Source: Alphaproteobacteria bacterium
GTDB taxonomy: Bacteria > Pseudomonadota > Alphaproteobacteria > Caulobacterales > Hyphomonadaceae
Reading direction: 5' to 3'
Length of the DNA stretch: 64,000 nt
Assembly: GCA_018827375.1 (NCBI GenBank)
Contig: JAHJYW010000006.1
Span: 1 to 64,000, forward strand
Part shown: one piece after another, positions 1-64,000 of the stretch
Numbering within the stretch: the first letter of the stretch is position 1
Layout: the number at the start of each line of letters is the position of its first letter
Program-made: the position numbers and the translations under genes
The notes under the pieces: generated by a model
Database searches by the model: none
The model's input: the letters and a program-made list of their open reading frames with translations, nothing else
What the model was told of the DNA's origin: nothing

Positions 1-890
1 AGATCCATCGATATCCGACCCACCAGCGGACAGGCTATGCCGTCAATATAGGTCATCAGGTTGTTTGCCCCGCTGCGCAACAGACCGTCGGCATAGCCAA
101 TGCCCACGGTTGCCAGCACCGCATCCTGCGCCAGCGTATATGTCGCGCCATAGCCCACCGTTTCCCCCATCTCGGCGTCAAAAACGCTGAGGATGGCCGC
201 ATCCAGCGTCAGGCCGGAACTGATGCGCAAACCTTTGGGGGGCCGCGTTCCGCCATAGAGGGCAATTCCGGGCCGGATGAGGTCATGGCCATAGGCCTTG
301 CCGAGGTAGCAGCCATCCGAATTGGCCAGGCTGGCCGGCGTGTCCGGGAAGGCGCTTGATATGACGTCGAATGCCTTCAGCTGGGCGGCGTTCATCGGAC
401 TGGCTCTGTCTTCTGCGCAGGCCAGGTGGCTCATCACCAGGACGGGCTGCAGCTTGTGCAGCGCAGGCAGGGATGTTTCCAGGAGCGAGGGCTTGAGCCC
501 CAGCCGGTTCATGCCCGTATCGAAATGCAGGGCTGATGTGCCCTTGGGCGCGCCGGACCAGGCTTTTACATGGTCGGGTGACGACAGCACGGCGGTCAGG
601 CCGGCCGTCACATAGGCGGACATTTCCTTGCGCGTCGGCCCGTTGAGCACGAAAATGCGGGGGCCGAAGCCCAGTATTTTTCGGAGCGCCAGACCCTCCT
701 CGAGATAGGCCACGAAAAAGCTGGAGCAACCGGCGCGCATCAGGGCGCGCGAAACAGGCCCGGCGCCCAGTCCGTAGGCGTCTGCCTTGACGACGGCCGA
801 GGTGGTTGCGCCGGGGTGCAGCCCGTCAAGCGCCCGCCAGTTGGCAACGATATTCGACAAATGGATCGTGGCGCGGGGCAACTGGCTCAT
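1..890 (-). CDS. alr: Alanine racemase, C-terminus cut by window edge
   Basis: Interconverts L- and D-alanine with pyridoxal phosphate, supplying D-Ala for peptidoglycan. The translation from ATG at 890 runs open to base 1. Residues 33-42 read VVKADAYGLG, the PLP-lysine motif of the family (Lys35). Further in, the stretches ALHFDTGMNRLG and VGIGYADG fit the alanine racemase barrel and the start of the C-terminal domain. The rest of the beta domain lies outside the window. The MFS transporter gene upstream ends 31 bases before this start on the same strand, so the two are probably co-transcribed. Confidence 0.93.
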   Translation of the reverse strand, partial: MSQLPRATIHLSNIVANWRALDGLHPGATTSAVVKADAYGLGAGPVSRALMRAGCSSFFVAYLEEGLALRKILGFGPRIFVLNGPTRKEMSAYVTAGLTAVLSSPDHVKAWSGAPKGTSALHFDTGMNRLGLKPSLLETSLPALHKLQPVLVMSHLACAEDRASPMNAAQLKAFDVISSAFPDTPASLANSDGCYLGKAYGHDLIRPGIALYGGTRPPKGLRISSGLTLDAAILSVFDAEMGETVGYGATYTLAQDAVLATVGIGYADGLLRSGANNLMTYIDGIACPLVGRISMD

Positions 891-921
891 TGCTGCGATG
901 TAAAACGCTTCTTGTCAGGAG

Positions 922-2373
922 TCACTTCCTGGCGGCGTACTCTTTCCAGGCCTCGCCCTTCATGTTCCAGACGGGGGTAAAGAAGACCATCCAGAGAATG
1001 ATCAGGGTCATGCCGCCCGCCGGCACAATCGCGATTTTCTGGGGGCCGAATAAATCGACCAGAGCGCCCATCAGTGCGGCGCCAAACGGCGCGCCAGCCA
1101 TGAAACCGAGCTGGTAGATGGAAAGGACGCGGGCGAGCTTTTCCTTCGGGGCGGCGTCCTGAACGATTGATCGGCTCATGGCGATCGAAATGCCTGCGGC
1201 GAGGCCCCAGATGAAGACGATGGTGAGAAATGCCCAGTGCGGAACATCCCACATCATGGCGAGGATGCTGCTGGAGCCGAGGAATTGCGCGATGAGCAGG
1301 AGCCGCCCCTGCCGCTTGATCCGGCGGAAGACCGAGAGCACCACCGATGAGACGAACGCCCCCATCCAGAAGGTCACGAACATGTCGCGGATGCCATCGG
1401 ACCCCAGATGGTAGACGTCGCGATTAATGATGGGCAGCACGACAAGGAAGGCGCCAATCACGAAGATGCCGACGCCGAACATGAGCGCTGTCATGGCCCA
1501 GAGCTTTCCGTCCGCACGCACTGCGCGGAAGCCTTCGGCGATATCTCCGAATGTTGCGCTGATGCCCGTCCGGCCGGTGCGCACTTGTCGGCCCTTGGCA
1601 AGGTTGAGGGCGAATAGCGTGCCGACAGCGAGGACGATGCCCTGAGCCAGCAACAGTTTCTCCGCGGCGATCGGCCCGACACCGAACCCGCCCATCCATT
1701 GCGGCATGCGGGTCATTTTGTCGGCATAGCCAGCCAGAACGAGGCCGGCGATCTGGGCGAGGAACTGCGCCATTGTCGCCAATGTCACACCCAGCTGGAG
1801 CGTAACGCCCGAGCCGACCCGCATCCGCCGCTCGACCACTTCGTTCACGATCGAATCGCGCGCTGGCATCATGAAGGCACCGACGGTGCCAATTGTGAGT
1901 CCATAGATGATCATGCCGGCATAGGTGAGCTGTCCGCGCGCAACGGCCACAGCCAGGAACAGGGCAGGCACGGCAGCCAGGAGATGAAGAATGATCAGCA
2001 GGCGGCGGCCATCGGCCCGCTCTGCGACGACGCCGCCGATCAGGAGGAAGATCACGGAAGGTCCCGACAATGCCATGTTTGCAAGGCCAAGCGCCAGGCC
2101 GTCCAGATGGAGGTGATCGCGGCCGGTGATCAAGTAGGGGAACAGGACCATCTGCAGGCCGAAGGCCATGAACCAGCTGCACTGGACCATCAGGTAGGCG
2201 GGCAGTTCGATCTTTACACCGCGGCGCAGGCGTTTGGCGCGCCAGTGGGTCGCCGTGGACAGAAGCGAGGCGCCAGCGCCGAGCGCTTCGCTCACGCCGC
2301 TGACGGGTGAGGTCACATCACCTGCGGCCCCTTCGGCCATGTCATCGACGAGTTCTTCGATCCTGTCGCTCAT
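922..2373 (-). CDS. MFS transporter
   Basis: A 483-residue inner-membrane protein of the major facilitator superfamily, probably an exporter. About 55 hydrophilic N-terminal residues precede roughly 12 hydrophobic segments. The loop GGVVAERADGRRLLI after the second helix resembles MFS motif A (GxxxDRxGRR). The general build is that of the MFS_3/EntS-like drug or siderophore exporters, but the substrate cannot be read from sequence. It is the upstream gene of an apparent pair with alr, which might simply reflect shared transcription. Confidence 0.85.
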   Translation of the reverse strand: MSDRIEELVDDMAEGAAGDVTSPVSGVSEALGAGASLLSTATHWRAKRLRRGVKIELPAYLMVQCSWFMAFGLQMVLFPYLITGRDHLHLDGLALGLANMALSGPSVIFLLIGGVVAERADGRRLLIILHLLAAVPALFLAVAVARGQLTYAGMIIYGLTIGTVGAFMMPARDSIVNEVVERRMRVGSGVTLQLGVTLATMAQFLAQIAGLVLAGYADKMTRMPQWMGGFGVGPIAAEKLLLAQGIVLAVGTLFALNLAKGRQVRTGRTGISATFGDIAEGFRAVRADGKLWAMTALMFGVGIFVIGAFLVVLPIINRDVYHLGSDGIRDMFVTFWMGAFVSSVVLSVFRRIKRQGRLLLIAQFLGSSSILAMMWDVPHWAFLTIVFIWGLAAGISIAMSRSIVQDAAPKEKLARVLSIYQLGFMAGAPFGAALMGALVDLFGPQKIAIVPAGGMTLIILWMVFFTPVWNMKGEAWKEYAARK

Positions 2374-2462
2374 ATCCGCTCCCGTGGACGATAGCGACTG
2401 TATGTACGGTCTATGGCGGGGAAAAGTAAATCAGCCAGCATCGTGGCTGAGCAGACGAGGGC

Positions 2463-2654
2463 TCAGCCCTTCTTCTGCTCGGCAGCCCTGATACGTTCAA
2501 TCAGGCTCTGCAGCTTCTCGGGCACGGGTTCGTTGACAGTTTCCTGATAGCGATCGCGCAGCGCGTCCCTCATTCTTTTCGACAGGGAACGGCCATCCGC
2601 AGTGAATTGCGAAAGCGGGCCTGATTTTTGGGCCTTGTCGTCTTCGTTAGTCAC
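2463..2654 (-). CDS. NepR-like anti-sigma factor
   Basis: A 63-residue protein. Its second half, YQETVNEPVPEKLQSLIERI (residues 36-55), matches the core of the NepR family, where an LxxLYDxVxxEPVPDRFxxLLxxL pattern forms the helices that hold the sigma factor EcfG and, under stress, the PhyR sigma-like domain. Length is normal for NepR. The start is GTG at 2654; the only nearby purine-rich stretch (GGGGAG) lies upstream of a tiny four-codon reading frame (ATG at 2665) whose TGA overlaps this GTG, so coupling is possible. The classical neighbours phyR and ecfG are absent; instead the next upstream gene is a sigma-like protein. The family call is by eye. Confidence 0.66.
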   Translation of the reverse strand: MTNEDDKAQKSGPLSQFTADGRSLSKRMRDALRDRYQETVNEPVPEKLQSLIERIRAAEQKKG

Positions 2655-2700
2655 GTGCGCGCCATAACTCTCTGTCTCCCCGCAGTCCTGTAGCGTTTAG

Positions 2701-2745
2701 GTTGCGATTACTCAACTCGCCTTTTGTGAGTTTAGAGTAATCAAC
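2701..2745. promoter_or_regulatory. Imperfect inverted repeat between sigma-mimic and nepR-like gene
   Basis: GATTACTC (2706-2713) is matched by GAGTAATC (2735-2742). The arms continue inward with AACTC and GAGTTT. They lie 47 bases upstream of the nepR-like start. On the minus strand a TATACT hexamer at 2774-2779 could be a -10 element, which would place the repeat inside the nepR leader or at its operator. There is no T-run that would make it a clear terminator. Confidence 0.5.
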
Positions 2746-2837
2746 GCCTACATTGTCAGAAGAGGAGTAAAAAAGTATAGAAAAAGAGTGGTTTACTGAA
2801 TTTTTTTGACTTGCCTCTCAGTATTGGAGGGCGATGA

Positions 2838-3239
2838 TCAGTTGTTTGGCGTGTACATATGCGGCGTTACCTTGAGGAAAGTTCGGAGTTCATGAAGTGT
2901 CATATGCCCTATCAATTTCACATGGTCATCCATTTTCAAATATACCGCATGTAAACTGTTCCGATTATGCGCATCCAGGAAGTCGAAGAATCGCGCTTCG
3001 AGATCGTCGGCATGTACACACGAATGCGTCGGCTCGTTCTCGTTCATCGAGTTAAGGAAGCGAATGAGCAAGTCATCGGCTGGCTGAGCGTTAGGCGCAA
3101 GAAACCTGGTGATCGACCGGAAATGAGGAACGAGGGTCTTCAGGGCCTCGGAGAGAGTCCTGAAGGACTGGTGCCGGGGAGTTCCCATATCATCACATGT
3201 GTCCGAGTGTCCGGAACCGTCTGTGTTCGTAATGGGCAT
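2838..3239 (-). CDS. Degenerate EcfG/PhyR sigma-like protein
   Basis: A 133-residue protein whose residues 29-95 resemble sigma region 2 of EcfG or of the PhyR sigma-like domain: the stretch LVPHFRSITRFL followed by PADDLLIRFL parallels the EcfG pattern IPxLRAFARSL...ADDLVQxxL, and LEARFFDFLDAHN parallels LRAWLFTILRN. Residues 96-127 (LIGHMTLHELRTFLKVTP) look like a worn-down region 4. A receiver domain is absent. I chose ATG 3239 because AGAGAGG precedes it by about ten bases and a putative promoter lies at 3367-3394; an in-frame reading could extend to 3368 but would overlap that promoter. It sits directly upstream of the nepR-like gene. GC content is visibly lower than in neighbours. The assignment is inference from by-eye alignment; a plain hypothetical protein is the alternative. 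Confidence 0.5.
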   Translation of the reverse strand: MPITNTDGSGHSDTCDDMGTPRHQSFRTLSEALKTLVPHFRSITRFLAPNAQPADDLLIRFLNSMNENEPTHSCVHADDLEARFFDFLDAHNRNSLHAVYLKMDDHVKLIGHMTLHELRTFLKVTPHMYTPNN

Positions 3240-3574
3240 GATCGGCCCTCTCTGCATGATGGCCAAGCCACCTTTTGGAGGTGTCTGTGCGATTGTGTCT
3301 GTCGCATTGGCATTATATTTCAGGGTCGCCGACTGGCTTGGTGCCTGTAATTTTCTGTTATCTAACAATACGGCTGTATCGATGGCTTTGTTCCGTCGGC
3401 GTTGAATTTATCGCGTCCAACGTGTGTTTTGCTGACGTGATTCCACCTGAGGACGTTTGCCTGAAATTCGCTTTGCGCCGCGCCCGGGCGACCGCATCAG
3501 TTGCCTTGGCGCCTGAGTGTTTGTAGCGTCCAGACTGGCGCATTGCCTCAAGCACATGCCAAGGGTGGAGTATC
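3240..3574. other. Intergenic region with divergent upstream sequences
   Basis: This 335-base stretch separates the sigma-like gene (minus) from the DoxX-like gene (plus). It contains the putative EcfG-type promoter at 3367-3394 and possible short in-frame extensions of the sigma-like gene up to 3368. Reading frames on either strand between 3270 and 3570 have no recognisable motifs and look like noise. Nothing else was seen. Confidence 0.5.
3367..3394 (-). promoter_or_regulatory. Putative EcfG-type promoter
   Basis: On the minus strand GGAAC (3394-3390) is followed by 17 bases and CGTATT (3372-3367). Alphaproteobacterial general-stress (EcfG/sigT) promoters have GGAAC-N16/17-CGTT. The -35 matches exactly and the -10 by three of four bases. 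It would start transcription near 3360, giving the sigma-like gene a leader of about 120 bases. Confidence 0.45.
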
Positions 3575-4030
3575 ATGAGATTGTTCAGGCACCTCGTCAG
3601 CTGGGCGCTCGCCCTGTTTCTGATCGCCATGTTTGTTCAGGCGACAATCCATCCGCTTCCCAACCCGCCTGCGGGTGCGGTGAAGCTCTTCGATCCGCCC
3701 GGCACCAATATTGTCTTCCAGACCCTCGCTGATCGCTCGGGCCAGACGCTTTTCGAGCCTGCGGGCCGTGTTCTGACAGGCATTTTGGAGCTTGTTGCAG
3801 CCTTGTTCCTGCTCTTCCCGTTCACCCGGCGCTTTGGCGCGATCATTTCCGCGACAATCCTTGGCGCTGCCGTGGCTTTTCACCTGTCGCCCTGGCTTGG
3901 GCGTGAGGTTCCGCTTACGCTGGATGCCGGCGAGACCGCCACGGATGGCGGCATGCTGTTCATGCTCGCGATCATCATGCTCGTCTCCAGCCTTCTGGTC
4001 CTGGTGGTCCATCCGGGACGGCGCGATTAA
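3575..4030 (+). CDS. DoxX-like small integral membrane protein
   Basis: A 151-residue protein with four hydrophobic segments at about residues 6-24, 63-84, 88-106 and 125-146. The arrangement, including the GRVLTGILELVAALFLLFPFTRRFGA stretch and the short loop between segments two and three, is that of the DoxX/DUF-type four-helix membrane proteins. Function in this branch is not established. It ends 83 bases before the DUF2336 gene on the same strand. ATG 3575 is the first plausible start, preceded by AGGGTGGAG. Confidence 0.6.
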   Translation: MRLFRHLVSWALALFLIAMFVQATIHPLPNPPAGAVKLFDPPGTNIVFQTLADRSGQTLFEPAGRVLTGILELVAALFLLFPFTRRFGAIISATILGAAVAFHLSPWLGREVPLTLDAGETATDGGMLFMLAIIMLVSSLLVLVVHPGRRD

Positions 4031-4113
4031 GTCTGAGGCAATTGATAGGCGCGCCTGTACGGCTCGTTAACCGTTTGGGTTCAGTCTGTTCGTGTTGCGA
4101 TGCAGGCAAGCCG

Positions 4114-5316
4114 ATGGACGATATGGAAGCGCAGATGAATTCGCCGCACGCAGGGCGTGCGCGGGACGCCCTGTTCAGGCGCCTGCTGGATCTTGTGGCC
4201 ATGCCGGCCTCGCGTCTTGCCCACCAGGACCGCAACATGGTGGGCGATATCCTGCTCGACATGCTGTTTCACGCAAATACCCGGGAGCGCACCATGTGCG
4301 CCAACCGCCTCGCCACCAGCCGTGAGGCGCCGCGTCGCCTGCTGCGTTATCTTGCGCAGTGTTCGTTCGAGATTGCTCAGCCGCTTCTGGAGCAGAACGA
4401 GGCATTCGATGCCTGCGACCTGAGCGAAATTGTCGAAGCCACTTCAAGCGAGCACCGGCTGGCCATCGCCCGCCGTAAGGTCGTGCCGCCGGGTGTGAGC
4501 GCCGCGCTTGCCGAGCATGGCGAGACGCACGTCGTGCGCGAACTGGTCGCCAATCCAGGCGCCACGCTGCCGGAATCAGGCATCGACAAACTGCTGACGC
4601 GCTCGCGCGATGAATCCCAGCTTTGTGCGCTACTGGTCGAACGGCTCGAATTGCGCCCGTCTCAGGCCATGGCCATGTTCTGGTGGTCGGATGGCGCCAC
4701 GCGCCGCAAGATCCTCCAGCGCCACGCGGCAGATCGCCTTGAAGTCATCGAAACCTGCAAGGATGTGTTCGAGATGATGGCGGCCGAGAAATGGGCCGAC
4801 CCCGTCGCGCGCAAGGCACTCCAGCTGATCGAGCGGCGCCAGCGGAACCGGGAAGCACTTGAGCGCAGTACTTTCGACAGTCTCGAAAGCGCCATCAATT
4901 CCGCCGGTCTTGAGGGCATGAATTCCGAACTTGCCCAGGAGATCGGTTATCTCTGCGGTATCAAGCCCGTGACGATTGCCAAAATACTATCCGATACGGG
5001 CGGGGAGGGGCTTGCAGTCCTGTGCAAGGCGACGGGCGTGAAGCGCGACTTCCTGCCTGTTCTCTGGGTGGCGCTGCGGCGACCGCTCGAAATCGACGAA
5101 GGCGAGATCCACCCGCAATTCGCACTCGTTGCTGAGACTTACGAGATTTTGACGGTCGCCAAGGCCCAGACAACCTTGCGCTACTGGAACTGGTCGCTGT
5201 CTTCGGCCTTTTCGGCGCAAGCCCTGCGCGAAGCGCAGGCATCGGGCGCTCCGGCGAACGAAGAGGCGGCGTTCTCGACATCCCAACGCACGGCCAGACT
5301 GGTTTTTGGTAGCTAG
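4114..5316 (+). CDS. DUF2336 domain protein
   Basis: A 400-residue soluble protein that is mostly helical, with repeated short helices (for example REAPRRLLRYLAQCSFEIAQ and HETHVVRELVANPGA-like stretches) typical of the alphaproteobacterial DUF2336 family, which resembles HEAT-type repeats. Members occur widely in stalked and prosthecate alphaproteobacteria; the molecular role is unknown. The start MDDMEAQMNSP at 4114 is preferred because the 24 residues added by an upstream ATG at 4042 are Cys-rich and unlike the family. It precedes the Mrp operon by 93 bases on the same strand. Confidence 0.72.
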   Translation: MDDMEAQMNSPHAGRARDALFRRLLDLVAMPASRLAHQDRNMVGDILLDMLFHANTRERTMCANRLATSREAPRRLLRYLAQCSFEIAQPLLEQNEAFDACDLSEIVEATSSEHRLAIARRKVVPPGVSAALAEHGETHVVRELVANPGATLPESGIDKLLTRSRDESQLCALLVERLELRPSQAMAMFWWSDGATRRKILQRHAADRLEVIETCKDVFEMMAAEKWADPVARKALQLIERRQRNREALERSTFDSLESAINSAGLEGMNSELAQEIGYLCGIKPVTIAKILSDTGGEGLAVLCKATGVKRDFLPVLWVALRRPLEIDEGEIHPQFALVAETYEILTVAKAQTTLRYWNWSLSSAFSAQALREAQASGAPANEEAAFSTSQRTARLVFGS

Positions 5317-5409
5317 TCTGCGAAAAAGCAGGAAAGAGGCTTCCCAACGGGCCTCCGGCCATTTAGGCCAAGCACTGGTGGATTGGGTTGATACGGGAGC
5401 TGAGACGCT

Positions 5410-5898
5410 GTGGCGTACTTTCTAGGGCTTTTGTTTGCGCTGGTTGCGTTCTGGATCGGCATGTCCGGCCATTTCGAACCACTCCTGCTCGGCCTTGGTG
5501 CCGTGTCGCTGGGCCTCACAATGATCCTTGCCTACCGGCTGGACATCCTTGACCGCGAAGGCGTGCCCTATGTGCGTCTTGTCGGCTTTGCGATGTATTT
5601 TCCGTGGCTGATGAAGGAAATCATCAAGGCAAACTGGACCGTTATCCGGGCCTGCCTGCGCGCCGAACTCGACATTGCGCCGACGCTGGTGAAGCTGAAG
5701 ACGACCTGCACATCGGATCTCGCAAAGGTGACGTTCGCCAATTCGATCACGCTCACGCCGGGCACTGTCACGATCGAGATCGATGGCGACAAGCTGCTCG
5801 TGCACGGCCTTTACGAACAGGATTCCCAGCCGGAAGCCTTCATTGAGATGGACCGGCGTTCGGCCCGTGCCATTGACGGCAAGGGAGCCGCCGCATGA
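5410..5898 (+). CDS. mrpE: Mrp antiporter subunit E
   Basis: A 162-residue MnhE/MrpE subunit of a multisubunit cation/proton antiporter in the inner membrane. Two or three N-terminal hydrophobic segments are followed by the cytoplasmic domain with the family stretch FANSITLTPGT, and then EIDGDKLLVHGL. It is the first gene of a ten-gene operon and starts with GTG at 5410, about 12 bases after GGGAG. Its stop overlaps the mrpF start by four bases (ATGA). In most bacterial mrp operons E is fifth; here it is first, as mbhA is in archaeal Mbh clusters. Confidence 0.9.
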   Translation: MAYFLGLLFALVAFWIGMSGHFEPLLLGLGAVSLGLTMILAYRLDILDREGVPYVRLVGFAMYFPWLMKEIIKANWTVIRACLRAELDIAPTLVKLKTTCTSDLAKVTFANSITLTPGTVTIEIDGDKLLVHGLYEQDSQPEAFIEMDRRSARAIDGKGAAA

Positions 5899-6191
5899 CC
5901 GCCACCGCCCTCATTGCAATCCTGCTCGGCATGGTCCTGCTGCTCATTCGCACCCTGATCGGACCCACGCTGTATGACCGTGTGCTTGCGGTAAACTCGC
6001 TGGGCACGAAGACAGTTCTTGCGCTCGGCCTGCTCGGCTTTGTCATGGGGCGGCCCGAGTTTCTCGACATCGCGATTCTCTACGCCATGATCAACTTCGT
6101 CTCGACGATCGCGATCCTCAAATTCTTCCGCTACCGCTCTTTCCAGGTGCCGCTGGTTCGCCGCGGCGGCGCTCAGGGAGGCAAACGCTGA
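5895..6191 (+). CDS. mrpF: Mrp antiporter subunit F
   Basis: A 98-residue protein with three membrane helices. The stretch RTLIGPTLYDRVLAVNSLGTK is the MrpF signature region (GPxxxDRxxAxNxxGT), and the last helix carries FLDIAILYAMINF. It forms part of the small-subunit core of the antiporter with MrpE and MrpG. It overlaps mrpE by four bases and touches mrpG with TGATG, indicating translational coupling. Length is normal for the family. Confidence 0.92.
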   Translation: MTATALIAILLGMVLLLIRTLIGPTLYDRVLAVNSLGTKTVLALGLLGFVMGRPEFLDIAILYAMINFVSTIAILKFFRYRSFQVPLVRRGGAQGGKR

Positions 6192-6565
6192 TGTCTGACC
6201 TTCTCACCAACCTGTATCATTTCTTCGAGATCGTTCGCTATCCAGCCGGATCGGCGCTGTGTCTGGCCGGCGCCATACTCTGCGTTATCGGCACGATCGG
6301 CGTAATGCGGTTTCCAGACTTCTACACGCGCATGCATGCCGCCAGTATTACGGACACATCCGGCGCAACGGTCATCCTGATTGGCATGGCGCTCATGGCG
6401 CCAAGCTGGATCATTGTTGCCAAGCTGGGTACCATTTTCTGGCTGCTGTTCCTGACCAGCCCTGCGGCGTCACATGCTGTCGTCAACGCGGCCCATACGG
6501 CGGGCCTGCAGCCGCTGATCGGACGGCTGGGCAAAAAGCCTGATGACGAGGAGGGCGCAGCATGA
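6191..6565 (+). CDS. mrpG: Mrp antiporter subunit G
   Basis: A 124-residue protein with three membrane helices. The stretch GVMRFPDFYTRMHAASITDT is the MrpG hallmark (GxxRxPDxYxRxHAAxxxDT). The C-terminal tail is short and acidic. It starts within the mrpF stop and its own stop overlaps the next gene by ATGA. The role of G in ion transport is structural as far as known. Confidence 0.93.
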   Translation: MSDLLTNLYHFFEIVRYPAGSALCLAGAILCVIGTIGVMRFPDFYTRMHAASITDTSGATVILIGMALMAPSWIIVAKLGTIFWLLFLTSPAASHAVVNAAHTAGLQPLIGRLGKKPDDEEGAA

Positions 6566-7206
6566 CCGGCGTTCTTGAAGGCGATATCGGCATCGCGCTC
6601 GTCAATATCCTGCTTCTGACTGTCCTGTTCGTGGTGGCGATCGCGATTGCGCGCCTGCGCAACCTGTTCGCCATCGTCATGCTGTCGGGCATCTACTCGC
6701 TCGTATCGGCAACATGGTACGTCGTGGTCGATGCGGTGGACGTGGCCTTCACCGAAGCCGCCGTCGGCGCCGGCATGTCCACGGTCGTGCTGCTGGGAGC
6801 GATGCTGCTGACCTCGCGCACAGCCAAGCCGGACAAGAAATTTGCTCGCCTTGGACCGCTTCTCGTCGTTATCGCGACAGGCGTGATGCTGATCTATGCG
6901 TCGGTTGACCTGCCAGCGCTTGGCGACCCGAATTCGCCCGTGAACCAGGGCGTCGGCCTCACCTATATGCAGATCAACTGGGCCGATACGGGCATCCCGA
7001 ACGTCGTCACATCTGTCCTCGGCAGCTATCGTGGCTTCGATACACTTGGCGAGACGACGGTGGTCTTCCTGGCCGGTCTCGCCGTCGCGCTCCTGCTCGG
7101 TTTCGGCGAGCGGTCGCTGGCAGAATCAATTCGCCGCGAAGGCAATCTGCCAGACCGCAATGCTGCGTCAGGTGCTGAAGCCGGCAAAGAGGAGGACGCC
7201 TCGTGA
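6562..7206 (+). CDS. MbhD/MbhE-like subunit (MrpA C-terminal equivalent)
   Basis: A 214-residue membrane protein matching the C-terminal part of MrpA as a separate protein. Residues 10-85 form three helices with IARLRNLFAIVMLSGIYSL and FTEAAVGAGMSTVVLL, the DUF4040/MbhD signature with its conserved acidic residue. The second half has single helices and DTLGETTVVFLAGLAVALLL, the MbhE-type ending. In Bacillus MrpA these domains are fused behind a NuoL-like antiporter; here no such N-terminal domain precedes them. Overlaps both neighbours by four bases (ATGA, GTGA). Confidence 0.85.
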   Translation: MTGVLEGDIGIALVNILLLTVLFVVAIAIARLRNLFAIVMLSGIYSLVSATWYVVVDAVDVAFTEAAVGAGMSTVVLLGAMLLTSRTAKPDKKFARLGPLLVVIATGVMLIYASVDLPALGDPNSPVNQGVGLTYMQINWADTGIPNVVTSVLGSYRGFDTLGETTVVFLAGLAVALLLGFGERSLAESIRREGNLPDRNAASGAEAGKEEDAS

Positions 7207-7655
7207 ACAGCGATCATCACGTCATTCTTCGCGTTGTTTCAAAGATGCTTCTGCCGATCATCGTGATGTTTGCGTTCTACACGCAGTTCCACGGTGATTT
7301 CGGCCCGGGCGGCGGCTTTCAGGCAGGCATCATCATTGCCGTCGGAGTCATCCTCTATGCGCTGATTGCGGGCGTTCCGGCCGCCATGCGCGCCGTGCCT
7401 CCGGCCTTCACCCGTTCGCTCGCGGCCATCGGGGTGATGGTCTATGCGGGTGTCGGCTACTGGGCCATGTTGAAGGGCGGAAACTATCTTGAATACCAGG
7501 CGCTCTTCAACGAGCCGCCGGGCGAGCATCACGGCCAGCATATCGGTATCATGGTCATCGAGCTTGGCGTCCTTTTCGGCGTCTCCGGTGCCATGCTGAC
7601 AATCTTCTATGCGTTCGCTGGCCGCGTTGCCGAAATCCGCGACAAAGACTGGTAA
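7203..7655 (+). CDS. mrpB: Mrp antiporter subunit B
   Basis: A 150-residue MnhB-domain protein with four helices. The GDFGPGGGFQAGIIIAVGVIL stretch near residues 33-52 is the MrpB signature, followed later by IMVIELGVLFGVSGAMLTIFYAF. It uses GTG at 7203, which overlaps the preceding stop. Only three bases separate it from mrpC. In the archaeal Mbh order this corresponds to mbhF. Confidence 0.92.
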   Translation: MNSDHHVILRVVSKMLLPIIVMFAFYTQFHGDFGPGGGFQAGIIIAVGVILYALIAGVPAAMRAVPPAFTRSLAAIGVMVYAGVGYWAMLKGGNYLEYQALFNEPPGEHHGQHIGIMVIELGVLFGVSGAMLTIFYAFAGRVAEIRDKDW

Positions 7656-7658
7656 GCC

Positions 7659-8174
7659 ATGCTGGAATTCATTCTCGAACGGGCAAACTACTGGGCCATC
7701 ATCGGACTGATGATGATCGGCCTCTACATCACGTTTGCCAGCGGAAACCTGATCAAGCGCCTTGTCGGCCTCTCTCTGTTCCAGACTTCGGTCTGCCTGT
7801 TCTACGTGACCCTCGGCAAGGTCGCGGGCGGTACCGCGCCGATCCTCTATGGCGAAGATGCTGTGGAACATGGCGGCGGCCACGGCGCGGATGCGGCCCA
7901 TCACGCGACAGGCGTCACTGGCGGGCATGCCCTTGGCAATGCCAGTGCGCCGGTCGAACTTGTTCACACCTATTCCAACGTGCTTCCCCACGTGCTGATG
8001 CTGACGGCGATTGTCGTTGGCGTGGCGACGCTGTCGGTGGGCCTCGCCCTGATCGTTCGTATCCGAGAGGCCTATGGTTCTATCGAGAGCGACGAAGTCC
8101 GCGAGATCGACCTTGAGATGGCCCTCGCGCAGGAAGCCGAGATTGACCAATGGCTCAACGAGGCGGGCGCATGA
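7659..8174 (+). CDS. mrpC: Mrp antiporter subunit C with His-rich loop
   Basis: A 171-residue NuoK-like subunit. Helix one (YWAIIGLMMIGLYITF) and helix two (LVGLSLFQTSVCLFYVTLG) carry the usual MrpC pattern, and helix three is HVLMLTAIVVGVATLSVGLAL. Between helices two and three is an insertion of about 40 residues with seven or eight histidines (HGGGHGADAAHH, GGHALG, VHTYSNVLPH). The C-terminal tail is long and acidic. Most MrpC proteins are about 110-125 residues, so both loop and tail are extended. Stop overlaps mrpD by ATGA. Confidence 0.88.
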   Translation: MLEFILERANYWAIIGLMMIGLYITFASGNLIKRLVGLSLFQTSVCLFYVTLGKVAGGTAPILYGEDAVEHGGGHGADAAHHATGVTGGHALGNASAPVELVHTYSNVLPHVLMLTAIVVGVATLSVGLALIVRIREAYGSIESDEVREIDLEMALAQEAEIDQWLNEAGA

Positions 8175-9706
8175 TCGAGATGCTGTTGAGTTCCGTGCCG
8201 CAATGGGCGCTGGCGCATGCTGCGCCATTGCTTGTGATGGTGCCTTTGATGCTTGCCCCGCTGCTGGCGCTTGTGCCGAGCGGGCGTGTCGCATGGCTGG
8301 TCAGCATCGCTGCGACAGCGGCAACGCTGGTCTTCGCGCTGATCCTGCTGGGCATCGTCCAGTCGCCTGAATCGGGCGGTATTGTCAGCTACGCGATGGG
8401 CAACTGGCTGCCGCCGCTGGGCATCGAGTTGCGGGTCGATGCGCTGAACGCAATGATCCTTGTGCTCGTGGGTGTCATTGGCCTCCTGGCAACGATCATG
8501 TCCTATCCGACCGTGTTGGCCGAGGTGCGCAAGGAGAAGACGGCGCTCTTCTATTCTGCCTTCCTCGCCTGTTTTGCGGGCCTTTGCGGCGTCGCGATCA
8601 CGGGGGATGCGTTCAACCTTTTCGTCTTCCTCGAAATCAGCTCGATCTCGACATATGTCCTCGTGGCGCTGGGCGCCTCGCGCGATCGGCGCGCGTTGCA
8701 TGCCGCGTTCAACTACCTGATCATGGGCACGATTGGCGCCACCTTCTTCATCATTGGCGTCGGGTTCCTTTATGCGGCAACCGGCACACTCAACATGGCC
8801 GATATCGCTTCCAAGCTGCCCGCCCTTCAGGGCAGCCGCACGGTGCAGGCCGGTTTTGCCTTCATTGTGGTGGGGCTCGGCCTCAAGGCGGCCATGTGGC
8901 CGCTGCACCAGTGGCTGCCGAACGCCTATTCGTACAGCCCCAGCTTCGTCACCATGTTCCTCTCGGCCACGGCGACCAAAGTGGCGCTCTATGCCCTTAT
9001 CCGCTTCCTGTTCTTCGTTTTCAGCCCAACCTTTGCCTTCGAGCATGCCGCCTTCACGGCGCTGCTGATGCCCCTCGGCATCGCGGCCATGGTCGCCTGC
9101 AGCTTCCAGGCTGTGTTCCAGACCGATGTGCGCCGCGTGCTGGCCTATTCGTCTGTTGCGCAAGTGGGCTACATGATCCTCGGCGTCTCGGTCGGTACGG
9201 CGGCGGGCCTGAGCGCCGGCCTGTTCCACCTCCTGAACCATGCGATGATCAAGGGTGCGCTGTTCATGGCGGTCGCCGCTGTCGTGCTCACCTACAAGGG
9301 CACGAACATCCGCGACTTTGCCGGTCTCGGACGCTCCGCGCCTTGGACAATGACCGCCTTCGCGATTGCGGGCCTTTCGCTCATCGGCGTACCGCTGACG
9401 GCAGGCTTCCAGTCCAAGCTGCAGCTCGGCTATGCCCTGTTTGATAATGGCTGGTGGTGGGCCGTGATCCTGGTCGTGTTCTCAAGCTTCCTGGCCGTAA
9501 TCTATGTCGGCCGCATTCTTGAGGCTGTGTTCTTCCAGCCGCCGGTCAATCCACGCAAGACCCGCAAGGAAGCGCCCATCGTGTTGCTGGTTCCCTTGTG
9601 GATATTGGCGCTGGCGAACATCTATTTCGGCATCTCAACCGATATCCCGCTCGGCCTCGCCCGTGACGCGGCAGCCGCGGCCTTCGGACTGGAGGCGTTT
9701 CGATGA
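8171..9706 (+). CDS. mrpD: Mrp antiporter subunit D (first NuoM/N-like)
   Basis: A 511-residue NuoN/MrpD-type proton-translocating subunit with about 14 helices. The helix GLKAAMWPLHQWLPNAY carries the conserved lysine and the HQWLP motif, and HLLNHAMIKGALFM has the second conserved lysine. ATG 8171 overlaps the mrpC stop; a longer in-frame start at 8150 lies inside mrpC and is less likely. It is the first of three paralogous large subunits in the operon. Confidence 0.92.
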   Translation: MIEMLLSSVPQWALAHAAPLLVMVPLMLAPLLALVPSGRVAWLVSIAATAATLVFALILLGIVQSPESGGIVSYAMGNWLPPLGIELRVDALNAMILVLVGVIGLLATIMSYPTVLAEVRKEKTALFYSAFLACFAGLCGVAITGDAFNLFVFLEISSISTYVLVALGASRDRRALHAAFNYLIMGTIGATFFIIGVGFLYAATGTLNMADIASKLPALQGSRTVQAGFAFIVVGLGLKAAMWPLHQWLPNAYSYSPSFVTMFLSATATKVALYALIRFLFFVFSPTFAFEHAAFTALLMPLGIAAMVACSFQAVFQTDVRRVLAYSSVAQVGYMILGVSVGTAAGLSAGLFHLLNHAMIKGALFMAVAAVVLTYKGTNIRDFAGLGRSAPWTMTAFAIAGLSLIGVPLTAGFQSKLQLGYALFDNGWWWAVILVVFSSFLAVIYVGRILEAVFFQPPVNPRKTRKEAPIVLLVPLWILALANIYFGISTDIPLGLARDAAAAAFGLEAFR

Positions 9707-11211
9707 GCCCTGACATGCTGATCCTTGCGGCCCTTTGCCTGCCCCTGCTGATTGCCATTGGCATTGCCGCTGCGGGGCGTTTCCCCAACGTGCGCGAGGG
9801 CGTGACGGTTGTCGGCTCCGTGCTCCTGCTGGGCGTCGTGATTGCACTGGCCATGGCCGTGTCGAATGGCGAGACACCTTATCTGGATCTCGGTTCCGCT
9901 GCGCCGGGCCTGTCCTTCACCTTCAAGCTGGAACCCCTCGGCGCGCTTTTTGCGCTGGTCGCCAGTGGCCTCTGGATCGTGAACTCGTTCTATTCGATCG
10001 GCTACATGCGCGGTAACCGCGAGCGCAACCAGACACGCTTCTACATCTGCTTTGCCTTCGCCATTTTCGGTGCGCTCGGTGTGGCCATGTCGGGCAACCT
10101 GTTCACGCTGTTCGTTTTCTATGAAGTGCTGACGCTGTCGACCTATCCGCTGGTTGCCCACAAGGGCGATGCGGCGGCCAAGCGCGGCGGGCGCATCTAC
10201 CTGCTGACACTGCTCGGCACATCAATCGGCCTGTTCCTCACCGCGCTCATGTGGACATGGACACTGGCTGGGCAAAACCTCGACTTCGTGCAGGGCGGTC
10301 TGCTGGCCGGCCTGAACATCAGCCCGGCCGTTTCGACGGCGCTGCTCCTTCTCTTTGCCTTCGGTATCGGCAAGGCGGCGTTGATGCCCGTGCACTTCTG
10401 GCTGCCGAACGCCATGGTCGCGCCGACGCCTGTGTCGGCCCTGCTGCACGCCGTGGCCGTTGTGAAGGCGGGTGTGTTCACGGTCATGAAGGTTTCAATC
10501 TTCATCTTCGGTGAAGAGCTGCTCAATGCCACCCCGGGGCGGGAGTTCATTCTCGGGGTCGCCTGTTTCACGATCATCGTTGCCTCACTGGTGGCGATGA
10601 CAAAGGACAACCTGAAAGCACGGCTTGCCTACTCGACAATTGCCCAGCTGGCCTATGTCACCGCTGGCGCCATGCTTGCCAACGAGGCCGGTTTCCTTGG
10701 TGGCAGCATCCAGATCGCGGCCCACGCTGCCGGCAAAATGACGCTCTTCATGTGCGCAGGCGCCATCTATGTCGCGACGGGCGTGACGAATATTTCGCAG
10801 ATGCGCGGTCTTGGCCGCCGCATGCCGATGGTCTTCATCGCCTTCTTCATCGCGTCCCTCTCGATCATCGGTATTCCGCCCATGGCTGGCAGCTGGGCGA
10901 AGTATGAGCTGATGCAGGGCGCCATAAATGGCGGCAATGCCTACGTGCCCTGGGTGCTGATTGGGTCTTCGCTGCTCAACATCGCCTATCTCCTGCCCAT
11001 CCCGATCCTGGCGCTGATGCCACCGCCGGGCTCGCCTGAGCCGAGACCGTTCAAGCGGCCCGGCGGCGCGCCTGCGCTGACGGTTGCAGCGCCTGTCTTT
11101 ACGGCGGCCCTGTGCATCATTCTCTTCTTCCTTATCGGGCCGCTCGCGGATTTCCTTGCGCCAACCGTTGGCAGCAGTGCTGCAGCCATCGCTACAGGAG
11201 TTCAGCCATGA
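9703..11211 (+). CDS. Second MrpD-like proton antiporter subunit
   Basis: A 502-residue NuoM/MrpD-family protein. It has about 14 helices, with GIGKAALMPVHFWLPNAMVAPTPVSALLHA, the lysine and HxWLPxA motif typical of NuoM/NuoL, and QIAAHAAGKMTLFM for the second lysine helix. The sequence differs clearly from the preceding subunit, so it is an old paralogue and not a recent duplication. It overlaps its neighbours by four bases on both sides. Confidence 0.9.
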   Translation: MSPDMLILAALCLPLLIAIGIAAAGRFPNVREGVTVVGSVLLLGVVIALAMAVSNGETPYLDLGSAAPGLSFTFKLEPLGALFALVASGLWIVNSFYSIGYMRGNRERNQTRFYICFAFAIFGALGVAMSGNLFTLFVFYEVLTLSTYPLVAHKGDAAAKRGGRIYLLTLLGTSIGLFLTALMWTWTLAGQNLDFVQGGLLAGLNISPAVSTALLLLFAFGIGKAALMPVHFWLPNAMVAPTPVSALLHAVAVVKAGVFTVMKVSIFIFGEELLNATPGREFILGVACFTIIVASLVAMTKDNLKARLAYSTIAQLAYVTAGAMLANEAGFLGGSIQIAAHAAGKMTLFMCAGAIYVATGVTNISQMRGLGRRMPMVFIAFFIASLSIIGIPPMAGSWAKYELMQGAINGGNAYVPWVLIGSSLLNIAYLLPIPILALMPPPGSPEPRPFKRPGGAPALTVAAPVFTAALCIILFFLIGPLADFLAPTVGSSAAAIATGVQP

Positions 11212-11645
11212 GCAATGACACGCCTGAAACACGCGACAAGTCCGGCCGCTTCCTCAGTCGCGCCGCCGAAAAGGCGCACGACCTTCACACCGTCTCTGAC
11301 GAGGGCATCCACCCGATGGCCAAGGTCCTGTTCGGCTGGACCGAAGCCAAGAATATCGGCGCGATCATGTTCTGGGGTGTCGGCGCGCTCGGCGCCGCCC
11401 TCATCGTGCTCGACGTGTTCATCCAACGCCACGAGTATTTCGGCTTCGCCAACTGGACCGGCTTCTACGGTCTCTATGGCTTTGCCTGTTTCACGTTCGT
11501 GGTGCTCATGGGCTGGCCACTGGGCAACCTTTTGCGTCGCGGTGAGAATTACTATGGCGATGCCGGTGGCCCGCCCGCCGATGTCGATCCGGAAATGCCC
11601 CTCCCGCCTGAAAGTGCCCAGCCCACCTATGAGGGAGACGACTGA
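11208..11645 (+). CDS. Small membrane protein within Mrp operon, unknown
   Basis: A 145-residue protein with a hydrophilic N-terminus of about 45 residues, two predicted membrane helices (NIGAIMFWGVGALGAALIVLDVF and GFYGLYGFACFTFVVLMGW) and an acidic, proline-rich C-terminus. It does not match any of the MrpA-G subunits. Its position, locked by ATGA and TGATG overlaps between two large antiporter subunits, suggests that it is an integral part of this complex type. I do not recognise a named family. Confidence 0.75.
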   Translation: MSNDTPETRDKSGRFLSRAAEKAHDLHTVSDEGIHPMAKVLFGWTEAKNIGAIMFWGVGALGAALIVLDVFIQRHEYFGFANWTGFYGLYGFACFTFVVLMGWPLGNLLRRGENYYGDAGGPPADVDPEMPLPPESAQPTYEGDD

Positions 11646-13408
11646 TGCCGGCTTTCCTGACTGCTCTCAATCCTGGCTGGCTGATGATCCTGGCGGGCGT
11701 CGTGGCAATCTTCCTGCCCATGCGCCGCGTGCGTCAGGGCATTACCATCGCTGCGCCGCTGCTCGGCATCGCGCTGCTGGTGATGGCCGACCAGAACGTA
11801 AACCACCTGACGGCCAGCGTGATGGGGCTGGACCTCGTGCTCTATCGTGTCGACGGGCTGAGCTTCGTGTTCGGTCTTGCCTTCCTGCTCGCGGCTCTGC
11901 TCAACAGCATTTACGCCTGGCATACCGATAACCGGCTGCAGGATGGCATGGCACTGGCCTATGCCGGCGCAGCCATCGCTGCAGCCTTCTCCGCAGACCT
12001 GATGACCCTGTTCATCTTCTGGGAAATCACGGCCGTTACATCCGTCTTCATGGTGCTGGCTGCGGGCACGCGCGCTGCGTACTTCGCGTCGATGCGCTAT
12101 CTCGCGATACAGGTCCTGTCAGGCGTCCTGCTTCTGGCAGGCGCGTGCTATGTCTACAACAATACCGGCAGTCTCGGTATGAAGGCCTTTGTCAGCCTTC
12201 GCGAGCCGGGCGCGATGCTGATATTCATTGCCCTTGGCATCAAGGCAGCCTTCCCCTTCATGCACAACTGGCTTCAGGACTCGTACCCGAAGGCCAGTGT
12301 CGTCGGCGCCGTGGTTCTCTCGGCCTTCACGACCAAGCTGGCTGTCTACGCCTTCATTCGAATGTTCCCGGGCCAGGACGCCCTTATCTGGATCGGCGCC
12401 GTCATGACCGTGTTCCCGGTCTTCTTCGCTGTGATCGAGAATGACCTGCGCAAGGTACTCGCCTACTCGCTGAACAACCAGGTGGGCTTCATGATTTGCG
12501 CCATCGGGCTTGGGTCGGCCGGTGTCGGCAATGCCTTGGCGCTCAATGGCGCGACGGCCCACGCCTTTGTTCACATCATCTACAAGGGCCTCTTGTTCAT
12601 GAGCATGGGCGCCGTGCTCTACCGCACGGGCACCACAAAAGCCTCCGAACTGGGCGGTCTCTACCGGTCAATGCCGTGGACGGCCCTGTTCTGCATCATT
12701 GGCGCGATGTCGATTTCGGCCTTTCCGCTGTTCTCGGGCTTCGTTGCAAAATCACTGACGATGAGCGCCGTGTCGCATGAGGGCCTGACCGTTGTCTGGC
12801 TGATGCTTCTGTTCGCCTCGGCAGGTGTGATGGAGCATTCCGGCATCAAGATCCCGTATTTTGCCTTCTTCGGTCATGATAGCGGCCGACGCGTGAAGGA
12901 AGCACCGTTCAATATGCTCCTTGCCATGGGCATGGGGGCCTTCATCTGTATCGCCGTTGGCATTCCGGCGATCGTGCCCGGCCTTGGCTATGAATGGCTC
13001 TACAACCTGCTCCCCTATCGCGAAGAGGCGATGTCCTACCAGCCGTTCACCTTCGACCATATCCTGACGCAGATGCAGTTGCTCGTGCTTGCCACGTTCG
13101 CCTTCATCGTGCTCAAGCGCTTCGGTCTCTACCCGCCGGAAAAACCAGGCACGATTCTCGACACCGACTGGGCCTATCGAAAGATCGGCTTTGGTCTGGC
13201 CCAGTGGATGGGCACGGTCTGGGGCAAGGTGGGTCCAGCCATGACAGCTGTCTTCCTGGGCATCTCCAGCCGCGCCTATGAGCGGATCGAGGCGGCCTTC
13301 AGCCCGCGCGGGGAACTGGCGCGCGGCGCGTTGACGGGGGCCATGGCCATATGGACAGCAGCATTGCTGGGGCTTGTGCTTTTACTTGCCTTTGTAACAG
13401 TCGGTTAG
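11645..13408 (+). CDS. Third NuoL/MrpA/D-like antiporter subunit
   Basis: A 587-residue NuoL-like protein. The stretches GIKAAFPFMHNWLQDSYPKAS and FVHIIYKGLLFMSMGAVLY carry the two conserved lysine/histidine helices, and FIFWEITAVTSVFMVL has the conserved glutamate. About 100 residues extend beyond the antiporter core, including a final helix. It may take the part of the missing MrpA N-terminal module. It begins in the stop of the preceding gene and closes the operon; no convincing terminator follows. Confidence 0.9.
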   Translation: MPAFLTALNPGWLMILAGVVAIFLPMRRVRQGITIAAPLLGIALLVMADQNVNHLTASVMGLDLVLYRVDGLSFVFGLAFLLAALLNSIYAWHTDNRLQDGMALAYAGAAIAAAFSADLMTLFIFWEITAVTSVFMVLAAGTRAAYFASMRYLAIQVLSGVLLLAGACYVYNNTGSLGMKAFVSLREPGAMLIFIALGIKAAFPFMHNWLQDSYPKASVVGAVVLSAFTTKLAVYAFIRMFPGQDALIWIGAVMTVFPVFFAVIENDLRKVLAYSLNNQVGFMICAIGLGSAGVGNALALNGATAHAFVHIIYKGLLFMSMGAVLYRTGTTKASELGGLYRSMPWTALFCIIGAMSISAFPLFSGFVAKSLTMSAVSHEGLTVVWLMLLFASAGVMEHSGIKIPYFAFFGHDSGRRVKEAPFNMLLAMGMGAFICIAVGIPAIVPGLGYEWLYNLLPYREEAMSYQPFTFDHILTQMQLLVLATFAFIVLKRFGLYPPEKPGTILDTDWAYRKIGFGLAQWMGTVWGKVGPAMTAVFLGISSRAYERIEAAFSPRGELARGALTGAMAIWTAALLGLVLLLAFVTVG

Positions 13409-13541
13409 GCGCCTATTGGCAGGGCAAGTGCCGTAAAGAGGCGTGAATAGTTGTTTTTGAGTCCTTGAGACTGCATTTTTCTTATTTACTATTAGTCGTC
13501 TTCAGCTAGGCCGGAATTTATTGTGGCTGGGGAGGTGCAAA

Positions 13542-13958
13542 ATGCCTGATTCTCTTAAGAGTACTGCTCGCGACAGTGTCGTGATCGAGCTTGCGAGTGA
13601 GATCGTGGCTGCGTTTGTTCGAAATAATACGGTTTCGGCATCCGACCTGCCAGATCTTATTCGGAGTGTTCATGCGTCTCTGGCCGGGCTGGGTACGTCT
13701 GATGCCGAACAGAGCCCCCAAAAGCCTGCCGTGTCGGTCAAGCGTTCGCTTGGCGAAGACTTTCTCGTCTGCCTGGAGGACGGGAAGAAGTTCAAGTCGC
13801 TGAAGCGCCATCTTCGCACCAAGTATGACATGTCGCCCGATGAATATCGTGAGAAATGGAGCCTGCCGGCTGATTATCCCATGGTCGCGCCAGGGTATTC
13901 CAAGCATCGTTCAATGCTGGCCAAAAAGATGGGCCTCGGTAAGGGCGAAAAGGCCTAG
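13542..13958 (+). CDS. MucR/Ros-family regulator lacking the full zinc ligand set
   Basis: A 138-residue transcriptional regulator. Residues 60-135 follow the Ros/MucR fold (LGEDFLVCLEDGKKFKSLKRHL, then DMSPDEYREKWSLPADYPMVAP and SKHRSMLAKKMGLGK). MucR-type proteins bind AT-rich DNA and act as global silencers of envelope, motility and cell-cycle genes in alphaproteobacteria. In Ros the zinc is held by C-x2-C and two histidines; here the second cysteine is Asp and the distal His region reads RTKYDM, so only one Cys and one His remain. Zinc-independent homologues are known from Mesorhizobium loti. ATG 13542 follows GGGGAGGTG by six bases. Confidence 0.88.
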   Translation: MPDSLKSTARDSVVIELASEIVAAFVRNNTVSASDLPDLIRSVHASLAGLGTSDAEQSPQKPAVSVKRSLGEDFLVCLEDGKKFKSLKRHLRTKYDMSPDEYREKWSLPADYPMVAPGYSKHRSMLAKKMGLGKGEKA

Positions 13959-14066
13959 TTACTGCACGCGAATACTGTTCGTTACGGGGCCGGAATGAAA
14001 TAAAATGGTAAGAGTGGTTAAGAAAGTCTGTAGTTGACTCTTGATCCGGGACTCCACTCGCGCGAT

Positions 14067-14088
14067 AGGTGATTCTATCGAATCACCT
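14067..14088. promoter_or_regulatory. Perfect palindrome upstream of PAS_5 gene
   Basis: AGGTGATTC (14067-14075), a four-base centre TATC and GAATCACCT (14080-14088) form a perfect 9-bp inverted repeat. It ends just before the GGGGGTGG ribosome-binding region of the gene starting at 14103. GATAG (14064-14068) and CTATC (14075-14079) can pair alternatively. It may be an operator or an RNA hairpin near the ribosome site. Confidence 0.6.
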
Positions 14089-14102
14089 GGGGGTGGCCCA
14101 CG

Positions 14103-14603
14103 ATGTCAAAGAAAACCGTTTTTCAGGGCGTTACAATCGCCCAACAAGCCTTGATTGATTACTGGAAACAGCTGCGCGATCCTGCCGGCAGTGTTGCCCG
14201 TGACGCGATTGATCCGGGCGCGCTGCGCAGCATGCTGGCCAGCATTTCGATCGTTCAGTTCGATGAGTCCGGCGACGGGCGCTTCCGTATTGCCGGCTCT
14301 CGCCTGAGGGACATTTTCGGAATGGAGGCGCGCGGGCGCCGCGTGGCGGATGTCATGGGCGAGAATGGCGAGGCCTTTGCGCTTGGCCTCTCTGTGGCGC
14401 TCGAGCGCCGCGCCCCTGTGGGCGGCATCATGGAGCAGAAGGACGGCATCCATGCCTGGCTGCGTTTGCCGCTTTTGGATTCGACCGGCCAGCTGACCAT
14501 GGTTCTCTGCCATGATGAATTGCTGCCCAGCCGCCGCCTGCTCAATTTAAAAGGCGGCGACGGCGTCTCTGTGCACACTTCTTCACCACGCGCGGCCGCC
14601 TGA
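14103..14603 (+). CDS. PAS_5 family protein
   Basis: A 166-residue single-domain protein. The pattern ALIDYWKQLRD near the N-terminus, then AIDPGALRSMLASISIVQF and RFRIAGSRLRDIFGMEARGRRVADV, is that of the alphaproteobacterial PAS_5 (DUF1457) family, a PAS-like sensor fold without attached output domain. Ligand and partner are unknown. Transcription could be controlled by the palindrome just upstream. It stands alone between the MucR-like gene and the DnaA-domain gene, all on the plus strand. Confidence 0.75.
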   Translation: MSKKTVFQGVTIAQQALIDYWKQLRDPAGSVARDAIDPGALRSMLASISIVQFDESGDGRFRIAGSRLRDIFGMEARGRRVADVMGENGEAFALGLSVALERRAPVGGIMEQKDGIHAWLRLPLLDSTGQLTMVLCHDELLPSRRLLNLKGGDGVSVHTSSPRAAA

Positions 14604-14620
14604 ATCGCCTGCGCTGCCTG

Positions 14621-14638
14621 ATGCCATCTTGATGGCAT
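14621..14638. repeat. Short perfect inverted repeat
   Basis: ATGCCATC (14621-14628), TT, GATGGCAT (14631-14638). It lies 18 bases after the PAS_5 stop and 66 bases before the DnaA-domain gene. There is no T-run, so it is at best a weak terminator; an operator for the following gene is equally possible. Confidence 0.45.
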
Positions 14639-14704
14639 AGGAAAGTTATCCTACACCTTCCGGGACCGGGTAGTCTTCTGCCTGCCAACCAGAAGGAGAC
14701 AGTG

Positions 14705-15070
14705 ATGGCGAAATTCGATCCACAGAAAGACGAGGACCGCGCCTACCTGGCCGCTGCATTGACGGCCTATGCGCTGGGCTTGAAGCTGGAGTCGGTGCTT
14801 TCGCCGGAGCGTGGCAGGCCCATAGAGGCGCGAGCACGCCATATCGCGATCTATCTCACGCATGTGGCGCTGGGCATGAGTCTTGCGCGTGTCGCGCGTG
14901 CGTTCGACCGTGACCGCTCAACGGTCGCTTATGCCTGCCACCTGATTGAGGACAAGCGCGACGATGCCGATTTCGATGACTGGCTTGATCAGCTGGCGCT
15001 TGGCCTGTCGAGTGTTGTGCTGCTGGGCGCGGCGCCGCAACTGGCCTGTCCTGCGACGTTCAGGCGGTAA
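14705..15070 (+). CDS. Stand-alone DnaA domain IV-like DNA-binding protein
   Basis: A 121-residue protein. Residues 39-84 (ARHIAIYLTHVALGMSLARVARAFDRDRSTVAYAC) match the C-terminal DnaA-box-binding domain of the replication initiator, including the helix-turn-helix and the signature DRDRSTVAYAC, equivalent to GRDHTTVxxA. The AAA+ ATPase and N-terminal domains of DnaA are absent. Such short proteins occur in alphaproteobacteria and may act as transcription regulators or compete for DnaA boxes. Start ATG 14705 follows AGAAGGAG; GTG 14702 is possible. The 3' end overlaps sufE convergently by 11 bases. Confidence 0.8.
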   Translation: MAKFDPQKDEDRAYLAAALTAYALGLKLESVLSPERGRPIEARARHIAIYLTHVALGMSLARVARAFDRDRSTVAYACHLIEDKRDDADFDDWLDQLALGLSSVVLLGAAPQLACPATFRR

Positions 15071-15479
15071 GGGCCGCATGGGCATCGTGACGGATCCGCT
15101 CCAGCATGGAGGCAAGTCCATTGGAGCGTTGGGCGGTCAGCGCGCCCGATACGCCGATCTCATCGAGCAGGCCCTTGGCGTCGAATGCCTCGACCTCTTT
15201 CGGGGCGGCGCCGGAATAAACCCGTACCAGAAGCGCGATCAGGCCGGACACGATCATCGCATCGGATTCGGCCCGCACGATCAGGCGGCCGTCTTCCATA
15301 TGTGTCACCATCCAGACCTGTGAGGCACAGCCCCGCACAATCGTCTCTTCCGACTTCTCGTCCGGCGCCAGGGCCGGGTTGGCCTTGCCAAGATCGATGA
15401 TGTGGGCGTAGCGCGCTTCCCAGTCATCCAGCCAGGAAAACTCTTCACGTATTTCTGCGGCGTTGGATTCAATGCTCAT
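15060..15479 (-). CDS. sufE: Cysteine desulfuration protein SufE
   Basis: A 139-residue sulfur-acceptor protein that takes persulfide from the SufS cysteine desulfurase for iron-sulfur cluster assembly. The motif IVRGCASQVWM holds the active Cys51, and the N-terminal EFSWLDDWEARYAHIIDLG and terminal helix are typical. ATG 15479 gives the usual length; an upstream extension to 15536 runs through the terminator hairpin and is rejected. The suf operon itself is not in the window. Confidence 0.93.
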   Translation of the reverse strand: MSIESNAAEIREEFSWLDDWEARYAHIIDLGKANPALAPDEKSEETIVRGCASQVWMVTHMEDGRLIVRAESDAMIVSGLIALLVRVYSGAAPKEVEAFDAKGLLDEIGVSGALTAQRSNGLASMLERIRHDAHAALTA

Positions 15480-15512
15480 GCGGGTGAAATGGGGCAGGCG
15501 CGGGCAAAAGAA

Positions 15513-15544
15513 AACCCCCGGCGCCATGATGGCCACCGGGGGTC
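15513..15544 (-). terminator. Rho-independent terminator
   Basis: The arms ACCCCCGG and CCGGGGGT with inner pairing GGCGCC/GGCC form a strong hairpin. On the minus strand it is followed by TTTTCTTTT, ending transcription of the 325-residue secreted-protein gene. Confidence 0.8.
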
Positions 15545-15569
15545 TGGTCTTTTCGAAGGGTGGTTGGGC

Positions 15570-16547
15570 CTACTGGTAGACGCCGCCGATACACTTGCCG
15601 ACATCCGACAGTGCATGTTCGCCGATGCAGAAAGGCACTTCGTATTGCTGATTGGCTGCAGCCACACACTGCTGGAGGTTCAGGTTTGCCATGTTGAGGC
15701 AGCCCTTGGTCTCACGCTCGGCCATGGCCGAGTTGATCTGGCTTGAGTTCTTCTCGGTGCTGGCGCCCAGCACACGATAAGCCGCCAGCGTGGCGATCTG
15801 GTCAGCCACAGGCTCCTTGCCGAACTTCACCCGCTTGCGGTTGCCGGTCAGGCCGGATGTCACCGAAGCTGGAAACTTGATGGCATTGGCAGCGCCCGAC
15901 ACATTGTCCCAAAGCGAGGGAGCGCCTGTGCTGCCGGCCTGCACGAGAACCGAATCAAAGTCTGTTGCGTTCATCGCTGACACGAGACCCAGCTTGGCAG
16001 GAATGCCAGCCGACTGGCTGGAGTCCAGGCCGCGCGCCTTGGCGCCCGAATTGCCGATCTTGGCCTTGGCCCAGCCTGATGCCTGGAGCGAATAGGCTTG
16101 TTCTTTCACATAGGCAGCCGCGCTGTTGAGGCGGCGGCTGTCAGCTTCCGTAGCGACCAGTGCCGAGCTGACGGCAATATCACCGCCGCTGAGCGTGCGG
16201 GCGTAGCGCACATCATTGCGCATGCCGCTTTCCAGCGCGTCACGTCCGTAGAAGCTTTCAATGTCGTGCACCGCGGCACGGTATTCCGGGTTTTGCGAAG
16301 CGATCAGCGCAGAATAGGCGATCCAGCCTTTCGACAGCTGGTCGGGATTATGGCCGCCCAGCGAAGTGAGGGCATGGTCGATGTCCCCAGCTGATGACAG
16401 TGGTTTGTCTTTCACGTCTGTGACGTCTGACTGGTACGTGGCATAAACTGCGGCTGTATCCGAAATCGGATCGGTACCCTGCGCACTTGCGCCTGCTGCC
16501 AGTCCCAATCCGACAAATGCCGCCCCGATCATTCTGATGGTTTTCAT
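15570..16547 (-). CDS. Secreted protein of unknown function
   Basis: A 325-residue protein with a clear Sec signal peptide (MKTIRMIGAAFVGLGLAAGASAQ, cleavage after about residue 22). The mature part is mostly helical, with LSKGWIAYSALIASQNPEYRAAV and VADQIATLAAYRVLGAS stretches. The C-terminal 55 residues hold four cysteines (CLN, QCVAAAN, PFCIGEH, GKCIGG) that could form disulfides. No family recognised. It ends in its own terminator and is monocistronic. Confidence 0.75.
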   Translation of the reverse strand: MKTIRMIGAAFVGLGLAAGASAQGTDPISDTAAVYATYQSDVTDVKDKPLSSAGDIDHALTSLGGHNPDQLSKGWIAYSALIASQNPEYRAAVHDIESFYGRDALESGMRNDVRYARTLSGGDIAVSSALVATEADSRRLNSAAAYVKEQAYSLQASGWAKAKIGNSGAKARGLDSSQSAGIPAKLGLVSAMNATDFDSVLVQAGSTGAPSLWDNVSGAANAIKFPASVTSGLTGNRKRVKFGKEPVADQIATLAAYRVLGASTEKNSSQINSAMAERETKGCLNMANLNLQQCVAAANQQYEVPFCIGEHALSDVGKCIGGVYQ

Positions 16548-16649
16548 GGTCTCAACTCTCCCTCACGCGATACGCGATAGTCTTGCCCCATCTTCCCCAC
16601 CGGGGGAACCTCACCTTGCCTGTCGAAAGCATTACAAATACAGCAAGGG

Positions 16650-18317
16650 ATGGGAACCAGCTTCAGAATGCCTAATGAATCTCTATGGGATGTTAACGAG
16701 TCCCCGCGTATGACGCATCGCCGATTAAACTTGGTTAATGTTACCTGGCTGGCGCTCATCGCAGCAGCAGCGCTTATTGCTGTGCTGCGCGGCGTGGGAA
16801 TCATCCCGCTTCTCGTGGGTTGTGCGATTGCGGTTCTTCCAGCCTGCGTGGGCCTTGTGTTGCTTCGTCCGGGTCGGGAAGCCTCCAGTTTTGCCTCTCC
16901 CCTGCTGGTGATTTGCTGGACGCTTCTTGCGGTGCTTGGCGTCGCCCTGACAGGGGGACCGGCCTCTCCGCTAACCATATTGTTCGCGCTGGCCCCGCTC
17001 GTTGCCCTAAACCTTTCAGATACAGACATGGCGGCCGAGGCGGCCATCTTCGGCGTCATTGCCTATTTCGCTGTCCTCATCATGGGCCGCTTTGGACTGC
17101 TGCCTCCGGCATTGCCCGAGCACTTGCCCTTGATTGTCGCGATTGCGTTTGCAGGCCTTGCCATGGCTGGGTTGCTTGTCTGGGTTCTGGTGCGCGATCG
17201 CTATGCCAATGGCGTGGCTGTCGCGGCCGACCCTCTGGTTGCCACAGTATCGGAGACGCCGCCTGCGCCGCTGCCCGTCTTCCCGACGGCCTCGGGCCTC
17301 CTGTTGCTCGACATTGCACCAGAGGGGCGTGTTCGCGGCCTGTCGGGTGATCTGCTTGGTCTTGCCTCATTGAAGACGGGCGCCGCGCTGACCAGCCTCT
17401 TCGGCCCGGAAGCGGATGTTGCCGCACTGCGTCCCGAGAGCGGCCTTGCCCAGGGTGAGATCGTGCTGGCCGATGGCCGCCTCGCTGCCTACACGGCAGA
17501 GGCCCATGATGGCGGCACACATCTACTGCTGCATGATATCAGCGCTGCCCAGCGTCAGAGCGAGGAAGCCTCCCGCGCCCTCGAAACCGCCGCGAGCAAA
17601 CTGCAGGACCGCACCGCCTTCTTCGCGTCGCTCGGCCACGACCTGAAAACACCCCTTAATGCCATCCTCGGTTATGCCGACATGATGCGCGCGCAGATCC
17701 GCGGTCCCCTGCCAGATGCCTACAAGGATTATCCGGATATCATCCATGAGAGTGGGCAGGACCTCCTCCTTCTGGTCGATGACATTCTCGACCTCGCGAA
17801 GGCCAATGCCGACCGTCAGCGGCTGGAGCCGGAGCCGGTGGACCTTGTGGCGTCTGCCCAGTCAATCATCCGCCAGCTCGACAACCAGGCCGAGCGTGCG
17901 GGCGTGAAGCTCAAGATGAAATCCGACAGTGAAGTCTGGGCAGAAGCCGACGCGCGGGCCGTGCGCCAGATCTGGCAAAACCTTGTGTCCAACGCGATCA
18001 AGTATTCCGAGCGCGGCGGCACTGTTACGCTCGATGCCTTCGAGGCGGGCGGTGCAGCCGTAATCAGCGTCATCGACCGGGGCGCCGGCATGACAGAGGA
18101 TGACCTGAAGAAGGTCACCGAGCCTTTCGCGCAGGGCGGCAATTCGCGTGGCCGCGCGGGTACGGGCCTTGGCCTTGCCGTCGTGCGCAGCTTTGCCGAG
18201 CTGCATGGCGGCCTGCTCAACCTCACATCACGGCCCGGCAAGGGCACGCGGGCGGAGGTCACTCTCCCACTGGCCGACCCGGCCGATATTGCCCCGCTTG
18301 AGGATGCCGCCCAATAG
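16650..18317 (+). CDS. Membrane sensor histidine kinase
   Basis: A 555-residue kinase. About six hydrophobic segments occupy residues 30-185, followed by a PAS-like region (LLLLDIAPEGRVRGLSG, residues 215-300), a short coiled linker, and the HisKA helix with FFASLGHDLKTPLNAILGYADMM, whose His is the phosphorylation site. The HATPase region shows the N box (QNLVSNAIKYS), G1 (DRGAGM) and G2 (GTGLGLAVV). A cognate response regulator is not adjacent. The family resembles PleC/DivJ-type cell-cycle kinases in its core, but that link is inference. The start could also be ATG 16710. Confidence 0.88.
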   Translation: MGTSFRMPNESLWDVNESPRMTHRRLNLVNVTWLALIAAAALIAVLRGVGIIPLLVGCAIAVLPACVGLVLLRPGREASSFASPLLVICWTLLAVLGVALTGGPASPLTILFALAPLVALNLSDTDMAAEAAIFGVIAYFAVLIMGRFGLLPPALPEHLPLIVAIAFAGLAMAGLLVWVLVRDRYANGVAVAADPLVATVSETPPAPLPVFPTASGLLLLDIAPEGRVRGLSGDLLGLASLKTGAALTSLFGPEADVAALRPESGLAQGEIVLADGRLAAYTAEAHDGGTHLLLHDISAAQRQSEEASRALETAASKLQDRTAFFASLGHDLKTPLNAILGYADMMRAQIRGPLPDAYKDYPDIIHESGQDLLLLVDDILDLAKANADRQRLEPEPVDLVASAQSIIRQLDNQAERAGVKLKMKSDSEVWAEADARAVRQIWQNLVSNAIKYSERGGTVTLDAFEAGGAAVISVIDRGAGMTEDDLKKVTEPFAQGGNSRGRAGTGLGLAVVRSFAELHGGLLNLTSRPGKGTRAEVTLPLADPADIAPLEDAAQ

Positions 18318-18368
18318 GCTGGGCGTCGTCGCTTGCGGGCCAGCCGCAATTCACGCAAAGGTCCTGCC

Positions 18369-18707
18369 ATGGTCCGTCTGCCGTCGAAACTCTGGGTCGA
18401 AGCCCTTATCCGCAGTGTTGAAGTCGCTGGCTCCTCGGCCTTCGTGGTGCAGAAGGGCGATGCCGATCGTGGTGATACCTTGATCAAGGTCTCGCGCCTC
18501 GATGGCACGGCCGTCGCCTACACCCCCAGCACAAACCTTGAGGGCGACCGTATTTTCCGGAACCTGCTGGCCCAGGGGGTCGGCCCGGACGAGGCCAGTG
18601 TGGACGCCTATATCCAGCGCGCCCGGTCGCGCGACAGCGACCTCTGGGTGGTGGAGATCGAGGACCGTGAGGGCCGCCATTTCATTACCGAGCCTATCGA
18701 GGATTAA
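18369..18707 (+). CDS. DUF1491 family protein
   Basis: A 112-residue small soluble protein. It starts with LPSKLWVEALIRSVEVAGSSAFVVQKGDADRG and ends with RDSDLWVVEIEDREGRHFI, both characteristic of alphaproteobacterial DUF1491 proteins. The function is unknown. ATG 18369 is preferred over an in-frame codon at 18333 because the family begins at this point. It follows the histidine kinase by 51 bases on the same strand. Confidence 0.8.
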   Translation: MVRLPSKLWVEALIRSVEVAGSSAFVVQKGDADRGDTLIKVSRLDGTAVAYTPSTNLEGDRIFRNLLAQGVGPDEASVDAYIQRARSRDSDLWVVEIEDREGRHFITEPIED

Positions 18708-18814
18708 ATTTGCCCCGCGTGCCGCGAATTTGCGGCAGGCCTGTCCTGATAAACGTGCTGTTAACCCGTCCAAGGCAGCGTCAGGCTGAATCCACTGCCG
18801 GGGGCGCGCAGACC

Positions 18815-19189
18815 ATGCTGTTTCTTCTCAACGATATGATCGCCGAGATTGATATCCCGGAGATCCACCTGTCCAAACGCTGGAAAAGCCTCGGCTGCGG
18901 CGATCCGCACAGCATGCGGGCGCGGGAAGCGCTTGCGTTCGTGACACGTGTCGTGTCGGACCATGTCCGCGAACATATGCCGATGGACGAAATCCTGATC
19001 CAGGATCTTGGCTCATTGATCATCGCCAAGACCGGCGCCAATGCAGCGCTGTTCCCGGTGTTTGAATCCTCGGTCGGCGAACCGCGCCTGACCATTCTGC
19101 CTGAAGCCATCCTGAGAACATTGAAGCAGCGTGCCGAACAGGAAGGCACGCCGCCCAATATTGCCGAGATCTGGCCGCTGGCGGCCTGA
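18815..19189 (+). CDS. Conserved-looking small protein, unknown
   Basis: A 124-residue soluble protein with a high content of hydrophobic helices (REALAFVTRVVSDHVREHM, then DLGSLIIAKTGANAALFPVFE). No motif allows assignment. An upstream in-frame start at 18710 would add 35 residues of low-quality sequence; ATG 18815 is preferred. It ends four bases from the convergent VWA lipoprotein gene. Confidence 0.6.
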   Translation: MLFLLNDMIAEIDIPEIHLSKRWKSLGCGDPHSMRAREALAFVTRVVSDHVREHMPMDEILIQDLGSLIIAKTGANAALFPVFESSVGEPRLTILPEAILRTLKQRAEQEGTPPNIAEIWPLAA

Positions 19190-19192
19190 CGT

Positions 19193-21385
19193 CTATTTCA
19201 CTGTAATCGGTTTGGTCACGACGACCGTGCGGCTATTCCTTGCCTGCAGCACGTAGCGAACCGTATAGGCACCCGCCTTGTCTGGTGCCTCGAGCGAAAT
19301 TGTCGGGCCCTCGGACGTGTAGCCGTAGGACAATTCCCCACTGGTGTTCGTGTAGCCGTCCGGCACAAGGTCGACATAGTCGCCACGATAGGCAGGCCCT
19401 GTCCATGAGACGTCGAAGCTCGTCCCCTTCTCAACGCTTGCAGGGCTGTCCAGCGTCGCCTTGGCGGCGGTCAGCGTCAGCGGCGCCACGGCCTTCACGG
19501 AACGTCCCGTTGAGGACTCCAGCACATAGCGCACGTCATATTCGCCAGCTTCCCCAGGTGCCTGGATCGATAGCGGGTTTTCGGCCTGAATATAGGCGTA
19601 GGACTTCTCGCCACTTGTCTGCTTGTAGCCGCGCGGCACGATGTCGATATAGTCGCCCTGATTGGCGGGGCCGGCCCATGCGACCGAGAAGGTTTCACCG
19701 ACGGTCACACTTGCCTTGGATGGCGTCACGTCGAAGGGAATGTCGTTGAGCGTCAGCGGCACGGTTTTCAGCACTGTGCGTCCGTCGGCCGATTGCAGCA
19801 CATAGCGAACATCATATTCGCCGGGATCGCCCGGCAGTTTCAGCTCGATCGGATTTACGTCGGTGACGTAGGTGTAGGCCTTTTCACCGCTCGTCGGCTT
19901 GAAGCCACGCGGGACGATATCGACATAGTCGCCATTCGTTCCTGGCCCGGTCCAGTCGACCACAAGGGCCTTGCCGATAGCGACGGCAGGATTGAACGCC
20001 AGATCGACGCGCGTGTCAGTCACCTCCAGCGGCACGGTCTTGAGCACTTTGCGGCCATCACTGGCCTTGGCGACATAGCGCAGCGCGTAGGCGCCCGGCG
20101 TGCCGGGCGCGCGCAGCTTCAGCGTTTCGCCATCCTTGGTATAGGCATAGGACTTTTCTCCGCTCGTCGCCGTGTAGCCTTGCGGCACGAGGTCGACATA
20201 GTCGCCATCATTATTGGGGCCGCGCCATTTGACCGAGAGATCCTGACCGATGCCGATGGAAGGTTCGGACAAAATCGCGACAGCCGCGTTGACCACCTTG
20301 ATCCTGGTGTTCGCGATCAAGGTGCGGCCCTGCGGCGCGTTCCAGACATAGCGCAGCTCATAATCGCCCGGTGTGCCCGGCGCGCGCATGGATACCGGAT
20401 TGCCGTCCTCTGTGTAGCCATAGGAGAGCTCGCCATGGGTCTTGGTGTAGCCCGGCGGCACGAGATCAATATAGTCTTCGTCAGCGCCGGGACCGTCCCA
20501 GGTCACTTCAAACAAGGAGCCGATCTCGACCGTTTCCGGTCCGGTGATCGTTGCCGTCGCGGTTGCTGCTTCAGGCGGGCCGGCTTCGACCGCCTCGGCG
20601 ACCGTGCTCAGCGCATCTGCCAGTTCGCCAGCGTTGGAAGCTTCGATATACTTGCCGCCCGTCTGCTCGGCGAGGCAGGCGACCTGACGGCCTTCATCGG
20701 CGCTGAGGCCAAAGCCGATGACGTGAGCGGTAAAGTCCACGCCGCGCGCTTCCAGCGCGGCGCCTGCCGCACACGGGTCGGCGGCGCAGGTTTCGATACC
20801 GTCGGTCACGAGGATCACGGTCGCGCGTGTCTCCTCGATCTTCATGGCGTTGGCCGCTGTCTCGACGGCCGCCGTCAGCGGCGTCTTGCCAACCGGCACC
20901 AGCTTGTCGACCACATCGGGCAGGGGCGTTGTGGCGCCCGGGCTGCGCAGCAGTTCAATGTCCTTGCAGTCGCCCTTGCGGCGGTGGCCATAGGCGATCA
21001 GGCCAGCCGAACCGAGGTCCGGATTGCTCGCGACCATGGCGCGCACGGCGTCGCGGGCGATATCGCGCTTCGACTTGCCGTCAATCTGGCCCCACATGGA
21101 ACCGGAGGAATCCATGACCACCATGACTTTCATGGGACCCTTGGGCGTTTCAACGACGGCATCTTCCGGCTTGGCCGGTGTTTCAAGGTTTACCGCTATG
21201 GGCTCAGCGCCGCTGTCGCTCGCGAGGGCGGTCGGTTCTGCTGTGGTTGTTGGCGCCGGATCCGCAGCATTGGTGCCTGATGCCAGTGTTTGCGGCGTAT
21301 CGGCGTCAGGTGCCTTGGCCTTGCTGCAGCCCGTAAGCATCAGTGCTGCCGCGCAGCTGGCGAGAATTATGTTTGAATAAGCCAT
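19193..21385 (-). CDS. VWA-domain lipoprotein with five Ig-like repeats
   Basis: A 730-residue envelope lipoprotein. Signal sequence ends in LMLTGC with Cys20 as lipidation site. A von Willebrand A domain (about residues 85-260) has a complete MIDAS: DSSGSMWG, KTPLTAA and VTDGIETC. It is followed by five repeats of about 90 residues, each with the pattern WxGPxxxxDYxDLVPxGYxxTxGExSYxY, then APGxPGxYxLRYV. The repeats are probably beta-sandwich adhesion or binding modules. It has no obvious operon partners. TTG or ATG upstream to 21427 would break the signal peptide. Likely a surface metal-dependent binding protein; ligand unknown. Confidence 0.85.
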   Translation of the reverse strand: MAYSNIILASCAAALMLTGCSKAKAPDADTPQTLASGTNAADPAPTTTAEPTALASDSGAEPIAVNLETPAKPEDAVVETPKGPMKVMVVMDSSGSMWGQIDGKSKRDIARDAVRAMVASNPDLGSAGLIAYGHRRKGDCKDIELLRSPGATTPLPDVVDKLVPVGKTPLTAAVETAANAMKIEETRATVILVTDGIETCAADPCAAGAALEARGVDFTAHVIGFGLSADEGRQVACLAEQTGGKYIEASNAGELADALSTVAEAVEAGPPEAATATATITGPETVEIGSLFEVTWDGPGADEDYIDLVPPGYTKTHGELSYGYTEDGNPVSMRAPGTPGDYELRYVWNAPQGRTLIANTRIKVVNAAVAILSEPSIGIGQDLSVKWRGPNNDGDYVDLVPQGYTATSGEKSYAYTKDGETLKLRAPGTPGAYALRYVAKASDGRKVLKTVPLEVTDTRVDLAFNPAVAIGKALVVDWTGPGTNGDYVDIVPRGFKPTSGEKAYTYVTDVNPIELKLPGDPGEYDVRYVLQSADGRTVLKTVPLTLNDIPFDVTPSKASVTVGETFSVAWAGPANQGDYIDIVPRGYKQTSGEKSYAYIQAENPLSIQAPGEAGEYDVRYVLESSTGRSVKAVAPLTLTAAKATLDSPASVEKGTSFDVSWTGPAYRGDYVDLVPDGYTNTSGELSYGYTSEGPTISLEAPDKAGAYTVRYVLQARNSRTVVVTKPITVK

Positions 21386-21532
21386 GAAAAGCGTCCCCTT
21401 TATTCTGGTTAGTCTGTCCCCACGCACATCATACTACGCAATCGCGGCGTGCAAAGCCGCCTTGAGCCCCTTCATTCCTGACCTCAAATCGGCTAGTGGC
21501 TGGCGGCTGAAACAGAATTGTCCGGAAATACC

Positions 21533-23131
21533 ATGTCCCATATCGCCGAATCCGCCCGCCGGCGCACCTTTGCCATCATTTCCCACCCGGATGCCGGCAA
21601 GACGACGCTGACTGAAAACCTGCTGCTTGCGGGCGGCGCCATCCGTGCGGCGGGAGAGGTTGCGGCGCGCGGCGCCCAGCGGCGCACCCGGTCTGACTGG
21701 ATGAAGATCGAGCGCGACCGGGGCATCTCGGTCTCGGCCTCGGTGATGACGTTTGAGTACAGCGATCTCGTCTTCAACCTGCTCGATACGCCCGGCCACG
21801 AAGACTTTTCCGAAGACACTTACCGCACGCTTACGGCAGCGGATTGCGCCGTCATGGTGCTCGACGCCGCCAAGGGTATCGAGCCGCAGACATTGAAACT
21901 GTTCGAAGTCTGCCGCATGCGCGACATTCCGATCATCACCTTCATCAACAAGATGGACCGCGAGGCGCTTGAGCCGATCGAACTGCTCGACGAAGTGCAG
22001 GATAAGCTGCAACTCGACACCGCGCCGCTCTACTGGCCTGCGGCCTCGGGCCAGCGCTTTGCTGGCATGAAGGATCTTCGCACCGGCGAGTTCTGCCAGT
22101 TCGACCGCCGCCCCGGCGAGCCGCCGCATATCGGCCCTGCCACCCGCATTCCGGGCAGTGACGAAGACCTGCTCGGCAAGCTGGATGATCATGTCTATGC
22201 AGAGCTTGTCGAGGGGGTCGAGATGGTCACCGGCCTCCTGCCAAAATTTGACGAAGAGGCCTTCAAGGCCGGTAACATGACGCCTGTCGTGTTTGGCTCG
22301 GCCCTGCGCCATTTTGGTGTGGCCGAATTGCTCAATACGCTGCGCGACTTCGCGCCCCCGCCGCGTGTCCAGAAAGCTGAGCGCAAGGGGCAGGTGATAA
22401 GTGTTCAGCCGTCTGACAATGATGTTTCCGGATTTGTCTTCAAGATTCAGGCGAACATGGACCCGAACCACCGCGACCGCGTGGCTTTCCTCCGTCTCTG
22501 CTCGGGTGAGTTCAAGCGCGGTATGAAGCTGAAGAGCGCGACCGGCAAGCAGCTGAATATCCACAACCCGCTGATGTTCCTCGCGCAGGACCGCGAGATT
22601 GCCGAGACCGCCTATGCGGGTGATGTGATTGGCGTGCCCAACCATGGCCAGCTGCGCGTTGGCGACAGCCTCTCGGAAAGCGGCGACATCCAGTTTGCCG
22701 GCATCCCGAACTTCGCGCCGGAACTGCTGCGTCGCGCCCGCGTGAAAGATCCGATGAAGGCGAAACACCTGCGCAAGGCGCTCGAAAGCCTCGCCGAGGA
22801 AGGCGTCACGCAGCTCTTCAAGCCGGCCATCGGCTCCGACATGATCGTCGGCGCCGTGGGTCAGCTCCAGTTCGAAGTGATGATCGAGCGCGTGGCGGCC
22901 GAATACGGCCTCGAAGTTGTTTTCGAAATGGCGCCATATAACGTTGCCCGCTGGATGGCATGTGATGATGCCGACAAGCTGGAAGAGTTCCTTGACCGGA
23001 ACAAATCAGCGTCCGGAACGGATCTTGACGGCGCACCTGTCTATCTGGCGAAGAATGCCTGGGATGTCGGATATGCGCAGGAAAAGAACCCGTCGATCCG
23101 CTTCACCGCCACGAAAGAGCGCTCGCTCTAA
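21533..23131 (+). CDS. prfC: Peptide chain release factor 3
   Basis: A 532-residue translational GTPase that removes RF1/RF2 from the ribosome after termination. G1 is SHPDAGKTTLTE, G3 is DTPGHEDFS, and G4 is NKMD. The region RRTRSDWMKIERDRGISVSAS is the switch I sequence specific to RF3. The C-terminus YNVARWM and the final RFTATKERSL are family-typical. ATG 21533 is chosen over the TTG at 21518. The stop codon overlaps that of the convergent PAN-domain gene. Confidence 0.96.
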   Translation: MSHIAESARRRTFAIISHPDAGKTTLTENLLLAGGAIRAAGEVAARGAQRRTRSDWMKIERDRGISVSASVMTFEYSDLVFNLLDTPGHEDFSEDTYRTLTAADCAVMVLDAAKGIEPQTLKLFEVCRMRDIPIITFINKMDREALEPIELLDEVQDKLQLDTAPLYWPAASGQRFAGMKDLRTGEFCQFDRRPGEPPHIGPATRIPGSDEDLLGKLDDHVYAELVEGVEMVTGLLPKFDEEAFKAGNMTPVVFGSALRHFGVAELLNTLRDFAPPPRVQKAERKGQVISVQPSDNDVSGFVFKIQANMDPNHRDRVAFLRLCSGEFKRGMKLKSATGKQLNIHNPLMFLAQDREIAETAYAGDVIGVPNHGQLRVGDSLSESGDIQFAGIPNFAPELLRRARVKDPMKAKHLRKALESLAEEGVTQLFKPAIGSDMIVGAVGQLQFEVMIERVAAEYGLEVVFEMAPYNVARWMACDDADKLEEFLDRNKSASGTDLDGAPVYLAKNAWDVGYAQEKNPSIRFTATKERSL

Positions 23132-23538
23132 TGTCGTAGCGTCTCGGCTTTCGGGTCTTCGCCGAGAAGGTCATCGGTAGGCATTTCAAGCACGGGCGAG
23201 AAGAACGCCTCATGCGTTGGCGAGTAGCCGGACGTTGCTGCCGGGTTGCGTTCCAGCTTTCCGCCGCCGCGTTTCAGCTCACAGCGCGCAGGCGTTTCGC
23301 CGACGATCGCAACAAAGCTCCACGCCTTGCACATCTCATTGTCTGCGCAGGCGCTCTGGCAGCTGAGCGCATCTTCCGATGGCGTCACGCTATAGGTCGC
23401 GCCAAAGCGGTAGATGCCCTGTTCGTATCCAACGGGGGCAGGCGCAGCTACAGCCTCGGCTTTCAGCGACATTGGCGCCTCTGCAAAAGCAGGCATTGCA
23501 AGGCAGGCGGCCAGTGCTAGCAGTCGAATATGGCGCAT
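23128..23538 (-). CDS. Secreted PAN/Apple domain protein
   Basis: A 136-residue exported protein: a signal peptide (MRHIRLLALAACLAMPAFAEA) is followed by a single PAN-like module, YSVTPSEDALSCQSACADNEMCKAWSF, then ARCELKRGGGKLERNPAATSG, with the four cysteines expected of PAN_4. PAN modules bind proteins or carbohydrates; the ligand is unknown. It converges on prfC with overlapping stop codons. Confidence 0.8.
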   Translation of the reverse strand: MRHIRLLALAACLAMPAFAEAPMSLKAEAVAAPAPVGYEQGIYRFGATYSVTPSEDALSCQSACADNEMCKAWSFVAIVGETPARCELKRGGGKLERNPAATSGYSPTHEAFFSPVLEMPTDDLLGEDPKAETLRH

Positions 23539-23602
23539 CACGAAAACTCCCCGGTCTCAAGTCGCAGAAGCTAGGCCGCGCCGGTTAAGGAAGCTTTTAC
23601 GC

Positions 23603-25420
23603 TCAGCTCGTCAGTGCTTCGCGCTTTTCCTCGATTTCCATCCATTCCATCTCGGCTGTCTCGGCTTGGGCACGCGCTGCGCCGATACGTTCAGACTTGG
23701 CGTTGAAAGCCTTCGGATCACGGGAATAGAGGGCCGGGTCAGCCAGTTCCTTCTCCAGCTTCGCAATCTCCGCATGCAGTTTGGGGATCAGCGCGTCGAT
23801 CTCTTTCTGCCGGTGCTCGTCCTTGAAGGACAACTTGTTTTGTGGCTTCGGCTTGGGCGCCTCGGCTGGCTTGGCCTTGGCGGAACGCGCGTCATCCTCG
23901 CCATTGCGGCGCACCTGCGCCAGCTGGTCCTGCGCATCGGTCCAACCGCCAGCGGTCTGCACCCATTTGCCTTCGCCGAGCGGGCAGAGGCAACTCGTCA
24001 CGGTACTGTCGAGGAAGGCCCGGTCGTGGCTCACCAGCAGCAGCGTGCCCTCATAGGCCAGCAGCATGTCTTCGAGCAGGTCCAGCGTCTGCAGGTCGAG
24101 ATCGTTGGTCGGTTCATCCATCACCAGCAGGGTGGACGGCTTGGCAAGGCCAATGGCCAGCGCCAGTCGGTTGCGCTCCCCGCCCGACAGTGCGCCGACA
24201 GGCTGGCGCAGTTGTTCGGTCTTGAACAGGAAGTCCTTGGCATAGGCCGCAATGTGGCGCTGCTGCCCTTGAACCATCAGCGAGTCCCCGCCGGATGGCG
24301 CGAGCGCTTCCCAGATCGTGTCCTTGGGGTCCAGCGTGTCGCGCGTCTGGTCGAGGTAGGTCACGTCCAGCGTCTTGGCATGGCGAATGCTGCCGGCGTC
24401 GGGTTCGATCTCGCCAAGCAACAGGCGGACCAGCGTCGTCTTGCCCGCGCCGTTCGGCCCGATAATGCCGATCCGGTCGCCGCGCAGGATCTTGATCGAC
24501 AGGTCATCGGCAATCACCAGCGGCCCGTTCGGCGTGTCGAATGTCTTCGACAGGTCTTTGACCTCGATCACCTTCTTGCTCATCGAGTCGCCAACGCCCG
24601 CGCTGAACTCGGCCGTGTTCTTGCGATCGTTCAGCGCCGCGCGCATGGCGCCATGCTGGGCACGCATGTCGTGCAGCTTGGCGAGGCGGCCCTGGTTCCG
24701 CTTGCGCCGCCCGGTCACGCCGCGTGCCAGCCAGTGTTGCTCGGCCTTCAGCTGCGTGGTCACGCGCTTCAGCTGGCGCTCTTCCTCCACTTCGATCGCC
24801 TCGGCCCACTCGTCGAACTTCACATAGCCATCGGGCGATTTCAGCACGACGCCCTGGCGCAGCCACAGCGTATTGGTCGAGATATTCTCAAGGAAGCGCC
24901 GGTCGTGGCTCACCACCAGAACAACGCCGTTGAACGCCTTAAGGCGCCCTTCGAGGTATTCGATCATCGGCACGTCGAGGTGGTTGGTCGGCTCGTCCAG
25001 CAGGATAACGTCAGGTTCCGCCGCAAAGGCGCGTGCCAGCGCCACGCGCCGCTGCTGCCCGCCCGAAAGCGTTTTCGGGTCCGTGCTGCCATCGACGCCG
25101 AATTCCATCAGCTCGGCCTCGGCCATGTAGTCATATTCCAGCCCGTCGCTGACATAGGCCAGCACGGTGTCATAGCCGTCAAAGCGCGGCTCCTGCACAA
25201 CGGTGGCATAGGTCGTGCCCGGCTGGCGCCACACCTGGCCGCTGTCAGCTTCGAGTTGCTCTGAGATGATGCGCATCAGCGTGGACTTGCCCGCACCGTT
25301 GCGCCCCACCAGCGCCGCCCGCTCGCCCTTGGACAGGCTAAGCGTCACCCCTTCGAACAGGGGCTTCGCGCCAAGCGACAGACGCACATCGGACAATGAA
25401 ATCAGGGGAGGTTGAGCCAT
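23603..25420 (-). CDS. uup: ABC-F ATPase, Uup type
   Basis: A 605-residue cytosolic protein with two ABC cassettes and no membrane segments. Walker A motifs are GRNGAGKST and GPNGAGKTT; signatures are LSGGQQRRVALARAF and LSGGERNRLALAIGL; each cassette ends in a DEPTN Walker B. The linker holds charged helices (about residues 230-310). The C-terminal 90 residues are Lys/Glu-rich coiled coil (KEIDALIPKLHAEIAKLEKEL), as in Uup, a ribosome- and DNA-associated factor. ATG 25420 fits; the extension to 25534 is not homologous. Antibiotic-resistance ABC-F is a less likely alternative. Confidence 0.88.
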   Translation of the reverse strand: MAQPPLISLSDVRLSLGAKPLFEGVTLSLSKGERAALVGRNGAGKSTLMRIISEQLEADSGQVWRQPGTTYATVVQEPRFDGYDTVLAYVSDGLEYDYMAEAELMEFGVDGSTDPKTLSGGQQRRVALARAFAAEPDVILLDEPTNHLDVPMIEYLEGRLKAFNGVVLVVSHDRRFLENISTNTLWLRQGVVLKSPDGYVKFDEWAEAIEVEEERQLKRVTTQLKAEQHWLARGVTGRRKRNQGRLAKLHDMRAQHGAMRAALNDRKNTAEFSAGVGDSMSKKVIEVKDLSKTFDTPNGPLVIADDLSIKILRGDRIGIIGPNGAGKTTLVRLLLGEIEPDAGSIRHAKTLDVTYLDQTRDTLDPKDTIWEALAPSGGDSLMVQGQQRHIAAYAKDFLFKTEQLRQPVGALSGGERNRLALAIGLAKPSTLLVMDEPTNDLDLQTLDLLEDMLLAYEGTLLLVSHDRAFLDSTVTSCLCPLGEGKWVQTAGGWTDAQDQLAQVRRNGEDDARSAKAKPAEAPKPKPQNKLSFKDEHRQKEIDALIPKLHAEIAKLEKELADPALYSRDPKAFNAKSERIGAARAQAETAEMEWMEIEEKREALTS

Positions 25421-25481
25421 CCGCGCCAGATAGCGTGTGCGGAGGGGAATAGGAAGGGGCTGGATGTTTTGCCCAGCAGGG

Positions 25482-25515
25482 CAACATGCGCGGCCGAGAT
25501 CAGCCGCGCATGTTG
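25482..25515 (-). terminator. Long perfect hairpin, probable terminator of the dehydrogenase gene
   Basis: CAACATGCGCGGC (25482-25494) and GCCGCGCATGTTG (25503-25515) pair without mismatch around eight bases. It lies 11 bases after the aldehyde dehydrogenase stop on the minus strand. The minus strand has no T-run after the stem; the plus strand continues with GATTTTCAGTTTT. Confidence 0.6.
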
Positions 25516-25526
25516 GATTTTCAGTT

Positions 25527-26903
25527 TTATGCAAGATATATTGCCTTGGCGTTGACGAATTCCTTCATGCCAAAACCGCCATGTTCGCGGCCATAGCCGG
25601 AATTCTTCACGCCGCCGAACGGCATGTTCGGGTCAGCCGTACCGAAGGAGTTGATGCGGACCATGCCGGTATCGAAATGGTCGCGGGCGAGGGCAATTGC
25701 CTTTTCCTCGTCCTTCGTAAAGATGCCGCCGCCTAGGCCGTAACGGCTGTCATTGGCGATGCGCATCGCATCCTCGTCATCCTTGGCCTTGATGATTGAG
25801 GCAACCGGCCCGAACAATTCGTCGTCATAGGCGGGCGTGCCCGGCTTGCAATTGGCCAGCACGGTCGGCGGATAATACTGGCCCTTGCCCTCTTGTGGCT
25901 TGCCACCGCAGAGCAGTTCCGCGCCGCCTTCAACACTTTTCGAAACCTGCTCAGACAGCGTATCAAACTGGTCCTTGCTGGAGACGGGGCCGAGCTGGGT
26001 ATCCTCCTTCATCGGATCGCCCATTTTCACGGCTTTCATGGCGTCAACAAAGCCTGAGACAAAGGCATCGTAATTTGCCTCAGTCACGATAAAGCGCTTG
26101 GCCGAGACGCACGTCTCACCATTGTTGAACAGGCGCCCCTGAACGCACGTTTTCACGGCAAGCGATATGTCCGCATCGTCGAGCACGAGATAGGCGTCAT
26201 TCGAGCCGAGTTCGAGAACGGTTTTCTTCAGGTTCTTTGCGGCCAGCTGGCCGATATGGCGTCCGGCGCCATCGCTGCCGGTCATGGTCACAGCACGCAC
26301 CAGTTTGTGTTCGATGATTTTGTCAGACGTATCATGGTCAATCACCAGCACGTCGAAGAGGCCTTCCGGCAGGCCCGCCGCGAGGCAGATGTCGCGCAGG
26401 AGCAGGCCGCTGCCGGTACATATGCTGGCATGTTTCAGGACGACCGCGTTGCCCGCCATAAGGTTTGCAGCCAGAACGCGCACCGGCTGATAGAGCGGGA
26501 AGTTCCAGGGCTGGATGCTGTAGATGATTCCGATTGGCGAATAGGTGATGATGCCGCGCTTCTTGCCGCCGGAGTGCTTGCGCTCTTCGTCGGCGAGCTC
26601 GGAGGGGCCGTTATCAGCGGTGTATTCCAGAATGCGCGCACACAGTTCGACTTCCATCTTGCCGTCGCGCAGCAGCTTGCCCATTTCCATCGTCATCAGG
26701 TTGGCAAACTTGTCTGCATTGTCGCGCATGCGGGAAGCAATATTGCGAAGATGCTGCGCTCGCTCGTTATGGGTTTTCGTTTTCCAGTCGGTGAATGCGG
26801 CATGAGACGCTTCCAGCTTTTCAAAGGCTGTCTCTGAACTCATCAGATCATAGGTCGCAAGCTTTTCATCTGTTGCCGGATTAGTGGTCGTAATGTGTGT
26901 CAT
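25527..26903 (-). CDS. NAD(P)-dependent aldehyde dehydrogenase, succinate-semialdehyde type
   Basis: A 458-residue aldehyde dehydrogenase. Catalytic Glu231 lies in VLELGSNDA and nucleophile Cys265 in NNGETCVSAKRF; the cofactor helix shows PWNFPLYQPVR and VTMTGSDGAGRHIG. Length and the FGPVASIIKA and PFGGVKNSGYGRE motifs point to the GabD/Sad group oxidising succinate semialdehyde to succinate, but other short aldehydes are possible. It is followed on the same strand by a hairpin and then uup. A DJ-1-like gene ends 46 bases upstream of its start, so both may be co-transcribed in carbonyl stress. Confidence 0.85.
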   Translation of the reverse strand: MTHITTTNPATDEKLATYDLMSSETAFEKLEASHAAFTDWKTKTHNERAQHLRNIASRMRDNADKFANLMTMEMGKLLRDGKMEVELCARILEYTADNGPSELADEERKHSGGKKRGIITYSPIGIIYSIQPWNFPLYQPVRVLAANLMAGNAVVLKHASICTGSGLLLRDICLAAGLPEGLFDVLVIDHDTSDKIIEHKLVRAVTMTGSDGAGRHIGQLAAKNLKKTVLELGSNDAYLVLDDADISLAVKTCVQGRLFNNGETCVSAKRFIVTEANYDAFVSGFVDAMKAVKMGDPMKEDTQLGPVSSKDQFDTLSEQVSKSVEGGAELLCGGKPQEGKGQYYPPTVLANCKPGTPAYDDELFGPVASIIKAKDDEDAMRIANDSRYGLGGGIFTKDEEKAIALARDHFDTGMVRINSFGTADPNMPFGGVKNSGYGREHGGFGMKEFVNAKAIYLA

Positions 26904-26948
26904 ATAAATGTGTCCTGATCTTTTAGTATGTAGGCGGGGGCAGGGCGC

Positions 26949-27626
26949 TCAGCTGAGCAATGCCAGCAGCTTCTCGGCTGCTTCTGCCGATGAGGCGGGG
27001 TTCTGGCCTGTGACCAGTTTGCCGTCCGTCACCACGAAAGAGGCCCAGTCGTCGCCCTTCTTGTAGTGCCCGCCATTCTCTTTCAGCATGTCTTCCACGA
27101 GGAATGGAACGACATCGGTTAGGCCGACGCCTTCTTCTTCCGTGTTGGTGAAGCCGGTTACGGTCTTGCCCAGTACGAATGGCTTGCCATCCTTGCCCTT
27201 CGGATACTTGAACACGGCCGGGGCGTGGCAGACGGCGCCAATCGGCCGGCCGCTGGCGGCAAAGTTCTCGATCAACGAGATGCTGTCATTATCGTTCGCC
27301 AGGTCCCACAGTGGGCCGTGGCCGCCGGGATAGAAGATCGCGTCAAATCCGTCGGCAGACACCGCCTTGAGCTGCTCGGTCGTGGCGAGCGCCTTTTGCG
27401 CGTCGGGGTCAGCCTTGAAACGTTTTGTCGCTTCGGTCTGTGCATCGTCGGTGTTGCTCATCGGGTCGAGCGGCGGTTGGCCGCCTTTCGGTGACGCCAG
27501 CGTGATGTCGGCGCCGGCATCCTTGAACACGTAGTAGGGCGCTGCAAACTCCTCTAGCCAGAAGCCGGTCTTTTTGCCGGTGTCGCCCAACGTGTCGTGG
27601 GATGTGAGGATCATGAGAATTTTCAT
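26949..27626 (-). CDS. DJ-1/PfpI family protein (Hsp31/glyoxalase III-like)
   Basis: A 225-residue member of the class I glutamine amidotransferase-like superfamily. The nucleophile elbow is IGAVCHAPA (Cys133, His134), with Glu25/26 in the GFWLEEFAAPYY stretch near the N-terminus; this is the Hsp31-like group, many members of which convert methylglyoxal to lactate. It lies directly upstream of the aldehyde dehydrogenase, which supports a role in aldehyde detoxification. The upstream 175 bases are AT-richer and hold no recognisable gene. Confidence 0.85.
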   Translation of the reverse strand: MKILMILTSHDTLGDTGKKTGFWLEEFAAPYYVFKDAGADITLASPKGGQPPLDPMSNTDDAQTEATKRFKADPDAQKALATTEQLKAVSADGFDAIFYPGGHGPLWDLANDNDSISLIENFAASGRPIGAVCHAPAVFKYPKGKDGKPFVLGKTVTGFTNTEEEGVGLTDVVPFLVEDMLKENGGHYKKGDDWASFVVTDGKLVTGQNPASSAEAAEKLLALLS

Positions 27627-27801
27627 AGCTGTGTCGCCTTGTGTTCAATGAACACGGTCACCAATGAATTTTGATGAGCGTGGATCAGTGACTGAATTAC
27701 TGAACCATACCAACGAACCCATGGGTGACTTGTTCCAAGGCGAGAGCAGTGACTGCCCACCGCTCCGCATGGTGATGCGCTGGTTGGCGCGGGTGCCATC
27801 C

Positions 27802-28404
27802 CTATCGTGCCACCTCTTCCTCAACCTGGCCCAACCGGTCCTTGCCGAAGAACATCTCATCGCCGACGAAGAAGGTTGGTATACCGAAGGTTCCGCGGGC
27901 CACGGCTGCTTCTGTGTTGGCGACGAGTTTCGCTTTCACGCTCGGGTCCTGCGTCGCTTCCAGAAGCGCGGCGCCGTCGAGGCCGGCGGCAGTCATCGCC
28001 TCCACGTAGACCGCCGGGTCATCCATCTTCAGCCCGTCTTCCCACATGGCCTTCAGCCCCGCCTCGATATAGCGCGCTAGCTCTCCGCGCATGTCGGCCG
28101 CCACCGCGCCGCGCATCAGCACCAGCGTGTTGACCGGAAAGTGCGGGTTCATCTTGAAGCTGGTCAGCCCATGCTTGCGCACGAAGCGCATCATCTCGAG
28201 ATTGTCATATGCGAGCTTGCCCTTCACATTGCCGAAGGCCATCACGGGCGACTGGTTGCCCGTCGCCTTGAAGATGCCGCCCAGCAGGCACGGGATGTAA
28301 TTCACGCTCGCCCCGGTGCGCGCCACGAGGCCGGGCAGGGCCTTGTGCGCGAGATAGGCATTCGGGCTGCCAAAGTCGAAAATGAAGTCGATGGTTTTGC
28401 TCAT
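27802..28404 (-). CDS. DsbA-fold HCCA isomerase-like protein
   Basis: A 200-residue thioredoxin-fold protein. The N-terminus FIFDFGSPNAYLAHKAL has Ser13 where glutathione binds in 2-hydroxychromene-2-carboxylate isomerases, and no CxxC is present. GTFGIPTFFVGDEMFFGKDRL is the usual cis-Pro region. It is a glutathione-dependent isomerase or transferase acting on aromatic degradation intermediates in known cases. It follows an SDR gene by ten bases; together they form a small operon divergent from hxlR-type regulator. Confidence 0.85.
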   Translation of the reverse strand: MSKTIDFIFDFGSPNAYLAHKALPGLVARTGASVNYIPCLLGGIFKATGNQSPVMAFGNVKGKLAYDNLEMMRFVRKHGLTSFKMNPHFPVNTLVLMRGAVAADMRGELARYIEAGLKAMWEDGLKMDDPAVYVEAMTAAGLDGAALLEATQDPSVKAKLVANTEAAVARGTFGIPTFFVGDEMFFGKDRLGQVEEEVAR

Positions 28405-28414
28405 GGGTGTCCTC

Positions 28415-29149
28415 CTACCAGGTTTCTTTCCAGGGCCGCAGGTCCAGCTCGTGCGTCCAGGCCGTGCGCGGTTGCTTGTGCAGCATCACGTAATTCTGTG
28501 CGATATGATCCGGGTTCAGAACAGCGTCCTCCTCGCGCAACGCGTCGACGTTCGGCACATTCTCGCGGATGAAATTTGAATCGATGGCGCCATCGATGAT
28601 CGTGTGCGCCACATGAATGTTCTTCGGGCCAAGCTCGCGCGCCATGGATTGCGCCAGCGCCCGCAGCGCGGCCTTGGCCCCAGCAAACGCCGCCAGATGC
28701 TCGCGTCCGCGCGTGCTGGCGGTCGCGCCGGTGAAGATGATCGTGCCATGCCCGCGGGTCAGCATCTTCTTCGCCACTTCGCGCCCCATCAGGAAGCCGG
28801 AGAAACACGCCATCTCCCACACCTTGTGATACACGCGGGCCGTCGTCTCGGTGATCGGGAAGCGCACATTCGCGCCGATGTTGAAAACGGCCACGTCGAT
28901 GGGCGCCACGTCCGCCTCGATCCGCTCGACCAGCGCAATCATCGCCTCCTCGTCGCGCGCATCCGTCGGCATCGCTACCGCATCATGCCCGTCATTGCGA
29001 ATGCTCGCCGCCAGCGCTTCCAGCGCATCGGCATGGCGCGGTCGGCGCACCAGGCAGGCGGTCATGCCCTCACGCGCAAAGGCCCGGCCAATTGCTGCGC
29101 CGGTGTCATCCCCCACGCCAATCACGAGACAGGCAGACTTGTCAGGCAT
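28415..29149 (-). CDS. SDR family protein with altered catalytic residues
   Basis: A 244-residue Rossmann protein. The nucleotide-binding loop is GVGDDTGAAIG (residues 11-21). In place of the SDR Ser...YxxxK triad, the sequence reads TGATASTRG and FAGAKAALRALAQ, so the Tyr is Phe155 while Lys159 stays; the usual NNAG is NIGA. The following ARELGPKNIHVAHTIIDGAID is well conserved in this type. Catalysis may differ from ordinary SDRs. It is the first gene of the HxlR-controlled pair, 101 bases from the divergent regulator start. Confidence 0.82.
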   Translation of the reverse strand: MPDKSACLVIGVGDDTGAAIGRAFAREGMTACLVRRPRHADALEALAASIRNDGHDAVAMPTDARDEEAMIALVERIEADVAPIDVAVFNIGANVRFPITETTARVYHKVWEMACFSGFLMGREVAKKMLTRGHGTIIFTGATASTRGREHLAAFAGAKAALRALAQSMARELGPKNIHVAHTIIDGAIDSNFIRENVPNVDALREEDAVLNPDHIAQNYVMLHKQPRTAWTHELDLRPWKETW

Positions 29150-29167
29150 GAAACATCCTCCCTATTA

Positions 29168-29219
29168 TATTTGGTTTCTAAATAAGACCATTATTCATTT
29201 GGTTTTAATTTGCAACCAA
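29168..29219. promoter_or_regulatory. Operator region between SDR gene and HxlR regulator
   Basis: The AT-rich divergent promoter region holds TATTTGGTTTC (29168-29178), CATTTGGTTTT (29196-29206) and the inverted half AACCAA (29214-29219), so that TTGGTT-N9-AACCAA forms a palindrome. The two direct copies are 28 bp apart. It is well placed as the binding site of the adjacent HxlR protein. Confidence 0.55.
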
Positions 29220-29250
29220 TATATTATGAGTCGGATAGAAGGAGCCGCTC

Positions 29251-29733
29251 ATGGCCAAACGCCACACGCACACATGCCCGATTGCGGGTGTCCTGAACAT
29301 TTTCGGCGACAACTGGACATGGCTCCTCATCCGCGAGGCCTTTTACGGCGCCACACGCTTCAGCGAGATACAGCGCAACACGGGCATCGCCAAGAACGTG
29401 CTGAGCGACCGGCTGGACGTGCTCGTCAATGAAGGGATTCTTGTGCGCGAAGACGTCGGCGAAAACGGCACCCGCTATGCTTACCGCCTGACCGCCAAGG
29501 GCGAGTCCCTTCATCCTGTGTTGTTGGCGCTGCACCAGTGGGGCAATGAACACGTCTACGGCCCCGGCAACGAGCCGGTGCTGCTGCTCGAGCGCGCCAC
29601 CGGCAAGCCCCTCCAGCCGCTCGCCCCCACATCCCGCGACGGCCACCGCCTCACTCGCGCCGAGATCGAAACCCGCCCGGGGCCCGGCGCCAGCAAGGCA
29701 ACCGTGCGCAGGCTGGCGGAAGCGCAGGAATAG
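29251..29733 (+). CDS. HxlR family transcriptional regulator
   Basis: A 160-residue winged-helix regulator. The N-terminal CPIAGVLNIFGDNWTWLLIREAFYGATRFSEIQ and IAKNVLSDRLDVLVNEGIL match the HxlR fold; Cys9 is at the place used for redox or quinone/aldehyde sensing in several members. The C-terminal 50 residues are a tail not needed for DNA binding. It is divergent from the SDR and HCCA-like genes, which are its likely targets. ATG 29251 follows GAAGGAG. Confidence 0.9.
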   Translation: MAKRHTHTCPIAGVLNIFGDNWTWLLIREAFYGATRFSEIQRNTGIAKNVLSDRLDVLVNEGILVREDVGENGTRYAYRLTAKGESLHPVLLALHQWGNEHVYGPGNEPVLLLERATGKPLQPLAPTSRDGHRLTRAEIETRPGPGASKATVRRLAEAQE

Positions 29734-29865
29734 GCGCGCGGCATGGCCTTCCTTGCGTTTGTTCGCACTCCATAAAGGTTCAGGTGAGCATAAGGATGTT
29801 CTCCAGGGTGCCGAAAAATGCTCGTCGCCCTGTTCGCGACAGGGATGTTTCATGACGGCGGATCC

Positions 29866-31338
29866 ATGCTGAAAAAACGCGTCCTTCAGGGCACAGCCTG
29901 GCTCCTGCTCGGTCGCTTTGTCAGCCAGGCGATTGGCCTGGTCAGCACGCTGGTGGCGGCCAGATTGCTCCTGCCTGAAGACTTCGGGCTCGTTGCCGTG
30001 GCGGTCAGCCTGTTTACGATCGCAGGCGCTGTGGTGGAATTGCCGGTCGGTGTGGCGCTGGTGCAGCTGAAGACCGTGACGCACCGGGATTTCGACACGG
30101 CGTGGACGCTGAACGTCATACGCGGCGTGATCGTTAGCGTAATGATGCTTGCCGCGGCCTGGCCGATTGCGCTCCTTTTTGGTGACCAGCGCCTCGTCGC
30201 GCTCGTCTGCGCGCTGGCCACATATCCCCTGTTGCTGGGTTTCCGAAATTCCTGGTTCGAAATGTATATTCGAAACATGGATTTCAAATGGGAGGCGATG
30301 GTTGAGGTCGGAACCAAGGTCGGGTCGTTCGCCGTCATGTTGGGCGTCGCGCTCACGACAGGCAGTTACTGGGCGTTACCACTCTCATTGATTGCCTCGG
30401 GCGTAATTGCGCTGATCATGTCTTTCGCGCTCTGTCCCCGTTTGCCGCGAATTGGCCTTTCCGAGTTCCGCAAGTTCTTCGGGTTTTCGGTTTGGCTCGG
30501 GCTAGGTCACATGGCTGACAGTCTGCGTGATGCGATCACAAACCTGTTCGTTGGCATGCTGCTTGGCAGTTCCCGGCTCGGGATATATTCCGTCGGCTCG
30601 CAGTTCGCCGACAGGCTGGAACAGTTTCTCTATTCCCCCGTCGAGCGGACAATGTTTTCGGCCATCAGTTCCATTCAGGATGACCGCGACCGGGTTCGCG
30701 CGGGATACCTGAAATCTCTGCAGGCGAGTTTCGCCATCGTGCTTCCGGTTTGCATCGGCATCGGCCTGCTTTCACAAGAGATTATCGCGATCACGCTCAG
30801 TCCGGAGTGGCGAGAGGCGGCATTGGTTCTGGCCTTTGCCGCTCCGACGACGGCGATCTATCTTCTGGGAGCGACGAGCGTTTCCATCAACAGTGCGCTC
30901 GGCGATACGCGGTCGGTATTCCTGCTCAAACTCATATCGACATGCTTCTACCTCCCCCTTATGGTCGCGGCTGCCCTCATGTTCGGCTTGGTTGGCGTCA
31001 TGTGGGCCGGCGTCGTTGGCGCGCTGCTCTGGTGCGGTCTCAGTTTCAGGCTGATATCGAAGGCAATCGGTGCGTCGATTCTACAGCAGATAAGCGTCGT
31101 GGGGCGAACACTCGCCGCCGCGCTGGCAATGACTGTCGCGGTGATATGGCTGCGCTCGAATCTGACCGATGCGCCCGGCCAAGACGTCTTGGCAGAGTTG
31201 TTGCGGGGCGGGTCCCTGGCGATGTTCGGCGCTGGCGTATTTTGCGCAACGCATCTCGGTCTCTGGATCGCGGCTAGCCGACCAGCAGGGATTGAGCATA
31301 TGCTTCTGGCTCGGTTCTCGAAGACCCGATCAGCCTAA
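29866..31338 (+). CDS. Wzx-type polysaccharide flippase
   Basis: A 490-residue inner-membrane protein of the MOP/PST family with about 14 hydrophobic segments. The start LKKRVLQGTAWLLLGRFVSQAIGLV and ARLLLPEDFGLVAVAVSLFTIAG are typical of oligosaccharide translocases such as ExoT/WzxC. It would move lipid-linked sugar units across the membrane. No glycosyltransferase genes are nearby, so the glycan is unknown. The 3' end overlaps the convergent ATP-grasp-like gene by 65 bases. Confidence 0.85.
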   Translation: MLKKRVLQGTAWLLLGRFVSQAIGLVSTLVAARLLLPEDFGLVAVAVSLFTIAGAVVELPVGVALVQLKTVTHRDFDTAWTLNVIRGVIVSVMMLAAAWPIALLFGDQRLVALVCALATYPLLLGFRNSWFEMYIRNMDFKWEAMVEVGTKVGSFAVMLGVALTTGSYWALPLSLIASGVIALIMSFALCPRLPRIGLSEFRKFFGFSVWLGLGHMADSLRDAITNLFVGMLLGSSRLGIYSVGSQFADRLEQFLYSPVERTMFSAISSIQDDRDRVRAGYLKSLQASFAIVLPVCIGIGLLSQEIIAITLSPEWREAALVLAFAAPTTAIYLLGATSVSINSALGDTRSVFLLKLISTCFYLPLMVAAALMFGLVGVMWAGVVGALLWCGLSFRLISKAIGASILQQISVVGRTLAAALAMTVAVIWLRSNLTDAPGQDVLAELLRGGSLAMFGAGVFCATHLGLWIAASRPAGIEHMLLARFSKTRSA

Positions 31339-32194
31339 TCAGTTCTCCAGCTAAGCCAACCAGCATACCGTGAACGTCGGGTGCCAGCCAAGTCGTGTCG
31401 CCATATTCACCCAGGCCGAGAGTCTTGTTGGCGTCGAAGATGAAAGGCTCGCCATCGACCATTGTATAGTCGATCTTGCCATATTGCAGGCCCAGCTGCC
31501 GGCGCAACGCGAGCAGGCGCGGGTGTGGCACGAACGGCTTGCATGAGACGTGCTCGTCTTCCGTTATGATCAGGTCGCTGGACCGTTCGATGTTCTCATA
31601 GTGTAGATCGCCGAGGAAAATATACTCCCTCAGGACGTTCTTCGCGCCGTCGCGTTCCGGCATGAATTTCTGCACGACATAGTCTTCGCCAAAGTAATGC
31701 CGCGGCACTTCCGCGAAACTGTCATAGATGCGGTAATCGCTCTTTGTGCGAATTGTATAATCGGTCGCTCCCAATAATCTCATCGCGCGCGTGATCAGCC
31801 TGCGCGGGATTGTGCGGACCCGATTCTGGGAGTTTCGCTCCGGTTGGCCCGCATAGTTGAGATCGGTCTTGACGATCACTGGACCATCATGAGCGTCGTT
31901 GCGGCCGAGCAGGCCGTCGATATAACGGGCCTTGCGGATATCGGTTGCGTACGCATTGATCGCATTGGGATAGTGCAGGGCAAATGAGCGCGTTTCGGGC
32001 GAAACGATTGACCGGTCAACATGCACGAAGAGAAGATCGGCCGGTATGTAGTGGTCGGTGCTGACAAGGTGCACGACCTCAATGCCCGACGCCTTGAGAA
32101 TGTCTTCGATCAGCACGATCATGTGAATGCGCTGGTCTGGCGAATAGGTCGCTTCATGCAGGAAGGCTACACGAGGCTTACTTGCGTCGCTCAT
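31274..32194 (-). CDS. ATP-grasp-like protein, unknown substrate
   Basis: A 306-residue cytosolic protein. The C-terminal part YGKIDYTMVDGEPFIFDANKT carries the D...N pattern that binds magnesium in ATP-grasp enzymes, and GEDYVVQKFMPE resembles the lid/ATP-binding strand. The N-terminal half (FLHEATYSPDQRIHMIVLIEDIL, then VHVDRSIV) would be the pre-ATP-grasp domain. ATP-grasp enzymes ligate carboxylates to amines or thiols; here the partner is probably a surface polysaccharide or peptide, judged only from the neighbouring flippase. ATG 32194 is preferred to 32233. Confidence 0.65.
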   Translation of the reverse strand: MSDASKPRVAFLHEATYSPDQRIHMIVLIEDILKASGIEVVHLVSTDHYIPADLLFVHVDRSIVSPETRSFALHYPNAINAYATDIRKARYIDGLLGRNDAHDGPVIVKTDLNYAGQPERNSQNRVRTIPRRLITRAMRLLGATDYTIRTKSDYRIYDSFAEVPRHYFGEDYVVQKFMPERDGAKNVLREYIFLGDLHYENIERSSDLIITEDEHVSCKPFVPHPRLLALRRQLGLQYGKIDYTMVDGEPFIFDANKTLGLGEYGDTTWLAPDVHGMLVGLAGELIRLIGSSRTEPEAYAQSLLVG

Positions 32195-32317
32195 GTATGC
32201 AAGTCCTCTGCACAACCAGATGGCGTATTCCATCGCGTCTGCACGCTTAACATCACAATGCTTTGCAAATCGTTGTGCGGCTTGGCTAAATTGAAACGGC
32301 TTCGCTTTTTGTGTGGG

Positions 32318-33019
32318 TCAGACGAGACGCGAAGTGTCTTCTGCGCCCAGAATCCGCCATTCGCCCTCAGCCAACCCGTGGAGGGGCAGCGGGCCGAATT
32401 GCGCGCGGTGCAGGGCTTCCACATGGTTGCCGACAGCGGCGAACATGCGGCGCACCTGGTGGTAGCGGCCTTCGGTGAGCGTGACGCGCGCTGTGCGCTC
32501 GCCCGTCACGTCCAGTGTCGCAGATTTCAGCGGCTTGTCCTCGCCGCGCAGCACCAGTGTGCCGCTGGCAAAGGCTTCGCCCTCGTGCCCTTCGAGCGGT
32601 CGGGCGAGCGTCGCCTCGTACACTTTCGGCGTCTCCGACTTCGGTGAGATCAGCCTGTGCAGCAGCTTTCCATCATCCGTGAACAGCAGGAGTCCCGTCG
32701 TCGCTGCATCCAGCCGACCCACGGTCGACAGGGCAGGCGCGCGCGCGAGGAACCGTGGCGGCAGAAGTTCGTAAACCAGCTGGCCGCCGTCAACGCGCGA
32801 ACAGGTATAGCCCGCAGGCTTGTTCATGATGATGACCATTCCGGGCGGCGGGTCGAGCGGTTCGCCGTCAAAGGTTATGCCCTCGAACGGCGGCGCGAGG
32901 CTTTTGCTGCCACCCTCAATGCCGCCGATACGCCCCCGTCGCACCGCATTCTCCACCTCCTTGCGGCTGCCATAGCCGAGGCCGGCGAGATACTTGGTCA
33001 GTGCGCGGAGATCTTTCAT
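32318..33019 (-). CDS. Pseudouridine synthase, RsuA family
   Basis: A 233-residue enzyme that isomerises uridine in rRNA. An S4-like N-terminus (LTKYLAGLGYGSRKEVENAVRRGRI) is followed by the catalytic segment GRLDAATTGLLLFTDDG, whose Asp is the nucleophile, and GRYHQVRRMFAAVGNHV near the C-terminus, all typical of RsuA (16S U516). It overlaps the rsmC stop by four bases, so both rRNA-modifying enzymes are one operon. Confidence 0.9.
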   Translation of the reverse strand: MKDLRALTKYLAGLGYGSRKEVENAVRRGRIGGIEGGSKSLAPPFEGITFDGEPLDPPPGMVIIMNKPAGYTCSRVDGGQLVYELLPPRFLARAPALSTVGRLDAATTGLLLFTDDGKLLHRLISPKSETPKVYEATLARPLEGHEGEAFASGTLVLRGEDKPLKSATLDVTGERTARVTLTEGRYHQVRRMFAAVGNHVEALHRAQFGPLPLHGLAEGEWRILGAEDTSRLV

Positions 33020-34056
33020 TTCTGGCGCTTGGGGCGGTCTGCGCGGATGATCTTGTAGCCGCCAGCATCTTCAATGATCTCGAACTGTTTGAAGCAGGCC
33101 TTGATCGTCGCCTCATAAGGTAGGTGGCGGTTGGCAACCATATAGAGGCTGCCGCCCGGCTTCAGCGCCCGTGCCGCTGCCTGGATGAATGACTGGCCAA
33201 GGTTTGCCGCATCGGCGCGGCCGACATGAAATGGCGGGTTCATCATCACGAAATCATAGCGTGTTTCTGACACGTCCCGCGTGACATCCGCCCAGCTGAT
33301 CGTGACATTCTCAAAGCCTTCAAGCGTCTTCTCGGCGCAGGCAATTGCGCGGTGCTCGGCCTCGTAAAGGTCAAGGTGCTTCACCTTCGGGCAATGCGAC
33401 AAAACTTCCTTGGAAAGGTATCCTTGGCCTGCGCCAAAGTCGGCGCCCATGCCCTTGATGTCCTCGGGAATGCACTCGGCCAGCAATTCAGAACCGGCGT
33501 CCACGCGGTCCCATGAGAAGAGGCCCGGCCGGCTCCACATTGCGCCATCCGCTACCGGCTGCGGCTGATCGGCGGCAACCCAGGCCTCGGCGAGCGCCTT
33601 GTTGAAAGTCGCGCTGTCCTTGCGCGCCCAGAAGGCCCGGCACTTGTGTTTGCTCAGGCTTTCGGTCTCGCCTGCGATCTCGCCCAGCGTCTTCTCGGCG
33701 GTCTTCGCGCCCAGCGTGTTCGGCAGGCAGGCCAGCACGACGCCGCCCTCCGGTGCCGACAGCATGGCCCGCGCATAGAGGCCGCGGGCCTCGTCCTTCT
33801 GGCGCGGCGGCAGGATCAGCGTCAGTTCGGCAGGCAAGAAGGTTTCCGTGCCCGCAGGCAGCAGCGTCAGGCCCATTGCAGCCAGCGCCTCATAGGGCGG
33901 TTTGAACGTCTGCTGGCAGGTCAGCCGGTCTTTCGGCAACAGCGGAATGGCCGGGCCCGGTTCGGCCCGCAGGAACAGGACGTCCCCGGTTTCCGGCACG
34001 GTTACACCACCGCCATCAAGGGCGAGCTTCAGGGTTTCGAGAACATCAGTATCCAT
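33016..34056 (-). CDS. rsmC: 16S rRNA m2G methyltransferase RsmC-like
   Basis: A 346-residue class I SAM methyltransferase. SAM-binding motif I is MGADFGAGQGYLSKEVL and motif IV is VMMNPPFHVG; the N-terminal half is the degenerate pseudo-methyltransferase domain found in RsmC, which methylates G1207 of 16S rRNA. Overlap with the RsuA-type gene supports a shared role in 30S maturation. A sibling activity such as RlmG cannot be excluded. Confidence 0.85.
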   Translation of the reverse strand: MDTDVLETLKLALDGGGVTVPETGDVLFLRAEPGPAIPLLPKDRLTCQQTFKPPYEALAAMGLTLLPAGTETFLPAELTLILPPRQKDEARGLYARAMLSAPEGGVVLACLPNTLGAKTAEKTLGEIAGETESLSKHKCRAFWARKDSATFNKALAEAWVAADQPQPVADGAMWSRPGLFSWDRVDAGSELLAECIPEDIKGMGADFGAGQGYLSKEVLSHCPKVKHLDLYEAEHRAIACAEKTLEGFENVTISWADVTRDVSETRYDFVMMNPPFHVGRADAANLGQSFIQAAARALKPGGSLYMVANRHLPYEATIKACFKQFEIIEDAGGYKIIRADRPKRQK

Positions 34057-34101
34057 CCGTCAGCCTGTTAGGCGGAATGGAGCGCCCTGAAAAGCCCGGA
34101 C

Positions 34102-36093
34102 TTACTGCGGCGCTGACACGCCAGCGGCCCGATTGGATGCGGCAACGCTGAATGCCTGGCTGAGGCCGCGATAGAACGAGATGCGCTGCTCGGCCGCTTC
34201 GCCGATCACCAGTCCACTCTCTGCGCCAATCAGGCTTTCCGGTGGGCTGCCAACATGGACGACTTCCATCATGTCCGACCAGAGGTCCGCCGGCAGGCCG
34301 CCGCCACTCACGCGCTTCATCGGGCTGTCATCATCATTGCCCACCCAGACCGCTCCGACATACGCCGCCGTAAAGCCGACAAACCAGGCATCGCGCCAGT
34401 CCTGCGACGTGCCGGTCTTGCCCGCGACGGTCCAGTTCTTGATCCTTGCACGCCCACCCGTTCCGATGGGCGCATTCACCACGCGGGCCATCATGGCATT
34501 CATGTCCTCGGCAAGGTCATAGGGATAGACGCGCTCACGCTCATATTCCGGCCGCTGGTAAAGCACCATGCCGCGTGAATCCTCGATCTTGTCGATCAGG
34601 TACGGGTCCATGCGCAGGCCGCCGGACTGGAAGGCCCCAAAGGCGCGCACAAGTTCCCACATGTTGACCGCCTGGCTGCCCAGCGCGATTGAGGGGAATG
34701 GCTCCATGTCGCTGGTAATGCCAAAGCGCTTGGCCAGCGAAATCACGCGTTCTTCGCTGCTCTCCTGCGCCAGTTGGGCGGCGACCGTATTGGTCGAGCG
34801 CGTCAGTGCCTCGCTCAGCGTCATCGGGCCGAGATAGCCGCCGCCATAATTTGTAGGCTGCCATTTGTCGATCGTGACCGGCTTGTCCACCATGACGTCA
34901 TAAGGCGAGAAGCCGTCTTCCAGTGCGGCGGCATAGACAAACGGCTTGAAGCTCGATCCCGGCTGGCGTTTTGCCTGCGTCACGCGGTTGAATTCCGAGG
35001 TCGCATAATCCGTCCCGCCGACCATCGCGATCACGCGGCCATCCTTGCCCATCACCAGCGCGCCCACCTGGCTCGCGCCCTGCGCCTTGCCGTCCTTGGC
35101 CATGCGCGTGATCAGTAGTTTCTCGATGCTCTCCTGCATCTTCGTGTCGATGGAGACGGTTACCACCAGGTCGCCTGGCAGCTTGGGCAGCATGGCCTTC
35201 ACGCGCTCGGCGGAGGCGTCGATCACATAGCCCATCTGCGTGTCATAGGTCGGCGCATCGATGATTTTCACATCGGCTTCGCGGGCCTTGGCGGCCTGTT
35301 CCTTGGTGATGAAGCCCTGATCCAGCATTTCCGACAACACATAGCGCTGGCGCTCGCGTGCCCCGGCGAGGTTCTCGCGCAGGTTCAGTTTCGACGGCGC
35401 CTTGGGCAGCGTGGCCAGCAGGGCCGCTTCCTGGATTTCCAGCTTTTCAGGCGGCTTGCCGAAATAATTGCGCGCGGCGGCATCAATGCCATAGAGCCCG
35501 GCGCCGAAATAGACGCGGTTCAGGTACAGCGACAGGATCTCGTCCTTGCTCAGCTGTTTCTCCAGCTCCCGGGCGAGCTTCATTTCCTGCGCCTTGCGCT
35601 TCAGCGTCTGGCGATTGTCGAGCACGAGGTTCTTGATCAGCTGCTGCGTGATGGTCGAGGCGCCGGAAACAGTCTCCCCGGCGCGCAGGTTCGAGAAGGC
35701 CGCGCGGGCAATCGCGGCATCGTCAGCGCCGTCGTGCTCGTAAAATCGCTTGTCCTCGGCCGCGATGAAGGCTTGCGGCACATAGGCGGGCAGAGCGGCC
35801 ACATTGGTGGCGCGGCCATAACGCGGGCCCCTTACGGCCAGCGTATTGCCGTCCCGGTCGACGAATTCCATCGACGGTTCGCGGTGAACCTCCCACAGCT
35901 CGGCCGTATCGGGCAGTTTCGGCATGCCGAAATACAGCGACTGCCATTTGTAGAAGGCAAAGCCGCCGACCGCGAGCAGGATTCCGGCCACGACAAGGAT
36001 GATCCAGCCGCGCACGGTCGTGGGCAGCGTGAAAATCGGACGGCGCGGCACTTTTATGGTGCGCGGCCCGTTCGGATCAGGGGATCTAGCCAT
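34102..36093 (-). CDS. Bifunctional penicillin-binding protein 1A
   Basis: A 663-residue class A PBP. A membrane anchor lies near residues 30-48. The GT51 glycosyltransferase shows EDKRFYEHDGAD and GASTITQQLIKN; the transpeptidase shows SxxK in QPGSSFKPFVYAA, SxN in RSTNTVAAQ and KTGTS. It polymerises and cross-links peptidoglycan in the periplasm. A LpoA-like activator gene lies 1.9 kb away at 38007. Its C-terminus is short compared with E. coli PBP1A and lacks the OB-insert length. Confidence 0.94.
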   Translation of the reverse strand: MARSPDPNGPRTIKVPRRPIFTLPTTVRGWIILVVAGILLAVGGFAFYKWQSLYFGMPKLPDTAELWEVHREPSMEFVDRDGNTLAVRGPRYGRATNVAALPAYVPQAFIAAEDKRFYEHDGADDAAIARAAFSNLRAGETVSGASTITQQLIKNLVLDNRQTLKRKAQEMKLARELEKQLSKDEILSLYLNRVYFGAGLYGIDAAARNYFGKPPEKLEIQEAALLATLPKAPSKLNLRENLAGARERQRYVLSEMLDQGFITKEQAAKAREADVKIIDAPTYDTQMGYVIDASAERVKAMLPKLPGDLVVTVSIDTKMQESIEKLLITRMAKDGKAQGASQVGALVMGKDGRVIAMVGGTDYATSEFNRVTQAKRQPGSSFKPFVYAAALEDGFSPYDVMVDKPVTIDKWQPTNYGGGYLGPMTLSEALTRSTNTVAAQLAQESSEERVISLAKRFGITSDMEPFPSIALGSQAVNMWELVRAFGAFQSGGLRMDPYLIDKIEDSRGMVLYQRPEYERERVYPYDLAEDMNAMMARVVNAPIGTGGRARIKNWTVAGKTGTSQDWRDAWFVGFTAAYVGAVWVGNDDDSPMKRVSGGGLPADLWSDMMEVVHVGSPPESLIGAESGLVIGEAAEQRISFYRGLSQAFSVAASNRAAGVSAPQ

Positions 36094-36323
36094 GTCAGCC
36101 TGTGGATCGAATCATGAGCGAAAGTCTACATGAAATTTGATTACGGCAGGGTGAAGGCATTGTTCATCTGGCACTGCTGAGGATCTGTCATCCGCCGCTA
36201 AGGGCATATGCGTATGGTGGCGGGCAGGGCACCGGCTAAACTGATGATGCATATTTCCATCAATCGCCCGCATGAATGCTGTTTCGACAGGTCTGCGTGG
36301 CACAACTGAGGAGTGCCTTGTCC

Positions 36324-36722
36324 ATGTTAGGACCTTTCCGCCGTTCCATCGCGTTAACGCTGCTTTTGCCCCTCGTTGCAGGGGCTTGTAATGCCGCGCA
36401 CGACGATGCCCCCGCCGCCATGGTCATCAAGACCGACGCGCAGTCGATTGCTGACGGCCGCAAGATCGCCGAGGCGCAATGCGCCAATTGCCACGCGCTG
36501 GATCAGGACGCCAAAATCCGACCGGAAGATGCGCCGCCGCTGCGCTACCTGCTCGCGCAATACAATCCCGACACGCTGTCCGAGGATTTCCAGAACGGCA
36601 TACATGTCGGCCACGAGATGATGCCTGACTTCGTATTCGGTCCACTGGGCGCCGAAGTCGTGCTCGCCTACATCGTCTCAATCCAGGAAGAACCGCCAAA
36701 GGCCGATCCCGTATCGGAATAG
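36324..36722 (+). CDS. Monohaem c-type cytochrome, probable lipoprotein
   Basis: A 132-residue exported protein. The N-terminus ends in LLPLVAGAC, a lipobox, after a hydrophobic helix. The haem site is AQCANCHAL; a Met ligand is likely in GHEMMPDF. It belongs to the small cytochrome c class I family that shuttles electrons in the periplasm. ATG 36324 is preferred to 36276 because it leaves a normal signal sequence. It is divergent from the PBP gene and converges on yraN. Confidence 0.88.
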   Translation: MLGPFRRSIALTLLLPLVAGACNAAHDDAPAAMVIKTDAQSIADGRKIAEAQCANCHALDQDAKIRPEDAPPLRYLLAQYNPDTLSEDFQNGIHVGHEMMPDFVFGPLGAEVVLAYIVSIQEEPPKADPVSE

Positions 36723-36725
36723 GCG

Positions 36726-37097
36726 CTAAGCCATCCCCGGCCGCCACGCATCGCGCACATGCGCGGGCACGCGGGCCGGTTGCAGCGCAATCAGGTCATA
36801 GCGCCTGCCATGCTCGGCATAGCGCGGACGCCGCGCCATCCAGACATCCGCCGCGCGGGCCATGCGTTGCCAGCTGGCCGGCGTGACCGCGCCCAGCGCA
36901 TCGTCACGTTTCGCCCGCGCCTTTACTTCAATAAAAGCAACCACTTTGCCCTTATTGGCGATCAGGTCGATCTCGCCGACCGGCGTGCGCAGGCGCGTTT
37001 CCAGAATGCGATAGCGCTTGAGGCGGAGCCACAGCGCCGCACGTGTTTCGGCGGCGCGCCCGCGCCGTTCAGCCCGCTGCCGCGCGCCCTCAGCCAT
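36726..37097 (-). CDS. YraN/UPF0102 family protein
   Basis: A 123-residue restriction-endonuclease-like fold protein. The core shows [41 protein letters not shown], with the D...ExK triad of the family. Biological role is not settled. It overlaps rsmI by eight bases on the same strand; the neighbourhood rsmI-yraN with a divergent LpoA-like gene is the widespread yraL-yraM-yraN arrangement. Confidence 0.92.
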
Positions 37098-38013
37098 TGG
37101 CTCTCAGTTGCAGCGCGCGCTGGTAGACATCGCGCTTGGGCAGCCCCAGCGCATCGGCCACGGCATTGGCTGCGGCCTTGGTCGGCTGGTCCTTCAGCGC
37201 GTCCAGCAGGGCCGCGTCGAGGTTTTCCTGCGTGATCTCGGTGTCCAGCGGTGGCCCGACCAGCAGCACGATCTCGCCGCGTGGCGCGCCCGCCTCGGCA
37301 TAGTGCGCGGCCAGTTCGGCCAGCGTGCCCCGGCGCGTCTCCTCGAACAGCTTGGTCAGCTCGCGCGCTACGGCGGCCTGACGGTTGGTGCCCAGCGTCG
37401 CGGCAAGGTCTTCCAGCGATGCGGCCAGGCGCGGCCCGCTCTCATAGAAAATCAATGTCCCCGGAACGGTCTTCAAGGCCTCCGCCGCGGCCCGTCGCGC
37501 GCCACTCTTGGGCGGCAGGAAACCGGCAAACAGGAACTGGTCGCTCGGCAGGCCGCTGGCCACGAGGCCTGCCAGCATTGCCGAAGCGCCCGGAATTGGG
37601 AACACGCGCACGCCTTGTTCCAGCGCGTCATGCGCCAGCTTCCAGCCCGGATCGGATACGAGCGGCGTCCCGGCATCGGAAATCAGCGCGATTTTAGCCC
37701 CTGCCTGCATGCGGGAAATCAGGCCCGGTCGCCGTTCCGCCCCATTATGGTCATGGTACGGGCTCAGCTTTACCCTAAGCCCATAGGCAGACATCAGTTT
37801 TCCGGCCACGCGCGTGTCTTCGGCCAGCACTTCCTCGACACCAGACAGGACATCCAGCGCCCTCAGCGTGATGTCGCGCAGGTTGCCGATGGGTGTGGAG
37901 ACAACATAAAGGCCGGGATGAAGTGTCTGCGCCGGTTGCCCGGCGCGGTGGCTGCCCGTAGAGTCGCCTAAGGCGTGAATCGCTTCGGGCTCAGAAGGAT
38001 CAGGAGATGACAT
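37090..38013 (-). CDS. rsmI: 16S rRNA 2'-O-methyltransferase RsmI
   Basis: A 307-residue enzyme (311 from the alternative ATG at 38025) that methylates the ribose of C1402 in 16S rRNA. The tetrapyrrole-methylase fold shows [44 protein letters not shown] and PIPGASAML. The C-terminal helical tail is present. Its start codons lie inside the 5' end of the divergent LpoA-like gene, so the two coding regions overlap head to head by 7 or 19 bases. Confidence 0.95.
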
Positions 38014-39305
38014 TGCTTCAACCATTGCTCAGGAAGCTCAAAGCGCCAAGCCTTGTTCTGGCTTCCCTTCTGCTCGCTACGGCCTGTGCCACAGCGCCCG
38101 CCCGCCCGCCAGTCCAGATCGGCACCGGCGAGCCGCGCGTCGATCCGGTCACCGGCGAGCCGATGACACCCCGCGAAATCGACGAAGCGCGCGTCAACGA
38201 ACTCATCTCGCCGAAGGCCGTGCGCGGCGATGGCGGCCTCACGCCGCCCTTCATGGAAGGCCGCGATGTCAAACGCGCCGCCGTGCTGCTGCCCTTCTCG
38301 CACCCCAATGCGCAGGTCCGCGCCGAGGCGGAAAGCATGCTGGCCGGAATTGAGCTGGCCCTGTTTGAATATGCCGGCGACAATTTCCTGATCATGCCAA
38401 AGGATACGGCCGGCAAGCAGTCGGTCACCGAGGCCCGCATCGATGAGTCGCTGAAAGAAGGCGCCGATATCGTTCTCGGGCCGCTCTTCGGCGCCAACGT
38501 AAAAGCCATCAAGCCGGTGGCCAGCCAGAAACAAGTGCCGGTTATCGCCTTCTCGAATGATCGCAGCGCTGCTGGCGGCGGGGCTTATCTGGCATCGATC
38601 TCGCCGGAAGAAGAAGTCACGCGCGTCATGGAGTATGCCGCCTCGCGCGGCGTGCGCACATTCGTATTCCTTGGCCCCAACAGCGAATATGGCCGCCAGG
38701 TCGAAGCCGCCATGCGCTTTCAGGCGTCCCAGCAGGGCGGTGTGCTTGCCTCATCCGCCTTCTATGATCCTTCCGACGGTGGCACGGCTGCGGCGCGCCA
38801 GGTGGCCAGCGTGCTGAAAGCGCAGGGCGGCAATGGCAAGGTCGGCGTGATGATCCCGGAACGCGGCGTGAAGCTGCTCTCCGTGGCGCCGCTGCTACCT
38901 TATAATGGCGCCCCGATGCAGAATGTCATGCTGATGGGTACCAGCCTCTGGGATGATTCCAGCATCTGGCGCGAGCCCACCCTTGCGGGCGGTGTCTATG
39001 CGGCGCCGGATCCTGCGAACCTCGCCGGCTTCAAGCAGACCTACAAGCGCATCTACGGCCGCAACCCGACAGACCTTGCCGCCGTGGCCTATGACGCGGC
39101 CGCCCTGTCGGTGCGCCTCGCGACGGATGACAACATTCGCTACAATGGCGTCACCGATCCTGATGGCTTCATGGGCGTCAACGGGCTCTTCCGGTTCCGC
39201 ATTGATGGCACATCGCAGCGTGGCCTCGCCGTGATGCAGATACAGGCATCAGGGCCATCTGTTGTGGAAAAAGGCATCACGTCCTTCGGGCCGGGGTCCA
39301 GTTAA
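38007..39305 (+). CDS. Penicillin-binding protein activator, LpoA-like lipoprotein
   Basis: A 432-residue lipoprotein (lipobox LLLATAC, Cys27). The mature part (from about residue 90) has the periplasmic-binding-protein fold: VKRAAVLLPFSH, GADIVLGPLFGANVKAI, VPVIAFSNDRS and RTFVFLGPNSEYGRQ. This is the C-terminal domain of LpoA, which stimulates PBP1A. The N-terminal TPR half of E. coli LpoA is missing, as usual in alphaproteobacteria. A class A PBP is encoded nearby at 34102. Confidence 0.85.
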   Translation: MTLLQPLLRKLKAPSLVLASLLLATACATAPARPPVQIGTGEPRVDPVTGEPMTPREIDEARVNELISPKAVRGDGGLTPPFMEGRDVKRAAVLLPFSHPNAQVRAEAESMLAGIELALFEYAGDNFLIMPKDTAGKQSVTEARIDESLKEGADIVLGPLFGANVKAIKPVASQKQVPVIAFSNDRSAAGGGAYLASISPEEEVTRVMEYAASRGVRTFVFLGPNSEYGRQVEAAMRFQASQQGGVLASSAFYDPSDGGTAAARQVASVLKAQGGNGKVGVMIPERGVKLLSVAPLLPYNGAPMQNVMLMGTSLWDDSSIWREPTLAGGVYAAPDPANLAGFKQTYKRIYGRNPTDLAAVAYDAAALSVRLATDDNIRYNGVTDPDGFMGVNGLFRFRIDGTSQRGLAVMQIQASGPSVVEKGITSFGPGSS

Positions 39306-39398
39306 GCTACGCACAATCTGCAGCTATCCCTTGCGGGCAGGGCCACTTCGCCCCACATGACTGCGCACGACAGGAACTCGGGAAGACGGCAGTAGATC

Positions 39399-40556
39399 AT
39401 GGGTAAACGTGACTATTATGAAGTACTCGGCGTTGCGCGCGACGCAGACGATAAACAGCTGAAATCCGCCTATCGCAAACTTGCGATGAAGTACCATCCT
39501 GACCAGAATCAGGGGAATCCGGAAGCTGAGGCCCAGTTCAAGGAAGTCGGCGAGGCCTATGGCATCCTGTGCGATGCCGACAAGCGCGCCGCGTATGACC
39601 GCTACGGCCATGCCGCCTTCGAGAATGGCGGCGCCGGCGGAAACCCATTCGGACAGGGCGGCGGCAATCCCGAAGACATTTTCCAGGACCTGTTCAGCCA
39701 GGTGTTCGGCGCCGGCGGTTTCGGCGGCGGACGCCGTCGCGGCGGCCCTCAGCGTGGGGCGGACCTGCGTTACGATCTCGAGATCACGCTGGCTGAAGCG
39801 TATTTCGGCAAGGACGAAACCATTCACGTGCCGCAGGCCGTACCGTGCAAGCCCTGTTCGGGCACCGGTGCCGCGCAGGGCAGCAAGCCCGAGCAATGCG
39901 ACATGTGTGACGGCCATGGCCGCGTGCGCGCGCAGCAGGGCTTTTTCACCATGGAGCGCGCCTGCCCACGCTGCTCTGGCAAGGGCAAAATAATCCGCAA
40001 ACCTTGCAAGGAATGCGGCGGCGCCGGCCAGGTCCGCGAAGAGCGCCAGCTCTCTGTGAAAATCCCCGCAGGCGTCGAAAGCGGCATGCGCATACGACTG
40101 TCCGGCGAAGGCGAGGCTGGCTCTGCCGGCGGCGGCAAGGGCGACCTCTACATTTTCGTCGATGTGGTCGATCACGACATTTTCGAACGCGACGGGCCGA
40201 ACCTCTATTGCCGTGCCCCTGTGCCCATGGCGACGGCGGCCCTTGGCGGCGAAATCGAAATCCCGACCATCGACGGTGGCCGCGCCCGCGTCGCCATCCC
40301 CGAAGGGGCCCAGACGGGCCGCAAGCTGCGCCTGCGCAACAAGGGCATGCCGTCGGTGCGCTCATCGGCTCAGACCGGCGACCTCTATGTCGAGATGTTC
40401 GTCGAGACGCCGCAAAAGCTGTCGGCCCGCCAGAAAGAAATCCTGCGCGAATTCTGCGATTGCTCGGGCGCTGACTGCCACCCCGAAAGCGAAGGCTTCC
40501 TCGGCCGCATCAAACGTTTCTGGGGCGGAAACGAAGACGAGAAATACCCGAACTAG
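39399..40556 (+). CDS. dnaJ: Chaperone DnaJ
   Basis: A 385-residue type I J-protein. The J domain includes YHPDQNQ; a Gly/Phe-rich linker follows at about residues 70-120. Four zinc repeats CxxCxGxG are present (CKPCSGTG, CDMCDGHG, CPRCSGKG, CKECGGAG), then the client-binding domain. It activates the DnaK ATPase and binds unfolded proteins. dnaK is not adjacent in the window. It ends four bases from the convergent hydrolase gene. Confidence 0.96.
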   Translation: MGKRDYYEVLGVARDADDKQLKSAYRKLAMKYHPDQNQGNPEAEAQFKEVGEAYGILCDADKRAAYDRYGHAAFENGGAGGNPFGQGGGNPEDIFQDLFSQVFGAGGFGGGRRRGGPQRGADLRYDLEITLAEAYFGKDETIHVPQAVPCKPCSGTGAAQGSKPEQCDMCDGHGRVRAQQGFFTMERACPRCSGKGKIIRKPCKECGGAGQVREERQLSVKIPAGVESGMRIRLSGEGEAGSAGGGKGDLYIFVDVVDHDIFERDGPNLYCRAPVPMATAALGGEIEIPTIDGGRARVAIPEGAQTGRKLRLRNKGMPSVRSSAQTGDLYVEMFVETPQKLSARQKEILREFCDCSGADCHPESEGFLGRIKRFWGGNEDEKYPN

Positions 40557-40560
40557 GGCG

Positions 40561-41454
40561 TTAGCGGCAGTCCTCTGCCCACTCGATCACTTCATCAATC
40601 AGTTCCTGGCGTGACCATGAGAATGAATGGTCGCCCGACAGCACTTTTGCCGTGAGGTCGATGCCCGGCTCGGCTTCATAGGCCGCGACCAGCGGATCGA
40701 TCACGCGCTCGACTGTCACGGACGTGTCCTTGTCCCCGCCAATGATGAGCACCGACTTTTCCACCAGCTTTGGTGCCAGCAGTCGCGTGTCGAAGGCCTC
40801 CCGGTTGGCTTCAATCTCCGCAATCGCGTTCTCACCGGTCAGGCCCGACAGCATCTGCATCGTGTCGGCATAGGCCGCAAAGCCTGCCGCGGCCTCCGGA
40901 TTGGCCGCGAACACCTCTGCCGACCCGCCCATATTCGCCGGCGCGATGCCCGCCACGCAGGCAATTGTCTCGTCCCGCGCGGCCGCCTCAAGCGCCGCAA
41001 AGCCGCCCATGGAATGGCCGACAAGGATCAGCTTTTCAGGGTCGGTGCGAAGCGTCTCGGCATTGGCGCGCAGGTAATCGGTCGCCGCCGCCACATCCTC
41101 GATCACATGCGTGAGCGTATACGTGCCCGCGCTGCCCCAGGCGCCGCGATAGTGGAAGAACAGGACGTTGAACCCGTCGCTGCGCAGGTCCTGCGCCAGG
41201 TCCAGGTTGCGCTCATTGCCCGGAAAGCCGTGCAGCAGAACCACGGTCGGATGCGGGCCAGGTCCATTGGCCAGATAGGCATGCCCGTTCAGTCGGTCGC
41301 CATGGCTTTCGAAGTTCAGCTCCACGAGGGAGGGGGGGAAATCGGCATCGAAAGCTGGCGCAGGATCAGCAGCAAGCGTCGGTGCACTTGCGCAGGCAGC
41401 GACAAGTATCAGCCCGCTGAGCGATGCGGCAGTTATCCGGATCATAGTCTTCAT
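40561..41454 (-). CDS. Alpha/beta hydrolase lipoprotein
   Basis: A 297-residue exported hydrolase. The N-terminus ends in LILVAAC, a lipobox. The oxyanion strand is VVLLHGFPGNERNLDLA, the nucleophile elbow is LVGHSMGGFAAL, and a late GGDKDTSV with GDHSFSW gives the acid and His. Family resembles dienelactone hydrolases or peptidase S9-like esterases; the substrate is not known. It follows the 664-residue membrane gene by 58 bases on the same strand and may share its operon. Confidence 0.85.
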   Translation of the reverse strand: MKTMIRITAASLSGLILVAACASAPTLAADPAPAFDADFPPSLVELNFESHGDRLNGHAYLANGPGPHPTVVLLHGFPGNERNLDLAQDLRSDGFNVLFFHYRGAWGSAGTYTLTHVIEDVAAATDYLRANAETLRTDPEKLILVGHSMGGFAALEAAARDETIACVAGIAPANMGGSAEVFAANPEAAAGFAAYADTMQMLSGLTGENAIAEIEANREAFDTRLLAPKLVEKSVLIIGGDKDTSVTVERVIDPLVAAYEAEPGIDLTAKVLSGDHSFSWSRQELIDEVIEWAEDCR

Positions 41455-41512
41455 GCCAGTCCCCTTCGGTTTTGCCGCACACTAGGCTGCATGGCGGAAT
41501 CAGCAAGCCCGG

Positions 41513-43507
41513 CTACCGTCGCAGAAACCGGAACACCAGAATAACGCACACGAACAGGATCAGGCCCCCCGTCGCCAGCGCCGACAGGTAAAGGCCCAGA
41601 TAGGTCAACTGGTCCCCCAGTGTGTGATCGGACTGTGCCGCGTGAAGAAACGGCAGCACGCCATCCACGGTGAATCGCGCCGGGGTTTCGCCGGAGGGCG
41701 TGAAAATATCCGCCACGCTGAACACAAGCTGCAGCAGGCCGAAAAAGCCGAGAGCGCCAAGCGCAAAGTTCACACGGCCCTCATCCTCCTTGGTGATGCG
41801 GGCCTCCAGGTCGCGGGTCTGACTCTCCATGTTCGAGACAAGGCCCTCGAGGTATTCATCGCGCCGCACCGTTCCGCGCCGCTTGTCCAGCGCTTCGAAT
41901 ACATCGCCTTCGGTGTCGTAACGAAAAATGTTGCGATAGCGGAACCGGCCATAATTGGCGAAAGGCCCCGTCCGGAACCGGTAGAACCTATCGGCCGCCT
42001 TTTTCAGGCGTCGTTTGCTATTCAGCTTCTGGACATCCTTGATCAGGCTGAACGTCGACATTTCGTATTGCCGGGCGAGATATTCATTGTGAAGCGCGGC
42101 GACGTGAATGAGGAAGGCATAGGGACAGGTGCCGATATAGTCATTGCCGGTATCGAGGCTGCGCGAGCGTTTGACGAACGTCACCAGCGCGCGCGGATTG
42201 GCAAAACGCACGAAGAAGCTCTCCTCATCCTGGCGGTCATTCGTGGGGTAAACCGGGTCCAGGCTGTCCTGCACTTCGGACGCGTCCTGGTTCATGAAGT
42301 CGATGATGTTCTGGCAGAAGCCGGCCATGAAAAGATAATGGAGGCAGTCGGTCCGGGCCTTGTCCTGCATGGCGGGGCGTGTCGCCTTCAGCCGATTGAA
42401 CTCTTCATCCGTGTACTTGTCTCCTGTCAGCCAGTCCCAGTAGTCCTTGTCCATGTCGACGCGCGGGGGATTGTGGTGGCGGCCCTTTTCGACAAGTTCT
42501 TCGATCTTGGCGGGATAGCGCACATAACACCGCTCCTGACACATCACCGAACGGGGCGCGCGGGTTGTCTCCCCTTCAGCAAGCGGCGGCATCAGGCGTT
42601 CGAACAGCGTCTCGTCATTGAAGAAGAACATGAAGCGCGCCAGCGGCATCTCCAGCCCCGGTACTTCTATGAAGGGGTTGTGAACCACCAGCGTCTCGAA
42701 CTGGAGGGATTCAAGGTTCAGAGGTGGGTTCAGGTATTTCTCCCAGAAAGGCGGCGCGTGCGACGGGTCCGGCTCGACGGACTGGCCGTGTCCGGCGCGG
42801 CGCAGACGGGGTATCAGCGCGCGCGCATCGGCTTCGAAACGCCGTTTGACGAAGTGCCAGAAGCGGGCATCCTCGACGTCGGTATCGCTGACCAGCATCT
42901 CGTCGAGTGGCTGGACGCCCGTCATGCGCGCATCGGTGGGGCGCCGGCTGCGAGCCTTTCCGTTCTCGAGCGAATCGGCATTATTGCGGGAGAATTCCTT
43001 GGGCGCCGCTGCCTTTTGCAGCAGGGAGAGGAAGTAGAAGTCAGCCGGCGTGTGCTCATAGGCGACGCGGAAGGAAAGGTGATAGCTCACTGCACCATCG
43101 AGATGGCTGTACCAGAAGCGTCGGAAGTCCATCGCCCGCGGCGTGTCGAGGCCGGGCGGCGAGGCGCAGAAGACACTGCCCTCCGTTTCCCATTCGATCT
43201 GGCCTGGCGCCGTGATCGCAATCGTCTCGCCCTGGCGCGGCGTCGAGGCTGCGAGGAGGATGTCATCGACTTGGCCCTCGCGCTCGCGGTCGGCTATGTC
43301 ATTGAACAGCGGCTCCATCGCGTTGCGCAGTTCCAGGCTGTCGTTGGAGGCCATCTGCACGGCACGGTAATGCTCGGGCTGCGGATGAAATCCGAGGACG
43401 TCCTTCAGGTTGTCGCGGTCGATATAGAGTGACAGCGTCCAGTAGACCGATTGCGGCTCGTTCGCCTGGTAGCCCTTCGGCATCTGACCAAGCGAGATCG
43501 TCGTCAT
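41513..43507 (-). CDS. Large C-terminally anchored protein, unknown
   Basis: A 664-residue protein with no recognised domain. About 590 residues are soluble and rich in charged and aromatic residues (for example DYWDWLTGDKYTDEEF and RFRYRNIFRYDTEGD). A charged helix (about 555-590) then leads to one membrane segment (NFALGALGFFGLLQLVFSVADIF), a 35-residue loop and a second membrane segment (LTYLGLYLSALATGGLILFV). The layout recalls CorA channels, but no GMN motif is present. It starts within the stop of the GNAT-like gene (four-base overlap), so both are probably made together. Confidence 0.7.
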   Translation of the reverse strand: MTTISLGQMPKGYQANEPQSVYWTLSLYIDRDNLKDVLGFHPQPEHYRAVQMASNDSLELRNAMEPLFNDIADREREGQVDDILLAASTPRQGETIAITAPGQIEWETEGSVFCASPPGLDTPRAMDFRRFWYSHLDGAVSYHLSFRVAYEHTPADFYFLSLLQKAAAPKEFSRNNADSLENGKARSRRPTDARMTGVQPLDEMLVSDTDVEDARFWHFVKRRFEADARALIPRLRRAGHGQSVEPDPSHAPPFWEKYLNPPLNLESLQFETLVVHNPFIEVPGLEMPLARFMFFFNDETLFERLMPPLAEGETTRAPRSVMCQERCYVRYPAKIEELVEKGRHHNPPRVDMDKDYWDWLTGDKYTDEEFNRLKATRPAMQDKARTDCLHYLFMAGFCQNIIDFMNQDASEVQDSLDPVYPTNDRQDEESFFVRFANPRALVTFVKRSRSLDTGNDYIGTCPYAFLIHVAALHNEYLARQYEMSTFSLIKDVQKLNSKRRLKKAADRFYRFRTGPFANYGRFRYRNIFRYDTEGDVFEALDKRRGTVRRDEYLEGLVSNMESQTRDLEARITKEDEGRVNFALGALGFFGLLQLVFSVADIFTPSGETPARFTVDGVLPFLHAAQSDHTLGDQLTYLGLYLSALATGGLILFVCVILVFRFLRR

Positions 43508-44436
43508 CGTTGGCCCGTGGCCGAGGCTGCCGTCCGGCGGGCAAGGTCAAGGAAGGACTGGTCGGTCCGCTCGGACGCGCCCCGCGCAAGTGCCGCGCCG
43601 GGGTCGATCAGCGCGATACGTTCGCCGCGCTGGCAACGCGCGTCGAGCGCCGACACTTGTCGAAGGGCGTCGGCATCGTCTTCAATCTTGCGGCCCTTAA
43701 GTACGGAAATGCCGAAGAACTGCCGCAGATGCCGGGCCAGCAGGCAGGCCGGCAGGCTGTTGCCGGATGCGCCGAGCACGCCATAGAGCAGGCCCGTGTC
43801 GGGTTCGTGATCGGGCGACAGGGGCGGTTGTAGATAGTCTAGGTCCACAAGCCGCGCGCCGAGGTGGCGCCAGATGCGCAGGCGGTCATACTGGTCGAGG
43901 CCCGAATGTGCGCTGTCGAGCGCATAGCTCTCCGGGTCGAGGCGAAGCGGGTCATTCTGCTCGATGAAAATCAGCACCGGCAAGGAAGCCGGCGCCACGA
44001 AGGCAGCGCGCGCTTCACGCTCGACCAGCGCCATCAGCCGCCGAAAATGGCCGGCGCCACGCGCCTCCCGGGTAACAAAGATATAGTTCAGATTGACGGT
44101 GATCGCGTTCTGTCCGCTCAGCGCGATGAAATTTGCGCCGCCCATCACCTTGCCGCTGGCCTTCTGCAGCAGGATGACCAGCTCGCGGAACGCACCATAG
44201 CGCTCCTCCAGCCGCTCGTACGGTGCCCCGCCATTCAGCGCCAGGCAGTCGCGGAAGCCCTCCAGGTCTTCCTTTTCCGAGGGCAGCACGAAGGCTGCGT
44301 CATAGGCTGTGTAGAAGGTTTCGAGCGCGGTCGCGTGCGGATCGGTCGTCACCAGCACGCTCATTCCAGCGGACGTTTCCGTTTCCCATGTCTGGTATCC
44401 GGCGCAGCGCGGTTGCAGGGCGTGAGATTGAGACAT
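43504..44436 (-). CDS. GNAT-like acetyltransferase
   Basis: A 310-residue protein. The middle third has a GNAT fold: NLNYIFVTREARGAGHFRRLMALVEREAR contains the acetyl-CoA loop (R-x-x-G-x-G/A type). The remaining C-terminal 130 residues (LDQYDRLRIWRHLGARLVDLDYLQ and HLRQFFG) are an added region of unknown role. The substrate is unknown. It overlaps the gene for the 664-residue membrane protein by four bases. ATG 44436 is preferred over 44505. Confidence 0.7.
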   Translation of the reverse strand: MSQSHALQPRCAGYQTWETETSAGMSVLVTTDPHATALETFYTAYDAAFVLPSEKEDLEGFRDCLALNGGAPYERLEERYGAFRELVILLQKASGKVMGGANFIALSGQNAITVNLNYIFVTREARGAGHFRRLMALVEREARAAFVAPASLPVLIFIEQNDPLRLDPESYALDSAHSGLDQYDRLRIWRHLGARLVDLDYLQPPLSPDHEPDTGLLYGVLGASGNSLPACLLARHLRQFFGISVLKGRKIEDDADALRQVSALDARCQRGERIALIDPGAALARGASERTDQSFLDLARRTAASATGQR

Positions 44437-44520
44437 GGATGGACCTGCAGCTGGCACCGTCAAATTGTGGCAGGTGACTGCGTCGTTGGCAATCGGCCCT
44501 GGCAAACCCGCGCACGAAAA

Positions 44521-44549
44521 AGCCCGCCCCCGGTGGCTGGGAGCGGGCT
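44521..44549 (-). terminator. Rho-independent terminator of thiolase gene
   Basis: On the minus strand AGCCCGC pairs with GCGGGCT around an inner CCC/GGG stem, followed by TTTTTCGTGC. It lies 22 bases after the thiolase stop. Confidence 0.82.
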
Positions 44550-44571
44550 CAAACTAGTCCGGCATAAAAGC

Positions 44572-45816
44572 CTAGATGCGTTCGATGATGATGGCAGGAG
44601 CCATGCCGCCGGCTGCACACATCGTGATCAAGCCGTAACGGCCGCCCGAGCGCTCAAGCTCGTCCAGCGCCGTGCCGATGAGAATAGAACCGGTTGCGCC
44701 AATCGGGTGGCCAAGGGCCATGGCGCCGCCATTGATGTTCACTTTTTCACGGTCAAGCTTGAGATCGCGGATGAACTTCTCGGCAACGACCGAGAATGCT
44801 TCGTTGATTTCGTAGACATCGATATCGTCGGTCGTGAGGCCGGCTTTTTCGAGCACTTTCTTCGCCGCAGGCACCGGAGCGTTCAGCATCAGTGTCGGGT
44901 CGTCGCCCATGTTCGCCGTGGCGACAATGCGGGCGCGTGGCTTGAGGCCGTTCTTGTCAGCGTATTCCTTCGACGTGATCAGAAGGCAGGCTGCACCGTC
45001 AACAACGCCCGACGAGTTGCCGGCATGGTGAACGTGGTTCATCTTGCCTTCGAGCTCTGGGTATTTCCGTGTCAGGAGGTTGCCGTACGTGTTGCCCTGG
45101 TCGTCGACCGGGATGTCCATGTACATGCCGAACACGGTCTTCAGGCCGCCCAGCGTTTCCATCGTTGTCGACGGGCGCGGGAATTCTTCGTGGTCGAGGG
45201 CCAGCGAGCCATCTTCATTGTAAACAGGCACGACAGACTTGTCGAAACGGCCTTCTTCAATGGCGCGGGCAGCGCGCTGCTGGCTGACATAGGCGAGGTG
45301 GTCGAGCGCTTCGCGGTCGATGCCTTCCAGCGTCGCGATCGCATCGGCGCAAACGCCCTGCTGGGTCTGTGGGTGGCTGGCGCGCAGGCGTGTGTTGCCG
45401 GCGTCCATGACAGGGGGTGTTTTCGGGTCGGCAGAGGCCGCCGTGTAGCTCATCATCTCGGTGCCGCCTGCGATAACGCAGTCTTCCATACCCGACATGA
45501 CCTGCGCAGCGGCAAGCGCGACAGACGTGATGCCCGAGCCGCAGAAGCGGTCGAGCGTGACGCCGGAGGCTTTCACGTCATAACCGGCATCAAGTGCGGC
45601 CATGCGGCCGAGGTCAGCGCCCTGCGCGCCGCGCTGGCTGCTTGTGCCCCAGATGATGTCATCAACAGTGGCCGTGTCGAGCTTGTTGCGCTCGGCAAGG
45701 GCCTTCAGCACGGTGGCTGCGAGTTGCTGTGGGTGGATGTGGGCGAGGGCGCCCTTGCCAACTTTGCCAATGCCGCGCGGTGTGCGGCAGGCGTCGATGA
45801 TATAGGCTTCAGCCAT
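44572..45816 (-). CDS. Acetyl-CoA acyltransferase (thiolase)
   Basis: A 414-residue thiolase. The nucleophile is Cys92 in [11 protein letters not shown], and [13 protein letters not shown] and the C-terminal [10 protein letters not shown] contain the remaining catalytic elements. It catalyses acetyl-CoA-dependent cleavage or condensation of acyl-CoAs. The central insert of about 30 residues (NGLKPRAR region and earlier) fits the FadA-like or unclassified alphaproteobacterial group; substrate length is uncertain. It has its own terminator and looks monocistronic. Confidence 0.9.
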
Positions 45817-45921
45817 GAGGGTCTCTCCCGGTTTGCATCAATATTGATTGCTTGGCGCAGGTTTACGCGCACGTAAGCGTCAATGGAAGGGATGACGTTG
45901 GGAGAAGCGCTGCTGAATGAT

Positions 45922-45949
45922 GAAGGGCGCCCCCTTGGGGACGCCCTTC
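45922..45949. terminator. Hairpin, possible terminator of UrcA gene
   Basis: GAAGGGCG (45922-45929) and CGCCCTTC (45942-45949) form a perfect 8-bp stem with an additional CCCC/GGGG inner pairing. It lies 40 bases after the UrcA stop and 106 bases from the thiolase start. No T-run. Confidence 0.5.
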
Positions 45950-45989
45950 TGAGAGATACCATTGCAGGGTACTGAGGGGGTGGCAGTAC

Positions 45990-46349
45990 TTATTGGAGCG
46001 ACGCGAAACTAATGGGGACGATTTCGGGTGCCGGGTATCCCTCGAAATAGGCATCGAGGTTTACGATGTCTGTGCTCTCGACGGACTCAATGACGAGTTT
46101 GTTGACGGCGGCGGCGACGAGGTCTTCGACGCATTCGCGCTCCATGCGTGATTTTGTGGCCAGGCCGAGGATGGTGCCAGTATGGGTCCGGCAGACCTCG
46201 CGGGCGGTCTGTTCAATGGAGGCGTAGATTTCGCTGACGCTGGCATCCGGATTGTACGTAAAGGCGACGTCAGGTGTCTTGTCGGCCCATGCGGCCATGG
46301 CTGTACCGGCAACGATGATGGCGGCGAGAAGGGATTTCGTGATGTTCAT
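45990..46349 (-). CDS. UrcA family secreted protein
   Basis: A 119-residue exported protein. A signal peptide (MNITKSLLAAIIVAGTAMAAWA) is followed by VAFTYNPDASVSEIYASIEQTAREVC and a second Cys in RECVEDLVAAAVNKLV, the arrangement of UrcA-type proteins with two conserved cysteines. The role is unknown. It is divergent from a CadC-like regulator whose likely binding repeats lie between the two genes. Confidence 0.7.
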   Translation of the reverse strand: MNITKSLLAAIIVAGTAMAAWADKTPDVAFTYNPDASVSEIYASIEQTAREVCRTHTGTILGLATKSRMERECVEDLVAAAVNKLVIESVESTDIVNLDAYFEGYPAPEIVPISFASLQ

Positions 46350-46455
46350 TGGTTTGTCTCTTGAAAAATTTGTGCAGCGGAGTTGCTGTGTCGCCGCTCT
46401 CTCACCGATCCGCACCACTGGCCTGACGGACATCGTATGGGTTTTTGATATTCAC

Positions 46456-46484
46456 CTGATTGTTATCTGATCAAAACCTGATCA
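46456..46484. promoter_or_regulatory. 11-bp-spaced direct repeats (CTGAT) in divergent promoter
   Basis: CTGAT occurs at 46456, 46467 and 46478, each exactly 11 bp apart (46467 and 46478 as CTGATCA). A weaker fourth copy TTGAATCA follows at 46487. Winged-helix regulators of the OmpR/CadC type bind tandem half sites on one face of the helix, and the neighbouring gene encodes one. Confidence 0.6.
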
Positions 46485-46572
46485 CATTGAATCAAAACAG
46501 ATTTTGTTTCGCGCTGCGCAATTGCGGAATCACGTCGATCCTCTAAAACTCTTCTTTGGCGGGAATCTGACG

Positions 46573-48543
46573 ATGCAAACGGAAACGGAATACCATCGCG
46601 GACCATTCCGGGTTGGACTGTGCGACGTCGATCCGGCGCGCAACCGGATCATCTACAGGGGTGATGCAACGCCCTTGGAGCCGCGCGTGATGGATGTCCT
46701 GTGCGCGCTCGCCGATTCAGGCGGCGAAGTCGTGTCGCGCGATGCTCTGATCGACCGTGTCTGGAAGATCGAGCATGGCGCTGACGAAAGCCTGTCGCGG
46801 GCGATTTCCCAGTTGCGCAAGGCATTCAAGCTGACCGGCTGTTGCGATGAACTGATCGAGACGATCCCCAAACGGGGTTACCGGCTCATACCGGACGTCG
46901 ATTTCGATGTGGCGGCAGACGTTCCGCCAGGGCTGGTGAAACGCAAGGATACCGCCCCGCTGCCAGCCGAACCCGCGCTCGTCATGCCCGGATGGCAGGT
47001 CCAGCTCCGGAAACACTGGCGAGTGGCCATGACAGGCGCAGTGGCGCTTATCGTCGTGGTGGCCGGTATGATCCTCACGCCAGGCCCGGGACGGCAGCGG
47101 GGCCCGGCGCGTGCCGTTCCCGAGCGGTCAGTCGCCGTATTGCCTTTTGTCTCCATGAGTTCGGACGTCGAGGACGGCTATTTTGCCGATGGTCTGTCGG
47201 AGGAGCTGTTGAACACGCTGTCCGGTATCCCGGATCTCAAGGTCCCGGGCAGGACGGCCACGTTTGCCTTCAAGGGCAAGACCCCGAAATTCAAGGAAAT
47301 CGGCGAGGTTCTCGGCGTTGCCCACGTCCTGGAGGGCAGCGTGCGGCGTTCCGGCGACCGGATCCGCATATCGGCGCAGCTGATCTCGGTCGAAGACGGC
47401 TATAATCTCTGGTCGGAATCCTATGACCGCCACGCCGACGACCTGCTCCTGGTCCAGGACGATATCGCCCGCCGTGTCGCCAGCGCCCTCAACTCGCACC
47501 TGCCGGCCGGTGACGCACCCCTGTTTGATGCCGGCACGCAAAATTCCGTCGCCTTCTCGGAATATGTCAAAGCGCGCCAGTACCTGAACAATCGGGGTTG
47601 GGGCGTTGCCAGGGCCATCTCGGGTTTCGAGGCGGCAATCGAGGCCGATCCCGAATACGCCCGGGCCTATGCCGGCCTCGCGGTGGCCCACACCGTGTCG
47701 CACACCTATCTCAAGTCGCCCAAGGAGATCGCCTGGAAGCGTGGCGAGACCTATGCCCGCAAGGCAACCGAACTCGACCCGAGGCTGGCGGAACCTTTTG
47801 CCGTGCTCGGCGGCATCGCCCTGGACCAGAACCGCTGGGAGGATGCGCTGGCCTATTTCGAGCGGGCGGAATCCCTCGATCCGAAGGATCCGACCGCCTT
47901 CCTCTGGCATGCCCAGACGCTGATGGAGCTTGGATACCTCGCGGAGGCGACCACAACGATTGAGGGTGGTCTTTCGACCGATTCAGGGTCGGCGATCATC
48001 AATATCGTGGCGGGATATATCGCTCGGATGCAAGGCCAGCTTGATGCGGCCGACGCTCATTTCGAGGCGGCGATTGATGCGGGCATGTCCTACGCCGTTT
48101 TTGATCTCGGTGTGACGGCCTTCATGCGCGGCGATTTGATTGCTGCCGCCGACATGCTGGCCGAGGCCGCCGTCACGCTGGACACAATTGCCGCCGAGGA
48201 AAAGCCGGCGCTCGTGGACTATTACCTCGCTATCATGCGTCGTGATGCCAGCGTGGATGAGGCGGTTGCAGCGTTTCCGACACTGGCATCGGACGATGAC
48301 TTCCTGACACCGTCCTATCTTCTCGCAGGAGAAAGTCGCAACGCGCTGGAGATGATCGCGCTGGATCCCGACGGCGACAAGGACACGTTCGGAAAGCTGT
48401 GGAGCGATGTCGACCCTGGCCTGCGTCAGGATCCCTATATGAAGACGCTTGTTGCAGATACCGGCTTGCTGGCCTTCTGGCGCAAGCATGGTTGGCCCGA
48501 TAAGTGCCGTGCGTCAGGCGACAACAGCTTCACGTGTGACTAG
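46573..48543 (+). CDS. CadC-like membrane regulator with TPR sensor domain
   Basis: A 656-residue single-pass regulator. An OmpR-type winged helix (residues 10-100; LEPRVMDVLCALADSGGEVVSRDALIDRVW and ISQLRKAF, ETIPKRGYRLIP) is cytosolic. A membrane helix (WRVAMTGAVALIVVVAGMIL) lies near 155. The periplasmic part begins with a TolB/FlgO-like module (SVAVLPFVSMSSDVEDGYFADGLSEEL, LEGSVRRSGDRIRI) followed by about seven TPR-like repeats (AAIEADPEYARAYAGLAVAH, then ALAYFERAESLDPKDPTAF). It may detect an envelope signal and control the divergent UrcA gene. ATG 46573 is preferred to 46504. Confidence 0.88.
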   Translation: MQTETEYHRGPFRVGLCDVDPARNRIIYRGDATPLEPRVMDVLCALADSGGEVVSRDALIDRVWKIEHGADESLSRAISQLRKAFKLTGCCDELIETIPKRGYRLIPDVDFDVAADVPPGLVKRKDTAPLPAEPALVMPGWQVQLRKHWRVAMTGAVALIVVVAGMILTPGPGRQRGPARAVPERSVAVLPFVSMSSDVEDGYFADGLSEELLNTLSGIPDLKVPGRTATFAFKGKTPKFKEIGEVLGVAHVLEGSVRRSGDRIRISAQLISVEDGYNLWSESYDRHADDLLLVQDDIARRVASALNSHLPAGDAPLFDAGTQNSVAFSEYVKARQYLNNRGWGVARAISGFEAAIEADPEYARAYAGLAVAHTVSHTYLKSPKEIAWKRGETYARKATELDPRLAEPFAVLGGIALDQNRWEDALAYFERAESLDPKDPTAFLWHAQTLMELGYLAEATTTIEGGLSTDSGSAIINIVAGYIARMQGQLDAADAHFEAAIDAGMSYAVFDLGVTAFMRGDLIAAADMLAEAAVTLDTIAAEEKPALVDYYLAIMRRDASVDEAVAAFPTLASDDDFLTPSYLLAGESRNALEMIALDPDGDKDTFGKLWSDVDPGLRQDPYMKTLVADTGLLAFWRKHGWPDKCRASGDNSFTCD

Positions 48544-48572
48544 GCCCTGCGCGTTCATCCGCCAGCGAAAAA

Positions 48573-48611
48573 GACCTGCCACACCCGGAGTCCAATCGGG
48601 CATGGCAGGTC
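48573..48611 (-). terminator. Rho-independent terminator
   Basis: GACCTGCCA and TGGCAGGTC enclose a second stem CCCG/CGGG; on the minus strand TTTTTCGC follows. It ends the gene at 48661-49035 on the minus strand. Confidence 0.78.
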
Positions 48612-48660
48612 CTCGCCGCCACAAAGGAGGAAACGACGGCGGCGATCCGGGGAGCGTCCC

Positions 48661-49035
48661 TTAGCGGGACACGGTCTTGATGCGGGCAGGTTGGGCGTGG
48701 CTCTTGCCGGCCTGCGCTGGCGGCAACTGGTAGTATCCGCCAAAGCCCACATAAACGACGGACGAGCCGGTATAGATGCGCGGACCATCCCTGAACTTCT
48801 CGTCTTTTGACGGTGTGTAGGTCCATGCCGAAGCCGGGCAGCTGACCTGGCGCATGTGCTTGACGTCGGCGGCATTCTCGCGCGGGGCCGACGAGACGCG
48901 CTCATCGAGGCGATGCTTCACGATATCCGGGCAGCTTTTCGGATCGAGCCGCCAGTCACCGGCAGATGCGCCAGCGCAGGCCCCGAGCGAGAGTACGGCC
49001 AGGCAGGCGGCCTTGAGCGCGAGGGATGAGGGCAT
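48661..49035 (-). CDS. Small exported protein, probable lipoprotein
   Basis: A 124-residue protein with a signal sequence ending LSLGACAG (Cys20 a possible lipobox). The mature part has two further cysteines (KSCPDIV, VSCPAS) and an aromatic GFGGYYQLPPAQ stretch. No family recognised. It has its own terminator and no clear partners. Confidence 0.6.
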   Translation of the reverse strand: MPSSLALKAACLAVLSLGACAGASAGDWRLDPKSCPDIVKHRLDERVSSAPRENAADVKHMRQVSCPASAWTYTPSKDEKFRDGPRIYTGSSVVYVGFGGYYQLPPAQAGKSHAQPARIKTVSR

Positions 49036-49130
49036 GGCGTGTCTCCTGTACTGTACAACACACCTCTAACGAACGCGGCCCCCGCCTCCGTCGCGCCTAT
49101 CTGTACAATGACGGGATTTTAATATGCCGC

Positions 49131-49958
49131 TTAGAGATAGGCTTTCCACATGAACATGTAGGCTCCGAAAATGCCGACGGCCATGACAAGCGTCGCCGCT
49201 GTGACTAGCGCGGAAACAGCATATCTCTGCACGGGCGAGCCAGCCGCTTTAGCGCGCAGGTAAAGCTCCAGTATGGCCAGCGGCACGAGATAGCTTCCAT
49301 AGGCCGAGAACAGGTCGACCCAGCCATCCATGTTGTCCGTCATGCCAACAGGGCCCTGATTGATGATGATCCATCCCATCAGCCCAACCCCGAGGAACCA
49401 GACCCCGCTCACCACCATGAACAGGCGCAGGGCCCATCTCTGGTGCGCGGCGATATTGCGACGCATGGCGTGTCGCAATGCCAGCGCCCCGAAAACGAGA
49501 ATAAGGACGGAGTTGAGCGTGATCGCCAGTGCGCCGGGAATGTGGAAATACCCGCCCCGTATCCAAACGAGATAGAGCCCGCCCAGTGCCATGATGCCTG
49601 CGGTCGCCATGTAGACGCGTCCATTCCAGCGGTGGAAGGTGCGCGCCCGCTTGCGGATCTGCGGCACCAGCTGCAACGTGCCAGCCAGCGTGATCAGCGC
49701 CGCCCCCATCATGTGAGAGGCGAACACAATATTGCCGGTCGTGTCCCCGACCACATGCCCGTTGAACAGGCCCGTGTTCCGGTTCCAGCCCTCCAAATGC
49801 CCCGTCACCGTCGGGCCGCCATATAGCGACAGGATATAGGCGACAAACAGCCATTGGCCGACAACAGCCGTCAGGAACCAGAACGTTGCGGCATACTTGA
49901 GGGCGAGCGCGCTGGATGGGAATTGCACATGTGCGCGGGTATGGGTGGTTTCAGACAT
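49131..49958 (-). CDS. DUF2306 membrane protein
   Basis: A 275-residue integral membrane protein with seven hydrophobic segments. FHRWNGRVYM and AHQRWALRLFMVVSGVWF are the two His/Arg signature blocks of DUF2306 (a cytochrome b561-like arrangement without proven haem). Function unknown. It is divergent from the araC-type gene, with 104 bases between the starts, and may be its target. An earlier ATG at 49964 adds two residues. Confidence 0.75.
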   Translation of the reverse strand: MSETTHTRAHVQFPSSALALKYAATFWFLTAVVGQWLFVAYILSLYGGPTVTGHLEGWNRNTGLFNGHVVGDTTGNIVFASHMMGAALITLAGTLQLVPQIRKRARTFHRWNGRVYMATAGIMALGGLYLVWIRGGYFHIPGALAITLNSVLILVFGALALRHAMRRNIAAHQRWALRLFMVVSGVWFLGVGLMGWIIINQGPVGMTDNMDGWVDLFSAYGSYLVPLAILELYLRAKAAGSPVQRYAVSALVTAATLVMAVGIFGAYMFMWKAYL

Positions 49959-50062
49959 GGGCATTCCTTGCTACTTGTCGTTAAACGATAATCTTTCTCG
50001 GTAACGCCCCCTATGACGCGCGCGATCAAAATCATGACTTCTGGTGACAGGATGCGCGCCGC

Positions 50063-51076
50063 ATGAGCCAGCCAACGGTCTCGGCTGGCTATGCCAAAAC
50101 GCTGCTCGATTTTGCCGTCGCGCAAGGCGCCAGCGCGGATGCGCTCCATCGCCGGTCCGGGCTCAATGATGAAATGCTGGCCGACCCGGACAATCGCGTG
50201 CCCCTGCAGGTCTACAAGGACTTGATGAGCGCGGCGAAGGCCCTGTGCGATGACCCGGCCCTGCCGTTACATCTCGGCGCAGCCAAGAACTTCACCGAGG
50301 TCTCTGTTGTTGGCCTGATCTGCTATTCTGCGGCAACCATGGGCGAGGCGCTGTTGGAGCTGAACCGCTTCGGCCGCCTCGTTGCCGAGCTGGATATTCC
50401 GGAACAGGATGAGCGCTTTCAGGTGCAGCAGATTGATGGCGGGATGTGGCTGGTCGACACACGAACCGACCCGGACAGTTTTCCGGAAATGACCGAGGAG
50501 ACCTGGGCGCGCTTCATCTGCGAGACAGCTCGCAATTTCCCCGGACAGCCATTCGCCTTGTCCGTTCACGTTACCCATGCGCGGCCCGAACATGGCGACG
50601 TCTATGCGCAGGTCATGCAGGTGCCCGTCGTGTTCGAGAGCGTCCGCAATGCCATCCTGTTCGATCCGGCATGGCTGATGATGCCGACAAATCGCGGCAA
50701 CACCTATGCCTTCGGTGTGCTCAGCGAGCGGGCGGAAAAACTGCTGCACGATCTTGAATCGTCCCGCACCACACGCGGCCAGGTCGAGCGCTTCCTTATC
50801 CCCGTCTTGCACAAGGGGGATGCCAACATGGCGCAGATCGCTGCCGCGCTTGGCATGAGCCGCCAGTCGCTCTATCGGCGCCTGAAGGCCGAAGGGATAA
50901 GCTTCGAAAGCCTGCACGATGACCTGCGCCATCGCATGGCGGTCCATTATCTGAACGCGCGCAAAGTGTCGGTGAACGAGACCGCCTATCTCGTCGGCTT
51001 CTCAGACCCGAGTTCCTTTTCGCGCGCCTTCAAGCGTTGGACCGGCGACAGCCCTGGCAGCCGGAAACGCGCCTAG
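50063..51076 (+). CDS. AraC family regulator
   Basis: A 337-residue regulator. The N-terminal 190 residues have the arabinose-binding/AraC_N-like domain (PLQVYKDLMSAAKALCDDPALPLHLGA, then EVSVVGLICYSAATMGEALLELNRFG). The C-terminal two helix-turn-helix motifs are MAQIAAALGMSRQSLYRRLKAEGISF and VSVNETAYLVGFSDPSSFSRAFKRWTG. Inducer unknown. It is divergent from DUF2306 and its stop overlaps that of the convergent PEP carboxylase gene by four bases. Confidence 0.93.
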   Translation: MSQPTVSAGYAKTLLDFAVAQGASADALHRRSGLNDEMLADPDNRVPLQVYKDLMSAAKALCDDPALPLHLGAAKNFTEVSVVGLICYSAATMGEALLELNRFGRLVAELDIPEQDERFQVQQIDGGMWLVDTRTDPDSFPEMTEETWARFICETARNFPGQPFALSVHVTHARPEHGDVYAQVMQVPVVFESVRNAILFDPAWLMMPTNRGNTYAFGVLSERAEKLLHDLESSRTTRGQVERFLIPVLHKGDANMAQIAAALGMSRQSLYRRLKAEGISFESLHDDLRHRMAVHYLNARKVSVNETAYLVGFSDPSSFSRAFKRWTGDSPGSRKRA

Positions 51077-53895
51077 CCGAACGCGCGATACGCATGGGTA
51101 ATGGCAAGGCTTATGCCGTGCAGTGCGCGGTCGATCTCGCCGAGCGGGCCGATGATGTTGCGATGGATCCGGTCATAGCCATAGGCATTTGACTTCGCCT
51201 CGCTGCCGGCCTCGGTCAGCTCCTTGAACGGCGTATCCTCGTCTCGGCCACGCGGGAAGATCTTCACCAGCATGTCGACAGCGTCGCTGATCTGCATGTC
51301 CAGAACCATGCGCAACAGGTCGCGCGTGTTGGTATCGTGGCGCTCTGAAATGCGTGGCAATTGCCCGACCAGAACGAAGGCGTGCATCATCAATGCCTGA
51401 CGAATGGCATGCAGCGCGTGCAGGTCCAGCCGCCCCTCATGGCGTTCCTCTGCCGAGGGGGCATCATCGAGCTGGGCGAGAAGGCGGTCGAAGCGGCCAA
51501 GGTCGATCGACAGGAGGTTGGCGATCCGGTTGATCGATATTGCCGTCTCGTCATCCCGCAGCCCGTAATAGACCGCGCGATAGGCGCCGGCCCTTTCAGG
51601 ATCGACCAGCCGCGAGTGCGCAATCCAGACGCTCGGGTCGAATACATTGGCATAGGCACGCAGCGCCGGCAGGCTCGTCACCGCGCGGGCATTCAGCGCC
51701 AACAGGATCAGCGCGTGCATGCGCGGGCTGGTATTGATCAGCTCCACCAGCCGGTCGTTCTCGCGTTGCAGGGACGAGCCGATGCCCGCCGCCGTATTGG
51801 CTGGAATGCCGAGCTGTTGCAGCGTTGCGTTGTGAGAGATGGCCCGCAGCGCGCGGGGGCCGGTCGGCCCGCCGGTGCGGCGCTTCTGGCGCGAGCCGGC
51901 TTTGACCACCAGCCCGGCGGCGAAGTCGCCCAGCAGCCGGCCATAATCTGCGTTGACAAACAGGCGCTCATGCCATGCCCGAAGCGAGCGGTAGAAATCC
52001 CAGACAAGATCCGTACGCGTATAGAACGGGTCTTCGGTCGTGTCCGGCGGCAGCGACAGCGCGCGTCGGCACCACGCCGCATAGGTCGTCTCGGCCAGCA
52101 CGGGATTGGCAAAGTGCAGGAAGCCATCGCCGCCCTGGAAGCTGACTTCGTGCATCAGCGGCAGGTTACGCGCCGCCGCGCCATTGCGCGTCCACGGCGT
52201 CAGCGCATGGTCAAAGCGCTGGCCGAAACTGCCGGGCCAAGCGCCGCGCCCCATGGACTCGCCATGCGTGTTGAAGATCAGCAGCGCCACATCGGCGCCC
52301 TTCGCGGCTAGCGCCCGTGCGATAAGGTTATGGATGCGCTCGATGGCCATGTCGGCAGCGACCTGCCCGATAAACCGTCCGGCATCGGAGAAGCCGAGCT
52401 GGATCGAGAGATAGCCGCGCTCTTTCACATAGCGCAGGAATTCCGGTTCCTCGAGCAGGCGCTCAATGAAGCGTCCGCCGGTTTCTAGCGCTTCCGGCGT
52501 TTCGAACAGCGGCGAGATATCGAGCTTTTCGGCCACGCCATATTGGCGCGCGAGGTAGAGCGCGCCCATTACGGTTGCCGGGTTCTCGCTCTCGGCGATC
52601 AGGAAACGGATCACCGATCCGGAATCGATATGCTTGAGGATCTGTGCGCACATCATGAACTGGCGCCGCGCCGTCGACTGCTCAAGGAAGAGGTCGGCGA
52701 AGTTCACGTCCACCGGCTTCGAGGTGCGGGCCTTCTGGGAAAGTTGCGCCAGCGCGAGGCGGCCAAGCTGGCGGTCCTCGGTCTCAAGGCCAAGGTCGCG
52801 GTTGATAACGGTGCGCACCTGCGCAGCATTGACGCGCAGGTGAATGCGCGCGGTGCCGAGCTGCAGCGACTCCACTTCCGCCCGGAAGGCGATCAGGCTG
52901 GCGGCGAGCGTGTCGTCGGCCTCCGGGATCACATCATCCAGAATGGAAGTGATCTCGGTCGCATCGAGGATCATGCGCTTGCTGTGATTGCTGAGTGCGT
53001 TGGCTGCGGCGACCAGTTTTTCCGGGTCGGTCAGGTCCTGGTCAAACAGTTTGGCGTCAGCGGCCGTATCCTTGGCCGCCCCGCGCAGGCGCACGATGAG
53101 GCGGGCCAGTGCCGCGATCTTGGCGCTGCCGGACATGGCTTCCAGCCGCTCACCATAGCGGGCCAGCTGGTCGGCCTTCTCGCGCAAGCGGAAGGTCAGC
53201 GATTGCGACCAGTGAATGTCGGTGCGTCCGTCGAGGTCATAGCCGACCCAGCTGGCCAGTGTCGGCAGGAAGGGGCGCAGGTCGCGCCACTGGTCCGGGA
53301 AGGCCTTGCGCGCCACGTCCAGTATGACGCTGGCATAGACCTGCTGCGCCCCGGCGGCATTCAGCAGCGCCTCCTGCACTTCGTCATGCTCGCCGTTCAG
53401 GTTGATGCCCTTGTTCCACTCGCGGCCATCCTCGCGGATATGCTTGAGCAGGGCTGCGCGGGTCGATTTGTTGGGCCGTGTCACATGCGCGGTGAACGCC
53501 TGCCGAAGGGCCCGGGAAAGGGCAAAGGTCGGGTGGGCCGTGAACACGATGCCGCCGGTGTTCCGCTCGACGCTGGCCTTGAACGCGTCGAAACCCTCTT
53601 CGGCCAGCACCTCCAGCCGCCCGCGCACATCGGTCCAGGCGGCCTTGGTATCGGCGTCATAATGCTGCTCGCGGAAATGGTCGGCGCGCTCGCTGATCAG
53701 CGTCAGGTGCAGGTCGCCGGCAAAGCGGGAAAGCTCGCTGATACTGGTGCGGCCGGCCTCGACATCCTGGAACAGTGACTGGGCCAGCGCGAAGACTGAA
53801 TTGGTCATCGGATCGACCGCGATCCGGGCCGATTGGGCCCGCAGGAAGTCCTGCGCGGCGGCGAGCGTCAGGGGAGTTTCGGGTGCGCTTGTCAT
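51073..53895 (-). CDS. Divergent phosphoenolpyruvate carboxylase-like protein
   Basis: A 940-residue protein with the overall length and order of PEP carboxylase. The N-terminal catalytic His is at 121 in VFTAHPTFALSR. GYDLDGRTD replaces the usual GGDRDGNPxV; LGFSDAGRF replaces GYSDSAKDxG; and the usual FHGRGGxxGRGG loop reads NTHGESMGRGA (His544), losing an arginine and two residues. The usual C-terminal QNTG is absent (ends in ITHAYRAFG). Whether it still carboxylates PEP to oxaloacetate is uncertain. It is transcribed toward the araC-type gene. Confidence 0.8.
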   Translation of the reverse strand: MTSAPETPLTLAAAQDFLRAQSARIAVDPMTNSVFALAQSLFQDVEAGRTSISELSRFAGDLHLTLISERADHFREQHYDADTKAAWTDVRGRLEVLAEEGFDAFKASVERNTGGIVFTAHPTFALSRALRQAFTAHVTRPNKSTRAALLKHIREDGREWNKGINLNGEHDEVQEALLNAAGAQQVYASVILDVARKAFPDQWRDLRPFLPTLASWVGYDLDGRTDIHWSQSLTFRLREKADQLARYGERLEAMSGSAKIAALARLIVRLRGAAKDTAADAKLFDQDLTDPEKLVAAANALSNHSKRMILDATEITSILDDVIPEADDTLAASLIAFRAEVESLQLGTARIHLRVNAAQVRTVINRDLGLETEDRQLGRLALAQLSQKARTSKPVDVNFADLFLEQSTARRQFMMCAQILKHIDSGSVIRFLIAESENPATVMGALYLARQYGVAEKLDISPLFETPEALETGGRFIERLLEEPEFLRYVKERGYLSIQLGFSDAGRFIGQVAADMAIERIHNLIARALAAKGADVALLIFNTHGESMGRGAWPGSFGQRFDHALTPWTRNGAAARNLPLMHEVSFQGGDGFLHFANPVLAETTYAAWCRRALSLPPDTTEDPFYTRTDLVWDFYRSLRAWHERLFVNADYGRLLGDFAAGLVVKAGSRQKRRTGGPTGPRALRAISHNATLQQLGIPANTAAGIGSSLQRENDRLVELINTSPRMHALILLALNARAVTSLPALRAYANVFDPSVWIAHSRLVDPERAGAYRAVYYGLRDDETAISINRIANLLSIDLGRFDRLLAQLDDAPSAEERHEGRLDLHALHAIRQALMMHAFVLVGQLPRISERHDTNTRDLLRMVLDMQISDAVDMLVKIFPRGRDEDTPFKELTEAGSEAKSNAYGYDRIHRNIIGPLGEIDRALHGISLAITHAYRAFG

Positions 53896-54065
53896 AGGTT
53901 CACCACAAACCTGCCTTTAGGGCAGTTGTCAAAGCGGGCAACGTCAGACGTGCCCTGCATTTCAGCAGGGCATTGAACGCTATTCCACGCAAGATTGTCC
54001 CTATGGTGTGGCGGATGCAACGGATATGTCGTATCAGTAATATGCCGTTACAGGGGCAGGTGTAG

Positions 54066-54479
54066 ATGCAGATTCGGACAGCGGGCATGATCCTGACAAG
54101 CGTGGCAAGCCTTGGCTTGGCCATGATGCCCGCCCTTGCCCAGCCTGCGGCGACTGCGATGGAACAGGTGCTTGGCCCGGCATCAGACCCGCTCAGCGTC
54201 GTCGAACCGGCCGTTGCGCCCTTGTCGAGCCCCGTGCCCGCCGCCGATCATAATGTCATCTCGCAGCCAAAAGTGTGCCGCATCCGCTCCGATGACGAGT
54301 GTTTCCAAGCCGCCGCAGCCTGTCTCAAGGTGCGCAGCATCGCGGGTCTCTACAGTGTCGACTGGCGCGCCGGAGAGCCAGCCGTGGTGCGCGTTCAGGA
54401 AGGCATGTCGGACGCGCAGGAAAAAGGCGCGCGCGGCTGCGCGACCGATCTCCAGCAATGCCTCAGCGGGAAGTGCTGA
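54066..54479 (+). CDS. Secreted cysteine-containing protein, unknown
   Basis: A 137-residue exported protein with a signal peptide (MQIRTAGMILTSVASLGLAMMPALA). A Pro/Ala-rich linker leads to a C-terminal domain of about 70 residues with six cysteines (VCRIRSDDECFQAAAACLK, then GCATDLQQCLSGKC). The pattern suggests a small disulfide-bonded fold. No family recognised. It ends five bases before the convergent 54484 gene. Confidence 0.65.
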   Translation: MQIRTAGMILTSVASLGLAMMPALAQPAATAMEQVLGPASDPLSVVEPAVAPLSSPVPAADHNVISQPKVCRIRSDDECFQAAAACLKVRSIAGLYSVDWRAGEPAVVRVQEGMSDAQEKGARGCATDLQQCLSGKC

Positions 54480-54483
54480 GCGC

Positions 54484-55551
54484 CTAGCGCCGTCCGAAGA
54501 ACTTCACCGCGCCGAGCAGTCCGGCGATGGCTGAGCCGAGACCGCCCAGCAACACGAACAGCGGATTGGCCTGGTCGGCAAAGGCAATGGCCCGGTTAAG
54601 GCCCGACACCTGCACTGTCACCGTGTCGCGGAATGTGCGCAGTGGAACCACCGAATCCTGGTCGATGGCATAGATCTCGAACACGAGGTCATGATCGCCT
54701 GCCGACAGTGGCATCACCGACCAGCGCCAGACATTCTCGGTCAGGGGCGACAGCTTCTGGATACCGGGCGACATTTCGATAATCTCGAAATTTGCGCCGC
54801 TGACGCGTGCTTCCACGCGCTCGGAGACCTTGGCCTCGCCGGTCACGATATTGCCGCCCCGGTTGGGCAGGGCATCGACCGCCGTGTCGTCGCCGGTCGC
54901 ATCAATGGCGAGTGTCACGTCAAAGGCGCGCTTGTATTCGGCCGTCTTGGGCGTCTCATGCGCGACGGGAACGGTCTGCAGGCTCTCCATGAAAGCCTCT
55001 GCATGGGATTTGGACGGCGGAGGCGGGGCTGCGACGCCGGCGGCTTCGGCCACCGCATCGGCTGCATCGCCCATGTCGCTGAACGCCTCCTCGGCCATGT
55101 CGCCAGCCTCGTCGAACGCGTCCTGAACCGATGCGACACTGGCCGTCTCCTCATCGGCGACGATCGGAGGCGACAGCGAACGCGATTTTGCCATTGAGCG
55201 CGCTTCAGGGGCGGGGGCTGATGCCATTGGTGCTTCATCGAGCGACGCCTGAGGGGCAGGAGCCATCGCAACAGGGGGTTCTTCCATGGCTTCCGGCGCG
55301 GCTTGCGCCATCGTTTCAGGCACCGCTTCCATGGCCTCGGGCGCGGCTTCCATGGCCAGTTCGGGTTCGGGCGCCGCTTCAACAGCCTCCGGCATAGGCG
55401 CTTCGGACATTTCGTCCATTGTGACGGGCGCACCGGCTGAATCCATGGCCATGGATGCAGGCTCTTCAAAGCTCTTCATGACAGCTGCACCGCCGAATAT
55501 GGCCGCCGCAATGCCGCCCAGCAGAAGGAGAATGGAGAAAAGTCTAAGCAT
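54484..55551 (-). CDS. Membrane-anchored protein with Ala/Glu/Met-rich linker
   Basis: A 355-residue protein. An N-terminal membrane segment (LFSILLLLGGIAAAIFGGAAV) is followed by about 110 residues of low complexity (AAPEAMEAVPETMAQ and related), then a globular region from about 190 (YKRAFDVTLAIDATGDD, SVMPLSAGDHDLVFEIYAID) with beta-sandwich character, and a C-terminal hydrophobic tail (FVLLGGLGSAIAGLLGAVKFF). The globular part resembles immunoglobulin-like envelope domains. Function unknown. ATG 55551 chosen over TTG 55578. Confidence 0.65.
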   Translation of the reverse strand: MLRLFSILLLLGGIAAAIFGGAAVMKSFEEPASMAMDSAGAPVTMDEMSEAPMPEAVEAAPEPELAMEAAPEAMEAVPETMAQAAPEAMEEPPVAMAPAPQASLDEAPMASAPAPEARSMAKSRSLSPPIVADEETASVASVQDAFDEAGDMAEEAFSDMGDAADAVAEAAGVAAPPPPSKSHAEAFMESLQTVPVAHETPKTAEYKRAFDVTLAIDATGDDTAVDALPNRGGNIVTGEAKVSERVEARVSGANFEIIEMSPGIQKLSPLTENVWRWSVMPLSAGDHDLVFEIYAIDQDSVVPLRTFRDTVTVQVSGLNRAIAFADQANPLFVLLGGLGSAIAGLLGAVKFFGRR

Positions 55552-55599
55552 CGCGCGCGCTCCCGATTGGCGATTCAACCCGTTAACCCTAGCAGAGTG

Positions 55600-56418
55600 T
55601 CACGCGGCTGGGAAACGATCCCGACTCGCTTCGTAAAATGCAATTGCGGCAGCATTGGACACGTTCAGGCTTTCCATTTCCGGGGCAATCGGGATGCGCG
55701 CCAGCTCCGCGCAGGCCTTGGCGACGGCGGGGCGCAGGCCCGAGCCTTCGGCCCCCATCACGATGGCCAGCTTGGCCGTGCCTGCTACGGCATCCGCGAG
55801 GCTGCGGCGGCCTTCTCCAGCCAGGCCCACCGTGTGGTATCCCGCCTCGGCCAGCTGCTCCAGCGCCCGGGCAATATTGACGACCCGCGCCTCCGATACC
55901 GTCTCCACAGCGCCCGCCGCGCTCTTGGCCACAACGCCGGTCACAGGCGGGGCATGGCGCGTCTGCAATACGAGGCCCTGGAACCCGAAAGCGGCCGCAG
56001 AACGGTAGATCGCGCCCAGGTTGTGGGGGTCTGACACCTGGTCCAGCACGCAGATATGGCTGATGCCCCGGTCGATCAGGTCTTCCAGGCTCGCCGGATT
56101 CAGCGGCGCGGCCTTCAGGGCGAGGCCCTGATGGACGGCGCCAGCGGGCAGGCGGTTGTCCAGATCCTTGCCGAGGATGATTTCCGGCGTGATTCGGGCT
56201 GGGCCGAGCCGCGCCGCAGCGTTTTCGGTCGCCAGCAGCATGTGCAGCGTGCGCGACGGATTGGCCAGCGCGGCGGTCACCGCATGGGTGCCCCACAGCC
56301 AGCCTTCGCCGTCCCCGCCGCCACTGCGCTCGCGCGGACGGTCCTGCCGTGGCCGCGGCGATCCGTCCGGACCGGCAGGTGCTTGTGTGTTTCGGCGTTT
56401 TGGATGGTTGCGCGCCAT
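55600..56418 (-). CDS. rlmB: 23S rRNA 2'-O-methyltransferase RlmB-like
   Basis: A 272-residue SPOUT methyltransferase. The N-terminal substrate-binding domain follows a basic arm (MARNHPKRR). Motif 1 is VLDQVSDPHNLGAIYRSAAAFG, motif 2 IVMGAEGSGLRPAV and motif 3 PMESLNVSNAAAIAFYE-like. It methylates G2251 of 23S rRNA in E. coli. ATG 56418 is chosen; an extension to 56463 lacks similarity. Its promoter region faces the two tRNA genes. Confidence 0.9.
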   Translation of the reverse strand: MARNHPKRRNTQAPAGPDGSPRPRQDRPRERSGGGDGEGWLWGTHAVTAALANPSRTLHMLLATENAAARLGPARITPEIILGKDLDNRLPAGAVHQGLALKAAPLNPASLEDLIDRGISHICVLDQVSDPHNLGAIYRSAAAFGFQGLVLQTRHAPPVTGVVAKSAAGAVETVSEARVVNIARALEQLAEAGYHTVGLAGEGRRSLADAVAGTAKLAIVMGAEGSGLRPAVAKACAELARIPIAPEMESLNVSNAAAIAFYEASRDRFPAA

Positions 56419-56530
56419 TTCTTTCGTCCCTATAAGGCCGTCTCCTGAAGCGGATGAGGGCACGTAATTGACGTGCCTTTAGGCGGTTCGGGGCGACGGC
56501 GTCAATTATCGTAAGTCGCAGGCAGCCCTT

Positions 56531-56615
56531 GGAGGGGTGGCCGAGTGGTTAAAGGCAGCAGACTGTAAATCTGCCCGCATAGCGTACACAGGTTCGAATC
56601 CTGTCCCCTCCACCA
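56531..56615 (+). tRNA. tRNA-Tyr (GTA)
   Basis: The 85-base sequence folds as a class II tRNA. The acceptor stem is GGAGGGG/CCCCTCC, the anticodon loop CTGTAAA contains GTA, a long variable arm follows, and the T loop is GGTTCGAATCC. ACCA is encoded at the 3' end. Confidence 0.96.
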
Positions 56616-56648
56616 CTGTTTGTGTTATGGTCGAGCGACGCGTCAGGC

Positions 56649-56722
56649 GCGGGTATAGCATAATGGTAATGCACTAGCCTTCCAAGCTAGCTATCTCGGT
56701 TCGATCCCGTGTACCCGCTCCA
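56649..56722 (+). tRNA. tRNA-Gly (TCC)
   Basis: The 74-base sequence has acceptor stem GCGGGTA/TACCCGC, anticodon stem CTAGC/GCTAG with loop CTTCCAA (anticodon TCC), T loop GGTTCGATCCC and an encoded TCCA end. The pair tRNA-Tyr/tRNA-Gly often precedes tuf in proteobacteria; here no tuf follows. Confidence 0.96.
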
Positions 56723-56898
56723 GAATGCTCCCTGTTTCATTACAAGCCGGCCATGAATCGCCCCGCAGAAGCCTTTGCTTTAACTTAGGTTATGGCCTTT
56801 CTGTATTTCCTATAAAGCGTGCAACGAAAGCCTTGCGGCCACGTAGCTGAGAGATGCGGCCGCGCCCTGCGCCGCCTTTTCAGCGAAAGGATTTCCCC

Positions 56899-58968
56899 AT
56901 GCCGATGAAGCCTGGAGCCCCCCTCGACAAGAGTGGAGCGCCCCATCAGACCACCAAGGACGGCTACGAAGCCATGACGACCCAGCAGGGCGTGCCTGTC
57001 CGCGACGACCAGAACCACCTGAAGGCCGGAACGCCCGGCCCGATGCTGATGGACGACTTCCATTTCCGCGAAAAGATGTTCCATTTCGACCATGAGCGCA
57101 TCCCGGAGCGCGTGGTGCATGCGCGCGGCTATGCGGCCCATGGCTTTTTCGAGCTGACTGACAGCCTAGAGGAATTCACGCGCGCCAAGGTGTTGACGGA
57201 AGTCGGCAAGAAAGTGCCGCTGTTTACGCGCTTCTCCACCGTCGCCGGCAACAAGGGCTCACCCGACCTCGCGCGCGACGTGCGCGGCTTTGCGGTCAAA
57301 TTCTACACCGATGAAGGCAATTGGGATCTCGTCGGCAACAATATCCCGGTCTTCTTCATCCAGGACGCGATGAAGTTCCCGGACCTGATCCATTCCGCCA
57401 AGGCTGAGCCGGATCGTGGCTTCCCGCAGGCGCAGACGGCGCACGACAATTTCTGGGACTTCATCTCCCTATCGCCGGAAGCGATGAACATGGTCATGTG
57501 GATCATGTCGGACCGCACCATCCCGCGTTCGCTGCGCTTCATGGAAGGCTTCGGCGTCCACACGTTCCGCCTGATCAATGCCAAGGGCAAATCCTCATTC
57601 GTGAAGTTTCACTGGAAGCCCAAGATGGGGATGCAGTCGGTTGTCTGGAACGAAGCGGTGAAGATCAATGGCGCCGACCCGGATTTCCACCGCCGCGACC
57701 TCTGGACTGCCATCGAGAGGGGCGACTTCCCCGAATGGGAACTCGGCGTCCAGATTTTCGACGACAAGTTTGCCGACAAGTTTGCCTTCGACGTGCGCGA
57801 CGCAACCAAGCTGATACCGGAGGAGGAAATCCCCGTCCGCATCATCGGCCGCATGGTGCTCGACCGCCGCGTCGACAATTTCTTTGCCGAGACCGAGCAG
57901 GTTGCCTTCTGCACGGGCAACGTGGTGCCGGGCATCGGCTTTTCCGACGATCCGCTGCTGCAGGGACGCAATTTCTCCTATCTCGACACGCAGATCAAAC
58001 GGCTCGGCGGACCGAACTTCACGCATATTCCCATCAACGCCCCCAAATGCCCTATGCGCACTTTCCAGCAGGACGGCCATATGGCCATGAAAAACCCTGT
58101 CGGCCGCGCCAATTACGAGCCCAATAGCTGGGGCACCGAACAAGGCGGCCCGCGCGAAGACCCGGACAACGGCTACCAGCATTTCGCCCAGCCGATAGAA
58201 GGCAAGAAGGAGGCCCTGCGGCCGGAATCCTTCGCCGACCATTACAGCCAGGCGCGGCAGTTCTATATCAGCCAGACCGAAGTTGAGCAGGCCCATATGG
58301 GCGACGCGCTCGTGTTCGAACTTAGCAAGGTGGAGAAGGCCGAAATCCGTGAACGGATGGTGGCGCACCTCGTGAACGTGGACAAGGGACTCGCCGATAC
58401 GGTGGCTGAAGGCCTCGGCATCAAGACGCCGATTGCCATGAAGGCGGCCCGGCCAACGATGCAGGACCTGCCGGCTTCCGACGCCCTCAGCATGCTCAAG
58501 AATCCGCCCAAGAGCTTTGCAGGTCGTAAGCTTGGGGTATTCCTCTGCGATGACGCGTCGGCGGAGTCGTTCAACGCCCTGAAAGAGGCGGTCGAGAAGG
58601 CTGGTGGCATGGTGGCTGTTGTGGCGCCAACCATCAATGGCGTCGACCTTGATGATGGTACGCATGTTGCCGCCGACGAGAAAATCGATGGCGGGCCGTC
58701 TGTTCTGTTCGATGCCGTGGCCATCATGCTGACCGAAGAGTGCGCCGACGACATGGCGAAGAAGCCACCGGCCAAGGACTTCCTCAATGATGCCTTCGCG
58801 CACTATAAATATATCGGCTACACGCCAGATTCGATGAAGCTTTTCGAGGCTGTTGGCATGGCTGACCACATGGATGGTGGCTGCGTTGAACTGGGTAAGC
58901 CCGCTACCATAAAGAGCTTCGTCTCAGAACTCGCCAACCTCCGCTTCTGGGATCGCGACGGCGCCTGA
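56899..58968 (+). CDS. katE: Large-subunit catalase (KatE/HPII type)
   Basis: A 689-residue clade 2 catalase that splits hydrogen peroxide in the cytosol. Catalytic His is in [13 protein letters not shown], Asn in the [20 protein letters not shown] region, and the haem-Tyr segment is [10 protein letters not shown]. The C-terminal domain from about residue 545 ([17 protein letters not shown]) is the DJ-1/flavodoxin-like extension of HPII. ATG 56899 follows AAAGGA by seven bases; the 56854 extension is not supported. The 3' end overlaps the convergent sortase gene by 45 bases. Confidence 0.95.
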
Positions 58969-59649
58969 GCGCGCCTTTGCCTCCGGGACAGTATCAGACC
59001 CGCCAGCCTCACCGGTTGGCGGGTCTTTCATTTGGGCGATGGCGACGAAGCGCTGGCGTGTGGGTGTCATTCCTTCGAAGGGATAGCAGGTGGTGAGGGC
59101 CAGCGTGGGCGCGCCTGTGCCGCCCGGGGTGAGCATGCTCGCGTCTTCGTCCACGATACGGGTTTCTGTCAGTATGTAGGGATGGGGCGTGCCGTCCGGT
59201 CCGGTGAGCCGGATCGTGTCGCCGATGCGGGCATGCTGCAAAAAGGCGAAATGGCTGTCGCGGTGGCCTGCGAGCAGCGTCAGGCCTGGCTGGCCCGGGG
59301 CGGCGGAGCCTTCCATTACGCCGGGGCCAAACGCCAGGGCCTGCCCGCTGGTGCCGGTCAGCACAATGGCCGAGGCCTTGAGGCGCGGCAGTTCCAGCTT
59401 CGCTGCAGCCGTCACGTCAGCCCATGGCCAGGGGCGGGCATCGGCTGAGCCTTGCAGTGTCTTTTCCCAGGCATGGGCAAGCAGGACCTGCGAGAGGCTG
59501 GCCTTGGCCTTCAGGTAGGCGCCATTGCCCATCAGGATCAAGCCGGAAAGGAGGAGGGCGGCGGTGAGGCCGAATGCCCTCCTCCGGCCCGGGTGGGGCC
59601 ACCTCCCCCATGTGGAGGGAGGATCACGTGTTTCGGCGTCATGCGGCAT
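58924..59649 (-). CDS. Class GN sortase
   Basis: A 241-residue membrane-anchored transpeptidase. A membrane segment ([25 protein letters not shown]) precedes the catalytic domain with His129 in [10 protein letters not shown], Cys188 in LALTTCYPF and Arg198/200 in TPTRQRFVA, the usual sortase triad. Class GN sortases of marine Gram-negatives occur with a single target encoded next door, as here. The start overlaps the stop of the target gene by 11 bases. The 3' end runs 45 bases into the convergent katE gene. Confidence 0.93.
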
Positions 59650-61867
59650 GGCGCAACTGGATGCGGCGGAAGATGAGTTTCACCATGAAGCCGAGCAGAA
59701 CGAGGATGATGCCGGCGAGCAGTTTCAGGTCTGATAGCGTGCCTGTGTTCGGCAGGTGGACGCCGCGGTCGACCTGCATGGGAGCGTTCATCCGTTGCGG
59801 ATCCGGCTTGCGGATGGCGAGCGCATCGACGGGGATCATCGGCGCGTCGGAGCGGATGCCCTCATGGCCGAAGACCTTGCCGAAATCCCATCCTGCAGGG
59901 AGGTTCAGGGGCACCTGCGCGCTGTCGAGGTCTGCACCTTCCGGGCGGCTCGGTGTCACGTCCACGGCAACCAGGCTGGTCAGGCGCGAGACGAGATGGT
60001 GGGCGAGGGCGACGCTGAGAATCTGGTCGTCGACGAGGTCCGGGAATGTGTCGGCGCGAGCACGGTCGAGTTCCAGCGAGGCGATTTTCTTGCGGGCCCA
60101 GAGTTTTGAAATGCCTTCGCGTTTTGCCGCTTGCTTGAGGGGCAGGCCGACTTTCCAGGGCTGGTCGCCATTCAACCCGGAAACCCAGACCAGGCCGTCT
60201 TTCGCGGCGGCATTGGCGGCGATGACGAGTGTCTCGCCGGAATAGATATCCGGCAGTGGCGAGGGCCATGCCTCGACCTTGGTGCCGTCCGGCCATGTGG
60301 CGGCGAGGCTGGTGATGGCGGGGCTTTCGAGCTTGGTGAAGAGGGCACCCATGCGGGCGGCGACTTCATCGACATCGCCAATGTGCGTGTAGCTGCCTTG
60401 GCCGAGTTCTGCTGCGCGGGACATGAAGAAGCTGTTGGGTGCGGAGCCGATGCCGACGGTGAAGATGCGCGCGTCGGCGCGGTACTGCGTGATGGTTTCA
60501 AACAGTTGCTGCTCGTTGCCGATGGCGCCGTCCGTCAGGAAGATGACCTGGCGCAGGCGGCCGTCGCCGGTGCCGTGGTCGGCAAGGGCTTCGCGCAGGG
60601 CGGGCAGCATTTCGGTGCCGCCCGTGGCCTCCAGATTGTTCACCCAGCGCGTGGCGCGGGCGCGGTTAGTAGTGCTGGCATCCAGGGGATGATCGAACAG
60701 GGCATGGGTCACGGAATTGAACTCGATGACGTTGAAGCGGTCCTCGGGCTTGAGGCGGGCAATGGCGAGGGCGAGGCTTGTCCGGGCCTGCCGGATCGAC
60801 TCGCCGCCCATGGAGCCTGATGTGTCGATGATGAAGGTGATCTCGCGCGGTGGTGGCGGCGCGGATTGGGCGGCGACAGGCGGCGTGACCATAAGGAGGT
60901 AGTAGGGCTCACCATCCACTGTTTCAGTGAAGAGCGCGGCGCTGGGGGCCTTGGAGGCCTTGGGCGTCCATGTCAGCTCGAAGTCGCGATTGGCATAGGT
61001 GCTTCCTGAAGACAGCGTGAGGTTGGCGGCGCTGGCACCGGTCCAGCTCGTGTCCATGGGATGATAGGTGGACTCGAGTTTTCCAACCGCAAACCCGGCG
61101 TCTAGCGAGACGCTGAGCGTGAGCGGGTTGGTGTTGCCAAGTTGCGGATTCAGGACCGGCGGGGAGATCCGGCCACGATCCGGCACGGGGTCGCTGACAG
61201 CCCAGCCTTCCTCGCCGAGGGAAGCGGTGAGGATTTCAGGGGCAGGCATGTAGCGCGGCGCGACGACCATGGGGAAGCGGAGCGAGAAGGTGTCGTCGGA
61301 AAGGTGGACGGTTTCCTGATACTCGATCTGGACAATGATGGTTTCGCCGGGGCCGATATTGGCAACAGAATTGGTGAAGAGGTTTGGCCTTTCCTGTTCG
61401 AGCAGGGCGGTCTTTTTGCCTTCGGACTTGGCCTGTTCATAGATGGCCTTGGCCTTCTTTTTCTCCTCGATCAGGCCTTCGATGAAGCGGTCGCCGATTT
61501 GCATGCGGAGCGAGTCGACAGCGCTTTCATCCGGCAGGGGGAAAACGTAGACGCCTTCGACCCAGCCATCGGTCGTGTTCTCGAAACGCTGGGTGACGCG
61601 GGTGCGGGCGATGGGGCCTGAAATATCGATCTGGACATCCGTCAACAAAGACGGGGCCTGAACGTATTTTCCTTGTGTGGATGCCTTGAAGAGCAGCGTG
61701 CCAGTGGTGGCATCATTCGGGGTGACGAGGCGGGGTTCCTGGTCAGCCCAGGCGGCACCAGCGGCAAATGCCGCCGCTGTCAGGGTTGCGCCAAGCCACT
61801 GACCTGAACGGGAGAACAGGGGACTCCAGTCTGAGACACGGGCACGGATCCTGACGGCGGCGAACAT
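59639..61867 (-). CDS. Marine proteobacterial sortase target protein (VIT-VWA)
   Basis: A 742-residue surface protein. A long signal sequence ends near AGAAWADQEP (about residue 42). A VIT domain (about 60-190; RVTQRFENTTDGWVEGVYVFPLP) precedes a VWA domain (about 340-520; DTSGSMGGES, VIFLTDGAIG). The end carries the sorting signal LPNTGT (residues 705-710), a membrane helix and a basic tail ([10 protein letters not shown]). This is the single dedicated substrate of the following class GN sortase, with which it overlaps. The ligand is unknown; related proteins resemble inter-alpha-trypsin inhibitor heavy chains. Confidence 0.94.
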   Translation of the reverse strand: MFAAVRIRARVSDWSPLFSRSGQWLGATLTAAAFAAGAAWADQEPRLVTPNDATTGTLLFKASTQGKYVQAPSLLTDVQIDISGPIARTRVTQRFENTTDGWVEGVYVFPLPDESAVDSLRMQIGDRFIEGLIEEKKKAKAIYEQAKSEGKKTALLEQERPNLFTNSVANIGPGETIIVQIEYQETVHLSDDTFSLRFPMVVAPRYMPAPEILTASLGEEGWAVSDPVPDRGRISPPVLNPQLGNTNPLTLSVSLDAGFAVGKLESTYHPMDTSWTGASAANLTLSSGSTYANRDFELTWTPKASKAPSAALFTETVDGEPYYLLMVTPPVAAQSAPPPPREITFIIDTSGSMGGESIRQARTSLALAIARLKPEDRFNVIEFNSVTHALFDHPLDASTTNRARATRWVNNLEATGGTEMLPALREALADHGTGDGRLRQVIFLTDGAIGNEQQLFETITQYRADARIFTVGIGSAPNSFFMSRAAELGQGSYTHIGDVDEVAARMGALFTKLESPAITSLAATWPDGTKVEAWPSPLPDIYSGETLVIAANAAAKDGLVWVSGLNGDQPWKVGLPLKQAAKREGISKLWARKKIASLELDRARADTFPDLVDDQILSVALAHHLVSRLTSLVAVDVTPSRPEGADLDSAQVPLNLPAGWDFGKVFGHEGIRSDAPMIPVDALAIRKPDPQRMNAPMQVDRGVHLPNTGTLSDLKLLAGIILVLLGFMVKLIFRRIQLRHAA

Positions 61868-61879
61868 GGGCGGCTCCTT

Positions 61880-61899
61880 TCATTGCGTATTTGCAATGA
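61880..61899. promoter_or_regulatory. Inverted repeat upstream of sortase target
   Basis: TCATTGC (61880-61886), six bases, GCAATGA (61893-61899). It starts 13 bases upstream of the target's ATG at 61867 and so overlaps the leader close to its ribosome-binding site. It may be an operator or a leader hairpin. Confidence 0.5.
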
Positions 61900-62041
61900 T
61901 TGGAAGCTGCACCCCGAATAAGGCAGGAAAGGTCTTGCTTTCAGGCGGACCCGGTACGTGTTCGGGGCCATTTCCGGAAGAGAATGAGGCGGGCTGCGGC
62001 CCGGCTGGTCAGCATTGCTGCAACGTCGTGCGCAACGGCAA

Positions 62042-62076
62042 CTGCCTTCCCCCATGTCTGAGACGGGGGAAGGCAG
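62042..62076 (-). terminator. Strong hairpin after TonB receptor gene
   Basis: CTGCCTTCCCCC (62042-62053) pairs without mismatch to GGGGGAAGGCAG (62065-62076) around 11 bases. It lies 19 bases after the receptor stop. There is no T-run on the minus strand. Confidence 0.65.
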
Positions 62077-62094
62077 CGGGAGGAAACGCTTCGA

Positions 62095-64000
62095 CTAGTA
62101 GGTCAGGCGGACGCCGACCTTGCCAGTCCAGGAGTAGGTTTCGTACTGAAGGAGACGATCCTGATCCGGACCTTTCTGGAAGGCGACGTAAGGTTCGTCA
62201 CCCATGTTCACGAACTCGACGAAGCCCTGAACCCGGTCGGTGAAGCGATACTTGGCCGAGGCGTCGATCTGGAGGTGGTCCTTCACGTAGCGGTCGGTTC
62301 CGGCATCGGAGCCGAGTTCATCCAGATACTCGTCGCGATAGGCGGCGGTGAGGCGAAGGGACAGGCCCCCCTTCTCGTAGCCAAGCATGGCGTTGTACGT
62401 GTTTTTCGCAGCCGCCGGCAGCATGATGGAGCGCATGCCACCGTCGCCATCCGGCACGTCGCCCTGGGCATCGGTATAGGTGTAGTTGAGGCCGACCAGC
62501 ATGCCGTCGAGCAGGCCGGGGAGGAAGTCGAGCGCCTGCTGGTAGTTCAGTTCGATGCCCTGAACGGTCGCTGTATCGCCGTTGATCGGAATGGTGGCTT
62601 CCGTGAAGGCGATGCCATTGAAGACGCCGTTATAGGGGGCGACATCGTCCTGGAAGGTCTGTTCGACGATGAAGTCCTTGATATCCTTGTAGAAGACGCC
62701 TGCCTGCAGGACAGTGCCCGGGTTCGGGTAGTATTCGATGCTGAGATCGCCGTTCCAGGCCTTGTAGGGATCAAGGTCGGGGTTGCCGAAGGAGGCTTCG
62801 AGGTCTTCGTTGATCGAAGAGCGCGGGGCCATCTGGCCGATGCCCGGGCGCACGACACTGGCGAAGACACCAGCGCGCAGGATCAGGTTTTCCATGGCCT
62901 CGTACTTGAGGTTCAGGCTTGGAAGGACGTTGGTATAATCGTTGGAGAAGTTGAGCGGTGTGGCCGTGACTGCGTCTTCGTCGACGAGGTTACCGCCAAG
63001 ATCGTCCTTCGTCTGTTCAACACGCACGCCGCCGATAAGGGTCATGCGATCGGTCGAATACTTGCCCTGTGCATAGGCGGCATAGATGTCTTCCTGCACT
63101 TCATAGGCGCCGGAAATGGAGTCGAGGAAGGAGTCGTCTTCGTTGAGGACAAAGCCGGCCTTGTTCGCCGCATAGAAAGCGCGGACCTTGCCGAGATCCG
63201 GCAGGACGCCGAGGTCTGCGAGACCATAGGTCTGCTTGCCGGTAACGTCGGCGAGCGTGTAGTCGTCTGCGCCGTCGAACTCATCATAGATGAGGTTATT
63301 GGCGGAATAGGTCTTCTCGCGCAGACGGACTTTGAGGCCGGTCTTGAATTCAAACTCGCCGCTGGCAAGGTCGAACGTGCGGGCGATGTCACCCTTGGCC
63401 GACCATTCCTTGTCCTTGGACATGCCGTCGTTCACGGCGAGCTCGGTGAACTCGTAGCCGGAGGCGTCGTTGAAGTCGTCAGCGCCGGTCAGGATGGAGA
63501 AGACAGGCTTTTCAAGATTGGCGTAATTGACGTTGACGGACAGTTCGCCATTGTCCTTGAAGTCCTGCTGGAAGCGCGTCGGGTCCTGGGTGTCGTATTC
63601 GTGTTCCTCGGCTTCGGAATAAGCGAGCTTGTAGTCGAACTTCCAGGGGCCGGTCTCGGTTTCGCCGCCGACCTGGTAGGACTGGATGATCTGGCTTTCG
63701 AAGCGATCCTTCAGGCCGCGGCGGACGCGGATACGGTCGTCAGTATCATTCGTGTCGCCGTCGCCGGAAACGAACGTGGCTGAGTCTGCATCACCGGAGA
63801 CAGGCGAGCCGCTGAAGGCGAAGACGAGGCGCTGGCGCTTTTCGGTGTCGTCGAACTTGGAATAGATGGCGCGGGCGTAAAGCGTTGTCGTGTCGGTGGC
63901 TTTCCAGTCGAAGGAGAGCGAGCCGCCTAGGCGTTCGCGCTCAACATCATAGTCGCGATACTCAAGGTCTTCGGCATAGGTTACGCCGCTGTCGTCCGTG
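62095..64000 (-). CDS. TonB-dependent receptor, C-terminal part
   Basis: An outer-membrane beta-barrel receptor; the reading frame is open from 64000 down to the stop at 62095, giving 634 residues, while the plug domain lies outside the window. Alternating amphipathic strands run throughout (YGADVERERLGGSLSFDWK-type regions, FKTGLKVRLREKTY, LILRAGVFASVVRPG). The segment RPGIGQMAPRSSINEDLEASFGNPDLDPYKAWNGDLS and the end WTGKVGVRLTY with a terminal aromatic are typical of the TonB_dep_Rec family with LPxTG-unrelated carbohydrate or peptide substrates. Substrate unknown. Confidence 0.9.
   Translation of the reverse strand, partial: TDDSGVTYAEDLEYRDYDVERERLGGSLSFDWKATDTTTLYARAIYSKFDDTEKRQRLVFAFSGSPVSGDADSATFVSGDGDTNDTDDRIRVRRGLKDRFESQIIQSYQVGGETETGPWKFDYKLAYSEAEEHEYDTQDPTRFQQDFKDNGELSVNVNYANLEKPVFSILTGADDFNDASGYEFTELAVNDGMSKDKEWSAKGDIARTFDLASGEFEFKTGLKVRLREKTYSANNLIYDEFDGADDYTLADVTGKQTYGLADLGVLPDLGKVRAFYAANKAGFVLNEDDSFLDSISGAYEVQEDIYAAYAQGKYSTDRMTLIGGVRVEQTKDDLGGNLVDEDAVTATPLNFSNDYTNVLPSLNLKYEAMENLILRAGVFASVVRPGIGQMAPRSSINEDLEASFGNPDLDPYKAWNGDLSIEYYPNPGTVLQAGVFYKDIKDFIVEQTFQDDVAPYNGVFNGIAFTEATIPINGDTATVQGIELNYQQALDFLPGLLDGMLVGLNYTYTDAQGDVPDGDGGMRSIMLPAAAKNTYNAMLGYEKGGLSLRLTAAYRDEYLDELGSDAGTDRYVKDHLQIDASAKYRFTDRVQGFVEFVNMGDEPYVAFQKGPDQDRLLQYETYSWTGKVGVRLTY

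What the first reader, a model, noticed from the sequence alone, without database searches (positions are those of the whole stretch)
2463..3239. A NepR-like protein paired with a free-standing, degenerate sigma-like protein
The 63-residue protein carries the NepR core (NEPVPEKLQSLIERI). The 133-residue protein upstream looks like the sigma mimic of PhyR or a worn-out EcfG (ADDLLIRFL, LEARFFDFLDAHN, then a region-4-like tail) but has neither receiver domain nor full DNA-binding parts. In known general-stress systems the mimic is fused to a receiver in PhyR. A separate mimic next to a NepR would be a two-piece anti-sigma/anti-anti-sigma switch regulated by synthesis rather than phosphorylation. 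Alignment was made by eye and could be fortuitous.
Basis: partly seen in the sequence, partly recalled or inferred. Interest (0 to 1): 0.8.

Follow-up and report, generated by a model that had tools for sequence, protein, structure and literature searches.

The report
Sigma-factor decoy paired with NepR
A marine Hyphomonas bacterium carries a small stand-alone protein that looks like part of the sigma factor switching on its general stress response, next to a small inhibitor of that sigma factor; the pair may be a stress switch set by how much protein is made rather than by phosphorylation.

Summary
The two genes are real and conserved. The 63-aa protein is a NepR paralogue (PF18557, at the cut-off). 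The 133-aa protein belongs to an unannotated family, found at full length only in Hyphomonas among the genomes searched. Its N-terminal helices are homologous to sigma region 2 of EcfG and, at family level, PhyR. The "region-4-like tail" is wrong: the models show a beta-hairpin and one helix, with no sigma-4 and no receiver. The pair sits at this locus in 4 of 42 Hyphomonas genomes; a paralogous mimic with a divergent NepR-like gene right downstream sits at a second locus in 4 genomes (three have both). Codon changes show purifying selection. The mimic gene has a sigma-EcfG-type promoter element invariant in 4 of 4 genomes; nepR has a separate conserved leader. The genome also has a full phyR-nepR-ecfG locus and a second ecfG-phyR locus without nepR. 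Best reading: a sigma-2-only decoy, made when the stress response is on, that binds its NepR neighbour. Binding, direction of effect and expression are inferred, not shown. Closest precedents: PhyR, sigma-2-only Mext_0132, Methylobacterium NepR paralogues. New variant of a known kind.

The parts
2838..3239 (-). 133-aa sigma-2-like free-standing mimic (ATG 3239; an ATG at 3260 would add 7 residues); conserved core 2841-3161
   Evidence: ORF; orthologues in 3 genomes; dN/dS 0.19-0.37 in the 4 of 6 genome pairs where dS is defined; profile and fold kinship to the EcfG/PhyR sigma-2 domain
2463..2654 (-). 63-aa NepR paralogue (GTG start)
   Evidence: PF18557 at cut-off; hhalign to 54 other NepRs probability 97.9, 0 of 200 shuffles; dN/dS 0.08-0.45 in the 4 of 6 pairs where dS is defined
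3369..3394 (-). predicted sigma-EcfG-type promoter of the mimic gene: GGAAC(AAA) at 3394-3390, 17 nt, CGTA at 3372-3369
   Evidence: GGAACAAA invariant in 4 of 4 genomes, the only run longer than 3 in 300 upstream columns; -10 element CGTA/AGTT/GGTT/CGTT at 16-17 nt; the canonical nepR of the genome has GGAAC-N17-CGTT. The window's own -10 is one base off; sites with up to one mismatch occur about 0.34 times per 330 nt by chance
2651..2715 (-). conserved nepR leader: GTTGAGT (TTGAGT 2715-2710, possible -35 with TACAGG 17 nt on) and a 4-codon ATG-GCG-x-x-TGA mini-ORF (2665-2651) overlapping the GTG start
   Evidence: 7-base invariant runs GTTGAGT and ATGGCGC in 4 of 4 genomes, P about 0.009 by column permutation; the tool's strict sigma-70 scan does not call a promoter here
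2431..2450 (-). terminator-like hairpin just after the nepR stop
   Evidence: consensus scan only (5 such sites found in 2400-3600, mean 1.4 in shuffles)

Best explanation
A two-gene partner-switch module of the alphaproteobacterial general stress response. The upstream gene makes a free-standing sigma-2-only mimic of EcfG/PhyR: the sigma-2 helices are kept, the region-2.2 motif, sigma-4 and receiver are absent, and a beta-hairpin plus helix follows. The downstream gene makes a NepR paralogue. Shown by computation: both genes are under purifying selection, the order recurs at two loci, the mimic is sigma-2-related, and its upstream region holds an invariant sigma-EcfG-type element. Inferred: when EcfG is released the mimic is made and binds NepR (its neighbour first, perhaps the main NepR too), so NepR availability for EcfG1 or for the nepR-less ecfG2-phyR2 locus is set by the amount of mimic made, not by phosphorylation; net effect most likely positive feedback, or buffering of its own NepR.
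Confidence: 0.45

Rival explanations
1. The NepR paralogue is the active part: it binds PhyR (or EcfG2) as an anti-anti-anti-sigma or as the missing anti-sigma of the ecfG2-phyR2 locus; the mimic only buffers or stabilises that NepR, giving negative rather than positive feedback.
For: Two NepR paralogues of M. extorquens bind PhyR and were not found to bind any EcfG (PMC4814048, passages); the ecfG2-phyR2 locus shows no nepR in 3 of the 4 pair-bearing genomes (G000, G005, G012; in G002 the two genes lie at the ends of different contigs, so the space between is not seen); nepR has its own conserved leader.
Against: nepR-less ecfG2-phyR2 loci also exist in G013 and G017, which lack this pair. 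No binding data.
Confidence: 0.25
2. The sigma-2-like protein no longer concerns NepR: it uses the sigma-2 scaffold and the new beta-hairpin to bind something else, and sits beside nepR by descent from an ecfG-nepR operon.
For: 8 of 16 family members show no NepR neighbour; sigma-4 is replaced; G027 has a full EcfG 225 nt upstream of a NepR in the same order.
Against: The NepR adjacency recurs at two unlinked loci with diverged partners.
Confidence: 0.2
3. Dominant-negative sigma fragment that competes with EcfG for RNA polymerase through sigma-2.
For: Kinship is to the sigma-2 N-terminal helices.
Against: The region-2.2 motif D-x-x-Q-[DES] kept in 36 of 36 EcfG is found in 1 of 16 family members; its role in polymerase binding is recalled.
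Confidence: 0.06
4. Chance ORF or decaying ecfG remnant.
For: Short, very divergent (25-50% identity among the four orthologues over the core), no domain hit alone.
Against: Third-position-biased change, dN/dS 0.19-0.37 where defined, intact in 4 genomes, paralogous pair elsewhere.
Confidence: 0.04

Closest known systems
PhyR (response regulator with sigma-like domain; anti-anti-sigma of the alphaproteobacterial general stress response)
   Same: Sigma-2-like helices without the region-2.2 motif of EcfG; weak fold match to PhyR-NepR structures; gene close to a nepR.
   Different: No receiver, no sigma-4-like half; C-terminal beta-hairpin and helix; no phosphorylation domain; about 107-residue core.
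Sigma-2-only EcfG paralogue Mext_0132 of Methylobacterium extorquens (PMC4814048, passages)
   Same: A stand-alone protein said to consist only of sigma region 2 of the EcfG group.
   Different: Mext_0132 scores 134 bits (E 6e-39) to EcfG1 by BLAST as printed there; the window protein has no domain hit alone and an added beta-hairpin module; no NepR pairing of Mext_0132 is mentioned in the passages seen.
NepR paralogues of M. extorquens and S. meliloti RsiA1/RsiA2 (PMC4814048, passages)
   Same: More than one NepR per genome; one M. extorquens paralogue has a putative sigma-EcfG promoter.
   Different: The passages seen describe no sigma-mimic gene beside them.
EcfG-NepR sigma/anti-sigma gene pair
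   Same: G027 has ecfG then nepR in the same order.
   Different: The usual order is nepR then ecfG; here the sigma-like partner lacks sigma-4 and the region-2.2 motif.

Membership tests
NepR anti-sigma factor | PF18557 profile match | tested here: met
   25.7 bits (cut-off 25.7, listed as over), 25.6 bits: on the threshold; orthologues in G002, G005, G012 score 30.1, 29.8 and 30.9 bits
NepR anti-sigma factor | NCBIfam equivalog NF051865 (sigma-T NepR) cut-off | tested here: not met
   16.4 bits against 100: a paralogue, not the equivalog
NepR anti-sigma factor | Binds EcfG and PhyR | not testable with these tools
   no interaction assay or complex prediction available
PhyR | Sigma-2-like domain | tested here: inconclusive
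   Family level in favour: hhalign of the 13-member set to PhyR, 0 of 200 shuffles, PDB row RT-PhyR E 0.0012, a sub-family-3 member hits PF22029 PhyR_sigma2 at E 0.0073, under its cut-off. Window set alone to PhyR: not significant, 41 of 200
PhyR | Sigma-4-like domain | tested here: not met
   both models show a beta-hairpin and helix after three helices
PhyR | C-terminal receiver domain | tested here: not met
   ORF ends at 133 aa; no Pfam hit
EcfG (ECF15) sigma factor | Sigma-2 homology | tested here: met
   hhalign: 4-member set probability 79, 13-member set 95, 0 of 200 shuffles each, over only about 33 columns
EcfG (ECF15) sigma factor | Sigma-4 and region-2.2 motif | tested here: not met
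   fold; motif, 1 of 16 family members

The most novel reading that the evidence does not exclude
Hyphomonas has taken the sigma mimic out of PhyR's phosphorylation control several times: sigma-2-only mimics paired with their own NepR at two loci, receiver-less whole PhyR sigma-like proteins, and a sigma-2-like domain fused to a 2Fe-2S ferredoxin. Together they would form a set of phosphorylation-independent inputs (transcription, perhaps redox) into the general stress response.
Probability: 0.35. Interest if true: 0.8.

Novelty: new variant of a known kind. Interest (0 to 1): 0.6.

Why it matters
In the canonical general stress response, as the reviews seen in passages describe it, NepR is titrated by PhyR, gated by histidine kinases. 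A separate mimic encoded with its own NepR and apparently made from an EcfG-type promoter would add a layer set by synthesis, and could help explain why NepR paralogues persist and what they bind. It would also ask whether sigma-2 alone suffices to hold NepR, which a two-hybrid test can answer.

Tried and rejected
Chance ORF or pseudogene: disfavoured by the codon-change pattern (many dS values above 2 or undefined). Search of named genome contigs with the 133-aa protein found no relative, although that collection holds the H. oceanitis and H. chukchiensis loci that carry the pair: its short exact patterns miss this divergent protein. Class-wide search of 385 genomes found only the window's genome at E 1e-6 (at most 11 candidates per genome were scored, so distant members may be missed). 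Rfam: nothing at the gathering threshold in window 1-8000. No sigma-EcfG motif with up to one mismatch was found in 330 nt upstream of the four second-locus mimics or of three ecfG2 genes; of three phyR2 upstreams one (G000) had a one-mismatch site. Pair and nepR-less ecfG2 loci: not exclusive. Folding the two proteins as one chain was considered and not done.

A null (40 column shuffles with gap columns kept) gave for the 4-member set one shuffle at or above the real EcfG score and 9 at or above the PhyR score, including scores above 130 that I took, without proof, for an artefact of shuffled gap columns; one search repeated it after dropping columns gapped in more than half the rows (200 shuffles: EcfG 0, PhyR 41). 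The permutation test treats alignment columns as exchangeable and is approximate. The first neighbour script parsed 22 of 30 fetched MFS loci; 8 gave nothing, so the count of 4 of 42 genomes rests on the whole-genome profile searches.

Full report
What is there. On the minus strand, window 3239-2838 encodes 133 aa and 2654-2463 encodes 63 aa, 183 nt apart; a divergent 151-aa ORF lies upstream and an MFS-like transporter ORF downstream (labels by eye). The window lies in an unnamed 3.63-Mb genome of the genus Hyphomonas: the MFS neighbour finds named Hyphomonas records, and equal contig lengths identify G002, G005 and G012 as H. oceanitis SCH89, H. chukchiensis BH-BN04-4 and H. johnsonii MHS-2.

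NepR. The 63-aa protein matches PF18557 at the threshold (25.6-25.7 bits, cut-off 25.7). With its three orthologues it matches 54 other NepRs from the fetched loci (its own orthologues excluded) at probability 97.9, 0 of 200 column shuffles. It is a paralogue: the same genome has a canonical locus on contig C23, phyR divergent from nepR-ecfG with a histidine-kinase gene next to it (the kinase label is my reading of the sequence). A second, divergent ecfG2-phyR2 pair on C34 shows no nepR in between; the same holds in G005 and G012, while in G002 the two genes lie at the ends of different contigs and the space between is not seen. Many Hyphomonas genomes hold 2-3 PF18557 matches.

The sigma-like protein. 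Alone it has no Pfam or NCBIfam hit and only a weak match to EcfG, E 0.023. Orthologues sit beside the orthologous NepR in G002, G005 and G012, 47, 44 and 26% identical over the core. A profile of these found further small proteins; 16 members in four sub-families, in 13 of 42 Hyphomonas genomes, were aligned: (1) window type, 4; (2) C45 type near a cytidine-deaminase-like ORF, 4; (3) near an ornithine-carbamoyltransferase-like ORF, 6; (4) two singletons (neighbour labels by eye). In 105 genomes of the family, four genomes of one other genus matched at E 1e-5, only within the first 50 positions and in frames of 195-198 aa; the EcfG profile hits ORFs in those four loci.

Kinship. hhalign of the 13-member family against 36 EcfG gives probability 95 over 33 columns, against 33 PhyR sigma-like domains 52; 0 of 200 shuffles each. 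The 4-member window set gives 79 against EcfG (0 of 200) and nothing against PhyR (41 of 200) (an earlier, smaller null with gap columns kept was less clean and is told under Tried and rejected). In PDB sequences the 13-member profile gives three rows up to E 10: RT-PhyR, E 0.0012, at the sigma-2 start, and two conotoxin-like peptides at E 0.71 and 0.85. One sub-family-3 member hits Pfam PhyR_sigma2 at E 0.0073, under its cut-off. Against 4497 distinct ORFs of the loci held at that point (a set enriched for these genes) the 16-member profile hits, at E 1 or better, 73 ORFs labelled EcfG/PhyR and 20 others: the 16 family members, a ferredoxin fusion, one more sigma-2-like orphan and two receiver-less PhyR sigma-like proteins.

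Lost functions. A region-2.2-type motif D-x-x-Q-[DES] is present in 36 of 36 EcfG, 0 of 33 PhyR and 1 of 16 family members (the expression used for EcfG was stricter than that for the others; the link of this motif to RNA-polymerase binding is recalled).

Recurrence of the pair. In the four sub-family-2 loci (G000 C45, G002, G005, G015) the mimic gene is followed 56-71 nt on by an ORF of 61-64 aa (for G000 I take the start aligned with its orthologues, the longest ORF being 74 aa). These small proteins have no Pfam NepR hit; singly, one of the four passes E 1e-3 against the NepR profiles in the ORF set and the G005 one scores E 9.8e-5 within its own locus. As a set they match the window-type NepR at probability 94.9 (0 of 100 shuffles) and 54 other NepRs at 62 (0 of 200). 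Thus 8 of 16 family genes, in two sub-families at unlinked loci, are followed by a NepR-like gene; the other 8 show none near by, judged by eye downstream and by a NepR profile that is weak for the divergent kind. G000, G002 and G005 carry both pairs.

Selection. NG86 dN/dS where dS is defined: mimic-1 0.19-0.37 (4 of 6 genome pairs), nepR-1 0.08-0.45 (4 of 6), mimic-2 0.09-0.21 (4 of 6), nepR-2 0.15-0.39 (6 of 6); several dS values are above 2, so the ratios are rough.

Regulation. Upstream of the mimic the run GGAACAAA is invariant in 4 of 4 genomes, the next longest run in 300 columns being 3 (permutation P below 1e-4, approximate). It is followed at 16-17 nt by CGTA (window), AGTT, GGTT and CGTT (read from the strings printed), near the published EcfG consensus GGAAC-N16-CGTT (PMC7083833, passages) and the canonical nepR promoter of this genome, GGAAC-N17-CGTT. 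The nepR leader has two other conserved runs, GTTGAGT and ATGGCGC, the latter opening a four-codon ORF that overlaps the GTG start. TTGAGT-N17-TA could be a housekeeping promoter, but the strict scan does not call it. If so, NepR would be made steadily and the mimic on EcfG activation. The second-locus mimics show no such motif.

Literature. Searches of the open library (listings, with passages of five papers) showed no free-standing mimic encoded with a NepR, and the one Hyphomonas passage seen concerned another sigma factor group (ECF43). Most subscription papers are not covered. PMC4814048 notes a sigma-2-only EcfG paralogue, Mext_0132, and NepR paralogues that bind PhyR.

Verdict. A real, conserved, lineage-restricted variant of the general stress partner switch; mechanism inferred. 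Interest 0.6.

Noticed in passing
L168 3093-3650(+), also L197-L202: A receiver-less PhyR-like protein (185 aa; NF006623 E 3e-9, matching only model positions 12-133 of 258). The search listed 14 of 42 Hyphomonas genomes, six of them at E 1e-48 or better in frames of 182-191 aa (one, G016, with a TGA inside the match; two of the weaker ones lie in frames over 300 aa). In L168 it lies convergent to an ecfG gene.
   Followed up: partly
L178 2085-2672(+) (G035 contig C20): A sigma-2-like N-terminus in one frame with a 2Fe-2S ferredoxin (Fer2 E 1.9e-10; family profile E 7.5e-8). As this fusion seen in 1 of 42 genomes.
   Followed up: partly
L162 3518-5159 (G000 contig C34): Second ecfG-phyR pair of the window's genome with no nepR found between or beside the two genes.
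   Followed up: yes
L177 969-2044(+) (G027 contig C121): A full EcfG followed 225 nt on by a NepR, the reverse of the usual order and the same order as the window pair; its NepR is 46% identical to the window's. A possible ancestor arrangement.
   Followed up: partly
window 2651-2665(-): Conserved four-codon ORF (M-A-x-x-stop) overlapping the GTG start of nepR in 4 of 4 genomes; may set NepR translation by re-initiation.
   Followed up: partly
L179 1992-2375(-) (G018 contig C18): A further 127-aa orphan with weak sigma-2-family similarity and a different C-terminus.
   Followed up: no
window 5410-7206(+): Overlapping small membrane-protein ORFs that look like Mrp-type cation antiporter subunits (by eye, recalled).
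   Followed up: no
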